From the NCBI RefSeq assembly GCF_014840935.1, contig NZ_CP062005.1, forward strand, positions 682,001 through 746,000: a stretch of DNA of 64,000 nt. The letters run 5' to 3'. The notes under the pieces are model-generated. The model searched no databases and was not told the origin of the DNA. It saw only the letters and a list, made by a program, of their open reading frames with translations. Positions 1 to 64,000 of this stretch are shown piece by piece. Origin of the DNA: Halomonas sp. YLGW01 (lineage in GTDB: Bacteria > Pseudomonadota > Gammaproteobacteria > Pseudomonadales > Halomonadaceae). The translations under genes were made by a program, and so were the position numbers. Within the stretch, counting starts at the first letter, position 1, and the number at the start of each line of letters is the position of its first letter.

Positions 1-1
1 G

Positions 2-1054
2 GCGCTGGGCATGAGCCTGCCGGGCAGCTCGGCGCAGAATGCCGTCTCAAAGGCCAAGCGCGACGACTGTGCCGCCGCCGGGGCACAAGTGCTCGAGCTG
101 CTCGAGCGCGATATCCGCCCCTCGCACATCATGACACGCGAGGCCTTCGAGAACGCCATCACCGTGGTGATCGCGCTGGGCGGCTCCACCAACGCGGTGC
201 TGCACCTGATCGCCATGGCGAACAGCGTCGGCGTCGAGCTTTCCCTCGATGACTTCACCCGGCTCGGCAAACGGGTGCCGGTGCTTGCCGACCTGCGCCC
301 CAGCGGTCACTACATGATGAGCGAGCTGATCGAGATCGGCGGCATCCAGCCGCTGATGAAGATGCTGCTCGAGGCGGGACTCCTGCACGGAGACTGCCTG
401 ACCGTGACCGGTCGCACGCTCGCCGAGAACCTCGCGGGTGTGGCGGCCTACCCGGACGATCAGCGTATCATCGCGCCGCTCACGGCGCCGTTGAAGGCCG
501 AGAGCCACCTGCGCATCCTGCATGGCAACCTGGCTCCCGAGGGGGCGGTCGCCAAGATCACTGGCAAGGAAGGCGTGCGCTTCACCGGCACCGCCCGAGT
601 GTTCGGCTCAGAGGAGGAGGCCCAGGCCCGCATCAACGACGGCACCGTGGTGGCCGGCGACGTGGTGGTGATCCGCTACGAGGGGCCGCGCGGCGGCCCC
701 GGCATGCGCGAGATGCTGACCCCGACCTCGGCGATCATGGGGCGCGGGCTCGGTGATTCGGTGGCGCTGATCACCGACGGGCGCTTCTCCGGTGGCAGCC
801 ACGGCTTCGTGGTCGGCCACATCACCCCGGAGGCCTTCGACGGCGGGCCGCTGGCGCTGCTCGAGGATGGCGATGAGATCACCATCGACGCCGAAGCCGA
901 CACCATCACGGTGGCACTCCATGAAGCGGAACTCGAGCGTCGCCGGGCCGCCTGGCAGCAGCCGGCGCCGCGCTATCGGCGTGGGGTGCTGGCCAAGTAC
1001 GCCCGTACCGTGAGTTCCGCCTCCACGGGCGCGGTCACCGACCTACCGGACTAG
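2..1054 (+). CDS. ilvD: dihydroxy-acid dehydratase (IlvD/Edd family), 3' part
   Basis: The reading frame is open from the window edge, so the N-terminal part lies outside and only about the last 350 residues are seen. IlvD enzymes dehydrate 2,3-dihydroxy acids to 2-oxo acids in valine and isoleucine synthesis, using an Fe-S cluster and Mg2+ in the cytoplasm. Visible family signatures are [11 protein letters not shown] near the left edge, [35 protein letters not shown], and the C-terminal [16 protein letters not shown], which carries the active-site serine. The wording of these motifs resembles the plant/cyanobacterial branch more than the E. coli enzyme. A related sugar-acid dehydratase cannot be fully excluded because the N-terminal cysteine motifs are missing from view. 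A hairpin follows the stop. Confidence 0.85.
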
Positions 1055-1062
1055 GCTCAGCC

Positions 1063-1098
1063 GCCAGGGCACGTTCACGACATGTAAGGTGCCCTGGC
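1063..1098. terminator. inverted repeat between convergent genes
   Basis: GCCAGGGCAC (1063-1072) and GTGCCCTGGC (1089-1098) form a perfect 10-bp stem with a 16-nt loop, between the ilvD stop and the convergent gene ending at 1112. There is no T-tract, so it may be a weak bidirectional terminator. Confidence 0.4.
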
Positions 1099-1111
1099 TG
1101 TTCGACGCCAG

Positions 1112-1894
1112 CTAGCCGTTCGAGGGCTCCTTTCCCTGCGTGCCGGGTAAGGGGCCTGCCGGCGAGCCCGTCGGTGCATCCTTCTTCTCTCCCTCGTCCT
1201 CTCCCTCTTCCCGATCCCCGGCCTCGCCCTGCGCCTCGACGGCCTCCATGACCTTGGCGCCGTCGGGCAGCGCGAAGAGGGTGGCGTCGGGTGTCTCGCC
1301 GGATATCGACAGTAGCCGGAAGCGCCCGGTGAGGCGCAGCATGCCGAGGTCTCGTTTCACCAGGGCGCTGATGATGGGGTCGGGCCGATCGCTCAGGGCA
1401 CGGTAATAGGCCTGCATGCCCGTCATTAGCTCGGCCACCAGGGGATGATCGCTGACCACCAGTCGTTCCTCGTGGGGCTCTCCCCGGCCATCGACCCAGT
1501 GCAGGCGATAGACCTCGCCTTCGATGCCGCCCACGGCCTCCTGCTTGTGCATCGGCTCCAGCACCTTGAGCTCGGCCGCCGGGCGGGGATGCTCCGCCAG
1601 GTTCTCGTTGCGGGTGCGCTTCGCGAGGCGTCGGAGGTTGGTCAGGCTGATGACCACCCGACCACGGTTGAGATCAGTGACCAGATAGGCGGCGTCACCC
1701 CGGCGCAGGAGGTAACTCGCCGGTCGTGAGGGAAAGTCCAGGCGCAGCCGATCATCGGCCCAGCGAACGGTCATCTCCAGCAGGCGATTGCCGCGACTGC
1801 TCTCCAGGGTGGCGATGCCATCGGCGTGGGCAGGCAGGTCGGCCAATACCAGCAGGATCAGCAGCGAGCCGAGCAGCGGGCGTTGCCATGGCAT
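1112..1894 (-). CDS. hypothetical exported protein
   Basis: 260 residues. The first 25 (basic start, hydrophobic LLGSLLILLVLADLPAHA, then AD) look like a Sec signal peptide, so the product is probably periplasmic or envelope-associated. The middle is rich in short alternating strands, with phrases such as SYLLRRGDAAYLVTDLNRGRVV that resemble small secreted beta-sheet proteins of the DUF4412 kind, but I cannot assign a family. The last 40 residues are a low-complexity acidic and proline/glycine tail (EEGEDEGEKK...). It converges on ilvD and lies head-to-tail, about 90 bases after the ABC permease gene, on the same strand. No function is proposed. Confidence 0.6.
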   Translation of the reverse strand: MPWQRPLLGSLLILLVLADLPAHADGIATLESSRGNRLLEMTVRWADDRLRLDFPSRPASYLLRRGDAAYLVTDLNRGRVVISLTNLRRLAKRTRNENLAEHPRPAAELKVLEPMHKQEAVGGIEGEVYRLHWVDGRGEPHEERLVVSDHPLVAELMTGMQAYYRALSDRPDPIISALVKRDLGMLRLTGRFRLLSISGETPDATLFALPDGAKVMEAVEAQGEAGDREEGEDEGEKKDAPTGSPAGPLPGTQGKEPSNG

Positions 1895-1987
1895 GGGCCG
1901 GCACTCCCTGTCGATGAAGGCGGAGCAGCGGCACTTTCCCCCTGCGCTAGGGTTCAGTGTAGTCAGCCTCGGGGGCGGTTACCGGTG

Positions 1988-3544
1988 TCAGGGCTCGCAG
2001 TTGGCGGTATGACGCAGGCGCAGCCGGGCCCGCAGGTGGCGGGCCAGGGCATCGACGCCGATATTGAGCAGGGCGGTGATCAGGATCAGCACCATGGCGC
2101 GGTCGAAGCGGATCTCCTGGATGGCGCTGTCGACGTAGAACCCCAGGGTGGTGATGCCGAGAATGCCGAGAATGGCCGTCTCGCGCATGATGATCTCCCA
2201 GCGATAGAACAGTAGCGCGAGGAAGGGGCCATAGAGGCGCGGCGTCAGCTCATAGGCATAGCGCGAAAGGCCCCGTGGGGCGTCCGGACGCAGGCGGATT
2301 TCGTTGCTGCGCCGGCCGACCAGGTGGCCGATGATGCCGCCGTTGTGAATCGCCAGCGCCACCACCGCCGGCAGCATCGAGGGCCCCCAGAGCTGCAGCA
2401 GGATGAAGGCCAGCAGGTATTCGGGGGTCGATCGCAGCACCACCAGCAGGCCGTGGCCGAGCAGGTGGGGCAGGCGGGTGCCCGGGAGGCCGTCGCCGCT
2501 GCGATGACCATTGGTGTGATGATCGTCGGCAAGGGCAGAGCGGCGTTGAAAAGAGTGTCGTTGGAAAAAGTGACGGGACACCAGCGGGTAGAGCACAAGC
2601 GCCAGCATGCCGGTCAGCACCAGGGCGATCTGGGTCAGCACCAGGGTATGCCAGATGCCGGGCAGCGCCTGATTGGCCAGCAGATCCCCTAGCCAGCCGG
2701 CGAGGCCGGACAGCCCCTCGCCCTGGCGCAGCGGCGCGGGCACGATATCTTCGGTGAAGAAGCGCGAGACGTTGCTCCACACGATCGGCAGGCCGCTGCC
2801 CAGGCAGAAGGGCGCCACGGCCAGATACACCGGCACCAGCCAGGGCCGCACCCAGAGCCTCAGGGTGGCGATCAGGGCGTAAAACAGCAGCAGCAGGGCG
2901 CCCACGGTGTCGTAGTGGCCCTGGGCGAAGGCCGATTCCAGGTAGAAGCCGAGGGTCGGCATGCCGACGAAGCCCAGCACGGCGCTGGAGCGCAGGCCGC
3001 ACTCGAGTCGGTAGCTGGTATAGCTGACCAGATGCGGCCAGGCCTCGTGCAGGCGGGTGAAGGCAAGCGTAGAGAGCCGGCCGCTGCCCGACGGCAGCAC
3101 TCGTTCGGGCAGCGGGTCGGTTTCCTCGAGGATCTCGGCAAAGACCTTGGCGAAGACCCCGGCATAGGGCAGGGCGATGGCCAGCACCCCGGTCAGCGGG
3201 TGCAGGCCAAAGAACTGCAGGAAGATCAGCGCCCAGAACAGTTCATGGATGGCGCGCACGAAGGCACAGAGGCTGCGTACCAGACGAGAGCGAAAGACCA
3301 GCGCCAGCAGGAAGCCCGCCGCCGCGCCGAGCCCCACGCCGACGAAGGCGAAGGCCAGGGTACGCAGCAGGGCTACCCCCAGTGCATCGACGGCGCTGAC
3401 ATCCGGCTGCACCAGGCCCTTTACCAGCCGGAGGAGCTCGTGCCAGGGATCGTGGGCGGTGATGGACAGATCGGCGAGGCCGAGGCAGAGAATCGCCAGG
3501 GCCACGAAGCCCAGGCTTAAACGAGCCGTTGCGGAATGCCACAT
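1988..3544 (-). CDS. fused PhnE-type ABC transporter permease (putative selenium-oxyanion/phosphonate importer)
   Basis: 518 residues containing two PhnE-like inner-membrane permease modules in one chain (about 1-265 and 290-518). Each has several hydrophobic helices and a PhnE-type motif near its end: ETDPLPERVLP with GFVGMPTLGFYLES in the first half, and ETAILGILGITTLGFYVDSAI in the second. Members of this family form the membrane channel for phosphonate, phosphite or related oxyanions. The gene lies 26 bases after the ATPase gene and is the last of three transporter genes on the same strand downstream of the selD fusion. That context favours a selenium-oxyanion substrate, which is inference. 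A separate PhnE1/PhnE2 pair would be more usual than a fusion. Confidence 0.85.
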   Translation of the reverse strand: MWHSATARLSLGFVALAILCLGLADLSITAHDPWHELLRLVKGLVQPDVSAVDALGVALLRTLAFAFVGVGLGAAAGFLLALVFRSRLVRSLCAFVRAIHELFWALIFLQFFGLHPLTGVLAIALPYAGVFAKVFAEILEETDPLPERVLPSGSGRLSTLAFTRLHEAWPHLVSYTSYRLECGLRSSAVLGFVGMPTLGFYLESAFAQGHYDTVGALLLLFYALIATLRLWVRPWLVPVYLAVAPFCLGSGLPIVWSNVSRFFTEDIVPAPLRQGEGLSGLAGWLGDLLANQALPGIWHTLVLTQIALVLTGMLALVLYPLVSRHFFQRHSFQRRSALADDHHTNGHRSGDGLPGTRLPHLLGHGLLVVLRSTPEYLLAFILLQLWGPSMLPAVVALAIHNGGIIGHLVGRRSNEIRLRPDAPRGLSRYAYELTPRLYGPFLALLFYRWEIIMRETAILGILGITTLGFYVDSAIQEIRFDRAMVLILITALLNIGVDALARHLRARLRLRHTANCEP

Positions 3545-3570
3545 GGGAAAGGCCTTGCGGATGGGGTGCC

Positions 3571-4224
3571 TCAGTAGAGCGGCAACAGGTCCTGGGCGGT
3601 GAGCCGCACGCTGGGGGCGTCCAGCGCGATGCCGCCTTCGGCGATGCCGATCACCCGGTCGGTGAAGCGCAGCGCCAGCTCGACGTCGTGCATGGCCAGC
3701 ACGGCGGTGGGGTAGGCGCGGGTCAGCTCGACCATTAGCGTTTCCGACTGGGGGCCGTCCAGCGCCGAGACCGGCTCGTCGGCCAGCAATACCTCGCCGC
3801 CCTGGTGAATCGCCCGCGCCGCGGCCACCCGCTGGCGCTGGCCGCCGGAGAGCTCACCGGCCACCGCCCAGCACTTGTCATCGATCGCGAGCCGTGCGAG
3901 CAGCGGCCGGATGGCCGCCACGTCACGGCGGAAGGGCCGCGCCAGGGTCACCAGGTTGTACCAGGTGGGGTGCGTCGCCAGGGCGCCCATGTAGACGTTA
4001 TGGAAGACGCTGAGCGAGGGCACCAGGCCCAGATCCTGAGGCATCAGGGCCGCGCCGCGGCCCTGCCAGTGCTGGTACATCACCGACAAAAGACTCGATT
4101 TGCCTGCGCCGCTCTTGCCGACCAGCGCGACCCGCTCGCCACGCTTGAGGGTCAGGCTGAGCGGCCCCAGCACACGGCTGGCGCCATAGTCGGCGACCGC
4201 CTCGGTCAGGGCCAGGCTGCTCAT
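3571..4224 (-). CDS. PhnC-type ABC transporter ATP-binding protein
   Basis: 217 residues, somewhat short for PhnC. Walker A GKSGAGKSS (36-44), Q-loop MPQDLG (about 61-66), signature LSGGQRQ (125-131), Walker B VLLADE (145-150) and the H-loop histidine (MHDVEL, 179) are all present, so it should be a competent ATPase. Its ATG overlaps the stop codon of the upstream binding-protein gene by one base (ATGA arrangement), which implies translational coupling. With the neighbouring binding protein and fused permease it makes a complete importer. Substrate is inferred from the neighbouring selD fusion, not from this sequence. Confidence 0.88.
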   Translation of the reverse strand: MSSLALTEAVADYGASRVLGPLSLTLKRGERVALVGKSGAGKSSLLSVMYQHWQGRGAALMPQDLGLVPSLSVFHNVYMGALATHPTWYNLVTLARPFRRDVAAIRPLLARLAIDDKCWAVAGELSGGQRQRVAAARAIHQGGEVLLADEPVSALDGPQSETLMVELTRAYPTAVLAMHDVELALRFTDRVIGIAEGGIALDAPSVRLTAQDLLPLY

Positions 4225-5078
4225 CAGTCGATCAGGCCCAGTTCCTGGCCGACGGACTCGATGATTGCATAGTCATCATTGCTGGCCGGGATGAAGCCGG
4301 AGCGGGGGAAGCTTTCCAGCAGCTCGGGGGCATCCATGTCGAGCAGGGCCTGCTGGACGCGATCGGCGAAGCCGGCGCCGAAGCGCTCGTTCACGTCGCC
4401 GCGGATGGTCCACTGGTAGTCCGGGTAGTTCGGGGTCTTCCACACCACCTCGACCTGGTCGGTGTCGATGTTGCCGGCCTCGACCTCGTTTTCCCACACC
4501 GTGTAGTTGACCGCGCCCAGGTCATAGGCGCCGGAGGCCACCAGCGAGATGGTGCGGCTGTGGTTGCCGCTGAAGCCGACCCGCGAGAAGATCTCTTCCG
4601 GCGGCTGGCCGAAGGCCTCGCGCAGGAAGTACTCGGGCATCAGACGCCCTGAGGTGGAGCCCTTGGAGCCGAAGGTGAAGGTCTTGTCGCGCATCGCCTC
4701 GGACAGGCCTTCCCCGGCCTCGAGGCCAGTGCTCTGGTGGGCGATGAAGTAGGTCATGAACTCGGCGTCCTCGACCCCCTGGGCGAGGGCGCGAGAATCC
4801 GGCACTCGGGCGCGGGCCTGCACGCCGGAGAGGCCGCCGAACCAGGCCAGCTGGACCTGGTTGTTGCGAAAGGCGGTGACGGCGGCAGCATAGGACTTCA
4901 CGGGCACGAAGCGCACGTCTACCTCGAGTTCGTCTTCCAGGTAGTCGGCGACCTTCTGGAAGCGCTGCTGCAGACGGGTCTCGTCCTCGTCGGGAATGGC
5001 CGTGAAGACGAAGGTCTCGGCGCTGGCGACGGGGGCGGCCAGCAGCACGGTCAGGGCGAGAGTCAGGCGCTTGAGCAT
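4224..5078 (-). CDS. PhnD-family periplasmic substrate-binding protein, putative selenate/selenium-oxyanion ABC transporter
   Basis: 284 residues from the chosen start. The frame is open further upstream, but the ATG at 5078 is preceded by AAGGACCCCC and begins a clear signal peptide (MLKRLTLALTVLLAAPVASA). The mature part opens with FVFTAIPDEDETRLQQRF and contains YAAAVTAFRNNQVQLAWFGGLSG, the typical PhnD-family ligand loop. From general knowledge, a PhnD subfamily is often encoded next to selD and is annotated as a putative selenate-binding protein; the E-D-E-x-R start and the selD neighbour fit this. Phosphonate or phosphite remains possible. It is followed by the ATPase with overlapping codons. 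Confidence 0.85.
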   Translation of the reverse strand: MLKRLTLALTVLLAAPVASAETFVFTAIPDEDETRLQQRFQKVADYLEDELEVDVRFVPVKSYAAAVTAFRNNQVQLAWFGGLSGVQARARVPDSRALAQGVEDAEFMTYFIAHQSTGLEAGEGLSEAMRDKTFTFGSKGSTSGRLMPEYFLREAFGQPPEEIFSRVGFSGNHSRTISLVASGAYDLGAVNYTVWENEVEAGNIDTDQVEVVWKTPNYPDYQWTIRGDVNERFGAGFADRVQQALLDMDAPELLESFPRSGFIPASNDDYAIIESVGQELGLID

Positions 5079-5189
5079 CGAAGGGGGTCCTTGTGAAACG
5101 AGGGAAGAGCCGCCATGGCGGGCCGGATCAGGCGCTATGGTACTCAAAGGGGGGCGTCTTGTCCTGCCGGACGCTCGCGCCCCCCGCCC

Positions 5190-7511
5190 TCAGGCGCCGA
5201 GCCGGATCGGCGCCGGATCGTCGTTGGGAGCGTCGCCGGGAGCGTCCTCCGGCGCCAGCACCCGGCCGATGATCGCCGCCTCGCCATAGCCCAATGCCTG
5301 GAGTTCGGCGAGGCAGGCCTCGGCCCGGTCGGGCGGCACCCCGGCCAGCAGGCCGCCGGCGGTCTGGGGGTCGAAGAGCAGTGGGTAGCGGGGATGCTCG
5401 CGCCACTGCGCCTGATCGCGGAGGGCTCGGCGCAGGCGCACGTTGGCCGGCTGTAGCGAGCTCAGGATGCCGGCGGCGGCGGTGGCCTCGGCGCCCTCGA
5501 GCAGCGGCAGCGCCGACAGCGAGAGCTCGGCGTCGACGCCGGAAGGGCGCGTCATCTCGATCAGGTGGCCGAGCAGGCCGAAGCCGGTGACATCGGTGCA
5601 GGCGCGAGCGCCGTGAGCCACGAGGCAGGTCGCGCCTGCCTGGTTCGACTGGCACATGCTGTCAAGCGCCGCATCGATCCAGCGTCCGCGGGCGGCGAGC
5701 TGGGCCTGGGCGGCGAACAGGGTGCCGGTGCCCAGTGGCTTGGTGAGGATCAGGGCATCTCCCGGGCGCAGGCCGCCCTTGCGCAGGGGGCGCTCGGGCG
5801 CCTCATCGATCAGACCGTTGACGGCGAAGCCGAGCGCCAGTTCCTGGCCCTCGCCGGTATGACCGCCGACCAGCTGGCAGCCGGCGGCGTCGAGCACCTT
5901 AACGGCGCCGGTCATCATCTGGCGCACCGTGTCCTCGACCTTGGCCTCGAGCCCCGGCGGCACCGTGGCCACGGCCATTGCGGTCTGAGCCTCGGCGCCC
6001 ATGGCGAAGATATCGCCCAGCGCATGGTGGGCGGCGACCTGCCCGAACACATAGGGGTCATCGATGAAGGCGCGAAAGAAGTCGATGCTGTGCACCATGG
6101 CCTTGCCCGGCGGTACCCGCACCACGGCGGCATCGTCGGGGTCAGCGAGCCCCACCAGTACCTCGTCGCGCGTGATCGGGGCGAGATCGGCAAGCGCCCG
6201 GGACAGTACCGAGGCGCCGACCTTGGCCCCGCAGCCGCCGCAGCGCATGGCCAGCGCCGAGAGCGCCTGGTGCTGCTCGGCGTCGTCCAGCGGCACTCGG
6301 GGCGCAGCGCGGGATGACTTGCCCTCGCTCATCGCCGGCAGCGCATTGAAGCGCGCCATGAAGTTCCGGTCGATGCGGTCCTTCCAGCGCCACAGCCAGG
6401 CTCCGGCCCAGGACAGGGGGCCGCGGGAGGCCACGGCGTAGCGGTCGCCGCTGCTGATCAGCGCCAGCCACTGGCGCTGCGGACAGTAGGCCGTCAGCGT
6501 CTTGCCGATCAGGCTGGCGCGCAGGTTGTCGGCCAGTGGCCGCCCCTGGCGCACCGCGAACACGCCGGCCTTCTCCCGGGGCCGGTCGTCCTGGCTGGCG
6601 ATATCGCCGGCGGCGAAGATATCCGGGTCGTTGACGCTCTGCAGGTAGTCGTTGACGCGGATGAAGCCCTGCTCATTCAGGGCTAGGCCGGTGCCCTCGA
6701 GCCAGGAGGCGCCGCCGGCCTGGGTCACCCAGACGGTCTCGTCGGCGGCGAAGGCCTCGCCGCGGGCATCGATCAACCGATCGGCCTCGACCCGGGTGAT
6801 CTCGCAGTCGGTATGCACCGCGACTCCGCGGGCCTGTAACAGATGCATGAAGCGGGCCCGCACCCGGCGATTGTGAGTGGGCAGGATCTCGGCGCTCTGG
6901 GTGAAGAGGGCGCAGCGGAGCGCGTCCGGGTCGCGGCCCTGAGCCGAGAGCTCATGGCGCAGGCGATGCTGCATGGCCAGCAGCAGCTCGACACCGCCGG
7001 CACCGCCGCCCACCACGGCGAGCCGCAGGGGCGCTTCAAGGGTGGCGGGGCGCTGGGCGAGACGCGTGAGCAATTCACGCCAGCGCTCGCGGAAGGCGCG
7101 GATCGGCTTGACCGCGACCGCATGATCCTCGGCGCCGGCCACCTGGCCGACTCGAGGGGTCGAGCCGATGTTGATCGAAAGCTTGTCGTAGGGCAGCGGC
7201 GGGCGATGGGCGAAGGTCACCCTGTGTGCGGTGCGCTCGATGCCGGAGGCCTCGTCGCGGATGAAGCGGGCGCCGGCGGCCTGAGCCAGGCGGCGCAGGT
7301 CGATGTGGACCTCGTCGAAGTCGTAGTGCCCGGCCACATAGCCCGGCAGCATGCCGGAATAGGGGGTATGGGTATCGCGGCAGACGAGTGTCAGGCGCAC
7401 CCCGGGTTCCGGGCGCATGGCGAAGCGCCGCAGCACGGCGACATGGCTGTGCCCGCCGCCGATGAGCACGATATCGCGACGGATCGGAGAGGAAGCTGTC
7501 TGCATGCGCAT
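5190..7511 (-). CDS. selD: selenide, water dikinase SelD fused to an N-terminal NADH-dehydrogenase-like FAD oxidoreductase
   Basis: 773 residues from the ATG at 7511; a second ATG lies two codons later. The longer upstream frame would run through a terminator-like hairpin and is rejected. Residues about 1-370 form an NDH-2-like flavoprotein: IVLIGGGHSHVAVLRRF is an FAD-binding Rossmann motif, VVGGGAGGVELLLA a second nucleotide-binding motif, and DIFAAGDIAS the C-terminal FAD motif. From about residue 405 the chain is SelD, which makes selenophosphate from selenide and ATP. RCGGCGAKVG carries Cys427 and Lys430 at the positions of the E. coli catalytic Cys17 and Lys20; VGGHTGEG and TDVTGFGLLGHL are also SelD motifs. 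It is a cysteine form, with no selenocysteine codon needed. No selA, selB or selU lies in the window. It probably heads the transporter operon. Confidence 0.92.
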   Translation of the reverse strand: MRMQTASSPIRRDIVLIGGGHSHVAVLRRFAMRPEPGVRLTLVCRDTHTPYSGMLPGYVAGHYDFDEVHIDLRRLAQAAGARFIRDEASGIERTAHRVTFAHRPPLPYDKLSINIGSTPRVGQVAGAEDHAVAVKPIRAFRERWRELLTRLAQRPATLEAPLRLAVVGGGAGGVELLLAMQHRLRHELSAQGRDPDALRCALFTQSAEILPTHNRRVRARFMHLLQARGVAVHTDCEITRVEADRLIDARGEAFAADETVWVTQAGGASWLEGTGLALNEQGFIRVNDYLQSVNDPDIFAAGDIASQDDRPREKAGVFAVRQGRPLADNLRASLIGKTLTAYCPQRQWLALISSGDRYAVASRGPLSWAGAWLWRWKDRIDRNFMARFNALPAMSEGKSSRAAPRVPLDDAEQHQALSALAMRCGGCGAKVGASVLSRALADLAPITRDEVLVGLADPDDAAVVRVPPGKAMVHSIDFFRAFIDDPYVFGQVAAHHALGDIFAMGAEAQTAMAVATVPPGLEAKVEDTVRQMMTGAVKVLDAAGCQLVGGHTGEGQELALGFAVNGLIDEAPERPLRKGGLRPGDALILTKPLGTGTLFAAQAQLAARGRWIDAALDSMCQSNQAGATCLVAHGARACTDVTGFGLLGHLIEMTRPSGVDAELSLSALPLLEGAEATAAAGILSSLQPANVRLRRALRDQAQWREHPRYPLLFDPQTAGGLLAGVPPDRAEACLAELQALGYGEAAIIGRVLAPEDAPGDAPNDDPAPIRLGA

Positions 7512-7575
7512 GGTCTCTGCAAGGCGGTAACGGGAGAGCGTGACGGCTGGCCGGATGGCACCCGCCAGCAATAAA

Positions 7576-7606
7576 AAGGTCCAGCCCCGACGTGGGGCTG
7601 GACCTT
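7576..7606 (-). terminator. strong hairpin upstream of selD
   Basis: AAGGTCCAGCCCC (7576-7588) pairs perfectly with GGGGCTGGACCTT (7594-7606) across a 5-nt loop. On the minus strand the stem is followed by a T-rich stretch. It lies between the XRE gene and selD on that strand, so it is most simply the terminator of the XRE gene. An attenuator in the selD leader is the alternative. Confidence 0.7.
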
Positions 7607-7710
7607 CATAGTCTATCGGCCGGGCGTGGCTTGACGCCATGCCGTCGTCAGCGCAGCACGTCAGGCGCGGCGAGGCATTAGCCGAAGGGGCAGATCAGGG
7701 GAGTCATGTC

Positions 7711-7998
7711 CTAGGGTGGCAGGGGACTGCCATCATCGACGCACACGCAGTTGCGCAGCGATTGAAGCTCGTCGACCGAGAAGTGCTCGATCTTGCCGGC
7801 CAGCAGGTCGCTGAGCCGCTTGGAGGGGATGCCCGCGCGTTGGGCGATCTCGCGGTTGGGAAGCTCGGAAAGAGCGATCTTGCGGGAAACGATGCGCATC
7901 AGGCGCGAACGCTTCTCCAGTTCCCTGACGTCCAGGTCGGGTGCCATTCGCGAGGGTTCGAGGGCATCCCAACCGGTCGATAATCGTGCCGTACTCAT
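7711..7998 (-). CDS. XRE-type helix-turn-helix protein, orphan antitoxin-like
   Basis: 95 residues. The centre (NREIAQRAGIPSKRLSDLLAGKIEHFSVDEL, about residues 48-78) is a helix-turn-helix of the small XRE proteins that usually act as antitoxins of HigB/Gp49-like toxins. The ATG is preceded by GGAG at 5 nt. No toxin partner is present on either side: upstream lies an intergenic gap and the divergent yaeQ, downstream the terminator hairpin and selD. It could be a solitary regulator, possibly of its own or neighbouring promoters. The family assignment is good; the role is unknown. Confidence 0.75.
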   Translation of the reverse strand: MSTARLSTGWDALEPSRMAPDLDVRELEKRSRLMRIVSRKIALSELPNREIAQRAGIPSKRLSDLLAGKIEHFSVDELQSLRNCVCVDDGSPLPP

Positions 7999-8183
7999 GA
8001 CGCTCCGTAGACTTGGCTTTCGATGGGCTCAGCATGCAAGGTTTTGGCGTGATTCGCCAGTGGAATCACCACGATTTTTGCGATCTTTTCTGCTCGCGGT
8101 CAAGGCGTGCCTGGAGCGTCATCGTGCTGAGGCGGGAAGGGGAGTAGACTGCCGGCCCGACACCCCTGACTGGACGTTTTTTC

Positions 8184-8726
8184 ATGGCGCTCACCGCGAC
8201 CCCCTACAAGGTGGATCTCAACCTTACCGATCTCGACCGCAACGTCTACCAGACGCTGCGCTTCACCGTGGCTCGCCACCCCTCCGAGACCGAGCCGCGC
8301 ATGGCGGCGCGCCTACTGGCCCATGCGCTGTGGTATGACGAGGCGCTGGCCTTTGGCCGTGGGCTGTCGGACGTCGACGAACCCGCGCTGTGGGAGAAGA
8401 GCCTGGACGGTCGCGTGCTGCACTGGATCGAGGTCGGCCAGCCGGATGCCGAGCGCCTGACCTGGTGCTCGCGGCGCACCGAGCGGGTCTCGCTGCTGGC
8501 CTACGGCAGCCTGCGGGTCTGGGAGACCAAGGTGCTGCCGGCGGTGGCGACCCTCAAGAACCTGTCCATCGCGGCCCTGCCCCAGGAGGCGCTGGAGGCC
8601 CTGGCCCAGGACCTGCCCCGCAGCATCAACTGGGCGGTGATGATCTCGGAGGACACCCTCTACGTGACCGACGAGCGTGGCCAGCACGAGCTGGCGCTCG
8701 CGTGGCTCAAGGGCGGCCGCGACTGA
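8184..8726 (+). CDS. yaeQ: YaeQ family protein
   Basis: 180 residues, the normal length for YaeQ. The start MALTATPYKVDLNLTDLDRNVY, the phrase ARHPSETEPRMAARLLAHALWYDEALAFGRGLSDVDEPALWEKSLDG and the end INWAVMISEDTLYVTD match this family. It has a PD-(D/E)XK nuclease-like fold, but its biochemical role is not settled; the E. coli protein was linked to suppression of an rfaH defect. No signal peptide or membrane segment is seen, so it is cytoplasmic. It is transcribed alone, divergent from the XRE gene. Confidence 0.9.
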   Translation: MALTATPYKVDLNLTDLDRNVYQTLRFTVARHPSETEPRMAARLLAHALWYDEALAFGRGLSDVDEPALWEKSLDGRVLHWIEVGQPDAERLTWCSRRTERVSLLAYGSLRVWETKVLPAVATLKNLSIAALPQEALEALAQDLPRSINWAVMISEDTLYVTDERGQHELALAWLKGGRD

Positions 8727-8904
8727 GCGAGCCTATCCTTTGGTCGTAAGAAGATGGAGATGGTGGGCGGCCTCGTGCTAGCGTTTTAGCGACTATGCAT
8801 TAAGGTGACAGGACAGTCCGCAGCGCCGGCATGACCTGTCGCCGCGAACAACAACACCGGGGCGCCGGCCTGCGCCGAGCTAAGCCCTGCACCAAGGAGT
8901 CACC

Positions 8905-9864
8905 ATGCGCGTTCTCAAGTATGCCCTCGCCGCGTCGCTGATCGCGGCCTCGTCCTCGGCCACGGCCCAGCAGCTGTCGATCGCCACCGGCGGCACCGGC
9001 GGCACCTATTACCCCTACGGTGGCGGCATCGCCGAGCTGATCAACAACCAGCTCGAGGGCTTTGAAGCCGTCGCCGAGGTCACCGGTGCCTCGGTCGAGA
9101 ACATGGCGTTGATCTATCGCGAGGATTCGGACCTGGCCATCGCCCTGGCCGACACCGTCTACCAGGCCTACTCTGGCACCGGCGACTTCGACGGTCGTCA
9201 GGTCGAGGACGTGCGCGCCATCGCCTCTTTGTACCCGAACGCGGTACAGATCGTGACCCTGGCCGATTCCGGCATCGAGAGCCTCTCGGACCTCGAGGGC
9301 AAGGTGGTGTCGGTAGGTGCGCCGGGCAGCGGCACCGAGCTCAATGCCCGCGCCGTGCTCGAGTCCAACGGCATCAGCTACGACGACTTCGATCCGCGCC
9401 GGCTGAACTTCAACGAGACCGCCGATGCGCTGCGCGACGGCGATATCGCCGCCGGCTTCTGGAGCGTCGGCCCGCCGACCAGCTCGATCCTCAACCTGGC
9501 CACCACCCGCGACATCCGCCTGATCGGTCTGACCGATGAGGAAGTCGCCAATGCTCGTCAGGAATCCGAGGTGTTCGCCCCCTACAAGCTGCGTGCCGGC
9601 ATCTACGAAGGCGTCGAGGAGCCCGTGCAGACCATTGGCGTCCCCAACGTGCTGACCGTCAATGCCGCCATGGATGATCAGCTCGCCTATGACATCACCA
9701 AGCTCTTGTTCGAGCAGACCGACAAGCTGATCGCCATCCATCCGGCGGCCAACGACACCACCGTGGAGTTCAGCGTGGATGCCACGCCGATCCCCTTCCA
9801 CCCGGGCGCCCTGCGCTACTACGAGGAAGTGGGCGCCGAGGTGGCGGACCATCAGCGGCCGTGA
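8905..9864 (+). CDS. TAXI-family TRAP transporter solute-binding protein
   Basis: 319 residues. It opens with a signal peptide (MRVLKYALAASLIAASSSATA) followed by LSIATGGTGGTYYPYGGGIAELIN, the hallmark of TAXI-type periplasmic binding proteins. AAGGAG stands 5 nt before the ATG. TAXI proteins capture organic acids such as C4-dicarboxylates or glutamate and deliver them to a sodium- or proton-driven permease. The DUF1850 gene and the fused permease follow on the same strand, giving a complete module. The substrate cannot be read from sequence. Confidence 0.92.
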   Translation: MRVLKYALAASLIAASSSATAQQLSIATGGTGGTYYPYGGGIAELINNQLEGFEAVAEVTGASVENMALIYREDSDLAIALADTVYQAYSGTGDFDGRQVEDVRAIASLYPNAVQIVTLADSGIESLSDLEGKVVSVGAPGSGTELNARAVLESNGISYDDFDPRRLNFNETADALRDGDIAAGFWSVGPPTSSILNLATTRDIRLIGLTDEEVANARQESEVFAPYKLRAGIYEGVEEPVQTIGVPNVLTVNAAMDDQLAYDITKLLFEQTDKLIAIHPAANDTTVEFSVDATPIPFHPGALRYYEEVGAEVADHQRP

Positions 9865-9868
9865 GGTC

Positions 9869-10459
9869 ATGATGTTATTGACCCAAGATGATGCACAGGG
9901 GCGAGCCGGCGGGCTCGCCCCCTTGTGTTTAGGCGGCCTGCGTTTCGGCACCTTCCGTCTCGACCTTGGCCGTCGGCACGCTTTCCTTGGGCTGCTGGCG
10001 GCGATGCTGATCGTCGCCGCTTCGCCCGCGCTTGCCGACGGTAGCGACGAGGATCGCCTGCTCCAGGTGCGGGATCGCCACGGGACGCTGCTGGTGAGCC
10101 TGCCGATGCCAGAGGGCGAGGGCTGGTGCCTTGAGTGGAACCACTCGGTCGAGGGCTTTCCGGTGCTCGACTGCTACCGCAACCAGCAGGGCCGAATGGT
10201 GCTCGAGCGCAGCCATCAGCCAGACTTCGCCGCCGGGCTCGGGCATGTGCCGGGTCGGGGGCGTCAGGTCAGCGACGGTGAGGGTGGCTACTGGATCGAG
10301 GAGATCCAGGAGCCGGTGCCCGGCGACCGCTACCTGCTGCGGGTTGGGGCGTTGCGGGTCGATCATCGCCTGATCCGCGAGGGCCGGACCATCAGCCTGA
10401 GCGAGCTGGCGGCCGGGCAGCGGGTCAGCATCGGGCTGCGCCCGCTACCGTCGCCCTGA
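9869..10459 (+). CDS. DUF1850 domain protein of the TRAP module
   Basis: About 196 residues from the first ATG after the TAXI stop, 4 bases downstream; a second ATG follows directly. A hydrophobic stretch (HAFLGLLAAMLIVAASPALA, about residues 39-58) reads as a membrane anchor or late signal peptide. The exported part contains WCLEWNHSVEGFPVLDCYRNQQGRMVLERS, typical of DUF1850 proteins, which are very often encoded between a TAXI binding protein and a TRAP 4TM/12TM fused permease. Its role is unknown; it may be an accessory factor of the transporter. The next gene starts about 100 bases further on. Confidence 0.82.
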   Translation: MMLLTQDDAQGRAGGLAPLCLGGLRFGTFRLDLGRRHAFLGLLAAMLIVAASPALADGSDEDRLLQVRDRHGTLLVSLPMPEGEGWCLEWNHSVEGFPVLDCYRNQQGRMVLERSHQPDFAAGLGHVPGRGRQVSDGEGGYWIEEIQEPVPGDRYLLRVGALRVDHRLIREGRTISLSELAAGQRVSIGLRPLPSP

Positions 10460-10559
10460 TTGTGCCGCCCGGCGCCACTTGGAGGCCGGGTGGTGTTACC
10501 TTACCGATTCTCCGTATGCGATCTTCGCGTACTCGACTCTAGTGTACTGAAGGGACTCC

Positions 10560-12569
10560 ATGAGCGATTCGGCAACTTCTCCTATCGTGCCTGGCAGCCA
10601 GGCCCCCCATGCGCGACCGATCCTGTGGCTGATCGCCCTGGTGGCGGTGGGCCTGTCGCTGTTTCAGCTCTATTCGGCGGGCATCGAGCCGCTGGGGCTC
10701 TTCTACCAGCGCAGCATTCACCTGGCGCTGATCATGATGCTGGCCTTCCTGATGTTCCCGGTGTTCGGTCCGCACCACCGGCGGGGCGTCGTTGGGGGCA
10801 TCATCGACCTGGCCTTCTTCGCCGGCGCGCTGATCACCGGCGGTTACCTGGTGCTGTATCTGGATGACATCTTCAACCGCGCCGGCTTCTGGAACCAGAC
10901 CGACATCGTGGTGGGCTGCATCGCCACGGTCACGGTGCTGGAGGCGAGCCGTCGGGCGGTGGGCCTCGGCATGACGGTGATCGGGATCCTGGCGCTGCTC
11001 TATGCCTTCGCCGGGCCCCGAGGCGAGCTGCCCTGGCTGGGTCAGTTCCTGCCCGGGATCATGGAGCATCGCGGCTACAACCTGGACCGGGTCGTGGGCC
11101 AGCTGTACCTGGGGCAGGAGGGCATCTTCGGCCTGCCGATGGGGGTCGCCGCCACCTACATCTTCATCTTCGTGTTGTTCGGCGCCTTTCTCGAGATCAC
11201 CGGCGCGGGCAAGTTCTTCATCGACCTGGCCTATGCGGCCACCGGGCGCCAGCGCGGCGGCCCGGCCAAGGCGGCGGTGATCGCCTCGGCCGGCATGGGC
11301 TCGATCTCCGGCAGTGCGATCGCCAACGTGGTCACCACCGGGGCCTTCACCATTCCGCTGATGAAGCGGCTGGGCTTCAAGCCGGCCCAGGCCGGTGGCA
11401 TCGAGGCCGCGGCCTCCACCGGTGGGCAGATCATGCCGCCGCTGATGGGGGCGGGCGCCTTCCTGATCGCCGAATACACCCAGATGCCCTACCTCGAGGT
11501 GGTCAAGGTCAGCGTGCTGCCGGCGATTCTCTACTTCGCCACCGTTTATTTGTTCGTGCACATCATCGCCCTCAAGCAGGGCATGCAGGGCATGCCGCGC
11601 GCGGAGTTGCCACAGATGCGCGAGGTGATGCGCGAGGGCTGGCACTTCCTGCTGCCGCTGGGGGTGCTGGTATGGCTGCTGGTGATGAACATGTCGCCGA
11701 TGCGGGTCGGCTACTTCGCGGTGATCACCATGCTGGTAGTGGCGGCGCTGCGCTTCTCGGTGTGGTTCCTGTTCGTGGCCCCGGCCGAGGGCCAGCCGGT
11801 GACCGGCAAGCGGATCGGCGAGGCGCTGTGGGCGGGCCTGGTCAAGCTGACCCGGGGCCTGGAGCTCGGCGCGCGCAATGCCGTGGCGGTGTCGATGGCC
11901 TGTGCGGTGGCCGGCATCATCGTCGGTGTGGTCGGTCTTACCGGCCTCGGGCTCAAGTTCTCGGCGATGATGCTGGCCTTCTCGGACGGCAACCTGCTGC
12001 TGGCGCTGGTGATGGTACTGCTGGCGAGCCTGGTACTGGGCATGGGCCTGCCGGTCACGGCGAGCTATATCGTGCTGATCGTGCTGGTCGGCCCGGCGCT
12101 CTCCAATGAGTTCGGCGTGCCGCTGCTGATCGCCCACCTGGTGGTGTTCTGGTACTCCCAGGACTCCAACGTCACGCCGCCGATTGCGCTGGCGGGCTTC
12201 GCCGGGGCGGCGATTGCCGGCAGCAAGCCGATGGAAACCGGCTTTCAGGCCTGGAAGTTCGCCAAGGGCCTCTACCTGATTCCGCTGTTCATGGTCTTCA
12301 ATCCGGAGATCATCGTCGGCGGCCCGGTGCCGGTGGTGATCTGGAACGGCCTGATCGCCATCCTGGCGTTGGGCGCCTTCGCGGCGGCCCTGGAGGGCTA
12401 CCTGTTCACTCGCATGTCCTGGCCGGTGCGGCTGGCCATCGTGCCGGCGATCGTCGCGGTCTTCTACCCGGACCTGCGCGCCGAGATCATAGGTGCCGCC
12501 GTGATGACGCTGGCCATCGCCGGCAACTGGCTGGCCTGCCGCCGGGAGGCATCGGCAACGGCGGCCTGA
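10560..12569 (+). CDS. TRAP transporter permease, fused small and large subunits (4TM/12TM)
   Basis: 669 residues with many long hydrophobic segments. The first four (to about residue 140) correspond to the small DctQ-like part and the rest to the DctM-like channel. AASTGGQIMPPLMGAGAFLIAEYT and GSISGSAIANVVTTGAFTIPLMKR are conserved motifs of this fused family, as are LGMGLPVTASYIVLIVL and SQDSNVTPPIALAGFAGAAIAGSKPMETG near the end. AAGGGA precedes the ATG. It pairs with the upstream TAXI protein as an ion-driven importer of a carboxylate-like solute in the inner membrane. A strong terminator follows. Confidence 0.93.
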   Translation: MSDSATSPIVPGSQAPHARPILWLIALVAVGLSLFQLYSAGIEPLGLFYQRSIHLALIMMLAFLMFPVFGPHHRRGVVGGIIDLAFFAGALITGGYLVLYLDDIFNRAGFWNQTDIVVGCIATVTVLEASRRAVGLGMTVIGILALLYAFAGPRGELPWLGQFLPGIMEHRGYNLDRVVGQLYLGQEGIFGLPMGVAATYIFIFVLFGAFLEITGAGKFFIDLAYAATGRQRGGPAKAAVIASAGMGSISGSAIANVVTTGAFTIPLMKRLGFKPAQAGGIEAAASTGGQIMPPLMGAGAFLIAEYTQMPYLEVVKVSVLPAILYFATVYLFVHIIALKQGMQGMPRAELPQMREVMREGWHFLLPLGVLVWLLVMNMSPMRVGYFAVITMLVVAALRFSVWFLFVAPAEGQPVTGKRIGEALWAGLVKLTRGLELGARNAVAVSMACAVAGIIVGVVGLTGLGLKFSAMMLAFSDGNLLLALVMVLLASLVLGMGLPVTASYIVLIVLVGPALSNEFGVPLLIAHLVVFWYSQDSNVTPPIALAGFAGAAIAGSKPMETGFQAWKFAKGLYLIPLFMVFNPEIIVGGPVPVVIWNGLIAILALGAFAAALEGYLFTRMSWPVRLAIVPAIVAVFYPDLRAEIIGAAVMTLAIAGNWLACRREASATAA

Positions 12570-12633
12570 TCGTGGCTTGACGTAACAGGCTGCATGACCA
12601 GACAGAACTTATGAACAGACTGGCCGTATAGAC

Positions 12634-12667
12634 AGGCCCCGCCCGGACTTTCCGGGCGGGGCCTTTT
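12634..12667. terminator. Rho-independent terminator after the TRAP permease
   Basis: AGGCCCCGCCCGGA (12634-12647) and TCCGGGCGGGGCCT (12651-12664) form a perfect 14-bp stem with a 3-nt loop and a short T run. It sits between convergent genes. Confidence 0.88.
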
Positions 12668-12734
12668 ACTTTTGGTTCGTCGCAGACTGGCGTGGCACCA
12701 GCCATCGGTTTACGACTGAGGGGTGTGAGGGGCC

Positions 12735-13388
12735 TCAGGCCTGTTCGGGCGTCTGTGTCTCTGTCGGTGTCGCCTGCTCGGCAGGTGTGGCCTCTTGGCC
12801 TGCCTGGCTGACGGCTCGTTCGTCGGCCTCGAGATCCTCGTTCGGGGCGGTTTCCACGGCCTCCAGTACCAGGGCCACCGGCGCGGGCTCGCGGTCGGCG
12901 CTCAGCGCCAGGGCCTCGGGCTCTGCCGTCGACCAGCGCACCATGTCATCGCCGTCGCGCACCTCGGCCTGCAGCACCTGGCGGTGGTCGTCATTCAGGG
13001 CATCGCTTGGCATCTTCAGGCTGAAGGGCAGCGGCAGGGCGACCTCGCTGGCGTCGAAGGTCTTATCGGTTAGCACCTTTGCGCTGCCGTCCTCGAGAGT
13101 GACATCGATCAGCTGTACGTGGATCTTGGCATCCGCCGGCAGCGAGATATTGTCGGGGGCGCTGAGGGTGCCGTTGAGGGTCAGGGTGGCGGCATTGTCC
13201 AGGGAATCGTCAAGCGTCTCGGCATCCTGCTGATTGGCGTTCTGCTGGGTGATGGTCTTCTCGTCGGCGCCTTGTGCCGTGCTGCTGTCTGCCTTATTGC
13301 CGGTGGTGGGCGCCTCGCTGCCGGTGTCACAGGCTGTCAGGGCGAGGGCGCTGGTCAAGGCGGCGATCAGAGTCAGATGGCGTGTCAT
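12735..13388 (-). CDS. YbaY-like lipoprotein
   Basis: 217 residues. The N-terminus (MTRHLTLIAALTSALALTAC) ends in a lipobox with Cys20, so a lipid-anchored envelope protein is expected. A Gln/Ala/Asp-rich linker leads to a beta-rich domain (about 70-180) starting LTLNGTLSAPDNISLPADAKIHVQLIDVTLEDG, which resembles the YbaY/YscW-like lipoprotein domain. The tail is low-complexity (PTETQTPEQA). The role is unknown; YbaY in E. coli is an outer-membrane lipoprotein of unclear function. It stands alone between the TRAP terminator and purE. Confidence 0.7.
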   Translation of the reverse strand: MTRHLTLIAALTSALALTACDTGSEAPTTGNKADSSTAQGADEKTITQQNANQQDAETLDDSLDNAATLTLNGTLSAPDNISLPADAKIHVQLIDVTLEDGSAKVLTDKTFDASEVALPLPFSLKMPSDALNDDHRQVLQAEVRDGDDMVRWSTAEPEALALSADREPAPVALVLEAVETAPNEDLEADERAVSQAGQEATPAEQATPTETQTPEQA

Positions 13389-13474
13389 GTGGGCATCTCC
13401 TTCGTGCGTGTTCGGGGCCGGGCCCCGGGCTGGCCGGCAGTCCTGCCGGCGTTGATGGGCCAGACCCTAGCAAG

Positions 13475-13488
13475 TGAGTGAGCACTCA
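13475..13488. promoter_or_regulatory. short inverted repeat upstream of purE
   Basis: TGAGTG-AG-CACTCA is a perfect 6-bp inverted repeat in the divergent region between the lipoprotein gene (start 13388) and purE (start 13667). It is not a classical PurR box. It may be an operator for either side or chance. Confidence 0.3.
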
Positions 13489-13666
13489 GGGTGCAAGTTG
13501 CTGTCTCCGTCGGGCGACGCCCGGCGGCGTGAGACTTCCCCCGACGCCCCGGAGGCGGTATGCTGCGCGGTTTTCAGGCGGCTGGATCGGGTTTGGTCGG
13601 GCCGTCTCCTCGCCCCGCTGTGCGCTACCTTCAAGGCGTGCAGCCCAACCATTCAGGAGCAAGGCG

Positions 13667-14173
13667 ATGCAGCCGTCGAACGAGCCGCCACGCGTTGGCG
13701 TGATCATGGGATCCAAGTCGGACTGGCCGGTCATGGAGCACGCCGTGGCGATGCTCGAGAGGCTCGGTGTGGCCTACGAGACCAAGGTGGTGTCCGCCCA
13801 TCGGACCCCGGACCTGCTCTTCGACTACGCCAAGAGCGCCGCCGAGCGTGGCCTCTCGGTGATCATCGCCGGCGCCGGCGGGGCCGCCCACCTGCCCGGC
13901 ATGGTGGCCTCCCAGACGCCGCTGCCGGTGCTCGGCGTGCCGGTGGAATCCAAGTCCCTCAAGGGTCTGGACTCGCTGTTGTCGATCGCCCAGATGCCCG
14001 GCGGCATCGCCGTGGGTACCCTGGCCATCGGCAAGCCCGGCGCCACCAATGCGGGGCTGCTGGCCGCGCAGATCGTCGGCCTGCAGGACGGCCGGGTGCG
14101 CGAGGCCGTCGAGGCCTTCCGCGCCGAGCAGACCCAGAAGGTGCTGGATAATCCCGATCCCCGGGCCGAGTGA
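13667..14173 (+). CDS. purE: N5-carboxyaminoimidazole ribonucleotide mutase
   Basis: 168 residues, normal for class I PurE. The start at 13667 follows AGGAGCAAGG, and the longer upstream frame has no family similarity. [26 protein letters not shown] and [16 protein letters not shown] are the PurE signatures; the SAHR histidine and the GSKSD loop form the active site. It converts N5-CAIR to CAIR in purine synthesis, working after PurK, whose gene starts 12 bases downstream, so the two form an operon. Confidence 0.97.
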
Positions 14174-14185
14174 GGAGAGACTGTC

Positions 14186-15340
14186 ATGAGTGATGCCGCG
14201 ATCAAGGCGCCCGGAACCGCCATCGGCGTGCTGGGCGCCGGCCAGCTGGGCCGCATGCTGGCCCTGGCGGGCTACCCGCTGGCCAACCGCTTCGTGTTCC
14301 TGGACACCACGGGCAACCCGAGCGCTGGTATCGGCGAGGTGATGATCCTCGACCCGAAGGACCAGCAGCGTCAGCTCGAGGAGTTTTTGGCCAAGGTCGA
14401 CCTGGTCACCTACGAGTTCGAGCACCTGCCGGTGTCGCTGGTGCAGGCGATCGAGGCTCACCGGCCGGTCTATCCCTCCAGCGAGGCGATTCGCGTCTGC
14501 CAGAACCGGGCCGAGGAGAAGGCGCTGTTCGATCGCCTGTCGATCCCGACCCCGGCCTATCGTCTGGTCGAGAGCGCCGAGGCGCTCGAGGCCGCGGCCC
14601 GCGAACTGGGCACGCCGGTGGTCGCCAAGTCGGTCACCGAGGGCTATGACGGCAAGGGGCAGGCGGTGCTCAAGTCGCCTGACGAGGCCCGGGATGCCTG
14701 GGAAGCGATCGGCCACCCGCGCCTGATCGTCGAGGCCTTCGTGGACTTCGTGCGTGAGGTGTCGATCATCGCCGTGCGTGGCCGTGACGGCGAGGTGGTC
14801 TTCTATCCGATGGCCGAGAACCAGCATGTCGACGGCATCCTGCGCTACTCGGTGGCGCCGCTACCGGATCTCGATGCCAGCGTCCAGCAGACCGCCGATG
14901 GCTACATTCGCGCCCTGCTCGACGAGCTGGACTACGTCGGGGTGCTGACGCTTGAGCTGTTCCAGACCCGTGACGGCGGCCTGATGGCCAACGAGATGGC
15001 GCCGCGGGTGCACAACTCCGGCCACTGGAGCCAGGACGGTGCGGCGACCAGCCAGTTCGAGAACCACCTGCGCGCCATCCAGGGGCTGCCGCTGGGCGCG
15101 ACCGAGGCGCGGGCGCCGACCTGCATGGTCAACGTGATCGGCCGCGAGGGCGACTCCGCCGAGATCCTCGCCCTCGACGACGCCCACCTGCATCGCTACG
15201 GCAAGAGCGAGCGGGCCGGACGCAAGCTCGGTCACGTCAATCTGGTGGCGCCGACCCACGGCGCGCTGATGGAGAAGGTGCGTGCCTGCGCGGCTCTGCT
15301 GCCCGAGGCGCCGGCGCCGAAGATGAGCTTCGAGGACTGA
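14186..15340 (+). CDS. purK: N5-carboxyaminoimidazole ribonucleotide synthase
   Basis: 384 residues with the ATP-grasp fold. The start IGVLGAGQLGRMLALAGYPL, then VVAKSVTEGYDGKGQAVL (nucleotide-binding lysine region), EVSIIAVRGRDGEVVFYP and NEMAPRVHNSGHWSQDG are PurK signatures. It carboxylates AIR to N5-CAIR using ATP and bicarbonate. AGGAGAG precedes the ATG, and purE lies just upstream. A bidirectional terminator follows at 15481-15512. Confidence 0.97.
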   Translation: MSDAAIKAPGTAIGVLGAGQLGRMLALAGYPLANRFVFLDTTGNPSAGIGEVMILDPKDQQRQLEEFLAKVDLVTYEFEHLPVSLVQAIEAHRPVYPSSEAIRVCQNRAEEKALFDRLSIPTPAYRLVESAEALEAAARELGTPVVAKSVTEGYDGKGQAVLKSPDEARDAWEAIGHPRLIVEAFVDFVREVSIIAVRGRDGEVVFYPMAENQHVDGILRYSVAPLPDLDASVQQTADGYIRALLDELDYVGVLTLELFQTRDGGLMANEMAPRVHNSGHWSQDGAATSQFENHLRAIQGLPLGATEARAPTCMVNVIGREGDSAEILALDDAHLHRYGKSERAGRKLGHVNLVAPTHGALMEKVRACAALLPEAPAPKMSFED

Positions 15341-15480
15341 CGCTTTGGGAGCGGTGGTCGGCTCCGGACCCGATCGCCGCACCGAGCTGAGCCCATGTCG
15401 ACCAGGCCATGGCTCCTAGGCTCAGCCTATGTCTCTCAGGCTCAGGCCATGTCGCTCAAGCCGAGGCGGCCTCCGACGCA

Positions 15481-15512
15481 AAGACGCCGCACCCCCTTGG
15501 GTGCGGCGTCTT
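15481..15512. terminator. bidirectional terminator between purK and yeiH
   Basis: AAGACGCCGCACCC (15481-15494) and GGGTGCGGCGTCTT (15499-15512) pair perfectly around CCTT. It serves purK on the plus strand and yeiH on the minus strand. The preceding 15390-15465 holds several imperfect repeats of a GCCATGTC-CTCAGG type. Confidence 0.8.
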
Positions 15513-15542
15513 CGTGTGGTGGTGGGTGCGAGCGGCGGCGGA

Positions 15543-16538
15543 TCAGCCCATCAGCCACTGGCTCGCCAGGCCACCCCCGCCCAGCAGCAGCGCGAACAGG
15601 ATCAGCGCCAGGATGAAGGGACGCAGGCCCAGCGAGCGCAGCCGCTCGAGGCGGGTCTCGTAGCCCAGCGCCGCCATGGCCATGGTCAGTGCCAGCTGGC
15701 CGGCGAGCACCAGGCCGTCATGCAGTACCGCGGGCAGGACGATGAAGCTGTTGAACACCACCATGGCCATGAAGCCGAAGGCGAACCAGGGAATCACCAG
15801 GCCGCCTTTGGTGTCTGTTTCGGCGGCGCCGTCGCCCCGGCGCAGCCACCACTGGCCGACGATCAGCAGGAAGGGCACCAGCAGCATCACCCGCACCAGC
15901 TTGACGATCACCGCATTGGCCAGGGCGTCCGGGCCCACCGCCTCGCCGGCGGCGACCACCTGGGCGACCTCGTGGACGGTGGCACCGATATAGACGCCGA
16001 ACAGACCCTCATCCATTCCCATCAGCGGATACAGCAGCGGGTAGATCAGCATCGCCAGCGAACCGAACAGCACCACCGTGGCTACCGCCATGGCGGTGGC
16101 GGCGGGGCGGGCGCGGATGGTGGACTCGGTGGCCAGCACCGCGGCGGCGCCGCAGATGGCACTGCCGGCGCTGGTCAGCAGGGTCGTTTCCCGATCCATC
16201 CCCAGCAGCCGGGTGCCGATGAAGTAGCCGCTGACCAGCACGCTTGAGATGATCAGGATATCCAGCAACAGCACCTTGGGGCCGAGGGCCATGATCTGCT
16301 GCAGCGTCAGCGAGAGGCCGAACAGCACGATGCCCCCGCGCAGCAGCCAGCGGGTGGCGAATTTCAGCCCCGCCGCGGTGTCTGTGAGTCGCCGCGAGAC
16401 GGGCAGGTTGCCGACCAGGATGCCCAGCAGCAGCGCCACGACCAAGGGGCTCACGCCGCTCCCGGCGAGGGGGGGCAGTTCGGCCAGGCCGACGCCGGCG
16501 GCGGTGAGAACGATGCAGACCAACAAGCCTTGCCACAT
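15543..16538 (-). CDS. yeiH: YeiH family (UPF0324) putative sulfate exporter
   Basis: 331 residues with about ten hydrophobic segments. ALLLGILVGNLP, RWLLRGGIVLFGLSLTLQQI, TSAGSAICGAAAVLATES and GVYIGATVHEVAQVVAAG are characteristic of UPF0324 proteins, which are inner-membrane carriers proposed to export sulfate or sulfite-derived anions. The LysR gene is transcribed divergently from the short region 16539-16635, the usual arrangement for yeiH and its regulator, and the palindromes there are likely operator sites. The substrate is inferred from family annotation only. Confidence 0.88.
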   Translation of the reverse strand: MWQGLLVCIVLTAAGVGLAELPPLAGSGVSPLVVALLLGILVGNLPVSRRLTDTAAGLKFATRWLLRGGIVLFGLSLTLQQIMALGPKVLLLDILIISSVLVSGYFIGTRLLGMDRETTLLTSAGSAICGAAAVLATESTIRARPAATAMAVATVVLFGSLAMLIYPLLYPLMGMDEGLFGVYIGATVHEVAQVVAAGEAVGPDALANAVIVKLVRVMLLVPFLLIVGQWWLRRGDGAAETDTKGGLVIPWFAFGFMAMVVFNSFIVLPAVLHDGLVLAGQLALTMAMAALGYETRLERLRSLGLRPFILALILFALLLGGGGLASQWLMG

Positions 16539-16594
16539 GAGTCGTGTCTCCTTGAAGCGTGATGCGACAAGGCTAGGCGAGGATAGATCAAAAG

Positions 16595-16634
16595 GTTATC
16601 GTTTAATAACGATATCCCTTTTCGGTAAAACCGA
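16595..16634. promoter_or_regulatory. LysR-type operator region between yeiH and its regulator
   Basis: Two palindromes lie in this AT-rich stretch: ATCGTT-TAAT-AACGAT (16598-16613, 6-bp arms) and TCGGT-AAA-ACCGA (16622-16634, 5-bp arms), the latter ending one base before the LysR ATG. The arrangement fits a recognition and an autoregulatory site of the divergent LysR protein. Confidence 0.6.
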
Positions 16635-16635
16635 T

Positions 16636-17541
16636 ATGACGCCACCCGTCAGTTTTCGTCAGCTCCAGGTCTTCGTCGCGGTCGCCCGCCGCGGTACGGT
16701 GAGTGCCGCGGCGCGGCAGCTGAGCCTCTCCCAGTCGGCGACCAGTCAGGCGCTGTCCGACCTGGAACGGGCGCTGGAGGTGGCGATGTTCGAGCGGCTG
16801 GGCCGCCGCCTCGAGCTCAACGACCGGGGGCGACAACTGCTGCCCCAGGCCGAACGGCTGCTCGACGGCATGCAGGAATTCGTGGCCTCGGCTCGGGAGC
16901 CGGAGGGCGCCCTGCGCGGCACCCTGTCGGTATCGGCCAGCGCCACCATCGGCACCTATCTGCTGCCGACGCTGGCGGGTGACTTTGGCGAGCGCCATCC
17001 CGGCGCGGATCTGCGCCTGAGACTTCGCAACAGCGGCGAGGTAATGACGGACGTGCTGCGCTTCGATGCCGACCTGGGCCTGATCGAGGGCCAGTGCCAC
17101 GAGCCAGGGCTCGTCAGCGAGCCCTGGAGCGAGGATCGGCTGCTGGTGGTCGCCTCGCCCCGTCATCCCCTGGCCGCGTTGGACACCCTCGAGGGCGAGG
17201 CCCTGGCCGAGGCTCCCTGGATCCTGCGCGAGCAGGGCTCCGGGACCCGGGAGGTCTTCGAGGCGGCGATGGCGCCGGTGCTGCAGGCCGCGCCTTCGCG
17301 ACGCCTGCGGGTGCGCATGGAACTCGGTCAGCACGAGGCCATCAAGCAGGCGGTGAAGGCCGGGCTGGGGCTCGGCTGCCTGTCGCGACTCGGCGTGGTC
17401 GACGAGCTGGAGCGAGGGGAGCTGGTGACGCTTGCTACCCCGCTGTCGCTGGTGCGGGCCTTCTCGCTGGTCTGGCATCCCGAGCGCTATCGCAGTCCAC
17501 TGTGGCAGGCCTTCAAGGTCTTCCTCGACGAGGCGCGCTGA
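16636..17541 (+). CDS. LysR family transcriptional regulator, divergent to yeiH (YeiE-like)
   Basis: 301 residues from the ATG at 16636, which starts MTPPVSFRQLQVFVAVARRGTVSAAARQL; the upstream frame extension overlaps yeiH and is rejected. The winged helix-turn-helix is residues 8-65 (SLSQSATSQALSDLERAL as recognition region), followed by the effector-binding domain with STIG-like ASATIGTYLLPTL and the conserved EQGSGTR. This last motif is shared with YeiE/CysB-related regulators that respond to anions. It very likely controls yeiH and itself through the palindromes in the shared upstream region. Confidence 0.9.
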   Translation: MTPPVSFRQLQVFVAVARRGTVSAAARQLSLSQSATSQALSDLERALEVAMFERLGRRLELNDRGRQLLPQAERLLDGMQEFVASAREPEGALRGTLSVSASATIGTYLLPTLAGDFGERHPGADLRLRLRNSGEVMTDVLRFDADLGLIEGQCHEPGLVSEPWSEDRLLVVASPRHPLAALDTLEGEALAEAPWILREQGSGTREVFEAAMAPVLQAAPSRRLRVRMELGQHEAIKQAVKAGLGLGCLSRLGVVDELERGELVTLATPLSLVRAFSLVWHPERYRSPLWQAFKVFLDEAR

Positions 17542-17580
17542 CGCCTCTGTCGTCGGTCGCGGGCCCTGCCAGGAGCCCGG

Positions 17581-17892
17581 TTAGAAGGTCTCCAGCCGCC
17601 ATGCTTCGAAGGCCGGTTCCTCGTAGGGGTGCGCCGCCCTGAGCGCCGCCACGGCGTCGCGGATCCGCGCGTCCTCGCACACCAGTTCGATCTTCAACTC
17701 CTCGACCCGCTCCAGTTCCCCGACCCGGCCGATGTGCGGGTCGGCGCCATCGAGGGGGCGAAACTGGCCGATGCCGGGCGTCTGGAAGCAGCAAGCTTCG
17801 TAGTCGCCGATACGCCCGGCACCGCTTGCGAAGACGGCTTCCTTCACGGTCTCGGCGTGCTCGGCGGGCACGAAGAAGGCGAGCTTGTACAT
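17581..17892 (-). CDS. NIF3/YqfO-like small protein
   Basis: 103 residues from the ATG at 17892; the frame is open beyond but only the shorter form matches family proteins beginning MYKLAFFVPAEHAETVKEAVFASGAGRIGDYEACCFQTPGIGQFRPL. It continues with GRVGELERVEELKIELVCEDA and ends AAHPYEEPAFEAW. These motifs belong to the stand-alone version of the domain inserted in bacterial NIF3 (YqfO) proteins. Function is not established; the fold resembles PII/CutA. It is transcribed divergently from the fasciclin gene. Confidence 0.85.
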   Translation of the reverse strand: MYKLAFFVPAEHAETVKEAVFASGAGRIGDYEACCFQTPGIGQFRPLDGADPHIGRVGELERVEELKIELVCEDARIRDAVAALRAAHPYEEPAFEAWRLETF

Positions 17893-17956
17893 GGTTCTGT
17901 CCCTTTTGGATGGGGGATGGAAGAAAAAACTTGTGCGCCTGGAACTTATTGTCCAG

Positions 17957-17970
17957 TATTTGTACAAATA
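17957..17970. promoter_or_regulatory. perfect 14-bp palindrome in a divergent promoter region
   Basis: TATTTGTACAAATA is its own reverse complement. It lies 65 bases upstream of the NIF3-like gene and 110 upstream of the fasciclin gene, in a locally AT-rich stretch. A dimeric repressor or activator site is likely; the factor is not identified. Confidence 0.5.
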
Positions 17971-18079
17971 GGTGTGTGTAGTACAGGGCTGGCGCGACCC
18001 TTTCGCGTCTGAGGGACACCTTGGGCCAATTATGCCCCGAGGACACCGCAATCAGGTATGTCCGACAGGAGAAGGTTCC

Positions 18080-18589
18080 ATGAAAGTCATCGCAGTCGCA
18101 GCACCTCAGTGGATGGGTATCGGTCTGGTCGGCATGATGCTCGCCGGCACGGTCCAGGCGGATCACCACGGCATGGCCAAGGCCGATATCGTCGACACCG
18201 CCGTCGCGGCCGGGCAGTTCGAGACCCTGGTGGCCGCGGTCAAGGCTGCCGACCTGGTCGACACCCTCAAGGGCGAAGGCCCCTTCACGGTGTTTGCGCC
18301 CACCGACGAGGCCTTCGCCGCCTTGCCGGAAGGCACCGTCGACACCCTACTGATGCCGGAAAACCAGGATCAGCTGCAAGCCGTGCTGACCTATCACGTG
18401 GTGCCCGGCAAGATCATGGCGGAAGATGCCATGGTCGCCAGCTCCGCGACCACCGTGCAGGGTCAGGATCTCACCATCACCACCATGGACGGCAAGGTGA
18501 TGATCAATGATGCCACCGTGACCGCGGCCGACGTGATGGCCAGCAACGGCGTCATCCATGTGATCGATAAGGTCCTGCTCCCCGATTAA
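18080..18589 (+). CDS. fasciclin domain-containing exported protein
   Basis: 169 residues; ATG preceded by AGGAGAAGG. The first 27 residues ([27 protein letters not shown]) look like a signal peptide. The rest is one fasciclin (FAS1) domain: [48 protein letters not shown] is the H1 region, and [10 protein letters not shown] and [13 protein letters not shown] the later conserved blocks. Bacterial FAS1 proteins are secreted or envelope proteins thought to act in adhesion. It is a single gene with a terminator at 18688. Confidence 0.93.
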
Positions 18590-18687
18590 GGCACTGATTA
18601 CTGAGATGATCCCCAGATCAGTAGCGGGGAATCCAGACGGCTCCGTGCCTAGCCCGTCAAGCCCGACGCCATCCCGTCGCACCCCTG

Positions 18688-18716
18688 TACCGCCTCCCTC
18701 GGGAGGCGGTATTTTT
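18688..18716 (+). terminator. Rho-independent terminator after the fasciclin gene
   Basis: TACCGCCTCCC (18688-18698) and GGGAGGCGGTA (18701-18711) form a perfect stem with a 2-nt gap, followed by TTTTT. Confidence 0.85.
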
Positions 18717-18840
18717 ATGTCCAGCCCTTTTGTGGCGGTCTCTCGTGTGGCGATCCCCTGCCTGACAACAGGTATTGGCGATGTGTCCCGCGCGGTTACG
18801 TCATTGACGGGGGCCGTCATTCACCTGGCTGGAGATGAGC

Positions 18841-19686
18841 ATGGACGACGAACTTGCCGCCTTGCTAAAGCGCCTGGGCCTTACGCCGAGCGGGCCTCTT
18901 GCCCCCTTGAGCGGCGGCGATATTGCCGAGGTGGCACGACTCGAGACCCGTCAGGGCGCGATCGTCGTCAAGCGCGACGATCCCGCACGGCTGGCGGGCG
19001 AGGCCGAGGGCCTGTGCACACTTCATGATGCGCTTAAGGGAAGTGCGCTGCGGGTGCCCGAGGTGCTGGGCCAGGAAGGACCCTGGCTGGTGATGGAGGC
19101 GCTGTCGACTGCGCGGCCGAGCGCCACCAGCGACACGGCGCTGGGCGAGGGGCTGCGGGCGCTGCATGGCGTGAATCGCGAGGCGCATGGCTGGCCCCGG
19201 GACAATGCCTGCGGCCACACGCCCCAGCCCAATGCGCCGCTCGCCGATGGTCGCGCCTTCCAGCGTGAACGCCGGCTGATGCCTCTAGCGAAGGCCTGTC
19301 ACGAGCAGGGCCTGCTGGAGCGGCCACTGCGGAGACGGCTGGAGGCCGTGGCCGAGGGGCTCGAGAGCTGGTTGCCCGATGCGCCGGCGAGCCTTCTGCA
19401 TGGTGATCTGTGGTCGGGCAACGTGCTGCACACCGACGAGGGCCCGGCGCTGATCGATCCGGCGGTGTATGCCCACTACCCGGAGGTGGACCTGGCCATG
19501 CTGACGCTGTTCGGCACGCCGTCCGCGGCCTTCTTCGAGGCCTACTGGAATGGCCACGGTCCCGGCGATTGGCCGAGGCGGGAGGCCCTGTTCCAGCTCT
19601 ACCCGCTGCTCAATCACCTGCTGATGTTCGGCAGCGGCTACCGGGGCGCCGTGGAGCGCGTCCTGGGACGACTGGAGATGAGCTAG
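18841..19686 (+). CDS. fructosamine kinase family protein
   Basis: 281 residues from the ATG at 18841; another ATG two codons earlier is possible, but GGAG is better spaced for the later one. LLHGDLWSGNVL (catalytic Asp in HGD) and ALIDPAVYAHYPEVDLAMLTLFG are signatures of fructosamine-3-kinase/ketosamine kinases, which phosphorylate Amadori products of protein glycation and so start their removal. It has an aminoglycoside-phosphotransferase fold and no signal peptide. It converges on the hydrolase gene 43 bases downstream. Confidence 0.9.
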   Translation: MDDELAALLKRLGLTPSGPLAPLSGGDIAEVARLETRQGAIVVKRDDPARLAGEAEGLCTLHDALKGSALRVPEVLGQEGPWLVMEALSTARPSATSDTALGEGLRALHGVNREAHGWPRDNACGHTPQPNAPLADGRAFQRERRLMPLAKACHEQGLLERPLRRRLEAVAEGLESWLPDAPASLLHGDLWSGNVLHTDEGPALIDPAVYAHYPEVDLAMLTLFGTPSAAFFEAYWNGHGPGDWPRREALFQLYPLLNHLLMFGSGYRGAVERVLGRLEMS

Positions 19687-19728
19687 AGGCCGTCGATGGC
19701 GAGGTGAGCTGAAGGCCGGGAAATCGAC

Positions 19729-20649
19729 TCAGCGGCCTCTGCGGCCAGTGGCTCGCGTCAACCAGTCTCGACCACGCTGCCACCAATGAGGCTTTGATGT
19801 GGCCCTTGCCGTTTCGGGGTGGCGCAGGAAGTCGGCGAGGGGAGCCACCTGGCTTGGCCGGTCGAGCATCGGCGCATGGCCGCAGCCCGGTACCTCCAGG
19901 CTGACCAGGGAAGGCTGGGCCTTGCGCATTCGCTCGATGCTCTCGTGGGCGAGCAGCGGCGAGTCGGCGCCGCGTATCACCATCATCGGACAGCGAATCG
20001 CCCGCCAGTCGGCCCAGGTGTCGCGGGGCGTGTCGTGGATGAATTGCTCGCCGATGCGGGGATCGTAGTGATAGGTCCAGCTGCCGTCGGGCAGGCGGCG
20101 GGCGCTGTCCAGGGCCAGCTGCCGCCAGGCGTCGTCGCTGTCGATGCCGAAGCCCGCGTAGTGGTCGCGAAGCTCGGCCTCGAGGTCGCCGAAGTGGACG
20201 AAACGATGCATGGCGCCGAAATAGGTGGCCAGGCTCGCCAGGCCATCCGGATCGAGTTCGGGGCCGACGTCGTTGAGCACCAGGCGCTCGATCCGCGAGG
20301 CGGTGGCGGGCTCGGCGGCCAGCAGCAGGCCCAAGAGCCCGCCCATCGAGGTGCCCACCCAGGGCACGCGCTCCAGGCCGAAGTGATCGAGCAGGGCCAC
20401 CGCCACTTCCTGGTAGTGGGCGTAGAGGTAGTCATGGGCGGGGTAGAGCGACCAGCTCGACAGGCCGCGGCCCGGGGTGTCCGGGGCCAGCACCCGCCAC
20501 TCGGGGCCCAGTTCGCGGGCCAGGGCCGCGAAGTCACCGCCGTGGCGAGCCAGCCCGTGCCAGGCCACCAGGGTGCGCGGGGCCTCGGGGTTCCAGATGC
20601 GCACCGCGATCTGTAGTGCCCTGACCTTGACCAGCTCCAATCGATCCAT
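19729..20649 (-). CDS. alpha/beta hydrolase
   Basis: 306 residues, cytoplasmic. TLVAWHGLARHGGDF holds the oxyanion HG motif, VPWVGTSMGGLLGLLLA the nucleophile elbow (Ser in GTSMGG), and GCGHAPMLDRPSQV the catalytic His. The acid is probably the Asp in VIRGADSPLL. The family covers esterases, lactonases and haloperoxidase-like enzymes; the substrate cannot be stated. Its upstream region begins with the 14-bp tandem repeat array at 20681. Confidence 0.85.
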   Translation of the reverse strand: MDRLELVKVRALQIAVRIWNPEAPRTLVAWHGLARHGGDFAALARELGPEWRVLAPDTPGRGLSSWSLYPAHDYLYAHYQEVAVALLDHFGLERVPWVGTSMGGLLGLLLAAEPATASRIERLVLNDVGPELDPDGLASLATYFGAMHRFVHFGDLEAELRDHYAGFGIDSDDAWRQLALDSARRLPDGSWTYHYDPRIGEQFIHDTPRDTWADWRAIRCPMMVIRGADSPLLAHESIERMRKAQPSLVSLEVPGCGHAPMLDRPSQVAPLADFLRHPETARATSKPHWWQRGRDWLTRATGRRGR

Positions 20650-20680
20650 GCGGTCTGCCTTCTCTTTCGTGGTGCTGAGC

Positions 20681-20820
20681 TCTTGGTATTAAGCTCTTGG
20701 TATTAAGCTCTTGGTTTTGAACTCGTGGTAGCGGGTGCTTGGTACCGGGTTCTTGGTACCGGGTTCTTGGTACCGGGTTCTTGGTACCGGGTTCTTGGTA
20801 CCGGGTTCTTGGCGCTTGGG
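20681..20820. repeat. 14-bp tandem repeat array (minisatellite)
   Basis: Ten consecutive 14-base units fill this stretch. The first two are TCTTGGTATTAAGC, the next three are intermediate or near-consensus, four exact copies of TCTTGGTACCGGGT run 20751-20806 (the unit at 20737 differs in one base), and the last is degenerate. The array shows a gradual change of unit sequence from one end to the other, as expected of slippage. It sits between two divergent genes. Confidence 0.95.
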
Positions 20821-21097
20821 GCCGGCGAGGGGTGGGCGGCGGCCTATGCTGCTATGCAGCATAGCTCACCCTGGCGCAGGGCCGCCATCGGCAGGGGTTC
20901 GATAGTCAGGCTCAATCAAGACCGGAAAAAGGAACAATCATTAGCCTGCTAGTATACATACACGCATGTAGCTATAATGTGCGACATCCGATTACAGCCT
21001 GATGCGTCGTTGGCTTGCCTGGCGATGCGGGGACGCGTGATAGCAACGTCCCCTATGCTATACCTGTCTCTTCTCTTTTCTCGATCAAGGAACGCTC
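20821..21097. other. upstream region of the efflux operon
   Basis: After the repeat array this 277-base stretch has no gene. It carries the operator-like palindrome at 20953-20976 and an AT-richer segment around it, which is the probable promoter of the outer membrane factor gene. Confidence 0.6.
20953..20976. promoter_or_regulatory. putative TetR/AcrR-type operator upstream of the efflux operon
   Basis: A 24-base imperfect palindrome; 18 of 24 positions agree with its own reverse complement. Its core CATACACGCATG (20957-20968) occurs again, inverted, upstream of the tetR gene at 28041-28052. The spacing and wording recall the AcrR/TtgR operators of other efflux systems. Confidence 0.65.
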
Positions 21098-22549
21098 ATG
21101 CCGCCCATTCATGCTCCCTCTGTATCCGGCAGGCGCCTGGCTCGGCGAGCCCTCATGCTGCCCCTGGTGATGTCGCTTGCGCTGGCAGCTCAGGCGCAGG
21201 GCGCCGATCTTTTGGGTATCGCCAGCGACGCCCTGGAGAACGATGCCAGCCTGGCCGCGGCGCGAGCGAACCTCAACAGTACCCGGGAAAGCCGTGAGGT
21301 GGCGAACGGTGACCTGCTGCCGCAGCTCACCGCCTCCGGCCAGCTGGCTCACAACCGCACCTATGACAGTCAGCAGTCGACCCTGAGTGGTCAGGGCAGC
21401 GATGACACCTACAACAGCGGCAGCCTTTCCCTCGCGGCTAGCCAGGCGCTTTATGATGCGGCCAATGCTCGGGACGTGGAGGCGGCCGAGCGCCAGATCG
21501 ACCAGCAGACCCTGGAGCTGGTCGCCGATGAGCAGCAGCTGCTGTTCGATGCCTCGAGCGCCTACTTCGAGATCCTTCGCGCCAATGACATCCTCGCCGC
21601 TCGACAGGCCCAGGAGCGGGCGATTTCCCGCCAGCTGGAGCAGGCTCGCGAGCAGTTCGAGGTCGGCCTGATCGCGATCACCGATGTCGAAGAGGCCCGC
21701 GCCAGCTTCGACCAGGCTCGGGCCGAGCGGATCACCGCCCAGAGCGATCTGGAGGTCAGCTTCGAGGAACTCGAGCGGCTGACCGGCAAGCGGTATTCGA
21801 GCATCCAGGGGCTGGCCGAGGAGCTGGCGGTCGAGCTGCCGACCCCGTCCGATCGGGATGCCTGGGTCGACCTGGCCCTCGAGGAGAGCCCGCTGCTCAA
21901 GAGCGCCATGGCCGGGGTCGAGGTCTCCCGCGCGAACGTCGAGACCTCCAAGGCCGCTCGCCTGCCGGTGGTCGAGGCCTTTGCCGACTACGACTATGCC
22001 GATAGCGACCGGGATCAGTATGAGGGTCACGACTCGGCCAGCCAGGTCGGGGTGAGTGTCAGCCTGCCGCTCTATACCGGCGGCTCGACCAGCGCCCAGA
22101 TCCGCCAGAGCACCTACACCCTGGAGTCGAGCCAGTACGAGGCCGAGGCCCAGCGTCGTTCCACCATCCAGCAGGTGCGCTCGCTGTTCACCCAGGTGCG
22201 CAACGACGTGGCCACCGTGGAGGCGCGTCGTCAGGCGGTGGTCTCCAACCGCAGTGCCCTGGACGCGACCCGCTCGGGCTACGAGGTCGGCACCCGCAAC
22301 ATCGTCGACGTGCTGGATGCCGAGCAGAGTCTCTACGACGCCATCTCCAACCTCGCCGAGGCGCGCTACGACTATGTGCTCGACCTGCTCGAGCTGCGAC
22401 AGCAGGCCGGCACCCTGAATGTCGAGGTGATCCGCGAGCTCAATGCGGAGCTCGACGCCGACCAGGCCGTGATGCTGGACGTCGGCGAGGGCAGCGATGC
22501 CTACGACGCCATGCTCGACATCGGCAAGCCCCCGCAGCGGGGGAGCTAA
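21098..22549 (+). CDS. TolC family outer membrane channel of an RND efflux system
   Basis: 483 residues with a signal peptide in the first 35. The two long repeated coiled-coil blocks typical of TolC are visible: LLGIASDALENDASLAAARANLNSTRESREV with SLSLAASQALYDAANARDVEAAERQ in the first half, and VGVSVSLPLYTGGSTSAQIRQSTYTLESSQYEAEAQRRS with TRSGYEVGTRNIVDVLDAEQSLYDAISNLAEARYDYVLDLLELRQQAG in the second. It would form the trimeric outer-membrane exit duct for the adaptor and pump encoded next. The order (channel gene first) is less common than channel last. Confidence 0.93.
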   Translation: MPPIHAPSVSGRRLARRALMLPLVMSLALAAQAQGADLLGIASDALENDASLAAARANLNSTRESREVANGDLLPQLTASGQLAHNRTYDSQQSTLSGQGSDDTYNSGSLSLAASQALYDAANARDVEAAERQIDQQTLELVADEQQLLFDASSAYFEILRANDILAARQAQERAISRQLEQAREQFEVGLIAITDVEEARASFDQARAERITAQSDLEVSFEELERLTGKRYSSIQGLAEELAVELPTPSDRDAWVDLALEESPLLKSAMAGVEVSRANVETSKAARLPVVEAFADYDYADSDRDQYEGHDSASQVGVSVSLPLYTGGSTSAQIRQSTYTLESSQYEAEAQRRSTIQQVRSLFTQVRNDVATVEARRQAVVSNRSALDATRSGYEVGTRNIVDVLDAEQSLYDAISNLAEARYDYVLDLLELRQQAGTLNVEVIRELNAELDADQAVMLDVGEGSDAYDAMLDIGKPPQRGS

Positions 22550-22691
22550 GCCAAGGCCGCCGCCTGCAAGGGCGGCGGTGTCGCATCGGGCGGGTCAGAC
22601 ACATCCCGGCCACTCATCATCACTAGCCTTCGCGCCCCCGAGCGGCGGCCGGCCATCCAGTTCGTTGCGCGGCATCACCGGCCATGCATGT

Positions 22692-22709
22692 ATCCATACA
22701 TGTATGGAT
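22692..22709. promoter_or_regulatory. palindromic operator candidate before the adaptor gene
   Basis: ATCCATACATGTATGGAT is a perfect 18-bp palindrome. It overlaps a second one, CATGTAT-CC-ATACATG (22687-22702). Both share the CATAC/GTATG half-site wording of the operators at 20953 and 28041. The site lies 70 bases before the adaptor ATG and suggests a regulated internal promoter. Confidence 0.65.
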
Positions 22710-22779
22710 GTTATGGGGCGAAGGTCGACGGTAGTGAACACACAACGCATTGATTTCAACATTCGAGCGGGAGACACAC

Positions 22780-23952
22780 ATGCAGGATAACGCACACCCG
22801 ATGCGCCGCTGGCGCCTGGCGTTGCTGGGCCTTGGCCTGGCGGGGCTGCTGGCCGGCTGCGGCAGCGAGTCGAGTGGCCAGGCCCAGGCCGCGGGGAACG
22901 GTCAGGCGGCGCCGCCGACGCCCGGTCAGGTCATGACCCTCGAGCGGCGCGATATCGCGCTGGACAAGTCCTACCCGTCGCTGCTCTCCAGCGAGAACGA
23001 GGTCACGGTGGTGGCGCGGGTCAGCGGTCTGCTCGAGGCACGTCAGTTCGAGCCTGGCGAGCGAGTCGCACAGGGCGACAGCCTCTATGCCATCGAGCGG
23101 GCCACCTACCAGGCGGCGCTGGACAGCGCCGAGGCCGACCTCGCCAGCGCCAAGGCCGAGCGGGAGCGTGCTCAGCGGGACGCCGCCCGCTACGAACGAT
23201 TGCTCGATCAGAACTCGGTGAGTCGTCAGGACTACGACGATGCGCTGGCGGACCTGCAGGTGGCAAGGGCCAGCGTGGCTCAGGCGCAGGCGGCGCTGGA
23301 CAGCGCCCGCATCGACCTGGACTACACCGACGTCGCCGCCCCGGTCGGCGGCGCGATCAGCCTGAGCGAGGTCAACGTCGGCAACCTGGTGCAGTCCGGC
23401 ACCGAGCTTGCCACCATCACTCCGTTGGATCCCCTCGAGGTGCGCTTCCAGCTGCCCCAGGCCGACGCCCTGGCGCTGCGGCGTCAGCGTGACGACAAGG
23501 CCGCCCCGATCGCGGCAACCCTGTCGCGTCCCGCGGAGCAGGGGAGTGTCGCCCAGCGTCTCGAAGGCGAGCTCGACTTCCTGGGTAGCCGGGTCAACGA
23601 GAGCACCAGCACCATCGAGGCCCGGGCCATGTTCGACAATCCCGAGGGCCGCTTTCTGCCGGGGCAGTTCGTGCGTGTCTCCCTCGAGGGCCTCAAGCGC
23701 TATGACGTCCTGGCGGTTCCCGAGATCGCCGTGACCGAGGGGCTGATGGGACCGCAGGTGTTCGTGCTGGACGACGAGGACAAGGCGCGGTCGCGTACCG
23801 TGGAGCTCGGCGAGACCGCCGGCCACTGGCTGATCATCAAGGGCGGCCTCGAGGTCGGTGACCGGGTGCTCGCCAGCGACCCGGGCGGTGTTCAGCCGGG
23901 TATCACCATCGACCCCCAGCCCTTCGACGGCGACGCAGCGAGCGGGAGCTGA
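22780..23952 (+). CDS. RND efflux periplasmic adaptor (membrane fusion protein)
   Basis: 390 residues from the ATG at 22780, preceded by GGGAGA; an upstream in-frame start has no signal. The N-terminus ends in a lipobox (LAGLLAGC, Cys27), so the protein is a lipid-anchored adaptor. VARVSGLLEARQFEPGERVAQGDSLYAIERATYQAAL is the first lipoyl half and LDYTDVAAPVGGAISLSEVNVGNLVQSGTELATI the second, with the alpha-helical hairpin between. It bridges the pump and the outer membrane channel. The pump gene starts 3 bases after its stop. Confidence 0.95.
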   Translation: MQDNAHPMRRWRLALLGLGLAGLLAGCGSESSGQAQAAGNGQAAPPTPGQVMTLERRDIALDKSYPSLLSSENEVTVVARVSGLLEARQFEPGERVAQGDSLYAIERATYQAALDSAEADLASAKAERERAQRDAARYERLLDQNSVSRQDYDDALADLQVARASVAQAQAALDSARIDLDYTDVAAPVGGAISLSEVNVGNLVQSGTELATITPLDPLEVRFQLPQADALALRRQRDDKAAPIAATLSRPAEQGSVAQRLEGELDFLGSRVNESTSTIEARAMFDNPEGRFLPGQFVRVSLEGLKRYDVLAVPEIAVTEGLMGPQVFVLDDEDKARSRTVELGETAGHWLIIKGGLEVGDRVLASDPGGVQPGITIDPQPFDGDAASGS

Positions 23953-23955
23953 TCC

Positions 23956-26900
23956 ATGACGTTTTCCGATTTCTTCATCCGCCGGCCGGTGTTTGCCACC
24001 GTGGTGTCGGTGATCATCGCGCTGGTGGGCATCATGGCGCTGCGTGCGCTGCCCATCGAGCAGTACCCGAGCGTGGTGCCGCCGACGGTGTCGGTGGAGG
24101 CCAGCTACCCGGGGGCCGACGCCGACACGGTGTCACAGACGGTCGCTGCGCCTCTCGCCGAGGCGATCAACGGCGTCGAGAACATGCTCTACATGAACTC
24201 GACGACCTCCGACAGCGGCACCCTGAGCATGAACATCGCCTTCGCGATCGGCTCGGACGGTGACACCAACACCATCAATGTCAACAACCGGGTCCAGCAG
24301 ACCCTGTCGCAGCTGCCCGAGTCGGTGCAGTCGCAGGGCGTCACGGTGGAGTTGAAGTCCAGCAGCATCCTGATGGTGCTGGGCCTGACCTCGCCGCAGA
24401 ACGATTATGATGCCACCTTCATGCAGAACTACGCGACCCTCAACCTGCTCGACGAGCTGCGCCAGGTGCCCGGGGTCGGCAGCGCCGAGGTGCTGGGGGG
24501 CGGCGAGTTCGCCATGCGCATCTGGCTCAATCCGGATCAGCTGGCCGAGTACGACATGACGCCGGCCGAGGTGGCCGAGGCGGTCGGCTCCCAGAACACC
24601 GAGGTGTCCGCGGGCGGCCTGGCCAAGACCCCGCAGGGCGAGGCGCGGGCCTACAGCTATACCATCACCGCGCCGGGGCGCCTGAAGAGCGCCGACGAGT
24701 TCCGCGACATCATCCTGCGCACCAACGCGGACGGCTCGGCGCTGCGCCTGGATGACGTGGCGCGCATCGAGCTGGGGGCTTCGTCCTATAACGTCGATGC
24801 ACGGCTGAACGGCGGCAGCATGACGCCGATCATGATCAGCCAGCAGCCCGGTGCCAACGCCCTGGAGACGGCGAAGCAGGTGATTGCCACCATGGACCGG
24901 CTCCAGGAGCGTTTCCCGCCGGGGCTCGAGTACAAGGTGCCCTACGACACTACCCTGTTCATCGATGCCTCGGTTAACACGGTGGAGCATACCTTCATCG
25001 AGGCCTTCCTGATCGTCGCCGCGATCGTGCTGATCTTCCTGCAGAACTGGCGGACCACGGCGATCGCCATGTCGGTGGTGCCGGTGTCGGTGGTGGGCAC
25101 CTTCGCCGGGCTCTACCTGTTCGGCTTCTCGATCAACCTGCTGTCGCTGTTCGCCCTGGTACTGGCCATCGGCATCGTGGTCGACGACGCCATCCTGGTA
25201 GTGGAGAACGTCGAGCGTATCCTCGAGGAAGACCCCAATATCAGAATCCTGGCCGCCACCAGCCGGGCGATGACGGAGGTCGGCGGCCCGGTCATCGCCA
25301 CCTCGCTGATCATGGCGGCGGTGTTCGTGCCGGTGGGCTTCCTCGGCGGCTTCACGGGACAGATCTATCAGCAGTTCGCCTTGACCATCGCGGTGTCGGT
25401 GGCGATCTCGGCGGTGGTGGCGCTGACCTTCACGCCGGCGATGTGCGCGATCTTCGTGCGCCACAAGTCGCGCCATCCCCGCTCCCGGCTGGTTCAGGGT
25501 CTGACCGCGCCGCTGCGCGCCTTCGATCGCGGCTTTGCCGCCGTGACCCGGGCCTATCTGTGGCTGGTGGCCCTGCTGGTGAAGCGCTGGATCCTGGCGC
25601 TGACACTGGGCATCGCCACCTGCGTGGGCTCCTATGCCCTCTACGAGAGCACCCCGACCTCGCTGGTGCCCGAGACCGACCAGGGCATGGTGCTGGCCAG
25701 TGTCACCCTGCCCGAGGCGGCCTCGCTTGCGCGCACCCAGGACTACATGGCGCGGCTCAGCGACAAGATCGAAGAGGTGCCCGCGGTGCGCTATGTGGCC
25801 GCCGTGGCGGGCTATGACATGCTGTCCGGCGCAGTGAACTCCGCCCGTGGCATCATGTTCATCGCCATGGAACCCTGGGCCGAGCGTGACATGAGTGCCA
25901 GCGAGTTGATCGGGCAGATCATGCAGTTCGGGGCCGGCCTCGACGGCGGCAAGGCGATGGCCTTCAACCTGCCGCCGATCATCGGCCTGTCGACCACCGG
26001 CGGTTTCACCGGTTACCTGCAGTCCTACGAGGGGGCCGGCGCCAAGGAACTGGCACAGGCCTCGATGAAGGTGATGCAGGCGGCCAACCAGCGGCCCGAG
26101 CTCAACCGGGTGTTCACTACCTACAACGCCAATGTGCCGTCCTACCGCGCCGAGATCGATCGCGAGAAGGCCCTGAGCTATGGCGTGTCGCTGGATGACC
26201 TGCACACCACCCTGTCGAGTACTCTGGGCAGCGGCTTCGTGAACTACTTCTCGTATCGCAGCCGCAACTTCCAGGTCTACATGCAGAACGAGGCCGAGTT
26301 CCGTCAGACCCCGGACGCACTGAATCAGATCTTCGTACGGGGCGGCGACGGCGAGCGCATTCCGCTCTCCGAGTTCGTGACCCTCGAGCGGCAGTCCACC
26401 GCCGCGGTGATGACGCGCTTCAACGTCTATCCGGCGGCGCAGTTCCAGGGCGGGCCGGCGCCGGGCTACAGCTCCGGTCAGGCGGTCGAGGCCATGCAGG
26501 AGGTGGTCGCGGACACCCTGGGTGATGGTTGGGGCATGGGCTGGACCGGTACCGCCTACCAGGAGACCAATGCCGGCAATGCGGCCACCCTGGCGGTGGT
26601 GTTCGGCATCGTCATGATCATCTTGATCCTGGCCGCCCAGTACGAGAGCTGGTCGCTGCCGCTGGCGGTGATCACCGCGGTGCCCTTCGCCTTCCTGGGC
26701 GCCATCGGGGGCATCGTGCTGCGCGGGCTGGATATTAGCGTCTATGTCGAGATCGGCATGCTGGTGGTGGTCGGCCTGGCCGCCAAGAACGCCATCATGA
26801 TCGTCGAGTTCGCCGAGCTGCAGCGCAAGGAGCACGGCAAGTCGATCCGCGAGGCGGCGATGATCGCCTCCGAGCTGCGCTTCCGGCCGATCGTGATGAC

Positions 26901-27132
26901 CTCGCTGGCGTTCATCTTCGGTACCCTGCCGCTGGCCACCGCCACCGGTGCCAGTGACACCAGCAGCCAGCACATCGGCACCACCGTGGCGGTGGGCATG
27001 GCCTCGGTGGCCGTGCTGGCGAGCCTGTTCGTGCCGACCTATTACGCGATGATCGCCAACGTGCAGCAATGGCTGGCCGACAAGCGTGGCCGGCGCCACG
27101 ACGACATGGCATTGGAGTCGTCCACGCACTGA
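23956..27132 (+). CDS. RND multidrug efflux pump, HAE-1 family (AcrB-like)
   Basis: 1058 residues, full length for an HAE-1 pump. It begins MTFSDFFIRRPVFATVVSVIIALVGIMALRALPIEQYPSVVPPTVSVEASYPGA, the standard start. Proton-relay residues are visible: the Asp pair in GIVVDDAILVVENVERI (TM4) and Lys in GLAAKNAIMIVEFAEL (TM10). Large periplasmic loops follow TM1 and TM7. It exports drugs, solvents or dyes across the envelope in exchange for protons, with the adaptor and channel encoded upstream. A strong terminator follows, then the tetR gene on the other strand. Confidence 0.96.
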   Translation: MTFSDFFIRRPVFATVVSVIIALVGIMALRALPIEQYPSVVPPTVSVEASYPGADADTVSQTVAAPLAEAINGVENMLYMNSTTSDSGTLSMNIAFAIGSDGDTNTINVNNRVQQTLSQLPESVQSQGVTVELKSSSILMVLGLTSPQNDYDATFMQNYATLNLLDELRQVPGVGSAEVLGGGEFAMRIWLNPDQLAEYDMTPAEVAEAVGSQNTEVSAGGLAKTPQGEARAYSYTITAPGRLKSADEFRDIILRTNADGSALRLDDVARIELGASSYNVDARLNGGSMTPIMISQQPGANALETAKQVIATMDRLQERFPPGLEYKVPYDTTLFIDASVNTVEHTFIEAFLIVAAIVLIFLQNWRTTAIAMSVVPVSVVGTFAGLYLFGFSINLLSLFALVLAIGIVVDDAILVVENVERILEEDPNIRILAATSRAMTEVGGPVIATSLIMAAVFVPVGFLGGFTGQIYQQFALTIAVSVAISAVVALTFTPAMCAIFVRHKSRHPRSRLVQGLTAPLRAFDRGFAAVTRAYLWLVALLVKRWILALTLGIATCVGSYALYESTPTSLVPETDQGMVLASVTLPEAASLARTQDYMARLSDKIEEVPAVRYVAAVAGYDMLSGAVNSARGIMFIAMEPWAERDMSASELIGQIMQFGAGLDGGKAMAFNLPPIIGLSTTGGFTGYLQSYEGAGAKELAQASMKVMQAANQRPELNRVFTTYNANVPSYRAEIDREKALSYGVSLDDLHTTLSSTLGSGFVNYFSYRSRNFQVYMQNEAEFRQTPDALNQIFVRGGDGERIPLSEFVTLERQSTAAVMTRFNVYPAAQFQGGPAPGYSSGQAVEAMQEVVADTLGDGWGMGWTGTAYQETNAGNAATLAVVFGIVMIILILAAQYESWSLPLAVITAVPFAFLGAIGGIVLRGLDISVYVEIGMLVVVGLAAKNAIMIVEFAELQRKEHGKSIREAAMIASELRFRPIVMTSLAFIFGTLPLATATGASDTSSQHIGTTVAVGMASVAVLASLFVPTYYAMIANVQQWLADKRGRRHDDMALESSTH

Positions 27133-27156
27133 TCGCCTTGCCGTGATCGCCCGACC

Positions 27157-27190
27157 AGGCCGCTTCCCCACCGGGGAAGCGGCCTTTTTT
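27157..27190 (+). terminator. Rho-independent terminator of the efflux operon
   Basis: AGGCCGCTTCCCC (27157-27169) and GGGGAAGCGGCCT (27173-27185) pair perfectly around ACC, followed by TTTTT. Confidence 0.92.
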
Positions 27191-27321
27191 GGGTCTTAGT
27201 GCGCGGGCGCGCCTGGGGACGTTGGCCGCCCTCTGGTGGCGTTTATGCCTTGGGGTGAACGATCAGGGCGCGCAGGGAGACGGCGGCGGGGAAGGAGGCG
27301 AAGAGAGGGCGAATAAGGCGT

Positions 27322-27972
27322 TCAGGCAGAACCGTCGGCCGGGGAGGACGGCTCTGCGGTATCGCGGGACAGCAGGTCGAGGAGGCTATCGATGATGCCC
27401 CGGCCCCGCTCGGTGAGGGAGTACTCCTCGGGGGTACGCAGCCAGTCGTGCAGCATGCCGCCGATGGTGTATTCCATCATCTGGGCGGCCCGGGTCGCAT
27501 CGACGCCCGGTGCCAGCTGTCCGGCGCGCTCGGCCATCTCGAAGTGGCGCAGCATCGAGCGGTAGCAGTCATTGGCCATCCGGTGTTGCATCTGCAGCGG
27601 GTTGATGTCGCTGAAGAACTCGCAGCGATGCAGGATGATCGAGAGCACGCGGCGATGGCGGGGCTGTTCGATGCGCATGAGCGCATGTCTGAGCGTCAGG
27701 CGAATGGTCTCGATCGGCGTATGACCCTGCTGCGGGGCGTCCAGCTCCCGGGTCAGCTCTTCGAAGGGAAGGTGCACCCGGTCGCTCATGGCGTGAAACA
27801 GATCCGCCTTGTTCTTGAAGTGCCAATAGACGGCGCCACGGGTCATTCCCGCATGGCGGGCGATCTGTTCCAGTGTCGTGCGGGCGACGCCCTTCTCGAA
27901 GAAGATGTCCTCGGCGGCATCCAGCAGCGCCTCGCGGGTCGCCTCGGCGTCGGCTTTGGTCTTTCGGGCCAT
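27322..27972 (-). CDS. TetR family repressor (AcrR/TtgR-like) of the efflux system
   Basis: 216 residues. The N-terminal DNA-binding domain reads ATREALLDAAEDIFFEKGVARTTLEQIARHAGMTRGAVYWHFKNKADLFHAM, the classic AcrR-type helix-turn-helix. The C-terminal ligand domain (LTRELDAPQQGHTPIETIRLTLRHAL...) also resembles AcrR/TtgR. It converges with the pump gene. The palindrome at 28036-28056, about 70 bases upstream of its start, shares a 12-base core with the palindrome before the channel gene, so autoregulation and repression of the efflux operon are likely. Confidence 0.92.
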   Translation of the reverse strand: MARKTKADAEATREALLDAAEDIFFEKGVARTTLEQIARHAGMTRGAVYWHFKNKADLFHAMSDRVHLPFEELTRELDAPQQGHTPIETIRLTLRHALMRIEQPRHRRVLSIILHRCEFFSDINPLQMQHRMANDCYRSMLRHFEMAERAGQLAPGVDATRAAQMMEYTIGGMLHDWLRTPEEYSLTERGRGIIDSLLDLLSRDTAEPSSPADGSA

Positions 27973-28035
27973 AGGGAAGGGCGTTGATCGTCACGGGGAA
28001 TGGTGGGGTCATTCTAGCGCATTGAGCGTCCACTT

Positions 28036-28056
28036 ACATGCATGCGTGTATGCATC
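28036..28056. promoter_or_regulatory. putative TetR operator upstream of the repressor gene
   Basis: The stretch contains TGCAT-GCGTGT-ATGCA and the 12-mer CATGCGTGTATG (28041-28052), which is the exact reverse complement of the core upstream of the channel gene at 20957. It sits in front of tetR and also upstream of the divergent deacylase gene. Confidence 0.65.
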
Positions 28057-28130
28057 AATCGTCGCAGATCGAGCGGTCGAGCTCGTCATGCCTGCCGCGA
28101 GGGCGTATAACGGCAATCGATTGAAATCGT

Positions 28131-28214
28131 GTTATCAGAATCCTGTTTTCAAAACGCCGTTTTCAAATCCCTGTTTTCAACCTACTGTTGTCGACATGCT
28201 GTCTTCGAGACGGT
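28131..28214. repeat. degenerate 14-bp tandem repeat array
   Basis: Six contiguous 14-base units start at 28131, 28145, 28159, 28173, 28187 and 28201. The central three share GTTTTCAA (for example GTTTTCAAATCCCT); the outer ones have drifted. With the operator at 28036 it fills the 315-base region 27973-28287, which holds no gene. Confidence 0.8.
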
Positions 28215-28287
28215 GCTCGTCCAGCGCCGCCGGCCCGGGCGCGGTAAGGCACCGGCACCCCTGTTTGCGAATAAGGAAACTCCGCTC

Positions 28288-29319
28288 ATGGCTCGTGCCC
28301 CCTTCGAACTCGCCGGTGTCAGGGTGTCCCCCGGTAGCCGCGCTCAGATCGACGTGCCGGTGGCGAAGCTCTACACCCATGCGCCGCTGCACATTCCCGT
28401 CGAGGTGGTGCATGGCCGCCAGCCCGGTCCCACCCTGCTGGTCTGTGGCGCCATCCACGGCGATGAGATCAATGGCGTCGAGATCGTGCGCCGTCTATTG
28501 CGTTTGAAGGGCCTTCAGGGGCTGCGCGGCACCCTGATCGCGGTGCCCATCGTCAACGTCTTCGGCTTCGTGCAGCACAGCCGCTACCTGCCCGATCGTC
28601 GCGATCTCAATCGCTGCTTCCCGGGCAGCGAGACCGGCTCGCTGGGCTCGCGGGTCGCCGCGCTGTTTCGCGAAGAGATCGTCGATCAGGCCAGCCACAT
28701 CATCGACCTGCACACCGGCGCCATCCATCGCACCAACCTGCCACAGATCCGGGCCCAGCTGACGCCGGGCAGCGAGACGGAGGCCATCGCCATGGCCTTC
28801 GGTGTGCCGGTGATCCTCAACGCCGAGCTGCGCGAGGGCAGCCTGCGCCACTATGCGCAGAACCGCGGTGTGCCGGTGCTGACCTACGAGGCCGGCGAGG
28901 CGCTGCGCTTCGACGAGTGGGCGATCGCCCCCGGGGTGCGAGGCGTGCGCCGGGTGATGCGCGCCATCGGCATGTTGGCCAGCGACCGCCGTCGCGCCAC
29001 GCCGCGTCCGGCAGAGATCGCCAATGGCTCGAGCTGGGCGCGGGCGCCGATCGACGGCATTCTGAGGCCCAAGGTGCGTCTCGGCGCTCGGGTCGCCAAG
29101 GGCGAGGTGCTGGGCAAGGTCGCCGACCCCTTCGGCAATTCGGAGGAGGAGGTGCGTGCCACCGCCGATGGTATCGTGATCGGCATGGGCAACCTGCCGC
29201 TTGCCAATGAGGGGGAAGCACTTTTTCATGTGGCGCGCTTCGATGCCATCGAGGAGGCCGAAAGCGCGGTCGAGACCTTCCAGTCGGATTACGACCCGGT
29301 CCCGGAGGGCATGGCGTAG
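28288..29319 (+). CDS. succinylglutamate desuccinylase/aspartoacylase family deacylase
   Basis: 343 residues from the ATG at 28288, preceded by AAGGAAA; the upstream frame extension runs through the repeat array. CGAIHGDEINGVEIVRRLL holds the Zn-binding HxxE motif, VFGFVQHSRYLPDRRDLNRCFPG the substrate-binding region and IIDLHTGAIHR the third Zn ligand His. The C-terminal 100 residues (DGILRPKVRLGARVAKGEVLGKVADPFG) look like a lipoyl-like beta domain, as in other members. The family removes acyl groups from amino-acid derivatives; the precise substrate is not known. It is convergent with dusA. Confidence 0.88.
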   Translation: MARAPFELAGVRVSPGSRAQIDVPVAKLYTHAPLHIPVEVVHGRQPGPTLLVCGAIHGDEINGVEIVRRLLRLKGLQGLRGTLIAVPIVNVFGFVQHSRYLPDRRDLNRCFPGSETGSLGSRVAALFREEIVDQASHIIDLHTGAIHRTNLPQIRAQLTPGSETEAIAMAFGVPVILNAELREGSLRHYAQNRGVPVLTYEAGEALRFDEWAIAPGVRGVRRVMRAIGMLASDRRRATPRPAEIANGSSWARAPIDGILRPKVRLGARVAKGEVLGKVADPFGNSEEEVRATADGIVIGMGNLPLANEGEALFHVARFDAIEEAESAVETFQSDYDPVPEGMA

Positions 29320-29428
29320 CCCGACGGCATGTCGTCGCCGTCAGACATGAGTAGCCGGCAGACCAGCGCGGAAAGGGCGGATGCTGGCGTTTGGCAATGA
29401 CGGGGCAGCTCGGGCCCCATCCTTGCTG

Positions 29429-30454
29429 TCAGGCCGGCTGGGCCAGGCGCTCCTCTGAGACCAGTGACAGCGCTTCGTCGAAGACCTCGAGCCCGGCGCC
29501 ATCCCGGTGGGCGTTTTCCGAGAGGTGACGGCGGAAACGTCGGCCGCCCGGACACCCCTGGAAGAGGCCCAGCAGGTGGCGGGTGAGGTGGTTGAGCTTG
29601 GCGCCTTCGTCAAGCCGCGTGGCGATGTAGGGGCGGAAGGCGCGAGCCGCGTCATGGCGGCTCGCCGCCGGCCCTGGCTGGCCATAGAGCGCCTCATCGA
29701 CGCCGGCCAGCAGCCAGGGGTTCTGGTAGGCCTCGCGACCGATCATCACGCTGTCGACCCGTTCCAGGTGTGTGCGGCACTCGTCCAGGGTCTTGATGCC
29801 GCCATTGATGCCGATGTGCAGTTCGGGGTGCTGCTGCTTCAGCCGATGCACGCGGCCGTAGTTCAGCGGCGGCACGTCGCGGTTCTGCTTGGGCGACAGG
29901 CCTTCGAGCCAGGCCTTGCGGGCATGCAAGGAGAAGATCTCGCAGCCGGCGGAGGCGACCTCGCCGATGAAACGCTCGAGATCCGCGTCCTCGTCCTGGT
30001 CGTCGATGCCGATGCGGCACTTCACCGTCACCGGGATCGACACCGCCGCCTGCATCGCCTTGACCGCCGCCGCCACCTTGTCCGGATGCCCCATCAGGCA
30101 GGCGCCGATCAGGTTGTTCTGCACCCGATCGCTGGGGCAGCCGACGTTGAGATTGACCTCGTCATAGCCCCAGGCCTCGGCGATCGCCGCGCACTCGGCC
30201 AGTTCGCCGGCATCGCTGCCGCCGAGCTGCAAGGCGAGGGGGTGTTCCACGCCGTCATAGCCCAGGAATCGCTCCCGCGGGCTGCCATGCAGGATCGCCC
30301 CGGTGGTGACCATCTCGGTATACAAAAGGGCACGACGGCTCAGGGTGCGGGCGAAGGCGCGGTAGTCGCGGGTCGTCCAGTCCATCATCGGGGCCACCGA
30401 GAAGGTGCGATCCAGCGGCGCGGGAGTCGGGGTCGGATTGGCCAGGTCAGTCAT
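29429..30454 (-). CDS. dusA: tRNA-dihydrouridine(20/20a) synthase
   Basis: 341 residues from the ATG at 30454. FSVAPMMDWTTRDYRAFAR, LQLGGSDAGELAECAAIAEAWGYDEVNLNVGCPSDRVQNNLIGACLMG (with the catalytic Cys of NVGCPS) and SLHARKAWLEGLSPKQNRDVPPLNY are DusA signatures. It is an FMN enzyme that reduces uridine 20/20a in the tRNA D-loop. The frame stays open for 74 more codons upstream through an 8-bp repeat array; this extension has no family similarity. No good ribosome binding site is visible before 30454. Confidence 0.95.
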   Translation of the reverse strand: MTDLANPTPTPAPLDRTFSVAPMMDWTTRDYRAFARTLSRRALLYTEMVTTGAILHGSPRERFLGYDGVEHPLALQLGGSDAGELAECAAIAEAWGYDEVNLNVGCPSDRVQNNLIGACLMGHPDKVAAAVKAMQAAVSIPVTVKCRIGIDDQDEDADLERFIGEVASAGCEIFSLHARKAWLEGLSPKQNRDVPPLNYGRVHRLKQQHPELHIGINGGIKTLDECRTHLERVDSVMIGREAYQNPWLLAGVDEALYGQPGPAASRHDAARAFRPYIATRLDEGAKLNHLTRHLLGLFQGCPGGRRFRRHLSENAHRDGAGLEVFDEALSLVSEERLAQPA

Positions 30455-30516
30455 AATGTTGCAGTGCCGTGGTGATGCCCTGTTGCCGTCGCCGTGAAGC
30501 CTGATGGCCGCTGTTG

Positions 30517-30588
30517 CGCCGGATCGCCGGATCGCCGGATCGCCGGATCGCCGGATCGCCGGATCGCCGGATCGCCGGATCGCCGGAG
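30517..30588. repeat. 8-bp tandem repeat array upstream of dusA
   Basis: Eight exact head-to-tail copies of CGCCGGAT (30517-30580) are followed by CGCCGGAG. The array begins 62 bases before the dusA start and contains no stop codon in any of the six frames, so several spurious ORFs cross it. Copy number is likely variable between strains. Confidence 0.97.
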
Positions 30589-30747
30589 CCGAAGGGCTGG
30601 GGGCGTGGATCAGGGGGCGTGGATCGGAAATACGGTGCGATACGCGCACCCTGGAAAGCGGCGTATTCTCCCACACCTGCTCGCCGGCTGCATGGGGGGC
30701 GGACCGGATGTCCTTGCCATGCCGAGGCAGTGAATGATTCAGCGGGA

Positions 30748-31101
30748 TCAGAGGCGCTCGATATCGATCAGGTAGCCGATGATCGGGTAGCCGGCCTTCT
30801 TGGCGGCTTCTTCCGCTTCCATCTGAGCTTCCAGGCGCGAAATGCTGCTGGAGCGGTGCTCGAAGACGGTATCCAGTTCCAGGCGTTTGGTGCGCACGGC
30901 CAGCTTGACCAGGTGACCAGTCTTGTAGGACTCCACCTGCTGCTTGGTGGGGCGCTGCGTCGGGCGAGGTTTCTTGCTCGGTAGGATGGTCTGCTCGGCG
31001 GCTTGTGCCAGGCGCTTGGCCCTTTCTTTCTCACTTTCGTCCTGGAACGCGCTGATCTCGCGCCGCATGCTTTCTTCAAACTCGCTTAAATCACTCATCA
31101 T
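30748..31101 (-). CDS. small hypothetical protein
   Basis: 117 residues, highly charged and predicted mainly helical: FEESMRREISAFQDESEKERAKRLAQAAEQ at the start, then a Lys/Pro/Arg segment (KKPRPTQRPTKQQVE), a second acidic/Ala helix (SRLEAQMEAEEAAKKAG) and the end YPIIGYLIDIERL. No signal peptide or membrane segment. Two start ATGs are adjacent. The basic middle could bind nucleic acid, but no family is recognised. It is isolated, with the dusA repeat region downstream and a gene-poor region upstream. Confidence 0.6.
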   Translation of the reverse strand: MMSDLSEFEESMRREISAFQDESEKERAKRLAQAAEQTILPSKKPRPTQRPTKQQVESYKTGHLVKLAVRTKRLELDTVFEHRSSSISRLEAQMEAEEAAKKAGYPIIGYLIDIERL

Positions 31102-32065
31102 TTACGCTGTTCCTGATGCTATGCCCATTCCCGATAAAGGAATGGCGATATCGTGGTTCATTTAATTGAATCAACCCTTATTACATTGGCGCTGCATGAC
31201 GTGAGCCCTGGATTCTAAGCACCCGAGTTCGAGCCCCTGGATCCATGGGAAAGCCGCAGCACTTAAATCATTGCCCTGGGGTGAAGAGAGTCTGGCGATG
31301 CTGGCGAACCGACCAAGTGTCTCGGTATCGCGTGTCATGAGCCGAGGTGCCAGGCCGAGCTGGGTTGTCGACGACGACCCTTGGAACGTCCATGTGGACG
31401 ACCAAGCCTCGTGCCGCAGACCATTCACAGGCGATGATTACTTGACCGAAAGAGGCTCGTCTAGTTCATATTGGCGATTCGTGAACGCTGCCACGCCAGC
31501 AGGTAACACGCGTTTCATGATCTGCCAGCGAGTGTTCGCCCTGCGGCGCCAGGCGATCCGCATTGCCGGACCTCGGCGAGCAGCGGTCACCGGTGGCGGA
31601 GGCCATGGAGTCGGTGCGTCAGACACGTCAGGGGCATTCGCGAAGACTGCCTCGATGGCGACGGTCACACCACGAGCTCGTGGCGGTAAATGCCCGTGAC
31701 GCACCAGGGAGTGCCGCCGACGCCGCGCGTCTCACCCGCGAGGACGGATGCCAGACGGCGGGTGGTGGCAATGCATTATGGCCTTGACGCTAGTTTGGCG
31801 AAGATACATGACCCTCGCTGGTTTGGCTACTGGCGGCGCGGTGAGGGAGCGAGGGGACATACAGAAGAGGAATCGGACCCAGGCCATCGTCCAGGCGCAA
31901 GTTCGCGTTCAAGCTGGTAGAGCGACGGCCAGGGAGTCATGGTGCCCATGGGTAGCGTCGACCGACGTGAGAAGGGGAATTGCCCGTGTGCGTGGCTGGT
32001 GCTAGGACTATCCTCAAGCGTATCCGTTTATTGCCAAATGCCAGAGTGAGTCGAGAGGGAATGAC
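31102..32065. other. 964-base region without a convincing gene
   Basis: Several short open frames on both strands (for example 31171-31428 minus and 31271-31699 plus) have unconvincing composition and no recognisable motif. Stop codons are more frequent than in neighbouring sequence. It may be decayed coding sequence. I see no insertion sequence ends, tRNA or long repeat. Confidence 0.6.
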
Positions 32066-32389
32066 ATGAGTCAACGCACCATGGCCCTCGAGGCCCTGCG
32101 AGACGATCTGATTGCGCGACTCGAGCGATATCGTGACAGCAAGGAGCGCTCTGAGGGCGCCCTGGACAAGGACCTGGAGGATCAGTCCATCGAGCTCGAG
32201 AGTAGCGAGGTGGTCGATGCGCTGGAAAACGAGGCGGAAGCCGAACTCAAGCAGGTGATGCATGCCTTGGCGCGCATCGCTGCGGGAGACGGCGAGCGTT
32301 GTGAAGATTGTGGCACCCCCATCGAGGCCAAGCGGCTGACGGCGCTGCCTTCCACGACCCGTTGCCTGAACTGCGCCCAGCAGCCCTGA
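32066..32389 (+). CDS. TraR/DksA C4-type zinc finger protein
   Basis: 107 residues; GAGAGGGA precedes the ATG. The N-terminal half is an acidic coiled coil (ALRDDLIARLERYRDSKERSEGALDKDLEDQSIELESSEVVDALENEAEAELK). The C-terminus has a four-cysteine zinc finger CEDCGTPIEAKRLTALPSTTRCLNC, as in DksA and TraR. DksA-type proteins enter the secondary channel of RNA polymerase; this one is shorter than DksA (about 150) and may be a paralogue or an ion/stress-linked DksA-like regulator. It has no operon partners. Confidence 0.88.
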   Translation: MSQRTMALEALRDDLIARLERYRDSKERSEGALDKDLEDQSIELESSEVVDALENEAEAELKQVMHALARIAAGDGERCEDCGTPIEAKRLTALPSTTRCLNCAQQP

Positions 32390-32577
32390 CGGGTCGGCGA
32401 CTCGGTTCCTCCTGCCATCTCATCCTTTTGACGACGGGGCGCGCCGGGTCGGTGCTGCCCGTGTCCTCGTGCGCGGAATTCAACGGTTCCCGTCACGGTC
32501 ATTTGATAGAGCCCGGGTTCACGCGAGTCGATGCCAGGCGTCAGAATGGAGAACAGGCGAGGTAAAGGGGAGGCAGT

Positions 32578-33174
32578 ATGCACGAGGGGCGCAACAGGAA
32601 GATGAGGCAACGGGAGCCATGGCGTTCACGCTGGGCGACGAGGGTGCTGGGCGCTGTCCTGCTGCTGGCGCTGGTCGGCTGTGAAGGCGGCTCGACGCCG
32701 CCGGCCGGCGATGACGCCGCTTCGTCGGCTTCCGCCCCGGCGACATCGACGCCCGCGCGAGACGACGCGGCGGCCTCCTCGACCATAGCCGTGCTCAGCG
32801 AGCCCGTCAGTGTGACCACGACGACGGCGCTGACGCCGGCTCGACGTCTCGAGGTGACCGGGCGTACCAATCTGCCGGACCGGACTCGGCTGCTGGTGGA
32901 ACTGGAGCGCAGCGCCAGCGGGGTCAGTTGGCAATCACGAACCGAGGTCCGCGATGGCGCCTTCGCGGTGGGCCCCTTGGGGCCGGGTAGTGGTCTGGTG
33001 GCCGGACGCTATCAGATTCGGGTCTCGATGCCGGTAGCCGACGTCCAGCCGACGCCGGTCAAGAATCGCATCGGCACACGCGGCGAACACCTGACGGGGC
33101 CACTGGTGGCGCGGTCGCCCCATGGGCTGGGTAACGTCATCGACTATCGCCGTGACTATCTGTTCGATGAATAG
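32578..33174 (+). CDS. hypothetical lipoprotein
   Basis: 198 residues; GGGGAGG lies 5 nt before the ATG. Residues 22-36 (TRVLGAVLLLALVGC) make a lipobox with the acylated Cys at about 36. A Ser/Thr/Ala/Asp-rich linker (about 40-80) leads to a small beta-rich domain: RRLEVTGRTNLPDRTRLLVELERSASGVSWQSRTEVRDGAFAVGPLG and GRYQIRVSMPVADVQP. The shape suggests an Ig-like or carboxypeptidase-regulatory-like fold, with no clear family. A partial duplication of the gene's last codons follows at 33182-33196. Confidence 0.7.
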   Translation: MHEGRNRKMRQREPWRSRWATRVLGAVLLLALVGCEGGSTPPAGDDAASSASAPATSTPARDDAAASSTIAVLSEPVSVTTTTALTPARRLEVTGRTNLPDRTRLLVELERSASGVSWQSRTEVRDGAFAVGPLGPGSGLVAGRYQIRVSMPVADVQPTPVKNRIGTRGEHLTGPLVARSPHGLGNVIDYRRDYLFDE

Positions 33175-33520
33175 TGCCGTGCTGTTCGATGAGTAGCGGC
33201 GCGGTCGCTTGCCAAGGCGCAGGCAGCAGAGATGTCGGTATGGGAGATGCCTGTATATCGGGGAGCGCGAGCACAAAAAAAGAAATGCGCGCCGGTCGAG
33301 CCGGTCACGCAAAAAAGAAATGCACTGAAGGCGACATCCAGGCGACGGCGGGATTGCCTTCGCCTGATGACGGTGGCATGGCCGAGGCACCGATTCTCGC
33401 TGCCTTGACCACGCCCGTGCAGTATAGGGAGTCGGCCTTTGCGGAATAAGTGGGTACAATCGAAAACCAGTGTTTCCATTTTGGAAACTTGCACCCGTGA
33501 GTACCGGCAAGGAGTCGACA
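33175..33520. other. intergenic region before a LysR gene
   Basis: 346 bases without a gene. It starts with a 15-base direct repeat of the lipoprotein's 3' end (CTGTTCGATGAATAG at 33160 and CTGTTCGATGAGTAG at 33182), holds two similar A-rich blocks ending AAAGAAATGC (33273-33325), and ends with the LysR operator candidate. Confidence 0.5.
33472..33488. promoter_or_regulatory. inverted repeat upstream of the LysR gene
   Basis: GTTTCC-ATTTT-GGAAAC, perfect 6-bp arms with a 5-base centre, 33 bases before the LysR ATG. The form matches the T-N11-A pattern of LysR binding sites, so autoregulation is plausible. Confidence 0.5.
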
Positions 33521-34417
33521 ATGGCAGTGCTCGATGCCCTCAGGGTCTTCGTCGAGGTGGTGAGAGCCGGCAGCTTCACCGCCGCCTCGCGGCGGCTGGG
33601 AATTTCCAAGTCCATGGCCTCCAAGAGGGTGGCGGCGCTCGAAGACGAGCTGGGGGTCAATCTCCTGCATCGCTCGACCCGCTCGCTGCACCTCACCGAG
33701 GCCGGGCAGATCTATTACGAACATGGCCTGCGCATCCGCGAGGAACTGGAGGCCGCCGAGGCCCAGGTGCAGTCAGTTACGGCGCGGCCGCGCGGACAGC
33801 TCAAGGTGAGTGCTCAGGTCAGCTTCGGTTTCATGTACCTGGCCGAACCCACCACGGCCTTCATGCGGCGCTACCCCGACGTGGCGGTGGAGATCCTGCT
33901 CGAGGATCAGCGTTTCGAGCCGATCGATGACGCCGTCGATCTGGCGATCCGCATGGGGCCCCTGCCGCCCTCGAGCCTGGTCTCCAGGCCGTTGTGCAAG
34001 GTGGTCTATGGGCTCTATGCGGCGCCGGAGTACCTGGCGCGGGTCGCCGATCCGTTGCATCCCCAGGACATCCGTGACCACGACACCGTTTTCTACGGCA
34101 ACTACGACCTGGGCGCCCACTGGCGCTTCTCGCTCAATGGCCAGCCGCTGGATATCGAGCCGAACTCGCGGCTGGTGATCAACAATCTGCTGGGGGTGGT
34201 GGAGGCGGCCAAGGCCGGCTTCGGGTTGGCCTACCTCCCGACCTTCGCTGCCCGCTCGGCCGTAGCCGAAGGGCAGCTGGTGCCGCTGCTGCAGCCCTAC
34301 TGGAACGAGCACGGCAGCATGTTGGTGCTGTTCCGCTCGCGCAAGTACCTGCCGGACAAGACCCGGGCCTACCTGGATTTCATCACTGACTGGTTCCGCG
34401 AGCACCTGGCGCTATAG
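33521..34417 (+). CDS. LysR family transcriptional regulator
   Basis: 298 residues from the ATG at 33521 (MAVLDALRVFVEVVRAGSFTAASRRLGISKSMASKRVAALEDELGVNLLHRSTRSLHLTEAG), preceded by AAGGAG. The frame extends further upstream, but that part overlaps the operator-like palindrome. The effector domain begins GQLKVSAQVSFGFMYLAEP and includes VEILLEDQRFEPIDDAVDLAIRMGPLP, typical of the large LysR subgroup of CrgA/PecT-like regulators. No divergent target gene is present; the convergent SDR downstream is the nearest candidate. Confidence 0.9.
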   Translation: MAVLDALRVFVEVVRAGSFTAASRRLGISKSMASKRVAALEDELGVNLLHRSTRSLHLTEAGQIYYEHGLRIREELEAAEAQVQSVTARPRGQLKVSAQVSFGFMYLAEPTTAFMRRYPDVAVEILLEDQRFEPIDDAVDLAIRMGPLPPSSLVSRPLCKVVYGLYAAPEYLARVADPLHPQDIRDHDTVFYGNYDLGAHWRFSLNGQPLDIEPNSRLVINNLLGVVEAAKAGFGLAYLPTFAARSAVAEGQLVPLLQPYWNEHGSMLVLFRSRKYLPDKTRAYLDFITDWFREHLAL

Positions 34418-34453
34418 GCATTCCCCCGTAGGGCCTGCCAGACAAGCGTCCCT

Positions 34454-35194
34454 TTACCAGGGAATCGGCTCGCCGGCCCAGTCCCAGAAACTGCCGCTGT
34501 CGGCGGGGGTGCGGGCATCCATCACCTCGAGTAGCCGCTCGGCGACGAAGGCGGGGGAGAACAGCTTGCCCTCCGGCACCCTGGCTTGGAAGGGCTTGGA
34601 CAGCCCGGTATCGGTGGTGCCGGGGTGCAGGCTGAGCAGGATGGCCTGCTTGTTGAGACGCCTGAGCTCGACGCTGGCGCCCTTGAGCAGCATGTTGTGG
34701 GCCGCCTTGCTGGCGCGATAGGCGTACCAACCGCCGAGCCCGTTGTCGCCGATCGAACCGACCCGCGCCGAGAGGCTGGCGAAGAGGGTGGGGTGCTGGC
34801 CCTTCAGCGAGGGCTCAAGGGCCCGGAGCAGCATGGCCGGCGTGGCGGCGTTGACGTGAAAGAGATGATCCAGGGCCGAGAAGCTCAACTCGTCGAGCTT
34901 CTTCTCCGGGGCGATGCCGAGCGTGTCGTCATGCAGGGTACCGACGGCATTGAAGACGAGGTGAACGGGCGTGCCCTCGAGGTGCTCAGCGAGCGCACCG
35001 AGCCCCTCGTCGGTGGTGACATCCAGCGCCAGGTGGGTGAGGCGCGGGTCATCCTGCGCCGGCGGCTGACGCGACATGGCGATGATTCGACCGGGGCGGG
35101 GGCTTTGCAGCAGGGCCTTTAGCATGGCGCGGCCGATGCCGCCGCCGGCACCGGTGATCACGGCGGTGAAATCGTCGGGAAGGTGCTTGAGCAT
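34454..35194 (-). CDS. short-chain dehydrogenase/reductase (C-factor-like SDR)
   Basis: 246 residues with a Rossmann fold. AVITGAGGGIGRAML is the TGxxxGxG cofactor motif, FNAVGTLHDD replaces the usual NNAG region, SLSARVGSIGDNGLGGWYAYRASKAAHNML holds the catalytic Ser, Tyr (YAYRASK) and Lys, and HPGTTDTGLSKPF is the conserved PG-T segment. This C-factor-like group is common in gammaproteobacteria, and its substrates are unknown. The start is followed by MLKHLPDDF. It converges with the LysR gene and diverges from gltX. Confidence 0.88.
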   Translation of the reverse strand: MLKHLPDDFTAVITGAGGGIGRAMLKALLQSPRPGRIIAMSRQPPAQDDPRLTHLALDVTTDEGLGALAEHLEGTPVHLVFNAVGTLHDDTLGIAPEKKLDELSFSALDHLFHVNAATPAMLLRALEPSLKGQHPTLFASLSARVGSIGDNGLGGWYAYRASKAAHNMLLKGASVELRRLNKQAILLSLHPGTTDTGLSKPFQARVPEGKLFSPAFVAERLLEVMDARTPADSGSFWDWAGEPIPW

Positions 35195-35309
35195 GGGGCG
35201 TCCTCGTCATTGAGGGAGGGGGATCATCGAGGCCGCCACACCGGGCGGTCCGGTTATGGACTCGACGGGCCGCGGATGATTCCCGGCTGATGGGGGCCGG
35301 GGGAGTGCG

Positions 35310-35315
35310 TATAAT
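35310..35315 (+). promoter_or_regulatory. -10 element of the gltX promoter
   Basis: TATAAT with a weak -35 (CTGATG, 35287-35292) 17 bases upstream. It lies 36 bases before the gltX ATG. Confidence 0.6.
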
Positions 35316-35351
35316 GCCCGCCAGGTTTCAATCACCCATGGATCGATCGAC

Positions 35352-36830
35352 ATGACCGTACGTACCCGTATCGCGCCGTCCCCCACCGGCGATCCCCACG
35401 TGGGCACCGCCTACATCGCCCTGTTCAACCTGTGCTTCGCCCGGGCCCTCGGCGGCCAGTTTATCCTGCGCATCGAGGACACCGACCGCGAACGCTCCAC
35501 GGCAGAATCCGAGCAGATGATCCTCGATTCCCTGCACTGGCTGGGGCTTGATTGGGACGAGGGCCCGGACGTCGGTGGCCCCCATGGCCCCTACCGTCAG
35601 AGCGAGCGCGGTGATATCTACGCCGAGTACGCTCGCCAGCTGCTCGAGGCGGGGCATGCGTTCAAGTGCTACCGCACCAGCGAGGAGCTCGATGAGCTGC
35701 GCGAGTCCCGCAAGGCCTCCGGTCTGCACATGGCCCTCAAGCCGGCCGACCTGGCGCTGCCTGCCGAGGAACACGCCCGCCGCGAGGCCGAGGGTTGGCC
35801 CCATGTGGTACGCATGGCCGTACCCAGCGAGGGCACCTGTGTGGTCGAGGACATGCTGCGTGGCACCATCGAGGTGGAGTGGGCGCAGGTCGATGCGCAG
35901 ATCCTGCTCAAGTCCGACGGCATGCCGACCTATCACCTGGCGAATGTGGTCGATGATCACCTGATGGGCATCACCCATGTGCTGCGCGGTGAGGAGTGGA
36001 TCAACTCGGCACCCAAGCATCAGCTGCTCTATGAATACTTCGGCTGGCCGATGCCGACCCTCTGCCACATGCCCCTGCTGCGCAACCCGGACAAGTCGAA
36101 GCTCTCCAAGCGCAAGAACCCGACCTCGATCAACTACTATCGCCGCATGGGCTTCCTGCCCCAGGCCGTGACCAACTATCTGGGTCGCATGGGCTGGTCG
36201 ATGCCCGACGAGCGGGAAAAGTTCAGCCTCGATGAGATGATGGCGCACTTCGATATCTCTCGCGTGTCCCTGGGCGGTCCGGTCTTCGACCTGGAGAAGC
36301 TGACCTGGCTCAACGGCGTCTATATTCGCGAGGATCTGGACGACACGGCACTGTTGCAGGCGCTGCGCGACTGGGCCTTCAACGAGGACTACGTGCGCGA
36401 GATCCTGCCCCAGGTGCGTCCCAGGGTGGATACCCTGTCTCAGGTGATGCCGCTGGCCGGACACTTCTTCTCGGGCCTGCCGGCCATCGACGAGTCGAGC
36501 TTTTCAAGCGTCAAGCTCGAGCGCGACGAGCTCATCAAACTGCTGCAGTTCCTGGTCTGGCGCCTCGAGGGTGTGAGCCGCTGGGACAAGGAAACGCTGC
36601 TGGCCGAGGTCAAGCTACTGGGCGAGCACTTCGGGCTCAAGATGAAGGCCTTCCTGGCGCCGGTGTTCATCGCCATCACCGGCTCGACGACCTCCACCTC
36701 GGTGATGGACGCCATGGCGATCCTCGGCTCCGACATGACGCGGGCGCGGCTGCGTCACGCCATCGACGTGCTGGGTGGTGTGTCGAAGAAGCAGGCCAAG
36801 CGCCTCGAGAAGGAATTCCGCGAGCTGTAG
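35352..36830 (+). CDS. gltX: glutamate--tRNA ligase
   Basis: 492 residues, normal for bacterial Glu[30 protein letters not shown] holds the class I HIGH-equivalent (HVGT), [13 protein letters not shown] the glutamate-binding region and [24 protein letters not shown] the KMSKS-equivalent (KLSKR). It charges tRNA-Glu. Two tRNA genes follow, one of them tRNA-Glu, so enzyme and substrate are genetically linked, as is also known in Pseudomonas. Confidence 0.98.
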
Positions 36831-36858
36831 GCCGGCTCAAATAAGTGGCAAAAGTGTG

Positions 36859-36887
36859 TTGACGAGAGCGGGGCGAATCAGTAACAT
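36859..36887 (+). promoter_or_regulatory. sigma-70 promoter of the tRNA genes
   Basis: TTGACG (36859-36864) and TAACAT (36882-36887) are separated by 17 bases, and the mature tRNA-Ala begins 23 bases after the -10. Confidence 0.75.
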
Positions 36888-36909
36888 ACGCCTCGTTCTC
36901 GAGAGACAC

Positions 36910-36985
36910 GGGGCCTTAGCTCAGCTGGGAGAGCGCAACACTGGCAGTGTTGAGGTCAGCGGTTCGATCCCGCTAGGCTCCACCA
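36910..36985 (+). tRNA. tRNA-Ala(GGC)
   Basis: 76 nt cloverleaf. The acceptor arms GGGGCCT and AGGCTCC pair with the alanine-specific G3:U70 wobble; the anticodon stem CAACA/TGTTG encloses CTGGCAG with anticodon GGC; the T-arm is AGCGG-TTCGATC-CCGCT. CCA is encoded. Confidence 0.97.
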
Positions 36986-37032
36986 ATCTCGAACGGAACA
37001 CATGTTCCGGAGCCAAGAACGGGTTATAATGC

Positions 37033-37108
37033 GTCCCATTCGTCTAGTGGTCCAGGACACCGCCCTTTCACGGCGGTGACAGGGGTTCGAACCCCCTATG
37101 GGACGCCA
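37033..37108 (+). tRNA. tRNA-Glu(TTC)
   Basis: 76 nt cloverleaf. Acceptor GTCCCAT pairs with ATGGGAC; the anticodon arm CCGCC-CTTTCAC-GGCGG reads anticodon TTC; the T-arm is AGGGG-TTCGAAC-CCCCT, and CCA is encoded. It lies 47 bases after tRNA-Ala. Confidence 0.97.
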
Positions 37109-37145
37109 TCCGATTCTCCTACAGCAGTTGTCAGTAAAGAAAACC

Positions 37146-37168
37146 AGACGCTTAAGGCGTCTTTTTTT
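37146..37168 (+). terminator. Rho-independent terminator of the tRNA unit
   Basis: AGACGC (37146-37151), loop TTAAG, GCGTCT (37157-37162), then a T-tract to 37168. Confidence 0.85.
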
Positions 37169-37823
37169 GTCGCTGTCATTCCGTCTGATCCCACCTTATC
37201 TAACCTGACCAACACCGTGCTGGTGTCTCCCTGGTCATGGGCATGCTGCTGTTGCCGATCCCGGTGTTTTCGCCGATTTGGCCGTCTTGATACTTGACAT
37301 GGGCGCTGAGTTGTCCACGTCCCCTTCGTCCTGCCCGCGTCTTGTGTATAATTCTTATACCTTTCATCCTAGAGTATGGCTTTTCTAATAAATCTAATAA
37401 AATCAATGCGTTATAACTGGTTAAAAAGTGATCAATTTGAGCGTAACCCCCCTGTCATGGTGGCTGCTGGCACTTTTCTCAAGGTTTTGAACAGACTTAT
37501 CCACAGAAAGTGTGGAAAACGCCACAAGGCCAGTTCCCAGCCGGTCTGCCCGGCGAGATGGCAGGGCGAGGCGTCGCTCCCGTCCCCGTCGAGCGAGTGC
37601 CGATGTAAGAGAATGCCGACAGGGAAGTGAGACAAGGCTTGTGCAGCCGACAAGTCCGGGAGGGGCGCCTTCCGGTCCCTGTGAGGCGCATCGGGGGGGG
37701 GCGGGAGCTTTCCCGCAGGCGCGAAGACCGCCGCGCCGAGAGAGGGTGCCTTGGCCCGGCATGTCGCCGGGCCCGTGATCGAGCGAGCCGCTGTGAGGCG
37801 GCGACGGTGAAGAGGAGGGCGGC
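37169..37823. other. long intergenic region with AT-rich core and DnaA-box matches
   Basis: No gene is supported here. 37381-37440 has 47 A or T in 60 bases, extreme for this GC-rich window. Three DnaA-box matches frame it: TTATACACA on the minus strand (37343-37351), TTATCCACA (37497-37505) and TTTTCCACA on the minus strand (37511-37519). The right part holds a run of nine G (37693-37701) and a perfect 8-bp hairpin GGCCCGGC/GCCGGGCC (37753-37773). Confidence 0.7.
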
Positions 37824-38708
37824 TTAGTCGCGCCGCAGGCGCTTGAGCAGCGAGGAGGTGTCCCAGCGGCCGCCGCCCATGGCCTGGACGTCGCCGTAGA
37901 ACTGATCGACCAGGGCGGTGACCGGCAGGCGGGCGTCGAGCTCCCGGGCCTGGTCGAGGCAGATGGCCAGGTCCTTGCGCATCCAGTCCACCGCGAAGCC
38001 GTGATCGTACTGATCCTCGATCATGGTCTTGTGGCGGTTCTCCATCTGCCAGGAGCCGGCGGCGCCCTGGGAGATGACCTCGATGGCCTGCTCTCGGTCG
38101 AGCCCCGCCTGCTCGGCGAAATGGAGGCCCTCGGCTAGGCCCTGGACGAGGCCGGCGATGCAGATCTGGTTGACCATCTTGGTCATCTGGCCGCTGCCGG
38201 CAGGGCCGAGCAGGTTGAGGGCGCGCGCATAGACGCCGAGTGCCTGGCGGACGCGCTGGAAGTCACCTTCCTCGCCGCCGCACATGATGGTCAGGGCCCC
38301 GTTCTCGGCGCCTTGCTGGCCGCCCGACACCGGGGCATCGAGAAAGGCGACGCCCTGCGCCCGGCAGGCGCTGTCGAGTTCGCGGGCCAGGTTGGCCGAG
38401 GCGGTGGTGTGATCGACCAGCGCGGCGCCTTCCTTGAGGCCGTGCAGGGCCCCCTGGTCGCCCAGGGTGACCTGGCGCACGTCATCATCGTTGCCGACGC
38501 ACACCAGTACCAGGTCGGCGCCCTTGGCGGCCTCTCGGGGCGTGGCATGGTGGCTGCCCGGATAGTCCTTCGTCCAGGCTTCGGCCTTGGCTGAGGTGCG
38601 GTTGTAGACCCGTACCGCGTAGCCTTCCCTGGCCAGATGCCCGGCCATGGGGTAGCCCATGACGCCCAGACCGATGAAGGCGATGGTGTGGATGGCGTTG
38701 TCGCTCAT
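37824..38708 (-). CDS. NAD(P)-dependent beta-hydroxyacid dehydrogenase (tartronate semialdehyde/3-hydroxyisobutyrate type)
   Basis: 294 residues from the ATG at 38708, preceded by AAGGAGAA; the longer upstream frame crosses a terminator. IAFIGLGVMGYPMAGHLAREGY is the Rossmann motif, DAPVSGGQQGAENGALTIMCGG the substrate-binding signature, and GSGQMTKMVNQICIAGLVQGLAEGL contains the catalytic Lys. The dinucleotide loop YNRTSAK suggests NADP(H). Members reduce tartronate semialdehyde or oxidise 3-hydroxyisobutyrate; the exact substrate is not decidable. It stands alone. Confidence 0.9.
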   Translation of the reverse strand: MSDNAIHTIAFIGLGVMGYPMAGHLAREGYAVRVYNRTSAKAEAWTKDYPGSHHATPREAAKGADLVLVCVGNDDDVRQVTLGDQGALHGLKEGAALVDHTTASANLARELDSACRAQGVAFLDAPVSGGQQGAENGALTIMCGGEEGDFQRVRQALGVYARALNLLGPAGSGQMTKMVNQICIAGLVQGLAEGLHFAEQAGLDREQAIEVISQGAAGSWQMENRHKTMIEDQYDHGFAVDWMRKDLAICLDQARELDARLPVTALVDQFYGDVQAMGGGRWDTSSLLKRLRRD

Positions 38709-38757
38709 GGTGTTCTCCTTGTTGTGTGGCGGCAGCCTCTCTTGCCAGGGTAGAAAG

Positions 38758-38787
38758 AAAAGAGGTCGCCCGTGGGCGACCTCTTTT
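38758..38787 (-). terminator. terminator of gltA
   Basis: AAAAGAGGTCGCCC (38758-38771) and GGGCGACCTCTTTT (38774-38787) are perfect complements. On the minus strand they are followed by a T-rich stretch, 25 bases after the gltA stop. Confidence 0.9.
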
Positions 38788-38811
38788 CGTTCATGGCGTG
38801 ACCATCGCGGC

Positions 38812-40101
38812 TTACTTGGCCGGGTAGTCGCGCTTGGTGTAGCCGGTGTAGAGCTGACGCGGGCGACCGATCTTGTGGTCACCGCTGCTGATCATCTCGT
38901 TCCAGTGGGAGATCCAGCCGATGGTGCGCGACACGGCAAAGATCACGGTGAACATGTTGGTCGGGATGCCGAGGGCCTTGAGGATGATGCCGGAATAGAA
39001 GTCGACGTTCGGGTACAGCTTGCGTTCGATGAAGTAGTCGTCTTCCAGGGCGATCTGTTCCAGGCGCTTGGCGATCTTGAGCTGCGGGTCGTCTGCCATG
39101 CCCAGTTCGCTCAACACCTCGTCGCAGGTCTGTTTCATGACCTTGGCGCGTGGATCGAAGTTGCGATAGACCCGGTGGCCGAAGCCCATCAGCTTGAACG
39201 GGTCGTTCTTGTCCTTGGCGCGGTCAACGAAGGCCTGGATGTTCTCCTCGGAGTCATCGCCGATCTCGTCGAGCATGTTCAGCACGGCTTCGTTGGCGCC
39301 GCCGTGAGCCGGGCCCCAGAGCGCGGCGATGCCGGCGCTGATGCAGGCGAAGGGGTTGGCCCCGGTGGAGCCGGCCAGGCGTACCGTGGAGGTCGAGGCG
39401 TTCTGCTCATGGTCGGCATGCAGCATGAAGATGCGATCCATGGCCTTGGCGAACACCGGGTTGATCTCGTAGGTCTCGCAGGGATTGCCGAACATCATGT
39501 ACAGGAAGTTTTCGCTGTAATTCAGATCATTACGCGGGTACATGAAGGGCTGGCCGATGTTGTACTTGTAGCACATGGCGGCCAGGGTCGGCATCTTGGC
39601 GATCAGGCGGATCGCGCTGATGCGCCGGTCTTCCTCGCGGGTGATGTCCATGTGGTCGTGATAGAAGGCGGCCAGGCCGCCGACCACGCCACACATGATC
39701 GACATCGGGTGGGCGTCGCGACGGAAGCCCTTGTAGAAGTTGGCCAGCTGCTCATGGACCATGGTGTGGTTGCGCACGGTCCGCTCGAACTCTTCATATT
39801 GCTCGGCACTCGGCAGTTCGCCGAACAGCAGTAGGTAGGAGAGCTCGGGGAAGTTGGAGTGGGCGGCCAGTTGGTCGATGGGATAACCGCGATGCAGCAG
39901 GATGCCCTGGCCACCATCGATATAGGTAATGGCTGACTGGGTGGCGGAGGTTGCCATGAATCCCGGGTCATAGGTGAACAGGCCGGCCGCGCTCAGCGTG
40001 CGCACATCGATGACGTCGGGACCGGCCGTACCAGAATAGACCGGCAGCTCGATCGCTTCGTCCAGACCATCTATCGTCAAATGTGCTTTTCTGTCAGCCA
40101 T
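38812..40101 (-). CDS. gltA: citrate synthase (type II, NADH-sensitive class)
   Basis: 429 residues from the ATG at 40101, preceded by GAGGAG; upstream in-frame codons are not conserved. It condenses oxaloacetate and acetyl-CoA. [52 protein letters not shown] contains two active-site His, [10 protein letters not shown] and [15 protein letters not shown] the active-site Arg and Asp. The length and N-terminal domain fit the large hexameric enzymes of gammaproteobacteria. It is transcribed divergently from the sdh operon. Confidence 0.98.
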
Positions 40102-40178
40102 GCTAGGCTCCTCATTGTCTGGTATAAGGCGATAAGTCCTTGACTCGCTTGTCACGCGGGCGGGAAAAAGTGGGCCCC

Positions 40179-40206
40179 ACTATAGAATCGATCCAAGGAT
40201 TGTCAA
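40179..40206 (-). promoter_or_regulatory. sigma-70 promoter of gltA
   Basis: On the minus strand TTGACA (40206-40201) and TATAGT (40184-40179) are 16 bases apart, 78 bases before the gltA ATG. Confidence 0.75.
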
Positions 40207-40246
40207 TTCGCCATTCGGCTGGCCGCCTTGTGCAATCTTGATAGTT

Positions 40247-40265
40247 CTGTACTTGTTTTGTACAG
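40247..40265. promoter_or_regulatory. inverted repeat between gltA and sdhC
   Basis: CTGTAC-TTGTTTT-GTACAG has perfect 6-bp arms. It lies upstream of both the gltA and sdhC promoters within the 406-base divergent region 40102-40507, which has no gene. It is a candidate for a shared TCA-cycle regulator site. Confidence 0.5.
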
Positions 40266-40344
40266 TTATTGGTGCTTTGCATCATTGTGCGCCTTTCCCG
40301 TTGCGGGTCAAGGCGTAACTGCCGGGGCACCCGGCTGTCACCAT

Positions 40345-40373
40345 TTGTCATGGTTGCGCCCAATCCCTATAAT
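40345..40373 (+). promoter_or_regulatory. sigma-70 promoter of the sdh operon
   Basis: TTGTCA (40345-40350) and TATAAT (40368-40373) are 17 bases apart, 134 bases before the sdhC GTG. Confidence 0.75.
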
Positions 40374-40507
40374 CCACCCCGCGCGACCGGCCGACACGTG
40401 TGGTCGTGCCGACTTGGCAGACGGCCGAGCCCTTCCTCAAAACCACCGCCCGCTCGGGCCCTAGCCCCGACGCACCCACAGCGGGCCAAGAGAGTGTGTA
40501 AAGAGCC

Positions 40508-40885
40508 GTGAATAGCAAACGACCCGTAAATCTCGATCTCAGCACGATCAAGTTCCCCCTCCCGGCACTAACGTCGATCACTCACCGCATCACCGGCATC
40601 CTCCTCTTCATCGGCTTGATCTTCGCCTTATGGGCGCTCGATACGTCGCTGTCTTCCCCGCAGGGGTTCGAGGCCGTGAGCGATGCGATCGCCCATAACT
40701 TCCTGGCCAAGCTGATTGCCTGGGGCCTGCTGTCCGCCCTGGCCTTTCACTTCGTGGCGGGCATCAAGCATCTGCTGATGGATGTAGATATCGGCGTGAC
40801 CCTCGAGGGCGGTATCAAGAAAGCGCAGATCACCGTGGTGATCAGTGCCGTTCTGGTGATTCTGGCAGGAGTCTGGGTATGGTAA
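40508..40885 (+). CDS. sdhC: succinate dehydrogenase cytochrome b556 subunit
   Basis: 125 residues with three membrane helices; GTG start. RPVNLDLSTIKFPLPALTSITHRITGILLF holds the quinone-site Ser and Arg, and HFVAGIKHLLMD the haem b ligand His and the SdhC motif. It anchors complex II in the inner membrane. It overlaps sdhD by 7 bases. Confidence 0.96.
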   Translation: MNSKRPVNLDLSTIKFPLPALTSITHRITGILLFIGLIFALWALDTSLSSPQGFEAVSDAIAHNFLAKLIAWGLLSALAFHFVAGIKHLLMDVDIGVTLEGGIKKAQITVVISAVLVILAGVWVW

Positions 40886-41226
40886 CCAACATCACGAACT
40901 TCGGTCGTAGCGGCCTGTCCGACTGGCTGATTCAGCGCGTCTCGGCCGTCATCCTGGCGCTTTATACGCTCTTCATGGTCGGCTATCTGCTGCTGCACCC
41001 GAACCTGGACTACGCCACCTGGAGCGCTCTGTTCGGCGCCACCTGGATGCGCATCTTCTCGCTGCTCGCCTTCGTGTCGATCGCCGCCCACGCCTGGATC
41101 GGCCTGTGGACCGTGACCACCGACTACCTGAAGCCGACCGGCATTCGCGTCACCGCCCAGACCGTGATCATCCTGTCGATCTTTGTCTTTCTGGTGTGGG
41201 GCGTTCAAGTCCTGTGGGGAGCCTGA
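40879..41226 (+). CDS. sdhD: succinate dehydrogenase membrane anchor subunit
   Basis: 115 residues with three hydrophobic segments. GRSGLSDWLIQRVSAVILALYTLFMVGYLL and HAWIGLWTVTTDYLKPTGIR (haem ligand His, then the quinone-site Asp-Tyr pair) match E. coli SdhD. With SdhC it carries haem b and the ubiquinone site. Its ATG overlaps the sdhC stop region, and sdhA starts 3 bases after its stop. Confidence 0.95.
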   Translation: MVTNITNFGRSGLSDWLIQRVSAVILALYTLFMVGYLLLHPNLDYATWSALFGATWMRIFSLLAFVSIAAHAWIGLWTVTTDYLKPTGIRVTAQTVIILSIFVFLVWGVQVLWGA

Positions 41227-41229
41227 TAA

Positions 41230-43002
41230 ATGTCTAACATGCGTAGCCTGACCTTCGACGCAATCATCATCGGTGGCGGCGGCTCCGGCCTGCGTGCCGC
41301 CCTCGAGCTGGCCAAGTCCGGCAAGAAGACCGCGGTCCTCTCCAAGGTCTTCCCGACCCGCTCGCATACCGTGTCCGCCCAGGGCGGCATCACCTGCGCG
41401 ATCGCCTCCGCCGACCCGAACGACGACTGGCGCTGGCACATGTACGATACCGTCAAGGGCGGCGATTACATCGCCGACCAGGACGCGGCCGAGTACATGT
41501 GTTCCGAAGGCCCCAAGTCGGTGTTCGAGCTCGAGCACATGGGTCTGCCGTTCTCCCGTTTCGATAACGGCCGCATCTACCAGCGTCCGTTCGGCGGCCA
41601 GTCCAAGGACTTCGGCAAGGGCGGCCAGGCCGCGCGTACCTGTGCCGCCGCCGACCGGACCGGTCACGCCCTGCTGCACACGCTTTATCAGAATAATCTG
41701 AAGAACAATACCACCTTCCTCAACGAGTGGTATGCGGTCGATCTGGTCAAGAACGCCAACGGTGACGTGGTGGGCTGTATCGCCATGTGCATCGAGACCG
41801 GCGAAGTGGTGCACGTCAAGTCCAAGGCCACGGTGTTGGCCACCGGCGGTGCGGGCCGTATCTATGCCTCTACCACCAATGCCCTGATCAACACTGGCGA
41901 CGGCATCGGCATGGCCCTGCGGGCCGGCTTCCCGATGCAGGACATGGAGATGTGGCAGTTCCACCCGACCGGCATCTACGGCGCCGGCACCCTGGTCACC
42001 GAGGGTTGTCGAGGCGAGGGTGGCTACCTGATCAACAAGGACGGCGAGCGCTTCATGGAGCGCTATGCGCCGAACGCCAAGGACCTGGCCGGCCGCGACG
42101 TGGTCGCCCGTTCCATGGTCATGGAGATCCTCGAGGGTCGTGGCTGCGGCGAGAAGGGCGATCACGTCTTCCTGAAGCTCGATCACCTGGGTGAGGAAGT
42201 CCTCGGCAAGCGCCTGCCGGGCATCGTCGAGCTGTCCAAGACCTTCGCTCACGTCGATCCGGCCAAGGAGCCGATCCCGGTCGTGCCGACCTGCCACTAC
42301 ATGATGGGCGGTATTCCGACCAACGTGCACGGTCAGGCGATCATGCAGGACGAGGACGGCAACGACCAGATCGTCAACGGCCTGTTCGCCTGTGGCGAGG
42401 CAGCCTGCGTGTCGGTCCACGGTGCCAACCGCCTGGGCGGCAACTCGCTGCTCGACCTGGTGGTGTTCGGTCGCGCCGCCGGCATGTACATCGAGAGCGC
42501 CCTGAACGAGGGCATCGAGTACCTCGACCCGACCGAGTCCGACATCGATGCGGCCATGACGCGCCTGAATCGCTGGAACGAGTCCAATGGTGGCGAGTCG
42601 GTGCCGGCCCTCAAGGCCGAGTTGCAGGAGATCATGCAGAGCGCCTTCGGCGTTTTCCGTCAGGAAGACAACATGCAGGAAGGCGTCAAGAAGCTGGCCG
42701 ATCTGCGCGAGCGGATCAAGAACGCTCACCTGGGCGACAAGTCCAATGCCTTCAACACCGCGCGTGTCGAGGCCCTGGAACTCGATAACCTGATGGAAGT
42801 GGCCGAGGCCACCGCGATCTCCGCGCTGGAGCGCAAGGAAAGCCGTGGTGCGCACTCCCGTTACGACTATCCGGACCGTGACGATGTCAACTGGCTGAAG
42901 CATTCGCTGTTCTTCCCGGCCACCAAGACGCTGGGCAAGCGCGACGTGAACTTCAAGCCGAAGACCGTCGACACCTTCGAGCCGAAAGTCCGTACCTACT
43001 AA
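41230..43002 (+). CDS. sdhA: succinate dehydrogenase flavoprotein subunit
   Basis: 590 residues. [22 protein letters not shown] binds [22 protein letters not shown] carries the His that is covalently linked to [24 protein letters not shown] and [13 protein letters not shown] are substrate-site motifs. It oxidises succinate to fumarate on the cytoplasmic face. A large open frame on the opposite strand is only a shadow of its codon bias. Confidence 0.98.
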
Positions 43003-43013
43003 GGGGGTCCACG

Positions 43014-43724
43014 ATGTCCATGCTTCAGGTATCCGTCTACCGATACAATCCGGAAACCGACTCCGCGCCCTACATGCAGGAGTTCCAGGTGGACACTCAG
43101 GGCCGCGATGTGATGGTTCTGAATGTCCTGGCCATGATCAAGGAGCAGGATAGCTCCATGGCCTATCGTCGCAGCTGCCGGGAAGGGGTCTGTGGCTCCG
43201 ACGGCATGAACATGAACGGCAAGAACGGCCTGGCCTGCATCACGCCGCTGTCCGAGGTGGTCAAGGACGGCAAGCTGACCCTGCGCCCGCTGCCGGGCCT
43301 GCCGGTCATCCGTGACCTGGTCGTCGACATGGCGCTGTTCTACAAGCAGTACGAGCGCATCCAGCCGTACCTGCAGAACGACGAGCCGGCGCCGGCCATC
43401 GAGCGCCTGCAGTCGCCGGAGGATCGCGACAAGCTCGATGGCCTCTACGAATGCATCCTGTGCGCCTGCTGCTCGACCTCCTGCCCGTCGTTCTGGTGGA
43501 ACCCGGACAAGTTCGTCGGCCCGGCAGGCCTCCTGCAGGCCTATCGCTTCCTGGCCGATTCCCGCGACGAGGCGACTCGCGAGCGTCTGGCCGAGCTCGA
43601 AGATCCGTTCAGCGTGTTCCGCTGCCGCGGCATCATGAACTGTGTGGCGGTCTGTCCGAAGGGACTCAACCCGACACGGGCGATCGGCAAGATCCGCGAG
43701 ATGCTGCTGGCGAATGCCACTTAA
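43014..43724 (+). CDS. sdhB: succinate dehydrogenase iron-sulfur subunit
   Basis: 236 residues. Cysteine groups for the three clusters are intact: SCREGVCGSDGMNMNGKNGLAC for [2Fe-2S], CILCACCSTSCPSFWWNPDKFVGPAGLLQAYRF and CRGIMNCVAVCPKGLNP for [4Fe-4S] and [3Fe-4S]. It passes electrons from FAD to quinone. It starts 11 bases after sdhA. The 3' side leads to a long hairpin and then the suc genes. Confidence 0.98.
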   Translation: MSMLQVSVYRYNPETDSAPYMQEFQVDTQGRDVMVLNVLAMIKEQDSSMAYRRSCREGVCGSDGMNMNGKNGLACITPLSEVVKDGKLTLRPLPGLPVIRDLVVDMALFYKQYERIQPYLQNDEPAPAIERLQSPEDRDKLDGLYECILCACCSTSCPSFWWNPDKFVGPAGLLQAYRFLADSRDEATRERLAELEDPFSVFRCRGIMNCVAVCPKGLNPTRAIGKIREMLLANAT

Positions 43725-43800
43725 ATCGTCGCGCTCGTCTTGCTATGATGGGCGCCGTTCTCTGGCCGCGGCCATATGCCGCGGCTGAGCCGGCCCCGTC

Positions 43801-43835
43801 GTCAAGAGCCGGTGCCCCGTGCACCGGCTCTTGAC
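43801..43835 (+). terminator. long hairpin between sdhB and sucA
   Basis: GTCAAGAGCCGGTGC (43801-43815) and GCACCGGCTCTTGAC (43821-43835) form a perfect 15-bp stem with loop CCCGT. No T-tract follows, so it may be a partial terminator or an mRNA processing/stability element rather than a full stop. Confidence 0.7.
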
Positions 43836-43975
43836 GATCGTGACCTGGGCCTTCGGCTCATGCCGAGGCTCGCCGGATCAAGACATAAGCCCAACCGGCA
43901 GGGCAACAGTCACGCCGATGCGGCGATGCCGTAGATGGCGCCGATAACACCCCATCAGTGCAGGGTGACCGAGAG

Positions 43976-46810
43976 ATGCAAGAAGGCATAATGGAGTTGA
44001 TGTGGCGCACTTCCCATGTCAGTGGCGGTAATGCCCACTATGTGGAAGCGCTCTACGAACAGTACCTCGTCGATCCAAACGCTGTCCCCGACGAGTGGCG
44101 CAATTACTTCGATCAATTGCCCCGCCCGGAAGGCAGCCCCTCCCAGGACATTCCGCTTAGTCCGATTCGCGACCAGTTCTATCAGCTTGCCAAGTCCCCG
44201 CGCAGCGCACAGGCCGCGCCCGGCGTCGACAGCGGCGAGAGCAAGAAGCAGGTCAAGGTCCTTCAGCTGATCAATGCGTATCGCTTTCGTGGCCACCAGA
44301 AGGCCGATATCGATCCCCTGAATCTGCGCAGTCAGGTGCCGGTGCCGGATCTCGATCTGTCCTTCCACCAGCTGACGCAAGCCGATCTGGACACCGAGTT
44401 CCAGACAGGCTCGTTTTTCCTGGGCAAGGACAAGGCGCCGCTCAAGGAGATCGTGGGTGCCCTGGAGCAGACTTACTGTCGCTCCATCGGCTGCGAGATC
44501 ATGCATATCGTCGACACCGAAGAGAAACGCTGGCTGCAGCAGCGCTTCGAATCGGTGCGCTCCAAGCCCAAGTTCAGCCCGGACGTGCGCAAGCATGTGC
44601 TCGAGCGGCTGACCGCGGCCGAAGGGCTGGAAAGCTACCTGGCGTCCAAGTACCCGGGCACCAAGCGTTTCGGTCTCGAGGGCGGCGAGAGCTTCATCCC
44701 GATGATGGATGAGATCATCCAGCGGGCCGGCAGCTATGGCACCAAGGAAGTCGTCATCGGCATGGCGCACCGTGGTCGCCTCAACCTGCTGGTCAATATC
44801 CTGGGCAAGAGCCCCTCCGAGCTGATCGAGGAATTCGACGGCAAGAAGGTAATCTCCCAGGGCTCCGGCGACGTCAAGTATCACCAGGGCTTCAGCTCGA
44901 ACGTGATGACGGCGGGCGGCGAAGTGCATCTGGCGCTGGCGTTCAACCCGTCGCATCTGGAAATCGTGTCTCCGGTGGTCGAGGGCTCGGTGCGGGCCCG
45001 TCAGGACCGTCGCGACGACAGCGACGGCAGCAAGGTGCTGCCGATCAATATCCATGGTGACGCGGCCTTCGCAGGGCAAGGCGTGGTCATGGAAACCTTC
45101 CAGATGTCACAGACCCGTGCCTACAAGACCGGCGGCACGGTGCACATCGTGATCAACAACCAGGTCGGTTTCACCACCTCCCATCCTGGCGACACGCGCT
45201 CTACCGAGTACTGCACCGATATCGCCAAGATGGTCCAGGCGCCGATCTTCCACGTCAACGGCGACGATCCGGACGCGGTGCTGCACGCTACCCAGGTGGC
45301 CATCGACTACCGCCACCAGTTCAAGCGTGACGTGGTCATCGATCTGGTCTGCTACCGCCGCCGCGGCCACAATGAGGCCGACGAGCCGTCCGGCACTCAG
45401 CCGATGATGTACCAGAAGATCAAGAACCATCCGTCGGCTCGCACGCACTTCGTCAATCGTCTGGTCGACGATGGCGTCATCAGCGAAGACGAAGCCAAGG
45501 CGCTGATGGAGAAGTACCGCGACGACCTGATGGCCGGCAACCATGTGGCCAACGCCCTGGTCAAGGAGCCGAATACCTCGCTGTTCGTCGACTGGGCACC
45601 GTATCTGGGCCACGAGTGGACCGGCGATGCCGATACCACTGTCGACATGAAGCGCATGCAGCAGCTCGCCCACAAGATGTGCGAGGTGCCGGACGGCATT
45701 CAGGTCCAGCGGCAGGTCGCCAAGATCTATGAAGACCGACGCAAGATGGTGGCCGGTGGCATGGCGCTGAACTGGGGCTTCGCCGAAACCCTGGCCTACG
45801 CCACGCTGCTCGATCAGGGCCATCCGATCCGCATCACCGGTCAGGATTGTGGCCGCGGCACCTTCTCCCACCGCCATGCGGTGGTCCATAACCAGAAGGA
45901 CGGCAGCACCTATGTGCCGCTAGAGCATATCGCCGACGGTCAGCCGCGCTTCACCATCCACGACTCCTTCCTCTCGGAAGAAGCCGTGCTGGCCTTCGAG
46001 TACGGCTACTCCACCACCGTGCCCAATGCGCTGAACGTCTGGGAGGCCCAGTTCGGGGACTTTTTCAACGGCGCTCAGGTGGTGGTCGACCAGTTCATCT
46101 CCTCCGGTGAGACCAAGTGGGGTCGGCTGTGTGGCCTGACCATGCTGCTGCCCCATGGCTACGAGGGTCAGGGCCCCGAGCACTCCTCGGCCCGTCTCGA
46201 GCGCTTCCTGCAGCTGTGTGCCGAGCACAACATGCAGGTCTGCGTGCCGACCACGCCGGCCCAGATCTTCCACCTGCTGCGTCGCCAGGTGATTCGTCCG
46301 CTGCGCAAGCCGCTGGTGGTGATGTCGCCGAAGAGCCTGCTGCGCCACAAGGAAGCCACTTCCACCCTCGAGGAACTGGCTCACGGCAAGTTCCAGATGG
46401 TGCTGCCCGACCAGGGCAAACTCGAGGCCGAGAAGGTCAAGCGGGCGGTGCTGTGTGCCGGCAAGGTCTACTACGATCTCGCCGCCTACCGCGCCGAGAA
46501 CGAGCGGGAAGACACCGCGGTGGTGCGCGTCGAGCAGCTCTATCCCTTCCCCAAGGAAGAGCTGCAGGCGGCCCTCAAGGCGTATCCGAACCTCGAGCAG
46601 GTCGTCTGGTGTCAGGAAGAACCGCTCAACCAGGGCGCCTGGTACCAGAGCCAGCATCACATGCGGGCTGTCGCCGACATGCTGCGCGATGGCATGGGGC
46701 GCGACCTGAAGTTCGCCGGTCGTCCTGCCTCCGCGGCGCCGGCCGCCGGCTACATGTCCGTGCACGTAGAACAGCAGCGCCAACTGGTGGACGACGCCTT
46801 CAACGCCTGA
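43976..46810 (+). CDS. sucA: 2-oxoglutarate dehydrogenase E1 component
   Basis: 944 residues from the ATG at 43976, whose product [31 protein letters not shown] matches Pseudomonas SucA starts; a GTG six codons earlier is less likely. [41 protein letters not shown]-like [14 protein letters not shown] and [11 protein letters not shown] are ThDP-E1o motifs. It decarboxylates 2-oxoglutarate and transfers succinyl to SucB. It lies in one transcription direction with sucB, lpd and sucCD. Confidence 0.98.
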
Positions 46811-46853
46811 AGGCGTCCCCACCGGACGAGAGAGAATACATAAGGGAAATTCA

Positions 46854-48389
46854 ATGGCTACCGAGATCAAAGCGCCTACCTTTCCGGAATCCGTTGCCGA
46901 GGGCAGCGTCGCTGCCTGGCACAAGAAGCCGGGTGACAGCGTCGAGCGTGACGAGCTGATCGTCGAAATCGAGACCGACAAGGTGGTGCTCGAGGTCGTG
47001 GCACCCGAGGCGGGCACCCTGAGCGAGATCAAGGCCGAAGAGGGCGACACCGTCGCCTCCGAACAGGTCCTGGGCATGCTCGGTGCCGCCGGTGAGGCCA
47101 AGGCCGCACCGAAGGCGGAAGAAAAGAGCGACGCAGCGCCGGCTCCCAAGGCCGCAGCGTCCGGCAAGACCCACGACGTCAAGGCCCCGACCTTCCCGGA
47201 GTCCATCCAGGAAGGCACCGTGGCGACCTGGCACAAGCAGGTCGGTGAAGCGGTCAAGCGTGACGAAGTGCTGGTCGACATCGAGACCGACAAGGTGGTG
47301 CTCGAGGTCGTCGCGCCCGCCGATGGTGCCCTCAGCGAGATCAAGGCCGAGGAAGGCGCCCAGGTCGAGTCCGAGGCTGTGCTGGCCACCTTCGCCGAAG
47401 GCGCCGGCGGCGATGCCGCGCCAGCGGCCGAGGCGAGTGCCTCTGCCGATGAAGGCAGCGACGACCAGGGCAGTGACGAAAAGGTCGGCGACAAGATCCT
47501 CGCCCCGGCGGCACGCAAGATGGTCGCCGAGCATGACCTGGACGTGGCCAAGATCGAAGGCACCGGCAAGGGTGGTCGTGTGCTGAAGGAAGATGTCCAA
47601 AAGGCCGTCAAGGAAGGCAGCGCCAAGAAGTCCAAGGCCCCGGCCGCCGCAGCCGCCCCGGCACCTGCCGCTCCGGTCGCCGAAGGCGAGCGTCCCGAGA
47701 AGCGCGTGCCGATGAGCCGCCTGCGCAAGACCATCGCCAAGCGCCTGGTCGAGGCTCAGCAGACCGCTGCCATGCTCACCACCTACAACGAGGTGGATAT
47801 GGGCGCGGTCATGGACCTGCGGGCCCAGTACAAGGACACCTTCCTCAAGGCGCACGACACCAAGCTCGGCTTCATGGGCTTCTTCGTCAAGGCGGCCTCC
47901 GAGGCGCTCAAGCGCTTCCCGGACGTCAACGCCTCCATCGACGGCGGCGACATCGTCTACCACGGTTATCAGGATATCGGCGTCGCCGTCTCCACCGATC
48001 GTGGCCTGGTCGTGCCGGTGCTGCGTGACACCGACAGCATGAAGATCGCCGATGTCGAGAAGACTATCGTCGACTTCGGCAAGCGGGCCCGGGCTGGCAA
48101 GCTCGGCATCGACGAGATGCAGGGCGGCACCTTCACCATCACCAACGGTGGCATCTTCGGTTCGCTGATGTCGACGCCGATCCTCAACCCGCCGCAGACT
48201 GCGATCCTTGGCATGCACAAGATCCAGGAACGTCCGATGGCGGTGAACGGCAAGGTCGAGATTCGCCCGATGATGTACCTCGCCGTGTCATACGATCACC
48301 GCATGATCGATGGCAAGGACGCGGTCCAGTTCCTGGTCACCATCAAGGAACTGCTCGAGGACCCGGCACGCCTGCTGCTCGATATCTGA
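46854..48389 (+). CDS. sucB: dihydrolipoyl succinyltransferase (E2o) with two lipoyl domains
   Basis: 511 residues, about 100 longer than E. coli SucB. Two near-identical lipoyl domains are present, residues about 1-77 and 103-180, each with the lipoylated Lys in ETDKVVLEV (Lys43 and Lys147). An acidic Ala-rich linker follows. The E1/E3-binding domain is about 215-252 ([35 protein letters not shown]). The catalytic domain is about 280-511, with the active-site His482 and Asp486 in YDHRMIDG. E2o usually has one lipoyl domain, so the duplication is notable. Confidence 0.97.
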
Positions 48390-48399
48390 GCCGGCGTGA

Positions 48400-49875
<1,476 letters not shown>

Positions 49876-49890
49876 GTCGTCGAACAACGA

Positions 49891-49935
49891 GCGCCGCCTT
49901 CCCGAGCGGCGCCTCGCCCCGGCCGGTCCGGGGCG
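49891..49935 (+). other. two consecutive hairpins between lpd and sucC
   Basis: GCGCCGC/GCGGCGC (49891-49912) and CGCCCCGG/CCGGGGCG (49915-49935) are perfect stems placed back to back, without a T-tract. They could set relative mRNA levels between lpd and sucCD. Confidence 0.55.
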
Positions 49936-50015
49936 AACGGGGATGACCTGGCCCGCTACAGTCGTGGCGGGCCACGGTCATCGTTCGAGTCAAATGCAAC
50001 CAATGGCATGACACG

Positions 50016-51181
50016 ATGAACCTTCACGAGTATCAGGGCAAACAGCTGTTTGCCGATTATGGTCTGCCGGTATCCAAGGGCTTTGCCGTGGATACCCCGG
50101 AAGAAGCAGCAGAAGCCTGCAAGAAGATCGGCGGTGACAAGTGGGTCGTCAAGGCCCAGGTCCACGCCGGTGGCCGCGGCAAGGCCGGCGGCGTCAAGCT
50201 GATCAAGAGCCCGGAAGAAGCCCAGGCGTTCGCCGAGCAGTGGCTGGGCAAGAACCTGGTGACCTTCCAGACCGACGAGCACGGTCAGCCGGTTGCCAAG
50301 ATCCTGGTCGAGAACTGCACCGACATCGCCAACGAGCTGTACCTGGGCGCCGTCGTCGACCGCACCACCCGTCGCGTGGTGTTCATGGCCTCCACCGAAG
50401 GCGGTGTGGAGATCGAGAAGGTCGCCGAGGAAACCCCGGAGAAGATCCTCAAGGCCGAGATCGATCCGCTGGTCGGCGCGCAGCCGTATCAGGCGCGTGA
50501 GCTCGGCTTCGCCCTGGGCCTGAACAAGGAACAGATCAAGCAGTTCACCAAGATCTTCCTGGGCCTGTCGAAGCTGTTCCACGACAAGGATCTCGCCCTG
50601 CTCGAGATCAACCCGCTGGTGATCACCGACGAAGGCAACCTGCACTGCCTCGACGCCAAGCTCGGCCTGGACGGCAACGCCCTCTACCGTCACCCGGACC
50701 TGCAGGCCATGCAGGACCCGTCTCAGGAAGACGCGCGTGAAGCCGAAGCGGCCGCCTGGGAGCTGAACTACGTGGCCCTCGACGGCAACATCGGTTGCAT
50801 GGTCAATGGCGCTGGCCTGGCCATGGGCACCATGGACATCGTCAACCTGAACGGCGGCAGCCCGGCCAACTTCCTCGACGTGGGCGGTGGCGCCACCAAG
50901 GAGCGCGTGGCGGAAGCGTTCAAGATCATCCTGTCCGACGACAACGTCAAGGCCGTACTGGTCAACATCTTCGGCGGCATCGTGCGTTGCGACATGATCG
51001 CCGAGGGCATCATCGGTGCCGTCGAGCAGGTCGGCGTGAACGTGCCGGTCGTGGTACGTCTGGAAGGCAACAACGCCGAGCTGGGTGCCGAGAAACTGGC
51101 GTCCAGCGGTCTGAACATCATCGCTGCTACCAGCCTGACTGACGCGGCACAGCAGGTCGTCAAGGCAGCGGAGGGCAAGTA

Positions 51182-51182
<1 letters not shown>
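50016..51182 (+). CDS. sucC: succinyl-CoA ligase (ADP-forming) beta subunit
   Basis: 388 residues, normal length. [24 protein letters not shown] starts the ATP-grasp domain; [19 protein letters not shown] binds nucleotide; [12 protein letters not shown] holds a metal ligand; and [30 protein letters not shown] is the beta-subunit signature. It forms succinate and a nucleoside triphosphate with SucD. Its stop overlaps the sucD start (TAATG). Confidence 0.98.
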
Positions 51183-52054
<872 letters not shown>

Positions 52055-52077
52055 GCCAGCGACCCGCCTCATGGCAC

Positions 52078-52105
52078 AAGGGCACCCCTCGGGGTGCCCT
52101 TTTTT
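52078..52105 (+). terminator. Rho-independent terminator of the suc operon
   Basis: AAGGGCACCCC (52078-52088) and GGGGTGCCCTT (52091-52101) pair perfectly, followed by T to 52105. Confidence 0.92.
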
Positions 52106-52141
52106 GTGTCCGGACCGGTTGTGATGGCTGGAGTGGGCCTG

Positions 52142-52939
52142 CTAGCCGCTGGCCAGGCAGCAGCGATCGCGTCCGCGCCGCTTGGCCTCCAGCAGGGCCT
52201 GGTCGGCGCGGTGGATGGTCTCGCGGTACTCTTCCTGAGAACGATGTTCGGCAATGCCGATACTGACGGTGACGGCCATCGTTCGTCCCGTGGCGTCCTG
52301 GGTCAGGTCGAGCTCGCGCAGTTGGTGGCTCAGGCGTTCGACCAGGGTCTCGCCCCGATCCAGATCGGTATCCGGCAGCACCACCAGGAACTCCTCGCCT
52401 CCCCAGCGCCCGCAAAGGTCGCTGGTTCGCACCGCGGCCTGGAGTGCACGGGCGAGGGCCACCAGCACCCGATCTCCGGCGGTGTGGCCATAGCGGTCGT
52501 TGATGCGCTTGAAGTGATCGATATCGACCACGGCCACGCAGAAGGGCCGCGCGTCTTGCGCGCTTGCCTCGGTGATCCGGCCAAGCTGATGGTGCAGGCG
52601 CCGGCGGTTGGCCAGGCCGGTCAGGGGGTCATGACTCGAGGCGTCTTCCAGGGCCTGGTTACGCTCGTGCAGCAGGTCCTGGAAGCGGTCGGCGATGCGC
52701 GACAGCTTGCGCTGACGCCGCTGCTGCCGCTCCAGTTGGAAGCGCGTGGAATGGAGATCCTTCCGGGCACTCTCCTGAAAGCCGTCGGCGATGCTGATCA
52801 GCCGCTCCAAGCGGTCGCACTGGAGCAGGTGGTGGCGATAGAGCCGCTGCAGTGCCGAATGCAGCGGGTGCTCCCGGTGGATCTCTTCGCCGAGCAGGGC
52901 CGCGATCTCGTCCAGCAGTGCCTGGTCGCGTTGGCTCAC
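52142..52939 (-). CDS. siaD: SiaD-type diguanylate cyclase (GGDEF domain)
   Basis: 265 residues, soluble. The first 100 residues are helical with a coiled-coil stretch (about 60-98). The GGDEF domain begins DPLTGLANRRRLHHQL, the metal-binding Asp is in VVDIDHFKRIND, and the active site is GGEEF (180-184). RTSD (171-174) lies five residues upstream, the canonical RxxD product-inhibition site. It makes c-di-GMP, which promotes biofilm formation. The gene overlaps siaC by 4 bases, and in Pseudomonas the SiaC protein activates this enzyme. Confidence 0.93.
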   Translation of the reverse strand: MSQRDQALLDEIAALLGEEIHREHPLHSALQRLYRHHLLQCDRLERLISIADGFQESARKDLHSTRFQLERQQRRQRKLSRIADRFQDLLHERNQALEDASSHDPLTGLANRRRLHHQLGRITEASAQDARPFCVAVVDIDHFKRINDRYGHTAGDRVLVALARALQAAVRTSDLCGRWGGEEFLVVLPDTDLDRGETLVERLSHQLRELDLTQDATGRTMAVTVSIGIAEHRSQEEYRETIHRADQALLEAKRRGRDRCCLASG

Positions 52940-53325
52940 GCCGGCTCTCCCAGCGGCCGGATGGCGAAGGGGAAGCTGCAGTCTTCCTTGAACTCCTCGG
53001 CCAGCTCGGCGATGCGGTCATTGCGGGGGTCGTACTGCCAGGTGACGGTCGTCTCGCGGCCCTTCTGGTGGGCGTCTTCGAGCAGGTCGAAGACATCCAT
53101 CATCGCCTTGACCGAGCTGGTATTGAGATAGACGAGTTCCAGCGAGAGGTTGAGGGGAGCGGACGAGCGCTCAAGGAAGGCCTCGACCCAGTCGATGACC
53201 TGGCTGAATAGCTCAAAGGAGTTCTCCGGGTAGGAGTCGCCCTGCATGTAGAGGCGCCCGCGTTGCCAGTCGCTGTGGATCGCGGGAGTGGAGACGCTGC
53301 CGGGAAGGTTCAGATCATGGCTCAT
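52936..53325 (-). CDS. siaC: SiaC-like regulatory phosphoprotein (DUF1987)
   Basis: 129 residues, cytoplasmic. IHSDWQRGRLYMQGDSYPENSFELFSQVIDWVEAFLERSSAPLNLSLELVYLNTSSVKAMMDVFDLLEDAH is the DUF1987 pattern with the phospho-acceptor Thr69 (Thr68 in P. aeruginosa). In Pseudomonas, unphosphorylated SiaC binds and activates SiaD; SiaB phosphorylates it and SiaA dephosphorylates it. The gene lies 13 bases after siaB and overlaps siaD. Confidence 0.92.
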   Translation of the reverse strand: MSHDLNLPGSVSTPAIHSDWQRGRLYMQGDSYPENSFELFSQVIDWVEAFLERSSAPLNLSLELVYLNTSSVKAMMDVFDLLEDAHQKGRETTVTWQYDPRNDRIAELAEEFKEDCSFPFAIRPLGEPA

Positions 53326-53338
53326 GGCGAGGGACCGT

Positions 53339-53872
53339 TCAGATGGTGGCTGTCAGGCTAAATAAACTGCGACCGGAGGGCAACGGCTGGAGCCGGGCCT
53401 CCAGTGGGCGGGACGACTTGCGTGCCATGTCGATCAGGCCAAGGCCCGCGCCGCTGGGTGCGGCCTCGTCCCGGGGGCGGCGCAACTGCGTCTTGTAGGC
53501 GCGCTTGAGTTCGGCGGCATCCAGCCCGGCCAGGTGCTCCACGGCCTCGACCAGGCGCCTGCCGTCGGCGTTCTCCACCAGGTTGCCGGCCGAGACCAGA
53601 TAATGCTCCTGGTCGTCGCGGGCCACGGCGATGGTGGCGGTGGCCTCCGCCTCGTCGTAGCCATGGAGACGGGCGTAATGACGTATGTTCTGGGTCATCT
53701 CGATATAGACGGCGAAGACGTCCATGGCCGCCGGCGGCGCGGCGGCCTGGCTGTTCAGGTAGTTTCGCAGGGCATGCCCGATCTCCTCGATCAGGCTGCG
53801 CGAGATCGGGCCGTTGAAGCACAGCATGATGCGCTGTTGTAGATAATTGTCGCGCAGGCTCAGCAGATCCAT
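53339..53872 (-). CDS. siaB: SiaB-family protein kinase
   Basis: 177 residues. An HATPase-like kinase domain is indicated by the N-box EMTQNIRHYARLHGYDE and the G-box APSGAGLGLIDMARKSS. It is expected to phosphorylate the Thr of SiaC and thereby switch off activation of the cyclase. It starts 12 bases after siaA ends and 13 before siaC starts, so the four genes are one operon. Confidence 0.9.
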   Translation of the reverse strand: MDLLSLRDNYLQQRIMLCFNGPISRSLIEEIGHALRNYLNSQAAAPPAAMDVFAVYIEMTQNIRHYARLHGYDEAEATATIAVARDDQEHYLVSAGNLVENADGRRLVEAVEHLAGLDAAELKRAYKTQLRRPRDEAAPSGAGLGLIDMARKSSRPLEARLQPLPSGRSLFSLTATI

Positions 53873-53884
53873 GATGTCTCCGGG

Positions 53885-55930
53885 TCAGGTACTCGATGCA
53901 GGGCGGGACCGAGGCTGCCCTGTTCGGGAAGCCGTATCGAAACTAAAGCACAGCAGGGTGATGTCATCACGCTGGACATGCTCACCGCGATAGGCATCCA
54001 GCTCGGCTTCGAAGGCGAGAATCTGTGCATCAAGCGGGGCCTTGGCGTGACGTTGCAACATGGCCTCGAAGCGACGATTGCCGAAGCCGAAGCCATGCTC
54101 GCCTCCGGCCTGGTCGAGGAAGCCGTCAGAGCAGAGTGTATAGGTCCAGCCCCGATGCAGCGGCATGCGCTGGTTCTCGTAGGTCATGGCCCGTTTTTGG
54201 CCCAGGGCACGCTTGCCACCGGCGTGGACTCGCAAGCGCTCGCCATCGCTTTCATAGAGTGACATCTTGGCCCCGGCGAAGGTCAGTTGTTCGGCGCCAT
54301 GCTCGACCCATACCAGGCCCACGTCCATGTTGGTGGCGATGGAAGAGGGCAAGGTTTCCCGATGCAGGGTGGCACGGTTCTGACGGTCGGTCTCGTTGAG
54401 AATGGCCGCCGGGTCATCCGCACCGACCTTAAGAATGGCATTGTCGATGATCGCCCGGGCCAGCATGGTCATCAGCGACCCCGGCACCCCATGACCGGCG
54501 CAGTCGATGACGCCCATCAGGTAGCCGTGATCGGTGGCGCGAAAGACATAGAAGTCGCCGCCCACCTGGTCACGAGGACGCCACAGCACCGCATGATGAG
54601 CGGCCAGCTGGGTCTCCATCTGTCGACGGGGCAGAATGGCGCGCTGGATGATGCTGGCATACTCCAGGGAGGCGTCGATCTGGCGTCGGGCGGCGGCCAT
54701 CTCGGCGTTGGTGGCCTCGAGGTCGCGGGTGCGATGGTGAACTTTGTCTTCTAGCTCCTGAGTGTGGCGCTCCACCCGACGGGCCATGTGGGCGAAGGCG
54801 CGTGACAGCTCGCCTATTTCGTCGCCGCGCTCGGTGGGGAGATGATTGTTGTAGTCACCGTCGGCGATCGCCTGCGCCGAATGCTGGAGTCGGCGCAGGG
54901 GCGCCAGGATCAGGCGGTCGATGCCATAGGCGAAGCCGGCCATCAGGATGGCGAGGATCAGCGCCAGGGCGCCCAGCAGCGGCCAGAGCCAGCTGCCCTC
55001 GAAGAGGTGAGCGCTCTTCAGGTCCAGGGACGATACCATCAGCCACTTCAGCTCGGGGAGGTAGCCCACCGTGACCAGGCGCGGCTCGCCCTCCAGCAGG
55101 AGATCCAGGGAGCGTACCTCACCGGGGCGTTGGCGAGCCTCGCCCATCGCCGCCTCCAGCTGGGTGCGCTGCTCGGCCGTACCGAGCAGGGCCTGCAGGC
55201 GTGGAGTGCTGTCGTCGAGCTCGGTCTGGGCGCCGGAGCCCAGCGCCAGCCGGTCATAGTCGGGATGCGCCTGGATGGCGCCACGGGGATCGACGATCAT
55301 CGGGGTCAGGCCGGGAGCGCTCTGACGCAGGAAGTCATCGAGGAAGCGGCTCAGGTCGAGTCCGCCGCCGGCCAGGCCGAGGGGGCGGCCATCCTCCAGG
55401 ATCTTGACGTTGAACCAGACCTTAGCCAGATCCAGTTTGGTATCGACATTGACGTTGATGTTGTAGCCGATACCGCTGTCCATGGTCGCGAAGTACCAGG
55501 CGCTGTCCGGGTCCTCCGGGTCGAGCCGGTAGCGGGGCGAGCGGCTCTCGTGGGAGGCCTCATCGTTAAAGTAGTAGTGGCCTGTGGCATGATGGACGAT
55601 GAAGTACGCTTGGCCGCTGAACTGGCGGCGAAACCCTTCCGCCTCACGGAAGAAGCGGTCGCGGCTGTCGGCGTCTTCGGGGGTGGCCAGCCACTCCCGG
55701 GTGACTACCGAGTCGGCGAAACGCTGCGACAGGGCGAGCTCTCGGGAGACCGGTGTCAGGATGCGCTGCATGTGCAGCAGGGTGTATTGCTCGGCGTAGC
55801 GGGTGCCGAAATGGTGGCGGACGTCGTCGATGGCTTGCCAGCCGATCAGCAAGGTCGGGATCAATGCGAGCAGAAAGGCAAATAACAGGCTCAGAGTGGA
55901 CTGGCCGCGCAGCCCCCAGCGATGGGCCAT
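53885..55930 (-). CDS. siaA: SiaA-like membrane PP2C-type phosphatase with sensor domain
   Basis: 681 residues from the ATG at 55930 (MAHRWGLRGQSTLSLL), preceded by AAGGGAA; upstream starts at 55984 and 55948 are possible. TM1 is about 12-34, a periplasmic dCache-like sensor follows (about 35-310), TM2 about 316-340, a HAMP segment to about 390, then a coiled coil. The C-terminal SpoIIE/PP2C domain has GGDFYVFR, IDCAGHGVPGSLMTML and RDDITLL metal motifs. In Pseudomonas SiaA dephosphorylates SiaC in response to an extracellular cue. The sensor ligand is unknown. Confidence 0.92.
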   Translation of the reverse strand: MAHRWGLRGQSTLSLLFAFLLALIPTLLIGWQAIDDVRHHFGTRYAEQYTLLHMQRILTPVSRELALSQRFADSVVTREWLATPEDADSRDRFFREAEGFRRQFSGQAYFIVHHATGHYYFNDEASHESRSPRYRLDPEDPDSAWYFATMDSGIGYNINVNVDTKLDLAKVWFNVKILEDGRPLGLAGGGLDLSRFLDDFLRQSAPGLTPMIVDPRGAIQAHPDYDRLALGSGAQTELDDSTPRLQALLGTAEQRTQLEAAMGEARQRPGEVRSLDLLLEGEPRLVTVGYLPELKWLMVSSLDLKSAHLFEGSWLWPLLGALALILAILMAGFAYGIDRLILAPLRRLQHSAQAIADGDYNNHLPTERGDEIGELSRAFAHMARRVERHTQELEDKVHHRTRDLEATNAEMAAARRQIDASLEYASIIQRAILPRRQMETQLAAHHAVLWRPRDQVGGDFYVFRATDHGYLMGVIDCAGHGVPGSLMTMLARAIIDNAILKVGADDPAAILNETDRQNRATLHRETLPSSIATNMDVGLVWVEHGAEQLTFAGAKMSLYESDGERLRVHAGGKRALGQKRAMTYENQRMPLHRGWTYTLCSDGFLDQAGGEHGFGFGNRRFEAMLQRHAKAPLDAQILAFEAELDAYRGEHVQRDDITLLCFSFDTASRTGQPRSRPASST

Positions 55931-56321
55931 GAACAGGTTCCCTTGCATCGGTTCCGGGGACTCGTTGAGAGGCCTGCTCGGCACCTTTTATTAGTATGCT
56001 CACGTAAGGTTGCCACAACCGATAGCAAACTACGACTGCCGGATAGGCCGACGGGGCCCCAGCGCGAGGGGGTGTGGCCGGCTGAGGTCGCCAGGTGGCG
56101 ATGCCTGGCCTGCAGACAGGTGTGCACGCCACCACTGTCCGGGGCATGAAACATGGTGATGCCGGCGAGGTGCAGCGCCATCTCCTGTTGCCGGGGGCTC
56201 CGGCTCAAGAGTGGCGAGGCAATGCGATCGCTCGACGACTCGGGGGATAAGACGGAGGCGCAGACGAAAACGGCGACCCGGATGGGGTCGCCGTTTCGTT
56301 GCAGCGTGATGTAGCCTAAGG
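55931..56321. other. intergenic region between siaA and rnb
   Basis: 391 bases without a gene apart from possible short siaA extensions. The left part should hold the sia promoter on the minus strand; the right end holds the rnb terminator. Confidence 0.5.
56268..56296 (-). terminator. terminator of rnb
   Basis: AAACGGCGACCC (56268-56279) and GGGTCGCCGTTT (56285-56296) form a perfect stem. On the minus strand it ends in TTTT, about 25 bases after the rnb stop. Confidence 0.85.
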
Positions 56322-58262
56322 TCAGGCGGCTGGGCGGGCCACCAGCGAGCGAGTCTCCTCGCGAGCCTCGGTGAGGGCCACGCGAGTCATGTCGCCGAGC
56401 TTGAAGCGTTCTTCGCCCTCGATCTGGATGCGGCCTTCCTTGTCGTCGATCACCACCTTGTCACGCTCGCTGTGCATCAGCGGCGCCGGGATGAAGGCGG
56501 TCGCGCCGTTCTCGGTGAGGCGCACCCGCATGCCGCCGCGGTTGACGGCGATGATCTCGGCCTCGAACTCCTGCTGCTCCTTGGCCGCCTCGGTCAGGTA
56601 GCGTACATAGAGCCAGTCCTTGACGTCGCGCTCGGCCATGCGATTGAGGCGGCGACGCTCGGTGAGCTGCTCGGTCAGCGCCTGGCTGGCCTCGGCCGGG
56701 GCGCTCTCGCCCTTCAGCACCCGCTTGATCAGGCGATGGTTGACCATATCGCCGTACTTGCGGATCGGCGAGGTCCAGGTGGCGTAGGCGGCAAGGCCCA
56801 GGCCGAAGTGCGGGCCGGGCAGGGCAGACATGCTGGTGAAGCCCTGGAAGCGGCGCAGGCGCACGTCGAGCCAGGCATCGTCGCGGGCCTCGAGCTCGCG
56901 CTTGAGCTCGCGATAGCGCGGCAGCTCGAGCAGGGCCTCGCGTTCGACCTGGATATCCTGGGCGGCGAGGAACTCGTGGGCCGCATCGGCCTTCTCCGGC
57001 TCGAAGGCACGGTGCACGTTGAAGATGCCGTGACCCACCTTGTCCGCCAGCAGGTCGGCGCAGCAGGCGTTGGCCGCGATCATCGATTCCTCGATCATGC
57101 GGTTGGCGATGCGCCGTTCCTCGGTGCGGATGTTCAGCACGTTGCCGGCATCGTCCAGGTCGAAGACGTAGTCCGGGCGATCCTTGAACACCAGCGCGTT
57201 GGCGGCACGCCAGGCGCTGCGCGCCTCGGTCAGGTCGCGCAGGGCGGTGAGCTGCGGCGCGATGGCCTCATCCGGCGTCCAGTCGCCCTGACCCTCGATC
57301 CAGTCGGAGACCCGATCGTAGACCAGGCGTGACTTCGAGGTCATGGTCGCGGCGAAGAAGCGGTAGTCGCCCAGGTTGCCCTCGGCGTCGATGTCCAGCG
57401 CACAGGCCAGCACCGGGCGCTCCCGGCCTTCCCACAGCGAGCACAGGTCGTCGGCCAGCACTTCCGGCAGCATGGTGACGTTCTGGCCCGGCAGGTAGAC
57501 GGTGAAGGCGCGGGTGCGCGCTTCCTGGTCGGCGGCATGGCGCTCGTCGACGTAGGCGGTGGGATCGGCGATCGCCACCGTCAGGCGCCAGCCGCCGTTG
57601 TCCAGGGTCTCGACGCGCAGGGCGTCGTCCATGTCGCGGGTCTTCTCGCCGTCGATGGTGAAGAAGGGCTCGGCGGTCAGGTCCTCGCGCTCGAGGCCCT
57701 CGTCGGCCATCGGCCAGTCGTCGCCGGCTTCCGGGGAGGCCTGCTCGAGGGCATGGCGGGCGAGCGTCACGCGCCAAGGCACCGCCGGGTTGTCGCTCTT
57801 GGCCACCAGCTCGTCGATCTGGGTGAAGAAGCCGCGGTCGCCCTCCTTCAGGGGGTGGCGCACCAGGCGGGCCACGACCCAGTCGCCATCGGCGATGCTG
57901 TCCTCGTCGAGGCTGCGCTTGATGCGCGCCTTGAGCACGTTCTTGACCGACGGGTGGTCGGGCACTACGGCCAGGCGGCCGTCACGCTTCTGGACCCGCG
58001 CCACGAAACGCTGCAGGCCGATCTCCAGCAGGGTATCCGGCTCGACCGAGGTCTTTTCGCCTTCCTCCTTGAGGACGGCCTGTACGCGGTCGCCGTGCAG
58101 CACCTGCTTCATGGCGGGGGGCGGCACGAAGTAGGAGTCGCCGTCGTCGGTTTCGAGGAAGCCAAAGCCCTTGTCGGTGGCCTTGATCACGCCCTCGACC
58201 CGGGGCGTGGTATCGCGGATCTGCTGCTTGAGCTGGGCAAGCATCGAGTTATTCTGAAGCAT
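56322..58262 (-). CDS. rnb: exoribonuclease II
   Basis: 646 residues from the ATG at 58262, close to the 644 of E. coli RNase II; the start MLQNNSMLAQLKQQIRDTTPRVEGVIKATDKGFGFLE aligns with the E. coli N-terminus, and the upstream frame is rejected. Cold-shock-type RNA-binding domains come first, then the RNB catalytic domain with the Asp cluster FFTIDGEKTRDMDDAL, and a C-terminal S1 domain. It degrades single-stranded RNA 3' to 5'. The RNase R-type basic tail is absent. Confidence 0.95.
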   Translation of the reverse strand: MLQNNSMLAQLKQQIRDTTPRVEGVIKATDKGFGFLETDDGDSYFVPPPAMKQVLHGDRVQAVLKEEGEKTSVEPDTLLEIGLQRFVARVQKRDGRLAVVPDHPSVKNVLKARIKRSLDEDSIADGDWVVARLVRHPLKEGDRGFFTQIDELVAKSDNPAVPWRVTLARHALEQASPEAGDDWPMADEGLEREDLTAEPFFTIDGEKTRDMDDALRVETLDNGGWRLTVAIADPTAYVDERHAADQEARTRAFTVYLPGQNVTMLPEVLADDLCSLWEGRERPVLACALDIDAEGNLGDYRFFAATMTSKSRLVYDRVSDWIEGQGDWTPDEAIAPQLTALRDLTEARSAWRAANALVFKDRPDYVFDLDDAGNVLNIRTEERRIANRMIEESMIAANACCADLLADKVGHGIFNVHRAFEPEKADAAHEFLAAQDIQVEREALLELPRYRELKRELEARDDAWLDVRLRRFQGFTSMSALPGPHFGLGLAAYATWTSPIRKYGDMVNHRLIKRVLKGESAPAEASQALTEQLTERRRLNRMAERDVKDWLYVRYLTEAAKEQQEFEAEIIAVNRGGMRVRLTENGATAFIPAPLMHSERDKVVIDDKEGRIQIEGEERFKLGDMTRVALTEAREETRSLVARPAA

Positions 58263-58455
58263 CGGACACTTTTGCATGGCGGGAAGAGTGGGGGCCACTA
58301 TACGGATTTGGCCGCGCGGCGCCAATCGTGGCGCGGGGTTGTGGCGCGCTGTTCACGGCCAATCAAGGCCTTAGGCGCGACCTTGCGCCACGCTGGGCGC
58401 AGACAGCCATCGACTCCCTTGGGTATGCTGTCGACAGAGCCGCCAAGGAGTCCCC

Positions 58456-59253
58456 ATGTCGCCACAGCTGATCGTCACCGACCTCGACCGTACCCTGCTC
58501 AACGCCAAGCATGATCTGGACGCGCACACCGTCGACACCTTCCAGGCCCTGGCCGAGCAGGGCCATCATCTGGCCATCGCCTCCGGACGCCACTACCGGG
58601 ACATCCTGCCCCTGCGCGAGCGGCTCGGCGTGCAGGCACATATCATCAGCACCAACGGCGCCTACCTGCATGGCCCGGACGATGCCGTGCTGGCGACCCA
58701 GCATGTGCCACAGGCCCTGGCCCGGGAGCTGATCGCGCTCGAGCGCCCGGAGGGCATGCGCCTGAATCTCTATCGCGACGACGATTGGCTGATCGACGCC
58801 CCGGCGCCGGAGCTGCTCGCGCTGCATGCCCATACCGGCTTTGGCTACCGCGTGGCCGAGCCCGACGAGCTCGATGGCCTAGGCGTCGGCAAGGTGCTCT
58901 ATATCGGCGAGCCCGCCGAGCTGGCCACCATCGAGGCGCAGGTGCGCGAGCGCCATGGCACGGCGCTGCACCTGACGTACTCCTTGCCCGGTTCGCTTGA
59001 GATCATGGCCGGTGGGGTCAACAAGGGCACCGCCCTGGCGCGACTGCTCGAGCGGCTGGGGCTGCCCGCCGAGGCCTGCCTGGCCTTCGGTGACAACCTC
59101 AATGACACCGAGATGCTGGACCTGGCCGGCCAGGCCTTCGTGATGGCCAACGCCCATCCCGAGCTGCCCGGGCGGGTGCCGCGAGCCACTCGCATCGGTC
59201 ATCACGATGACGCCGCCGTCGCCAGGACGCTTCGCGAACGCCTGCTCGACTAG
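58456..59253 (+). CDS. Cof-type HAD family phosphatase
   Basis: 265 residues; AAGGAG precedes the ATG. Motif I LIVTDLDRTLL has the nucleophile Asp and the second Asp; motif II is AIASGRHY; motif III the Lys of GGVNKGTAL; motif IV GDNLNDTEML. The C2 cap lies between residues about 85 and 190, as in YidA/YbhA. These enzymes dephosphorylate small sugar phosphates or cofactors. It is upstream of the glucose-linked regulators, but a role there is inference. It is divergent from rnb. Confidence 0.9.
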   Translation: MSPQLIVTDLDRTLLNAKHDLDAHTVDTFQALAEQGHHLAIASGRHYRDILPLRERLGVQAHIISTNGAYLHGPDDAVLATQHVPQALARELIALERPEGMRLNLYRDDDWLIDAPAPELLALHAHTGFGYRVAEPDELDGLGVGKVLYIGEPAELATIEAQVRERHGTALHLTYSLPGSLEIMAGGVNKGTALARLLERLGLPAEACLAFGDNLNDTEMLDLAGQAFVMANAHPELPGRVPRATRIGHHDDAAVARTLRERLLD

Positions 59254-59271
59254 CAGCCCGGCGCGTCGGTC

Positions 59272-59303
59272 GCTCTGATGAACGATGGCTCTGATGATCG
59301 ATG
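59272..59303. repeat. 16-bp tandem duplication
   Basis: GCTCTGATGAACGATG (59272-59287) is followed at once by GCTCTGATGATCGATG (59288-59303), one mismatch. It lies between the phosphatase and the response regulator. Confidence 0.8.
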
Positions 59304-59515
59304 TCCCTGGCGATAGATGATCCCGATGATCGACCGGCTTGGGGGACGCGCTGGCCCTACCACCTTGGTCGCAATCATCTTGCCGGGCCATCATGGCATC
59401 CACCATGATCGCAGCAGACTGCCTTGAACTTCATCACGACCGGTCCGGGGGCGATACGCCCCCAGTCGGCGCCATGGATTCGGACTGCCATGCCTCTGCT
59501 GCGATACCTGCCGCA

Positions 59516-60250
59516 ATGACCCATCCTCCCGCCACCCTGATCGTGGTCGACGACGACCCGGAAATCCGCGAGCTCTTGGCCGACTATCTCGGCCGCCACG
59601 GCTATCGCACCCTGGTGGCCGAAGATGCCGAGGCGCTGGAGGCACTGCTGGCCGGCGAGAGACCGGATCTGTTGATCGTCGATCTCATGCTGCCGGGCGA
59701 CGATGGTTTTACGATCTGTCGCCGGGTGCGCCGCGACAGTGAGGTGCCGATCATCATGCTCACGGCAAGCGCCGACGAGACCGATCGCATCCTGGGTCTC
59801 GAGCTCGGCGCCGACGACTACATTGGCAAGCCCTTCAACCCCCGCGAGCTGCTGGCACGTATCAAGGCGGTGCTGCGCCGCACCCGCCGCCTGTCCGAGC
59901 AGGGCCCCGAATCGCACCCCGATCAGGCGCGGCTGGTGGCCTTCGGCGACTGGCGGCTCGATCGGGTGACCCGCGAGCTGATCGATGGCGACGGCGAGCG
60001 CAGCGCCCTGTCCGGCGCCGACTTCCAGCTGCTGCAGGTGTTCCTCGAACACCCCGAGCAGGTGCTGTCCCGGGAGGCGCTCTATGATCTGAGCCGCGGG
60101 CGGCCGGCACCGCCGCTGGACCGCTCCATCGACGTGCACGTCTGCCGGCTGCGCCAGCGGCTGGGCGAGGATGCCCAGCACTCCCAGCTGATCCGCACCG
60201 TGCGCGGCGCCGGCTATGTGCTGGCGACCCGGGTGGACGCGCTGACGTGA
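59516..60250 (+). CDS. gltR: OmpR-family response regulator, GltR-like
   Basis: 244 residues from the ATG at 59516, chosen because the receiver domain begins at once (LIVVDDDPEIRELLADYLGRHGY); no clear ribosome binding site is seen, and ATGs further upstream are possible. The phospho-acceptor is Asp56 in LIVDLMLPGDDG, with Thr83 and Lys105 (GKPF). The C-terminal winged helix has VLSREALYDLSRG and DVHVCRLRQRLGED. Placement before a kinase gene and gtsAB matches GltR of Pseudomonas, which controls glucose transport. Its stop overlaps the kinase start. Confidence 0.88.
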   Translation: MTHPPATLIVVDDDPEIRELLADYLGRHGYRTLVAEDAEALEALLAGERPDLLIVDLMLPGDDGFTICRRVRRDSEVPIIMLTASADETDRILGLELGADDYIGKPFNPRELLARIKAVLRRTRRLSEQGPESHPDQARLVAFGDWRLDRVTRELIDGDGERSALSGADFQLLQVFLEHPEQVLSREALYDLSRGRPAPPLDRSIDVHVCRLRQRLGEDAQHSQLIRTVRGAGYVLATRVDALT

Positions 60251-61896
60251 GCGAGGGGGCGGGCGCTAATCACGGCGAGGACTCGGGCGCTGACAGGAGC
60301 GCTTCATCTGGTGCTGATACCAGCGCGGCACCGGGCGCTGATAGGAGAAGCGAGGCATCGGGCGCTAACAAGAGCGCGGCACCGGGCGCTGATAAAAACC
60401 TCGACACGAACCCAGACACGCCCTGGCGGCGCCTGAGGCAGACCCTGGCCCGGGGGCTGCCGGGCAGCCTGCGCGGGCGCTTCGTGCTGATCATGCTGGT
60501 CGGGGTGCTCGGCGCGCAGCTTTCAAGCTACGCGCTCTGGACCCATCAGGCCCGGGACAGCCGCCTCGAACAGGTCGACGAGCTTTCCCGCAACGTCGCC
60601 TACAGTGTTGCCTCCACGGTGCGCTTCTTCCGTTCCTTGCCGGTCGATTATCGTCATATCGTGCTCGATCAGCTGCGCGACATGGGCGGCACACGCTTCT
60701 TCGTCAGCATCAACGACCACCGTATTCCCGTAAAGGACATCGGCCAGGGGCCCGCCCAGGCGGTGGTGATCGACAACTTCCACGAGATCCTCGCCTCCGA
60801 GCTCGGCGTCGACGACGCCCGGGTGGAATTCTCCTCGCCGGACACCCTGCGCCTGCTCAACAACGAGGTGCTGCTGCACGATCTGCCGCCCCGCTGGGGC
60901 GGGCATAGCCTGCTGCTCGATCCCATCGATCCGCCGATCCTCGTCGTGCAGCTACCGCTGGGGGCCCAGGGCTGGCTGTACGTGGCGACCCTGCTGCCGG
61001 TGCCGGAGCTGTTCGAGGAGGGCTGGCTGTCCGGCGAGCGGCTTTTCGCGGCGCTGATCGTGCTGCTGACGGTGATCGGGCTTTCGCTGCTCGGCATTCG
61101 TAGCGCCACCCGGCCGCTGGCTCGGCTGGCGAGGGCCGCTCGCCAGCTCGGCGATGACCTGGATAGCCCACCGCTTCGCGAGACGGGTCCCCGCGAGGTG
61201 GCGGGTACGGCGGTGGCCTTCAACCGCATGCAGCAGCGCATCCAGCACCAGGTCGAGGAGCGCGAGCGGCTCTTCACGGCGATTTCCCACGATTTAAAGA
61301 CCCCCCTGACGCGCATGCGACTGCGCGCCGAGATGCTCGAGGACGAGCATCAGCGCGAGCGCTTCTGTGCCGCCCTCGACGAGCTGGATCTGCTGGTCAA
61401 GGGAGCCCTGGCGTCGGTCAGGGGGCTCGACCTGCACGAGGCCATCGAGCCGGTCGATGTCCGTGCGCTGCTCGATGGCCTCGCCGAGGAGATGGCCCTG
61501 CAGGGCGGCGAGGTGACGGTCAGCGGACGGGCCAGGCCGCTTGCCGCCAAGCCCCTGGCGTTCAAGCGCTGCCTGGCCAACCTCTTGGAGAATGCCGTCT
61601 TCTATGGAAAGCGCGCCGAGGTGCATCTCGAGGACAGTGCAGCGAGGCTCAGGATCACCCTGCGTGATCATGGCCCCGGCATTCCCGAGGGACAGCGCGA
61701 GCGCGTCTTCGCACCCTTCGTGCGCCTCGAGCCTTCGCGGAGCCGACACACCGGAGGTAGTGGCCTGGGGCTCGGCATCGCCCGGCACATCCTGCGTGCC
61801 CATGGCGGGGAGATGAGGCTTGCCAATCATCCCGGCGGTGGCCTGGTGGTGACGCTTGAAGTGTCACGCCACCCTGATCATGACGAATTGGCATGA
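60247..61896 (+). CDS. gtrS: sensor histidine kinase, GtrS-like, with repetitive N-terminus
   Basis: 549 residues; GTG start overlapping the regulator's stop (GTGA). Residues 1-51 are a low-complexity repeat of GAD-S-A-type octads, absent from usual members. TM1 is about 78-98, a periplasmic sensor about 99-260, TM2 about 262-285, then HAMP. The kinase core has His348 in AISHDLKTPLTRMRLR, the N-box CLANLLENAVFYG, DHGPGIPEGQRERVF and GGSGLGLGIARH. In Pseudomonas GtrS senses 2-ketogluconate/6-phosphogluconate-type ligands and signals to GltR. The N-terminal repeat is cytoplasmic. Confidence 0.88.
   Translation: MSEGAGANHGEDSGADRSASSGADTSAAPGADRRSEASGANKSAAPGADKNLDTNPDTPWRRLRQTLARGLPGSLRGRFVLIMLVGVLGAQLSSYALWTHQARDSRLEQVDELSRNVAYSVASTVRFFRSLPVDYRHIVLDQLRDMGGTRFFVSINDHRIPVKDIGQGPAQAVVIDNFHEILASELGVDDARVEFSSPDTLRLLNNEVLLHDLPPRWGGHSLLLDPIDPPILVVQLPLGAQGWLYVATLLPVPELFEEGWLSGERLFAALIVLLTVIGLSLLGIRSATRPLARLARAARQLGDDLDSPPLRETGPREVAGTAVAFNRMQQRIQHQVEERERLFTAISHDLKTPLTRMRLRAEMLEDEHQRERFCAALDELDLLVKGALASVRGLDLHEAIEPVDVRALLDGLAEEMALQGGEVTVSGRARPLAAKPLAFKRCLANLLENAVFYGKRAEVHLEDSAARLRITLRDHGPGIPEGQRERVFAPFVRLEPSRSRHTGGSGLGLGIARHILRAHGGEMRLANHPGGGLVVTLEVSRHPDHDELA
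60286..60408. repeat. imperfect 24-bp coding repeat in gtrS
   Basis: Blocks opening GGCGCT or GGTGCT recur every 24 bases (one is 27) and encode GADRSASS, GADTSAAP, GADRRSEAS, GANKSAAP and GADKN. The array is in frame with the kinase. Confidence 0.85.
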
Positions 61897-61964
61897 CGCC
61901 GAATAGGGCTGATGTGACGTCAAGCTGGGGGCAAGGAGGCGATCTTGGTGGTATATACCTTGGT

Positions 61965-61979
61965 ACTATAAACAATAGT
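61965..61979. promoter_or_regulatory. palindrome upstream of gtsA
   Basis: ACTAT-AAACA-ATAGT has perfect 5-bp arms in an AT-rich stretch 156 bases before gtsA. It is a candidate regulator site for the glucose transporter promoter. Confidence 0.45.
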
Positions 61980-62134
61980 TTAATCAATGGTTTATATATT
62001 TCAGCCGTGTAAGAAACCCGCAACACTATCCAGCACTAGGTAACCCCCGGGCGGGTCGTAGATGGGGTAGCGTGTCATCAGCCGCGAGTGAATCGGCTCA
62101 CGACAATCAATAACAATGGATGGAGACACGCCCC

Positions 62135-63406
62135 ATGCGCTCACTGCTGCGTTTCCCGCTCAGAAAGTCCCTGCTCGGCCTCGCCGTTGGCGGCGCCCTG
62201 GCCTCGGCCCCGGTGCAGGCTGGTGAAGTCGAGGTGCTGCACTGGTGGACCTCCGGCGGCGAGGCCCGCGCCGCCAATGTATTGAAGGACCTGATGGAGG
62301 CCGAAGGCCACGCCTGGAAGGACTTCGCCGTGGCCGGTGGGGGCGGCGAGACCGCCATGACGGTGCTCAAGTCCCGCGCCATGTCCGGCAATCCGCCCTC
62401 GGCAGCCCAGATCAAGGGCCCGGAGATCCAGGAGTGGGGCGAACTTGGCCTGCTCGGCAACCTCGACGACGTGGCCAAGGCCGAGGACTGGGAGGGCCTG
62501 CTGCCCGAGGTGGTCGCCGACATCATGCGTCACGATGGTCAATACGTGGCGGTGCCGGTCAACGTGCACCGGGTCAACTGGCTGTGGGCCAATCCCGAGG
62601 TGCTCAGTGAGGCCGGTGTCGAGGTGCCGACCAGCCTCGATGAGATGTTTGCGATCGCCGACGAGCTGCGCGCCGCGGGCGTCATTCCGCTGGCGCACGG
62701 CGGTCAGCCCTGGCAGGACGCCACGGTGTTCGAGACCGTGGTGCTGGCCGAGGCCGGTACCGACTTCTATCGCCGCGCGCTGGTCGAGCTCGATCCCGAG
62801 GCGCTCAACAGCGAGACCATGGTCGATGCCCTGACCACCTTCAAGCGCATGCGCACGCTGATGGACGACGGCATGTCGGGGCGCGACTGGAACATCGCCA
62901 CCTCGATGGTGATCGGCGGCCAGGCCGCCATGCAGCTGATGGGCGACTGGGCCAAGGGCGAGTTCACCGCCGCCGGCCTGACGCCGGGCGAGGACTACGT
63001 CTGTGTGCCGGCCCCGGGCACCGAATCGGCCTTCACCTTCAACATCGACAGCCTGGCGATGTTCAAGGCAAGCGACGACGAGGCGCAGGTGGCGCAGGAT
63101 GACCTGGCCAGGCTGGTGTTGGAGCCGACCTTCCAGGAGGCCTTCAATCTGGCCAAGGGCTCGATTCCGGCGCGCGCCGATCTCGACATGAGCGACTTCG
63201 ACAGCTGCGCCCAGCGCTCCATGGCCGACTTCCAGGCGACCTCGGAGAGCGGTGGCCTGGTACCCAGCATGGCGCACGGCATGGCGGTGCGCGCCTCGGT
63301 GCAGGGCGCCATCTTCGATGTGGTCACCAACTTCTTCAACGACCCGAACATGAGTCCCGAGGCGGCCGCCGAGCGGCTGGCGAACGCCGGCAGCTCGCTG
63401 CTCTAG
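62135..63406 (+). CDS. gtsA: sugar ABC transporter substrate-binding protein (glucose/mannose type)
   Basis: 423 residues from the ATG at 62135; GGAGA lies upstream, and an ATG 5 codons earlier is possible. The signal peptide is [29 protein letters not shown]. The mature protein starts [28 protein letters not shown], a hallmark of GtsA-like glucose-binding proteins, with [18 protein letters not shown] and GDWAKGEF further on. It delivers glucose or related sugars to GtsBC. It follows the gltR-gtrS pair, as in Pseudomonas. Confidence 0.93.
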
Positions 63407-63494
63407 GCCTGTCGCCGCACGTCCCGGGCCAGGCGCCCGGGGCGTGCTCCTCCCGTCTTTCGGTTGACGAGGCCATCGCCTCGAGGACGTACTC

Positions 63495-64000
63495 ATGTCG
63501 ACTTCTCTTTCCCCGGAGCGCGCCGCGCGCGTGCCCGTAAAGCGCTCTGCGCTGGCCTTCCTGACCGACTGGATTCCGCGCCTGGTGCTGGCGCCCTCGG
63601 TCGCCGTGTCGCTGTTCTTCGTCTACGGCTTCATGATCTGGACCTTCGTGCTGTCGCTGACCAACTCGCGCATGCTGCCAAGCTATGACTTCGTCGGCTT
63701 CGCGCAGTACGCGCAATTGATGGCCAACGATCGCTGGTGGGTCGCCGCCACCAACCTGGTGGTGTTCGGCGGCCTCTTCGTCGGTATCTGCCTGGTGTTG
63801 GGCGCACTGCTGGCGATCCTGCTCGACCAGCGCATTCGTCAGGAAGGCAGCCTGCGCACGGTCTACCTCTACCCCATGGCGCTATCATTCATCGTCACCG
63901 GCGTGGTCTGGAAGTGGCTGCTCAACCCGAGCCTCGGCCTGCAGGCCATGGTGCGTGGCTGGGGCTTCGAGGACTTCACCTTCGACTGGCTGGTGGACCC
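63495..64000 (+). CDS. gtsB: sugar ABC transporter permease (GtsB-like), 5' part
   Basis: About 168 residues are seen before the window edge, and the frame is still open. It starts MSTSLSPERAARVPVKRSALAFLTDWIPRLVLAPSVAVSLFFVYGFMIWTFVLSLTNSRMLPSYDFVGFAQYAQLM, with TM segments at about 28-52 and 84-106 and the MalF-type region YPMALSFIVTGVVWKWLLNPSLGLQ. It begins 88 bases after gtsA on the same strand and should form the inner-membrane channel with GtsC, outside the window. Confidence 0.92.
   Translation, partial: MSTSLSPERAARVPVKRSALAFLTDWIPRLVLAPSVAVSLFFVYGFMIWTFVLSLTNSRMLPSYDFVGFAQYAQLMANDRWWVAATNLVVFGGLFVGICLVLGALLAILLDQRIRQEGSLRTVYLYPMALSFIVTGVVWKWLLNPSLGLQAMVRGWGFEDFTFDWLVD

Follow-up and report, generated by a model that had tools for sequence, protein, structure and literature searches.

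A candidate operon for selenium acquisition and activation in Halomonas sp. YLGW01

In Halomonas sp. YLGW01, a gene for a fusion of a flavoprotein to selenophosphate synthetase (SelD) adjoins the genes of an ABC importer, and we propose that these form an operon for selenium acquisition and activation (probability of about 0.7). The periplasmic binding protein would capture an oxyanion of selenium (most likely selenite) for transport into the cell by the ABC transporter. In the cytoplasm, selenite would be converted to selenide, perhaps with the help of the flavoprotein half of the fusion, and the SelD half would make selenophosphate. In this genome, the selenophosphate would go to SelU (2-selenouridine in tRNA). 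According to passages of reviews from 2022 (PMC9312934) and 2026 (PMC13188914), a specific, high-affinity transport system for selenium has yet to be identified in prokaryotes; this locus offers a concrete candidate, with selenite as its predicted ligand.

The window that we analyzed is a stretch of 64,000 nucleotides (positions 682,001-746,000 of NZ_CP062005.1, forward strand, assembly GCF_014840935.1). The host is a salt-loving bacterium. The features discussed here, in window coordinates, are:

7711..7998, minus strand: HTH_37 DNA-binding protein (PF13744), upstream of the fusion
7575..7607, minus strand: terminator-like hairpin that separates the HTH gene from the fusion (pattern scan and genus alignment)
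6282..7511, minus strand: FAD/NAD(P)H oxidoreductase domain of the SelD fusion, NDH-2-like (TIGR03169, 497 bits)
5190..6281, minus strand: SelD domain of the same fusion protein (TIGR00476, 297 bits; motif CGGCGAK)
4224..5078, minus strand: substrate-binding protein, probable selenite binder (TIGR04553, 421 bits)
3571..4224, minus strand: ABC ATPase, PhnC-like but under the PhnC cut-off (profile scores and motifs)
1988..3544, minus strand: fused two-module permease, PhnE-PhnE-like, under the PhnE cut-off (two PhnE stretches)

As an earlier note on this DNA had described, the fusion, the binding protein, the ATPase, and the two-module permease follow each other on the same strand, and the ATPase start overlaps the stop of the binding protein. 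This overlap is one base (TGATG). The reading frame of the fusion probably runs from the ATG at 7511 to the stop at 5190 (773 amino acids); an in-frame ATG at 7640 is a less likely start and sits upstream of the hairpin at 7607-7575. The binding protein probably runs from the ATG at 5078 to 4224 (284 amino acids), and its start reads like a signal peptide; TTG 5147 was passed over in favor of this ATG. The ATPase contains the Walker A, LSGGQ, and ADEP motifs. The permease (518 amino acids) has two stretches that match PhnE and 13 hydrophobic stretches, some of which overlap. Between 7511 and 1988 on the minus strand, a pattern scan found a single terminator-like site, which is weak and lies inside coding sequence (6097-6083), so it is plausible that the fusion and the importer genes share one transcript.

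Both halves of the fusion score above the cut-offs of their families (310 bits for TIGR03169 and 125 bits for TIGR00476), and the catalytic Cys and Lys are present, which bears out the earlier description of an NDH-2-like FAD domain joined to a cysteine-type SelD. (The family TIGR04369, "fusion_not_SelD", was rejected because the fusion scores 471 bits against a cut-off of 700.) The SelD half aligns to structure 3u0o (164 bits), and the Cys and Lys of its motif, MRCGGCGAK, align with their counterparts in E. coli SelD. Similar fusions of a NADH-dehydrogenase-like protein (COG1252) to SelD were reported from cyanobacteria in 2005 (in a passage of PMC1273633) and from cyanobacteria and other organisms in 2008 (in a passage of PMC2432076, which already proposed a reductive role for the fusion partner). 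In contrast to these, the Halomonas fusion adjoins its own importer, and the second SelD of the genome lacks the catalytic motif.

It is possible, if doubtful, that the flavoprotein half is no selenium reducer and instead acts as an NDH-2-like NADH:quinone oxidoreductase, or in regulation or membrane placement. Its closest solved relatives are of the NDH-2 type (nearest 5kmq, 89 bits), and the domain has no invariant cysteine across 65 aligned fusions (a set that leaves out two frameshifted ones, from L056 and L069). Furthermore, in Pseudanabaena a related flavoprotein has cytochrome bd genes next to it, and so does an mnmH fusion in Qingshengfaniella. However, Cys44 of the domain is kept in 58 of the 65 fusions, so it may have a role. 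Also, all 65 have CxxC and Lys at the SelD catalytic site, while the CxxC is missing from the 26 stand-alone SelDs compared; a reductase partner could serve this CxxC. Finally, in Halomonas salipaludis (L052) the domain (468 bits) is a protein of its own, encoded immediately ahead of the binding protein, which suggests that it is tied to the imported substrate and not just to SelD.

That the importer carries selenium is well supported by comparative genomics, because of its co-occurrence with SelD and SelU and its neighborhoods of selenium genes. We compared a set of 58 genomes (this one and its relatives) and a class-wide set of 203 that includes this one; within these sets the genomes are related and are not independent samples. 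All 30 of the 58 genomes with the binding protein have both SelD and SelU, against overall counts of 43/58 and 42/58 (Fisher p = 1.3e-6 and 3.8e-7, uncorrected for kinship). In the class-wide set, SelD is present in 7/7 genomes with the binding protein and in 36 of the 196 others (p = 1.3e-5; 43/203 overall), and it is found in 0/6 for near relatives of the binding protein that score under the cut-off.

We also considered the neighbors of the binding protein in the best 80 of 557 loci. Among these best 80, a SelD fusion lies nearby in 55 (including the two frameshifted fusions), senB adjoins the importer in 47, senA is nearby in 9, and a stand-alone selD with selU is nearby in 3. Near the binding protein, Paracoccus marcusii has selA-selB-fdnG, and Sphaerotilus has the gene order mnmH-ATPase-permease-SBP-selD. 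Thus, one importer family is linked to genes for selenouridine, selenocysteine, and selenoneine. In 18 of the best 80 loci, none of the selenium genes that we searched for lies within the 8-kb flanks. Of the 6 plasmid regions that we examined (17 records matched), 4 have no nearby selenium genes, and a pattern-based search of viral contigs with two queries found no relatives.

The binding protein exceeds the cut-offs of Pfam Phosphonate-bd and TIGR01098, and it is well over the cut-off (250 bits) of TIGR04553, which NCBIfam calls "putative selenate"; as a member of that family, it adjoins SelD and TIGR03169. Its closest solved relatives are the PhnD1 proteins of picocyanobacteria (Synechococcus 7s6g, 245 bits, and Prochlorococcus 5lq5), which also score over the TIGR04553 cut-off. 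In a tree of 46 rows (41 picked from the loci and the window, and 5 PDB chains), the binding protein and PhnD1 fall in a 37-row clade with support of 100/99, subject to a long-branch warning, and PtxB lies outside it. The ligand-contact residues of PhnD1 are conserved in the Halomonas protein. The phosphite and phosphonate importers PtxB and PhnD share with it an STS-His motif and a capping Tyr, but three PtxB sequences have Gln instead of Asp at the position of PhnD1 Asp203. The contacts vary more in two selenium-linked rows (L101 and L144). Three relatives that lack SelD and score under the cut-off (L146-L148) carry the same first-shell residues, so the pocket alone cannot separate selenium from phosphorus.

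Judging by pKa values, a protonated form is available near pH 8 to selenite (as hydrogen selenite) but not to selenate. In the PhnD1 literature, the Asp of the pocket is interpreted as contacting a protonated ligand. The measured ligands of PhnD1 are phosphite, phosphate, and methylphosphonate: the Prochlorococcus protein has a Kd of 0.051 uM for phosphite and of 182 uM for phosphate, and four Synechococcus proteins prefer phosphite over phosphate by 6- to 52-fold (ratios that we computed from published values). Because a PhnD1-type pocket and the affinities measured for the relatives favor phosphite, with its three oxygens, we infer by analogy that the ligand is probably selenite, a pyramidal look-alike of phosphite, rather than selenate. 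The earlier note had proposed that the importer feeds a selenium oxyanion: selenium holds up, and the label of selenate gives way to probable selenite.

We consider it unlikely that the importer carries selenate for reduction inside the cell. In favor of selenate, the family name points to it, the linkage to SelD fits any selenium oxyanion, and 9 of the best 80 of 557 loci have a tetrathionate-reductase-like operon, an association with oxyanion reduction. However, the family name is itself a prediction, and PhnD1 disfavors tetrahedral phosphate by the ratios given above. The contact of the pocket Asp with a protonated ligand also argues against selenate; this point is weakened by the Asn at that position in 21 of 110 aligned rows. 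Passages of PMC13077682, the only paper that we found using the name "putative selenate ABC transporter", interpret the system as a selenite exporter. Our literature searches found no report of a TIGR04553 member that binds or carries selenium, no paper treating selenite, phosphite, and PhnD together, and none joining selenophosphate synthetase, PhnD, selenate, and a transporter.

Returning to selenite, the likeness between the Halomonas protein and PhnD1 suggests that PhnD1 may import selenium as well. All 97 sequenced picocyanobacteria in the Cyanorak database are reported to have PhnD1C1E1, which was called paradoxical as a phosphorus transporter. In passages of PMC10284923, two Synechococcus strains did not grow on phosphite, the cited studies showed no induction by phosphorus starvation, and the conserved neighbor is tesA, unlike in Halomonas. 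As in Halomonas, Prochlorococcus and Synechococcus have a SelD with a NADH-dehydrogenase-like N-terminal part (per a passage of PMC1273633). In contrast, the two papers on PhnD1 describe it only as a phosphorus binder, and neither PMC10284923 nor PMC5700983 contains the letters "selen" in its main text. A ligand screen of Synechococcus PhnD1 saw stabilization only in phosphorus-source mixtures, which may or may not have held selenium. The evidence leaves us evenly divided over a broader proposal: that TIGR04553 comprises the missing importers of the selenite type, that PhnD1C1E1 is one of them and binds phosphite by mimicry, and that it feeds a similar SelD-flavoprotein fusion and selenouridine pathway. 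On this view, selenium would account for an ocean transporter that is widespread and whose role in phosphorus uptake does not fit the growth data.

The earlier note had asked for a selenium-using enzyme in the genome, and there is one: SelU/MnmH scores 307.8 bits (cut-off 219.75). A profile search found no selA, and the best selB match scores 184 bits (cut-off 242), so we rejected a role in selenocysteine synthesis. Next to the intact selU is a stand-alone SelD that still exceeds the selD cut-off (370 bits) and is the only other SelD to do so. It reads GAGGGQV where all six genus sisters have GAGCGCKI, so the catalytic Cys17 and Lys20 are lost. It deviates at 13 of 160 conserved columns, against 0 of 112 for SelU. 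Its dN/dS is 0.141 versus the sisters and 0.043 among the sisters, while the values for selU are level (0.100 and 0.103). The fusion thus appears to be the only intact selenium-activating enzyme of the genome, and it probably feeds SelU because the stand-alone SelD lacks the catalytic residues. The reading frame of the stand-alone SelD is still of full length, and the protein may have some residual function or a different one. Furthermore, in eight relatives no SelD other than the fusion exceeds the cut-off, and each of the eight has SelU. In the lineage of the Halomonas locus, a fused SelD seems to have taken the place of the usual enzyme.

These results also bear on whether the fusion and the importer are left over from a selenoneine locus whose senA and senB were lost, in which case the fusion would feed no needed pathway. 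Many Halomonas and Marinobacter loci have a like fusion and importer flanking senB (with senA too in the 9 of the best 80 of 557 loci noted above), as in a senA-senB-senC cluster. Searches of this genome found neither gene, and we rejected a selenoneine role for it; the six genus sisters searched (one of which is 88% complete) gave no senA or senB either. Nevertheless, a remnant is improbable: the fusion and the binding protein show signs of constraint (dN/dS of 0.10-0.18 versus six genus loci), and the only other SelD lost its catalytic motif while selU was kept.

The earlier note had counted a grouping with phosphonate or phosphite families, together with binding of those ligands, against selenium. 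In vitro, the nearest characterized relatives do bind phosphite; by score, however, they belong to the selenium-linked TIGR04553, and they lie apart from PtxB. Despite these measured affinities and the Phosphonate-bd and TIGR01098 matches, an importer of phosphite, phosphate, or methylphosphonate that sits beside selenium genes by chance is quite improbable, given the growth and induction data for Synechococcus, the association, in different lineages, with three ways of using selenium, the scores under the cut-offs for PhnC (138.1 vs. 266.1 bits for the ATPase), PhnD (TIGR03431, 136.7 vs. 261.1 bits for the binding protein), and PhnE (TIGR01097, 195.5 vs. 216.7 bits for the permease), and the lack of a match to PhnJ (C-P lyase) in this genome at E 1e-20, with PhnJ in just 5 of the 30 genomes that have the binding protein.

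Upstream of the proposed selenium operon, a scan of 7490-7780 against Rfam gave no family at its gathering score, and we rejected a known RNA element there. The hairpin at 7575..7607 is present in 7/7 genus loci aligned; two stem pairs are changed on both sides (one pair in two loci and the other in one), and two other pairs are broken in one or two loci. The HTH_37 gene is probably on a transcript separate from the fusion. It lies directly upstream of the importer in five other loci where no fusion was found (L010, L016, L018, L034, and L074), and its product is a possible regulator.

The importer genes and the SelD fusion lie on one strand, as the earlier note had said; reading frames and family scores confirm this arrangement:

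7607-7575, minus strand: hairpin and then a T run, between the upstream HTH gene and the fusion
7511-5190, minus strand: oxidoreductase/SelD fusion protein, 773 residues
5078-4224, minus strand: binding protein
4224-3571, minus strand: ABC ATPase, whose start overlaps the preceding stop by one base
3544-1988, minus strand: permease, 518 residues, with two PhnE-like stretches

The fusion and the importer genes are likely, by our prediction, to form one transcript. The hairpin was found in 7/7 aligned loci of the genus; two pairs of its stem are changed on both sides (one in two loci, one in a single locus), and two further pairs are disrupted in one or two of the loci. Together with a conserved block immediately 5' of the fusion (7575-7680, minus strand, in seven genus loci), it may act as a simple terminator or in attenuation.

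The binding protein belongs to TIGR04553, a family of putative selenate-binding proteins (421 bits; cut-off 250), and scores far under the cut-off for PhnD. Among 58 genomes (our own and its relatives), 30 encode TIGR04553 over the cut-off, and all 30 have both SelD and SelU (base rates 43/58 and 42/58). A class-wide set of 203 genomes has TIGR04553 over the cut-off in 7, with SelD in 7/7 (43/203 overall) and SelU in 5/7; in the two without SelU (G183 and G211), the binding protein is surrounded by the selenoneine genes senB and senA and a fusion. Of the six genomes whose relatives of the binding protein score under the cut-off, none has SelD (two are 72% and 86% complete). Among the best 80 of 557 named loci, the nearest of which are from Onishia (Halomonadaceae), a fusion is present in 55 (two frameshifted) and the flavoprotein without a recognized SelD in 2; in 1 a SelD sits at a contig end, 3 have a stand-alone selD together with selU, 47 have senB and 9 senA; 18 of these 80 have none of the searched selenium genes near the importer.

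We also matched 17 plasmid records and read 6 regions, whose gene tables are incomplete; the search of these tables covered SelD, SelU, SenA, SenB and the flavoprotein. On a Paracoccus marcusii plasmid the importer adjoins fdnG, fdhE, selA and selB, and a Sphaerotilus plasmid has the order mnmH-ATPase-permease-SBP-selD (mnmH is selU; SBP is the binding protein). No nearby selenium gene was seen in the incomplete tables of the other four regions, one of which, from Rhodobacter CZR27, has an mnmH-selD-fusion pair elsewhere on the same replicon. Three different selenium uses are linked to the importer in distinct lineages, which would be hard to explain if the cargo were not selenium; these gene associations bear out selenium as the probable cargo.

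The sub-cut-off relatives at loci L155-L158 and L160 are lipoprotein-like with sensor-like neighbors (five flanks, translations read only). No recognized permease was seen near them and their genomes also lack SelD; they may serve in sensing and not in transport.

The closest solved relatives of the window protein are the PhnD1 proteins of Synechococcus MITS9220 (7s6g, 245 bits) and Prochlorococcus MIT9301 (5lq5, 213 bits), while the phosphite binder PtxB matches at 107 bits. With TIGR04553 scores of 334 and 297 bits, both PhnD1 stretches are themselves over that family's cut-off. The phylogeny that the earlier note called for gave a mixed answer: in a 46-row tree, which is unrooted and carries a long-branch warning, the window protein does not group with PtxB, but it shares a 37-row clade (support 100/99) with the phosphite-binding PhnD1. 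The nine rows outside are three PtxB, three sub-cut-off relatives, Sphaerotilus, G056 and G164; as the last three are selenium-linked or over the cut-off, the clade leaves out some selenium-linked members. All seven ligand contacts reported for PhnD1 (Y44, S124, T125, S126, H156, D203 and Y204; PMC10284923) are present in the window protein. Across 110 aligned rows, Asp203 is replaced by Asn in 21, and loci L101 and L144 vary at additional sites. Since three relatives without SelD also conserve the first-shell residues, the pocket alone cannot separate selenium from phosphorus.

Phosphite and selenite both carry three oxygens, with a small fourth position in the former and a lone pair in the latter; selenate shares the tetrahedral shape of phosphate. 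For Pm_PhnD1, thermophoresis gave 0.051 uM for phosphite and 182 uM for phosphate (PMC5700983), calorimetry in work cited by PMC10284923 gave 0.12 and 54.9, and four Synechococcus PhnD1 proteins gave 0.67-4.3 uM and 7.4-88 uM (PMC10284923). In that paper's ligand screen, stabilization was reported solely in mixtures containing phosphorus sources. From these affinities and the oxyanion shapes we infer that the window protein's ligand is probably selenite, which would narrow the selenium oxyanion of the earlier note, with selenium itself pointed to by gene linkage.

According to PMC10284923, PhnD1 is present in 97/97 picocyanobacteria of Cyanorak, is not induced by phosphorus starvation (in studies cited there), and has tesA as a conserved neighbor; two strains did not grow on phosphite or methylphosphonate. 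The authors term the system paradoxical and suggest a role in phosphate; the letters "selen" are absent from the main text. PMC1273633 describes an N-terminal NADH-dehydrogenase-like part on SelD of Prochlorococcus and Synechococcus, and ybbB (selU) separate from selD in cyanobacteria. Because these papers give PhnD1, the SelD fusion and SelU there, picocyanobacteria share the trio with the genome studied here. We propose from this published gene content that PhnD1 would be a selenite importer. Reviews from 2022 and 2026 state that prokaryotes have no known specific, high-affinity transport system for selenium, and our searches of the open-access literature showed no test of TIGR04553 with selenium. 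The observation in the earlier note is confirmed, and its interpretation is partly supported and sharpened.

The fusion is over the curated SelD score and retains the catalytic cysteine and lysine; it stays below the cut-off of the "fusion_not_SelD" family, which was therefore rejected. Its N-terminal half is TIGR03169, and the nearest solved structures are flavoproteins of the NDH-2 type (we take 5kmq to be NDH-2). At the catalytic cysteine of the SelD half, 65/65 intact fusions have a CxxC (60 read MRCGGCGAK), which is missing from the 26 stand-alone SelDs compared. The earlier note suggested that the flavoprotein half may reduce the oxyanion or keep the active-site cysteines reduced; a reductive role was already proposed in 2008 (PMC2432076). 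No cysteine of this half is invariant among the 65 intact fusions (Cys44 is present in 58/65, and another position is Cys in 52/65 and Phe in the window), which argues against a disulfide relay. In Halomonas salipaludis (L052) the flavoprotein domain stands alone directly before the binding protein, which ties it to the imported substrate. Flavoprotein relatives adjoin cytochrome bd genes or arsenosugar genes. The flavoprotein half may reduce a selenium species directly or function like NDH-2, and our reading lies between the two.

A search of the genome for selenium-using enzymes found selU, adjoining a stand-alone selD; selA was not found, and nothing scored over the cut-off for selB. The stand-alone SelD is located as follows:

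G000:C1:350712-351626 (L099 5713-6627): own-genome stand-alone SelD, GGGQ

Its motif is GAGGGQV, versus GAGCGCKI in 6/6 genus sister genomes, and it deviates at 13/160 conserved columns (six sisters, 0 to 2 of 158; SelU, 0/112). The dN/dS of the stand-alone selD is 0.141 against sisters and 0.043 among sisters, at similar dS, with no such jump for selU (0.100 and 0.103) or the SelD half of the fusion (0.159 and 0.123); the sisters compared for the fusion coincide only in part with those compared for selD-selU. The most economical interpretation is that the stand-alone SelD has become inactive and the fusion supplies SelU. A fusion probably suffices, since in eight relatives it is the sole SelD over the cut-off and SelU is present in 8/8.

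Stand-alone SelDs without the catalytic cysteine recur in Halomonadaceae: GSGCK and GSDCK forms in G036 and G013, both without selU over the cut-off, and a GGGK second copy in G021 (loci L117, L127 and L128). These may be pseudoenzymes with another role. The non-fusion SelD of L171 (G191), probably a selenocysteine form, carries TGA in frame at its catalytic position (CAG*AAK).

Nine of the best 80 of 557 loci (L008, L009, L012, L015, L011, L017, L020, L021 and L022) have a gene resembling tetrathionate reductase close to the importer; that of L009, the one scanned, reaches 1319 bits against TtrA (cut-off 1750). Such an enzyme may convert periplasmic selenate to selenite. In the window, the permease is followed by a 260-residue secreted-looking protein (1112-1894, minus strand) with no family match; of the compared loci besides this one, L013 alone gave a match, a weak one. 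On the plus strand, 8905-12569 encodes three consecutive proteins: a TRAP binding protein of the TAXI type (TIGR02122, 343 bits), one with DUF1850, and a large one, by our reading a putative permease. In L025, L026 and L050 (Modicisalibacter and a Halomonas), a large FAD oxidoreductase lies 5' of the importer and appears to have a TVP38-type N-terminus (by reading; L050 was profile-scanned). Annotated TVP38-FAD fusions also occur in L166 and L167, from Burkholderia (beside arsenosugar genes) and Sphingopyxis, near stand-alone flavoproteins akin to the N-terminal half of the fusion.
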